Source: Ruminiclostridium sp.
GTDB taxonomy: Bacteria; Bacillota; Clostridia; DSM-8532
Direction of reading: 5' to 3'
Assembly (NCBI GenBank): GCA_003535195.1
Contig: DOHN01000135.1
Coordinates: 5,046 to 11,889, forward strand
DNA length: 6,844 nt
The notes beneath the pieces are model-generated. The model was not told where the DNA came from and ran no database searches. It worked only from the letters and a program-made list of their open reading frames with translations. Positions 1 through 6,844 of this stretch are shown one piece after another. Position numbers and translations under genes: made by a program. Position 1 is the stretch's first letter. Every line of letters begins with the position of its first letter.

Positions 1-228
1 CATGCGGATTTTGAGAATATGATTTTTATTCTGACAGTATCTGAAGACCTTGACTGTTCAGGACTGCCGGCAACCGGCGAAACAGTATGCAATTATGATG
101 AAGGCCTGATTATGGGTATCCTGGAAGCATATACAAGCAGGCAGTTTACCGTCAAGGAAGTAAATTGCTGGTCAACGGGGGATTGGACATGCAGGTTCCA
201 TGTGCTTGGCATCGGAATGATGATGTAA
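1..228 (+). CDS. V4R (4-vinyl reductase-like) domain protein, 3' end only
   Basis: Only the last 75 residues are present; the frame is open to the left edge, so the start and any N-terminal domains lie outside the window. The residues match the C-terminal half of the V4R domain: an SEDLDCSGLP stretch, a CNYDEG turn, GILEAYT, then VKEVNCW followed by GDWTCRF. The two late cysteines (in NCW and TCRF) are the typical paired cysteines at the end of V4R domains. V4R domains are thought to bind small hydrophobic or porphyrin-like ligands, and in Firmicutes they often occur in sensory proteins; the ligand here cannot be told. The stop is TAA at 226-228, and the chemoreceptor gene follows after 57 bp, so the two may be co-transcribed. 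The domain call is firm; whether the whole protein is a stand-alone V4R protein or a larger sensor is unknown. Confidence 0.8.
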   Translation, partial: HADFENMIFILTVSEDLDCSGLPATGETVCNYDEGLIMGILEAYTSRQFTVKEVNCWSTGDWTCRFHVLGIGMMM

Positions 229-270
229 AAATATATAAAACCATGAATAGATTAGAAAGATTAGCAATCA

Positions 271-278
271 AAGGGGAG
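271..278 (+). promoter_or_regulatory. Ribosome binding site that sets the MCP start at 286
   Basis: AAGGGGAG lies 7 nt upstream of the ATG at 286. Another in-frame ATG at 280 would leave only 1 nt between this site and the start codon, so 286 is the better start. Confidence 0.7.
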
Positions 279-285
279 AATGTTA

Positions 286-2289
286 ATGAAAATCAATAGT
301 TTATCAAGCAAGATGTCGTTATTAATGACGGGATTTGTTGCGATTTTTATCGTTGCAGCTTTTATCATTATCTCTACAACTGTTGGAAGTGTTATAAGCC
401 AGAATGTTGAGAATGAATTAAAAAACAAGTCGTCTGTACTAAGCAATGATATAGAAAGTTTGAAGCAAAAGGCTCTAAACGCAACAGAATGGTTTGAGGG
501 TTCAGCCAGGCTGGTAAGCGCCGTCGAAAGCCAGGATCGTCAAGGAGCCCTGGATCTTGGCAAAGTGGCACTTAAATCCTTCGGAGTTGATTATTTTGTT
601 ATTACCGACAGGGAAGGAAAAGTATTTATCCGAGCCCATGAGCCAGACAAATATGGCGACAGTATTGCCAATCAGGTAAATATTCAAAAGGCTTTACAGG
701 GGGAAAAGTCGGTAGGAATTGAAGAAGGAGCGATGGTAAAATATTCAATCCGTGCTGGCACTCCGCTGAAAGATAAAGACGGCCATATTATCGGGGCCGT
801 GTCCTTGGGATATGTCCTTTCCAACAACGAGTATGTGGATAAACAAAAAAAGATTTTCAATTGTGATGTGACAATATTTTCAGGTGATGAGAGAATAGCT
901 ACAACGATTGAAGATAAAAATGGGGATCGTATAATCGGGTCGAAAATGGAAAACCAGAGCATTATTGACACGGTATTAAAGAATGGAAAACCCTATTATG
1001 GAGAAGCAGCGATAAATGGTTTTAAGTATTTTACAGTTTATACGCCGGTTATTGATGTTACCGGAAAAAACACCGGTATGCTCTTTGTTGGTCAAAAACT
1101 TGATATCGTTGCGGAACTGACTAAAAAACTGATTACCAATCAGGGTGCTGTCATGGCTGTTTTAGGTATTCTTGCCGGCTTATGCGTTATAATGATGTTC
1201 CGGCTTATGGTTATCAGAAAGGTTCGGGCCATTACCGGAATGCTGAAGGAGATTGCTGAAGGAAATGGGGATTTGACCAAGAGAGTGGCTGTTTCATCTA
1301 AAGACGAGATCGGAGAGATGACAAGCTATTTCAACTTATTTATTGGGAGTACTCATGAAATGGTAAAGAAAATTATTTCGGAAACGGAAAAGGTCAATGC
1401 GGCAATCATAGTTTCCCATAAAAATATAACTGCTCTCACTGGTGATCTGGAGGACACCGCAGCTACAGTGCAACAATTGTCGGCGGGAATGGAAGAAACC
1501 GCCACTTCTACGGAGCAGATTACTGTAACTTCCAATGAGATTGAGGACGCAGTAGAAACTGTTGCGGTGAAAGCTCAGGAAGGAGCCCTATCTGCCGATG
1601 AAATCAGCAAAAAAGCAGTTTCCCTAAAGGACAGTTCGTTTATGCTTCAGGCGGAGGCTGGCAAGACCCTATTATCTATCAAAAAAACCATGGATGAAGC
1701 CTTGGAAAAAACTAAAGAAGTAAATAGAATAAAGACTCTTGCTGATGCAATTATGCAAATATCCTCGCAGACAAACCTGTTAGCTTTGAATGCGGCTATT
1801 GAATCAGCAAGAGCTGGTGAAGCCGGGAGAGGATTTTCCGTCGTTGCCGAAGAAATACGAAAACTGGCGGAAAGCTCTAAAAATTCAGTGAATGAGATTC
1901 AGGGCATACTAAGTGTTATCTTTGAAGCAGTTGATAACCTCGCCGATAGTGCCAGACAGACACTGGAATATATCGAAACTAAAGTGGTTGAGAGTTATAA
2001 GGAATCCGCCCTTGTTGGTGACAACTACAACGAAGATGCTCACTATATTAATGATTGGGCAATGGAATTAAGTGCTACTTCAGAGGAGCTTCTCGCCTCA
2101 ATAAAAACAGTGTCGGAAGGGATTACTGAAATATCAAAAGCTACAGAGGCCGGTTCCGAGGGAACGAGTCATATTGCCGATAAAGTTTTAAAAATAAAGA
2201 ATCGCGCCAATGAAATCAAAATGGAGACAGATGGTGTTAAAGAAAGTGCGGATAATTTGCAAGAATTAGTTATGAAATTTAAAGTATAA
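286..2289 (+). CDS. Methyl-accepting chemotaxis protein with double-Cache sensor and HAMP
   Basis: A 667-residue transmembrane chemoreceptor. It should bind a small ligand outside the membrane and control CheA through CheW at the cytoplasmic tip. Visible parts in order: membrane helix about 11-33; extracytoplasmic sensor about 35-285; second membrane helix about 288-310; HAMP about 307-360 ([16 protein letters not shown]); then a long coiled-coil signalling domain. The proximal sensor half (about 193-270) has the Cache_3-like pattern [14 protein letters not shown] ... [14 protein letters not shown] ... GMLFVGQ. The hairpin tip is canonical ([23 protein letters not shown], about 495-517). Both coiled-coil arms are about 150 residues, compatible with the long receptor class common in Firmicutes. 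Likely methylation regions are [11 protein letters not shown] (401-411) and the [10 protein letters not shown] arm (596-605). There is no C-terminal CheR-tethering pentapeptide. The ligand is unknown. The start was chosen by the ribosome binding site at 271-278. Confidence 0.95.
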
Positions 2290-2306
2290 TATTTTGTTTA
2301 GTAAAT

Positions 2307-2353
2307 ACCAACCAGTTCACATTTGAGCCATCTATAATATGTGATTGGTTTTT
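2307..2353 (+). terminator. Weak hairpin with T run between MCP and GGDEF-EAL genes
   Basis: ACCAACCA (2307-2314) can pair with TGATTGGT (2342-2349) with one mismatch, and TTTT follows at once (2350-2353). The loop is long (27 nt) and the stem is AT-rich, so termination would be weak or partial. The loop contains a perfect TATAAT (2333-2338), but no -35-like hexamer sits 16-18 bp upstream of it. The gap may therefore attenuate read-through, hold a weak promoter for the next gene, or do neither. Confidence 0.25.
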
Positions 2354-2354
2354 G

Positions 2355-2360
2355 AAGGGA
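2355..2360 (+). promoter_or_regulatory. Ribosome binding site that sets the GGDEF-EAL start at 2367
   Basis: AAGGGA lies 6 nt before the ATG at 2367. An upstream in-frame TTG (2352) would place this site inside the coding region and has no site of its own, so 2367 is preferred. Confidence 0.6.
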
Positions 2361-2366
2361 TGTTTT

Positions 2367-5300
2367 ATGGGACATGTACCTTTGTTATTTTCATTGCTGT
2401 TTTTTACTTCATCTGCTGTCTACTTGTTTTTCGGGATATATATTATTAATATGAACCTAAAAGCAAGTTTGAACAAATTGTTCCTGATAGTTTGTTGTTC
2501 TTTATGCCTATGGTCCTTTGGGTTCTCTATAGCCAACTCTGCTGCAAATATGGAAACATGTTTGTTCTGGAGGAGGATTTCCGCTATTGGTTGGGCATCC
2601 ATATACAGCTTACTGTTACATTTTTTATTATTACTTACCAGTGAAAAGTGTACCCTGAAGCGATGGCGTTTTTGTTTGCTATTGTATCTTCCTGCCGTTA
2701 TCAATATGTATGTCTTTTCTATTTCCAAGGAGATGACAGCAATTCAGTATAATCTGGTAAAGATGGATTATGGCTGGGTTAATATAGCGGTGAATAATGG
2801 ATGGGATTTGTTTTTTTACATTTATTATGCTGGATATGTGCTTGCCTGTCTGGCAATTGTTTGGCGTTGGAAACGAAAATCATCCGATGAAAGTGCCCGT
2901 AAACAGGCCAACCTCATCTTTATTTCGATTCTCGCCGCTTTACTGCTTGGAAGCTTGACGGATGTGGTTTTGAGTTCAAGTTTGACAAGCCCTTTGCCGC
3001 AAATGGCACCCATATTTACTCTCATACCAATTGCGGCTATACACTATTCTATAAAACGTTATAGCTTGATGCGAGAAGTAATTGAAAATAAAGATGAGTT
3101 AATACTAAATAACGAAACCCGTGCAAAATTGCATTACTATTTGTCCATTGCATTTTTAACTGGGGGGTTGCTAACTTTATTATCCCGTTTTTTACCACAT
3201 TTAATAAATGGTGAGGAAAATTTTAAATCCACCCTATATGCCAGCGGATTATTGTTTATATTTGGATTTGCAATTCTGATATTTAGATTGATAAAAGCCG
3301 AGAATATAAAGAACGTGCTGATAATGATAATAACCCTTTCCAGTATCCCAATAATTACCCTTAGATTTGTAGAATATGCCAGTATAACTGTCTGGGCCTT
3401 CCCAATTATTTTAACGATTGTTTCCCTTGTATTCAATACACGAACTCCATTAATTTTGGTAACAGCCATGGCTATTATTACCCAAATAATAGTTTGGATA
3501 TATGCACCTGCAGGAGCAATACAGATGGATAAATTTGATTATATCCTAAGAATCGGCATATTTGTTATTGCGTTCTGGATAGGATCGGTTGTAAACAATA
3601 TCTATCTAAAGAGACTAAAGGAAAATATCTATCAAATTGATTTCCAGAAGATGATTTCGGAAATTTCTTTTGACTTTGTGAGTGTCAATCAGGCAAGCAT
3701 TGATGAAAAGATCAATAATATGCTGAATAAAATGGGCCGGTTTTTTTATGTGGATCGAACTTATGTATTTTTGATTAATCACCAGGACAGCACTATGGCC
3801 TACACCCATGAGTGGTGCAATGAAGGAATAGAGCCTGAAGTAGGAACCATTCAAGACATACCCCTCGACGTGTTCCCCTGGTGGATGGAACAGTTGAAGA
3901 GTAATAAACTAGTTTACATAGAGGATGTGAGCAAACTGCCGGATGAGGCCGGCGCGGAGAAAGCCCAGCTAACCCGGCAAGACATTAAATCCATAGTAGC
4001 AATTCCCATCGAAGGAAACGGAGAGCTCCTGGGCTATATTGGATTCGATTCCGTGGCATCATTCAGGAAATGGTCCAACTATCATATTAAGCTGCTTAAA
4101 ATCCTGGCTAATCTTCTGGCTGATGGATTAATAAAGACTAAGGCTGAAAAAGAGATCGAATTAATGGCCTATTACGACCACTTGACGGGTCTTCCTAACC
4201 GTACCCTGTTTTGGGACAGGCTCAATCAGGCCATTCACCTAGCCAAGCGGACCGAGAGATTTGTCGGTGTCATGTTCATGGACCTGGATGGCTTTAAGAT
4301 GGTGAATGACACCATGGGGCACAGCGGCGGGGATGAATTTCTCATTATGATCAACAACATCCCCGATGCTAAAGATATCGTCAAGATCGCCGATAGCATC
4401 ATGAAATTGTTTGAAAAACCATTTAATTTAAATGAACAGGAGTTCTTTATTACCGGCAGTGCAGGCGTTGCCGTTTATCCGGTGGATGGTGAGGATGCGG
4501 GAACATTAATTAAAAATGCTGATATCGCAATGTATAGGGCAAAGTCCAAGGGTAAAAGCCAATATGCATTATGCACTGAGGATATGAAGGAGGAAGTGAA
4601 GAAAAATATGATACTGTCCAACAGCCTGTATCGAGCCCAGGAGCGAAATGAGCTGGTTGTTTATTATCAGCCGCAGGTCAGGCTGCATACGGGTCAGGTA
4701 ATAGGGATAGAGGCCTTATTGCGCTGGAAACATCCGGAAATGGGCATGATATTCCCCAGCGTTTTTATACCGCTGGCGGAAAAGAACGGGCTAATCAACA
4801 GTATCGGCGAGTGGGTACTCAGAACGGCGAGCAGCCAAAATAAAAAGTGGCAGGATATGGGGCTGCCACATCTGCGCATGGCGGTTAATCTATCGATCAG
4901 CCAATTTAATAATCCCCGTATTGTTGATAATGTGGATAGTATTCTTAAGGAAACGGGCTTGAGCCCCGAATATCTTGAATTGGAAATTACAGAAAGCATC
5001 GCCATTAAAGAAGCAAACTATACGATAGGCATTTTAAACAAACTGAAAAAACTGGGTGTATCTATTTCTATTGACGATTTTGGGACAGAATACTCGTCCC
5101 TCAGCCGATTGAAAATACTTCCCATCGACCGGATTAAGATTGATATGCAGTTTGTACAGGGTATCGAAGGCAACGAAAAGGACCAGGCTATCACCAAGAT
5201 TATAATTAACTTAGCTAAGAGTCTGGGGCTTGAGGTTCTGGCCGAAGGCGTAGAAACAGCGCCGCAGTTGGAATTTCTCAATCAGAAAATGTGCGACGAT

Positions 5301-5387
5301 GTGCAAGGATACTACTATTATAAGCCCATGCCCGCCGAAGAAATTGAGAAATTATTGAAGTCCAATGCAAGCAAAAAAGCTGAATAA
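2367..5387 (+). CDS. Membrane-bound 7TM-(6TM)-GAF-GGDEF(degenerate)-EAL protein, predicted c-di-GMP phosphodiesterase
   Basis: A 1006-residue polytopic sensor predicted to hydrolyse cyclic di-GMP to pGpG at the inner face of the membrane. Residues 1-235 resemble the N-terminal 7TM module of histidine kinases (about seven hydrophobic helices, ending HYSIKRYSLM). Residues 256-412 hold about six more hydrophobic helices. A GAF domain covers about 425-590. GGDEF spans about 600-735: DHLTGLPNR, metal-site DLD (639-641), FKMVND, GGDEF (654-658), SAGVAVYP and NADIAMYRAKSKGK are present, but about 26 residues before GGDEF are missing, so cyclase activity is unlikely. EAL spans about 750-998 with every key residue visible: E782 (EALLRW), N841 (NLS), E873 (ELEITES), D903 and D904 (DDFG), K924 (IKID), E960 (LAEGVET) and Q980 (VQGYYYYKP). 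Loop 6 reads DDFGTEYSSL, with Glu instead of the usual Gly. GC is much lower in the membrane half than in the enzymatic half. No specific gene name can be assigned. Confidence 0.92.
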   Translation: MGHVPLLFSLLFFTSSAVYLFFGIYIINMNLKASLNKLFLIVCCSLCLWSFGFSIANSAANMETCLFWRRISAIGWASIYSLLLHFLLLLTSEKCTLKRWRFCLLLYLPAVINMYVFSISKEMTAIQYNLVKMDYGWVNIAVNNGWDLFFYIYYAGYVLACLAIVWRWKRKSSDESARKQANLIFISILAALLLGSLTDVVLSSSLTSPLPQMAPIFTLIPIAAIHYSIKRYSLMREVIENKDELILNNETRAKLHYYLSIAFLTGGLLTLLSRFLPHLINGEENFKSTLYASGLLFIFGFAILIFRLIKAENIKNVLIMIITLSSIPIITLRFVEYASITVWAFPIILTIVSLVFNTRTPLILVTAMAIITQIIVWIYAPAGAIQMDKFDYILRIGIFVIAFWIGSVVNNIYLKRLKENIYQIDFQKMISEISFDFVSVNQASIDEKINNMLNKMGRFFYVDRTYVFLINHQDSTMAYTHEWCNEGIEPEVGTIQDIPLDVFPWWMEQLKSNKLVYIEDVSKLPDEAGAEKAQLTRQDIKSIVAIPIEGNGELLGYIGFDSVASFRKWSNYHIKLLKILANLLADGLIKTKAEKEIELMAYYDHLTGLPNRTLFWDRLNQAIHLAKRTERFVGVMFMDLDGFKMVNDTMGHSGGDEFLIMINNIPDAKDIVKIADSIMKLFEKPFNLNEQEFFITGSAGVAVYPVDGEDAGTLIKNADIAMYRAKSKGKSQYALCTEDMKEEVKKNMILSNSLYRAQERNELVVYYQPQVRLHTGQVIGIEALLRWKHPEMGMIFPSVFIPLAEKNGLINSIGEWVLRTASSQNKKWQDMGLPHLRMAVNLSISQFNNPRIVDNVDSILKETGLSPEYLELEITESIAIKEANYTIGILNKLKKLGVSISIDDFGTEYSSLSRLKILPIDRIKIDMQFVQGIEGNEKDQAITKIIINLAKSLGLEVLAEGVETAPQLEFLNQKMCDDVQGYYYYKPMPAEEIEKLLKSNASKKAE
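4164..4571 (+). other. Degenerate GGDEF domain with internal in-frame deletion
   Basis: This segment encodes residues 600-735 of the GGDEF-EAL protein. In typical GGDEF domains about 27 residues separate the GH of NDT.GH..GDE from the GGDEF motif; here a single Ser does (GH at 651-652, GGDEF at 654-658, bases 4326-4340). The missing part would carry the helix after GH..GDE, the RxxD inhibitory site region and the strand leading to the Arg-x-GGDEF turn. The flanks before and after align normally and the reading frame is kept. The domain probably serves as a linker, a GTP-sensing remnant, or nothing. Confidence 0.8.
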
Positions 5388-5541
5388 TAGAAGCCATCAC
5401 CTTTGTGCAAGGTATAAAGTAATTTGCGAAGCGGGCGAAAGCTTTGTCCCTTCCAATCTTTACCCCAATATGCAGGATGTTGCCGAAAATATAATCGCAG
5501 CGGTGAAAAAGGTTAACAGTCAATGCTCCCCCGAAGTATGA
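5365..5541 (+). CDS. Possible small ORF (58 aa) or gene remnant between the two EAL genes
   Basis: An ATG at 5365 opens a 58-codon frame that overlaps the last 23 bp of the GGDEF-EAL gene in the +1 frame and ends at TGA 5539-5541. The second half looks protein-like (EAGESFVPSNLYP, then an amphipathic stretch AENIIAAVKKV), whereas the first part reads through the end of the upstream gene. The ribosome binding site is poor (GAAG about 4 nt upstream), so expression would rely on translational coupling. I do not recognise a family. It could be a small coupled protein, the 3' remnant of a lost gene, or chance. The frame is the same as that of the downstream EAL-HDOD gene, interrupted only by the TGA. 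Confidence 0.25.
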   Translation: MQAKKLNNRSHHLCARYKVICEAGESFVPSNLYPNMQDVAENIIAAVKKVNSQCSPEV

Positions 5542-5542
5542 T
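5513..5542 (+). promoter_or_regulatory. Sigma-A-like promoter for the EAL-HDOD gene
   Basis: TTAACA (5513-5518) and TATGAT (5537-5542) are separated by 18 bp; each hexamer differs from the consensus TTGACA / TATAAT at one position. Transcription would begin near 5549, giving a leader of about 40 nt before the ATG at 5590. The site overlaps the end of the possible small ORF. It suggests that the EAL-HDOD gene can be transcribed independently of the upstream gene. Confidence 0.45.
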
Positions 5543-5576
5543 TGGTGCATAAACTTAGGAGAATATTGAAATCGAT

Positions 5577-5584
5577 AGGAGGTG
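5577..5584 (+). promoter_or_regulatory. Strong ribosome binding site for the EAL-HDOD gene
   Basis: AGGAGGTG, a near-perfect Shine-Dalgarno sequence, lies 5 nt before the ATG at 5590. A second, poorer candidate (TAGGAGA, 5556-5562, before a TTG at 5566) is in the same frame. The family's usual N-terminus, MDxFIARQPIFD, supports 5590. Confidence 0.8.
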
Positions 5585-5589
5585 CGAAG

Positions 5590-6783
5590 ATGGATGCGTT
5601 TATTGCAAGACAGCCTATTTTTGATAAAAGCATGAAAATTTACGGGTATGAACTATTATACAGGCAGAGTGGGGATAACTTTTTCACCGGGATTGATGAC
5701 GATCAGGCCACAGCCGAATTGATTTACAATGCTTTTCTTGTCATGGGGCTTCAAGACTTGACGGATGGAGCCAACGCCTTTATTAATTTCTCCAAAGAGT
5801 TGATTGACAGTGATGTCCCTTTTTTACTGCCGAAGCAGAACATCATTGTGGAGGTTCTCGAACGGGAGAAAGTAACCTCTGCTACAGTAGAGGCCTGCAA
5901 AAGGATTAAAGCGGTGGGATATAGGCTGGCTCTTGATGACTTTGTTTTTGATCAAAACAATCTGCCTTTAATTGACATGGCCGATATTATCAAAATAGAA
6001 TTTCCGGCAGTAAACCGCCATGAACAATACAATCTTATTAAAAGATATGGAACGAAAATAAAGTTTTTAGCGGAAAAAATTGAAACCAGAGAAGAGTATC
6101 AGCAGGCAGCCGGAATGGGATATGAGCTGTTTCAAGGATATTTTTTCAGTAAACCGGCTATTGTCAGATCCAAGGAGGTCGTAACGCTTAACGCCAACCT
6201 TTTTAGTATTCTGGAAGAGCTGAGCTCTCCCGAGCCAAGCTATACTGTTATTGCCGATATTTTTGAAAGAGACCTGGGACTTTCGTATAAGCTGTTGAAG
6301 CTTGCCAATTCAGTTTATATAGGGGCAAGGAATAGGATTAAATCAATCCCCCACGCCTTATCCTATATCGGTATTAATGAAATGTACCAGTGGATTTCAC
6401 TGATGATGCTGAAGGATATGCAGAATGTGGAAAATGCTGAACTGGTTAAACAATCGCTGATCAGAGGCAAGCTTATGGAACTCCTCTCCCCTGAGCTACG
6501 CTTAGAAGGAGAGAGTTCGGAGTTCTATTTTACGGGGATATTTTCTTCCATTGATGTTTTATTAAATAGCCCAATGCAGCAGATTTTAAAAGGCCTTCCC
6601 TTGCCTATCAATGTAAAAAATGCCCTCTTAGGTATAGACAATGAGCAGCGAAAGCTGTTAAAATTTGTTATAAACTGGGAAAAAGCTCACTGGGAAAAAG
6701 CTGAGGACCAATATCCAATGACCAGTAAGTTTATGGAGTTATATATGGAAGCATTGAAATGGGCAAAAAAACTGAATTATTGA
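5590..6783 (+). CDS. EAL-HDOD signalling protein (YuxH/CdgJ type)
   Basis: A cytoplasmic protein of 397 residues with no membrane segments. The N-terminus MDAFIARQPIFD followed by YGYELLYR is the hallmark of the EAL-HDOD family. The EAL-like domain covers about 1-195 and the HDOD domain about 200-397 (LGLSYKLLKLANS, SIPHALSYIGINEMYQW). Positions matching the catalytic residues of true EAL enzymes are largely kept: E21, N66, E88, D116 and D117, K135, E162 and Q182. However, loop 6 is replaced (DDFVFDQNN instead of DDFGTGYSS) and the EAL triad reads ELL, so enzymatic activity is doubtful. Characterised family members such as Vibrio CdgJ affect motility and are generally treated as non-catalytic regulators. 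HDOD domains are regulatory helical folds related to HD phosphohydrolases that lack the metal-binding HD residues. Placement behind an MCP and an EAL phosphodiesterase fits a role in motility or c-di-GMP signalling. It has its own promoter-like sequence and a strong ribosome binding site. Confidence 0.93.
   Translation: MDAFIARQPIFDKSMKIYGYELLYRQSGDNFFTGIDDDQATAELIYNAFLVMGLQDLTDGANAFINFSKELIDSDVPFLLPKQNIIVEVLEREKVTSATVEACKRIKAVGYRLALDDFVFDQNNLPLIDMADIIKIEFPAVNRHEQYNLIKRYGTKIKFLAEKIETREEYQQAAGMGYELFQGYFFSKPAIVRSKEVVTLNANLFSILEELSSPEPSYTVIADIFERDLGLSYKLLKLANSVYIGARNRIKSIPHALSYIGINEMYQWISLMMLKDMQNVENAELVKQSLIRGKLMELLSPELRLEGESSEFYFTGIFSSIDVLLNSPMQQILKGLPLPINVKNALLGIDNEQRKLLKFVINWEKAHWEKAEDQYPMTSKFMELYMEALKWAKKLNY
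6674..6703 (+). repeat. Tandem 15-bp direct repeat inside the EAL-HDOD gene
   Basis: Two adjacent copies of ACTGGGAAAAAGCT plus one variable base (6674-6688 and 6689-6703) are identical at 14 of 15 positions. In frame they encode WEKAH-WEKAE (residues 363-372) near the C-terminus, and the period of 15 keeps the frame. This may be a slippage duplication, though family members often have a W/YExxxWE-like stretch here, so chance similarity is possible. Confidence 0.6.
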
Positions 6784-6844
6784 TAGGATTGTTACAGGGG
6801 ATGCCGGCTAATTTCGCAAGTAAAAATGGATGCTCAAGGCGGTT

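What the first reader, a model, noticed from the sequence alone, without database searches (positions are those of the whole stretch)
4164..4571. GGDEF domain with about 26 residues cleanly missing; the two GDE motifs appear fused into one
Seen: ND-TMGH-S-GGDEF-LIM, with only one residue between GH and GGDEF, while both flanks match ordinary GGDEF domains and the frame is open. Known: diguanylate cyclases have GHxxGDE, then a helix, then RxGGDEF, about 27 residues from GH to GGDEF. The junction GHSGGDEFL satisfies both GHxxGDE and GGDEF, as expected from a 78-bp deletion by recombination between the two similar GGN-GAY-GAR codon strings. Inference: the cyclase and its RxxD inhibitory site are lost, turning a bifunctional protein into a phosphodiesterase only. 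A recent strain-specific deletion, a fixed family trait and an assembly collapse are all possible.
Basis: partly seen in the sequence, partly recalled or inferred. Interest (0 to 1): 0.7.

Follow-up and report, generated by a model that had tools for sequence, protein, structure and literature searches.

The report
Signalling enzyme with half-erased cyclase domain
A bacterial membrane sensor from a family with both a c-di-GMP-making and a c-di-GMP-breaking domain has lost exactly 26 amino acids from the making domain, which likely left it able only to break the signal; the other 211 related proteins compared keep that stretch.

Summary
The gene at 2367-5387 encodes a 1006-residue 7TM-GAF-GGDEF-EAL protein whose GGDEF domain lacks exactly 26 residues (78 bp), junction at 4326-4334. 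Of 212 homologous proteins retrieved, only this one has the two motifs fused; 208 have the normal spacing of 29 and the other three keep the stretch. The lost segment holds the long helix and second strand in the models, the RxxD inhibitory site and a conserved Asp; the EAL domain keeps nine of nine catalytic positions scored. Cyclase activity is therefore very likely gone and phosphodiesterase activity likely kept, but nothing was assayed, and whether the EAL still obeys GTP is open. The lesion lies on one terminal branch: lineage-specific, age unknown. A syntenic locus in Ruminiclostridium cellobioparum carries the opposite lesion: GGDEF intact, EAL mostly lost. A new variant of a known kind, moderately interesting.

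The parts
2367..5387 (+). CDS, 1006 aa: HisKA_7TM - GAF - GGDEF (26 residues missing) - EAL
   Evidence: starts as orthologue L030 does (MGHxPLLFSLLF)
2403..3071 (+). HisKA_7TM sensor region (residues 13-235)
   Evidence: E 2.6e-14
3705..4121 (+). GAF domain (residues 447-585)
4167..4601 (+). GGDEF domain lacking the helix/strand segment (residues 601-745)
4326..4334 (+). deletion junction: GGCGGGGAT, the single remaining copy of the Gly-Gly-Asp repeat
   Evidence: L030 has GGCGGTGAC and GGCGGGGAT 78 bp apart; exact shared string CGGCGG, 6 bp
4620..5336 (+). EAL domain (residues 752-990), nine of nine catalytic positions scored retained
280..2289 (+). upstream methyl-accepting chemotaxis protein (Cache, HAMP, MCP signal), part of the syntenic locus
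5590..6783 (+). downstream EAL-HDOD protein, part of the syntenic locus; 87% aa identity to R. cellobioparum

Best explanation
This is a membrane GGDEF-EAL signalling protein from which a 78-bp in-frame deletion, likely made by slippage or recombination between two short Gly-Gly-Asp-coding repeats, has removed the 26 residues between the two GGDEF-domain motifs, so that it is predicted to hydrolyse c-di-GMP but no longer to make it. Shown by sequence: the exact 26-residue loss, its presence in only 1 of 212 homologues, the loss of the RxxD site and of the conserved Asp of the first motif, and retention of the EAL catalytic residues. Predicted by structure model: loss of the long helix and the second strand of the cyclase fold, with a poorly defined junction and a less certain linker helix. 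Inferred: no cyclase activity, no product inhibition, no or weakened GTP control, and an EAL domain driven by the 7TM and GAF sensors alone.
For: Alignment of the 120 listed homologues: only the window has the gap; spacing over 212 proteins. DNA of intact orthologues shows the repeat in register 78 bp apart; longest shared string 6, 6, 3, 9, 6, 6 bp in L030, L029, L035, L036, L033, L034. The control model (L030) has helix 58-84 and strand 90-93, of which the window model keeps helix 58-65 and lacks the strand; junction-block pLDDT 59 against 85, first three blocks 48, 51, 62 against 75, 86, 94. The lost stretch holds an Asp present in 120 of 121 rows, I-site R (107 of 121) and D (115 of 121), and an Arg (119 of 121). 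EAL positions E, N, E, D, D, K, E, E, Q are retained. dN/dS window against L030 is 0.10 in the EAL and 0.16 in the whole gene, so there is no sign of long pseudogene drift. The host also encodes a paralogue (39% over residues 4-663) with a full-length GGDEF match in a 777-aa frame that stops soon after it, so loss of this cyclase need not be harmful (inference). Precedent: in P. [quoted passage not shown]
Against: No activity was measured and reads were not available. The GGDEF remainder shows little sign of relaxed constraint (window-specific changes 10 of 149 sites against 16 for P0002), which fits a recent event but also a domain still in use; the part after the gap has dN/dS 0.20 against L030 (EAL 0.10), but 0.11 against L029. 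One normally invariant Asn near the domain's end is Ser in the window (residue 731; Asn in the 29 others). Hybrid EAL enzymes can need GTP on the GGDEF, so the EAL may not be active. The shared string is only 3 bp in L035, and the window's own ancestral sequence is unknown. The awsX paper also says hot-spot repeats cannot be predicted well.
Confidence: 0.75

Rival explanations
1. The whole protein is failing: the EAL needs a GTP-bound, folded GGDEF to be released, so the deletion silences both activities and the gene is an early pseudogene.
For: GTP binding to the GGDEF activates the EAL in CC3396, RbdA, RmcA and Shewanella PdeB (PMC9061725, passages). Linker and junction confidence drop in the model. 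The syntenic R. cellobioparum gene is also broken, in its EAL.
Against: The frame is open over 1006 codons; nine of nine EAL positions are kept; dN/dS is low. A young pseudogene would look the same.
Confidence: 0.15
2. The shortened GGDEF is still a folded regulatory module that binds GTP or a partner and controls the EAL.
For: In the model the first strand and the strand after GGDEF remain (47-56 and 72-80), and both Asp of FMDLD, NDxxGH, GGDEF and the two C-terminal lysines are still there. An inactive GGDEF that serves as a regulator is known (PMC9061725, passages).
Against: The Asp of the first motif and one helix and strand of the core are gone. AlphaFold is not a test of stability, and its junction score is low (59).
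Confidence: 0.06
3. The gap is an assembly or minority-allele artefact.
For: The genome is an 81.6% complete assembly in 213 contigs; reads were not available.
Against: Repeats of 5-9 bp are too short to collapse (recalled); the frame is intact; the protein's cluster is recorded as 3 member sequences on 5 contigs, the longest 34,232 bases while the window's contig is 30,692, though member lengths cannot be seen; no second copy in the assembly.
Confidence: 0.04

Closest known systems
7TM-GAF-GGDEF-EAL orthologues P0002/L030 (Pelotomaculum MAG, 77%) and L029 (Ca. Syntrophopropionicum ammoniitolerans MAG, 71%)
   Same: same domain order and near-full-length similarity; same EAL residues
   Different: they keep the 26 residues, including the helix, the second strand and the I-site
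Hybrid phosphodiesterases with an inactive GGDEF (CC3396, RbdA, RmcA, PdeB; C. difficile PdcB)
   Same: GGDEF-EAL protein whose predicted output is c-di-GMP hydrolysis
   Different: in the passages read, those are described as inactive or degenerate GGDEF domains, several still binding GTP (PMC9061725, PMC9286219), and no block deletion is mentioned; here a block of the fold is deleted while the GGDEF letters stay perfect
R. cellobioparum locus L035 / P0123
   Same: same neighbours (V4R, MCP, EAL-HDOD); same sensor architecture
   Different: opposite lesion: GGDEF intact, EAL frameshifted and mostly deleted; the GGDEF-EAL gene itself lies on a different branch (60% identity)

Membership tests
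Active diguanylate cyclase (GGDEF) | GG(D/E)EF signature | tested here: met
   GGDEF at residues 654-658
Active diguanylate cyclase (GGDEF) | full GGDEF fold including the helix and strand between the two motifs | tested here: not met
   26 residues missing; absent from the model
Active diguanylate cyclase (GGDEF) | Asp of the first motif (guanine contact in PleD, recalled) | tested here: not met
   gap in the window, Asp in the other 120 of 121 rows
Active diguanylate cyclase (GGDEF) | RxxD inhibitory site (not universal) | tested here: not met
   deleted
Active diguanylate cyclase (GGDEF) | GTP to c-di-GMP conversion | not testable with these tools
   needs a bench assay
EAL phosphodiesterase | EAL domain with catalytic E, N, E, D, D, K, E, E, Q | tested here: met
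   PF00563 E 1.8e-72; nine of nine; fold matches PaMucR EAL with c-di-GMP, TM-score 0.96 by target length, rmsd 1.1
EAL phosphodiesterase | hydrolysis of c-di-GMP | not testable with these tools
   needs a bench assay
[quoted passage not shown]
   predicted weakened or lost; not measured

The most novel reading that the evidence does not exclude
The deletion made a working minimal GGDEF: a cyclase fold stripped of one helix and strand, in which the first strand runs almost straight into the GGDEF strand and serves as an unlocked regulator of the EAL, so that one deletion at a short repeat turns a two-way c-di-GMP switch into a one-way one; the opposite lesion at the syntenic R. cellobioparum locus would make this locus a natural two-way experiment in splitting a bifunctional enzyme.
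Probability: 0.08. Interest if true: 0.65.

Novelty: new variant of a known kind. Interest (0 to 1): 0.36.

Why it matters
GGDEF-EAL hybrids are common, and it is often unclear how they commit to one activity (background knowledge). Here one small deletion removes part of the cyclase core while leaving the signature letters GGDEF perfect, so motif-based annotation would still call it a cyclase (NCBIfam TIGR00254 matches at 93.9 bits, cut-off 37.4; 146.2 in the intact P0002). If the EAL is active, it is a natural test of whether a hybrid EAL needs a folded, GTP-binding GGDEF.

Tried and rejected
Fixed family trait: rejected for the proteins seen, 1 of 212. Recurrent variant in the phylum: the exact GHxGGDEF DNA pattern found no other GGDEF gene in 398 genomes (the one other hit judged by eye); other fusion spacings were not scanned. 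Relaxed constraint after the deletion: not clearly seen (30 of 120 proteins, three coding sequences, synonymous change near saturation). Second full copy in the same assembly: none at DNA level, only a 161-bp stretch of a paralogue at 72%. Stretch 5365-5541 as a conserved gene: no Pfam match and no convincing match in six related loci. RecA as a host marker: no match in this incomplete assembly, so RpoB was used. Close EAL-HDOD neighbour in the genomes of L030, L029, L035, L036: 1 of 4, that of L035; in the family of R. cellobioparum at E 1e-60: 1 of 11, itself. Literature: eight searches (one search found nothing, and several lists were capped) showed no title or abstract start about a GGDEF lacking this segment. 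Only listings were seen, apart from passages of PMC9600634, PMC8370652, PMC9286219 and PMC9061725, and most subscription papers are not held, so absence from print is not shown.

Full report
What is there. The window carries, all on the + strand, the end of a V4R-domain gene (to 228), a chemotaxis receptor (280-2289), a 1006-residue 7TM-GAF-GGDEF-EAL protein (2367-5387) and an EAL-HDOD protein (5590-6783). Pfam matches the GGDEF domain in two pieces and the EAL in full; in the whole-genome search the two GGDEF pieces are profile positions 1-63 and 80-160.

The gap. One search found 376 homologues (scoring only the 7993 best candidates) and listed 120; all 120 were aligned, and only the window protein lacks the segment, exactly 26 residues. 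A second search with the junction region alone, meant to favour other fused domains, listed 120 of 137 hits; of the 212 distinct proteins from both searches, spacing GH-to-GGDEF is 3 in the window alone, 29 in 208, 30 in P0206, 42 in P0166, and P0083 has no recognisable motif but no gap. One search took the longest spacing per protein; one search rechecked the exceptions and is the count given here. An exact DNA pattern for GHxGGDEF hit 2 of 398 genomes: the window and one frame that by eye does not resemble a GGDEF domain.

How it arose. In L030 the two sites read AGC-GGC-GGT-GAC and TTC-GGC-GGG-GAT, 78 bp apart; the window reads AGC-GGC-GGG-GAT. The longest in-register shared string in six intact loci is 6 (L030, CGGCGG), 6 (L029), 3 (L035), 9 (L036), 6 (L033) and 6 bp (L034). 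The repeat in the window's own ancestor is not known. In the tree of 30 proteins P0001 sits on its own short branch (0.096) with weak support for its exact place, so the deletion belongs to that branch. A deletion between 6-bp repeats is a documented route for an in-frame mutation in a c-di-GMP network: awsX in P. fluorescens SBW25; the same passage adds that such hot spots are hard to predict (PMC8370652, passages). P. fluorescens experimental evolution also yields in-frame deletions in cyclase genes, which that paper says fall largely outside the catalytic domain (PMC9600634, passages).

What is lost and kept. Lost: the conserved Asp after GHxG (120 of 121 rows have it), RxxD (R 107, D 115 of 121) and the Arg before GGDEF (119 of 121). 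Kept: both Asp of FMDLD, N of NDxxGH, GGDEF and the two lysines near the domain's end. EAL: nine of nine positions kept; among the 121 rows (120 listed plus P0123) only P0123 deviates. The roles of these residues come from recalled work on PleD and RocR, not from a call. The AlphaFold model of the window fragment (421 aa, mean pLDDT 87.5) against the L030 fragment (447 aa, 92.0) shows the loss of most of helix 58-84 and of strand 90-93; what remains is first strand, short helix, GGDEF strand. Junction block 59 against 85; first three blocks 48, 51, 62 against 75, 86, 94. Both models match GGDEF-EAL structures best (PaMorA 4rnh, PA0575 5m3c with GTP).

Selection. dN/dS window against L030: whole gene 0.16, GGDEF 0.17 (0.12 before the gap, 0.20 after), EAL 0.10; window against L029 the part after the gap gives 0.11 (dS 0.58-1.9, so rough). 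Window-specific residues in GGDEF are 10 (3 + 7) of 149 against 16 (6 + 10) for P0002; one of six outgroups, P0006, is a relative of P0002, which if anything raises the window's count. Three GGDEF residues of the window are seen in none of the 29 others, six of P0002's. There is no clear sign of long decay; this neither proves nor excludes function of the remnant.

Mechanism. Most likely the protein is now a phosphodiesterase steered by its 7TM and GAF sensors, without cyclase output or product inhibition. The open point is GTP control: in CC3396, RbdA, RmcA and PdeB, GTP on an inactive GGDEF activates the EAL (PMC9061725, passages), and C. difficile PdcB lowers c-di-GMP although its GGDEF is degenerate (PMC9286219, passages). 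The deletion could therefore free or lock the EAL; only an assay can tell.

Surroundings. The same gene order occurs in R. cellobioparum (L035). There the GGDEF is intact, but the EAL shifts frame near residue 763 and all but about 50 residues are missing before the EAL-HDOD gene. That record is a draft, so the frameshift itself could be an error; about 700 bp missing is harder to explain so. Flanking genes are 72-93% identical in 200-base steps, the middle (MCP and GGDEF-EAL gene) 42-79%, and P0123 falls in another branch than P0001 in one tree (support values not printed), so the two genes do not look like the same allele and each lesion is its own event. The host's RpoB has Thermoclostridium caenicola as its nearest named species (87%); unnamed hits are nearer, one at 93%, besides three at 100% without a source. 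Thirteen same-genus genomes have no close orthologue of the GGDEF-EAL gene, nor of the EAL-HDOD and topoisomerase genes (weak matches only), so the contig may be a horizontally acquired stretch or mis-binned.

Verdict. Real, lineage-specific, well explained as a small deletion; functional reading likely but unmeasured.

Noticed in passing
L035:6980-9406 and 9529-10722: Syntenic locus in R. cellobioparum with the opposite lesion: GGDEF intact, EAL frameshifted and mostly deleted, EAL-HDOD neighbour 87% identical.
   Followed up: partly
window 280-2289: The chemotaxis receptor's N-terminal sensor half does not match the syntenic receptor in L035 (42-58% nt), while the signalling half does; looks like a sensor exchange.
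   Followed up: no
window 5365-5541: A 58-codon open frame overlapping the end of the EAL gene, no Pfam match; may be a remnant or chance.
   Followed up: partly
contig C191 (window and flanks): Three genes tested have no close orthologue in 13 same-genus genomes; contig possibly acquired or mis-binned.
   Followed up: partly
L001 (contig C106): Paralogue (39% over residues 4-663) with complete GGDEF in a 777-aa frame that stops soon after it: a candidate dedicated cyclase in the same genome.
   Followed up: partly
P0083, P0046, P0055, P0025, P0053, P0087, P0094, P0119, P0005, P0107: 10 of 121 family rows have a GGDEF signature that departs from GG(D/E)E(F/Y) by substitution, so the cyclase motif may erode repeatedly while the EAL residues stay.
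   Followed up: no
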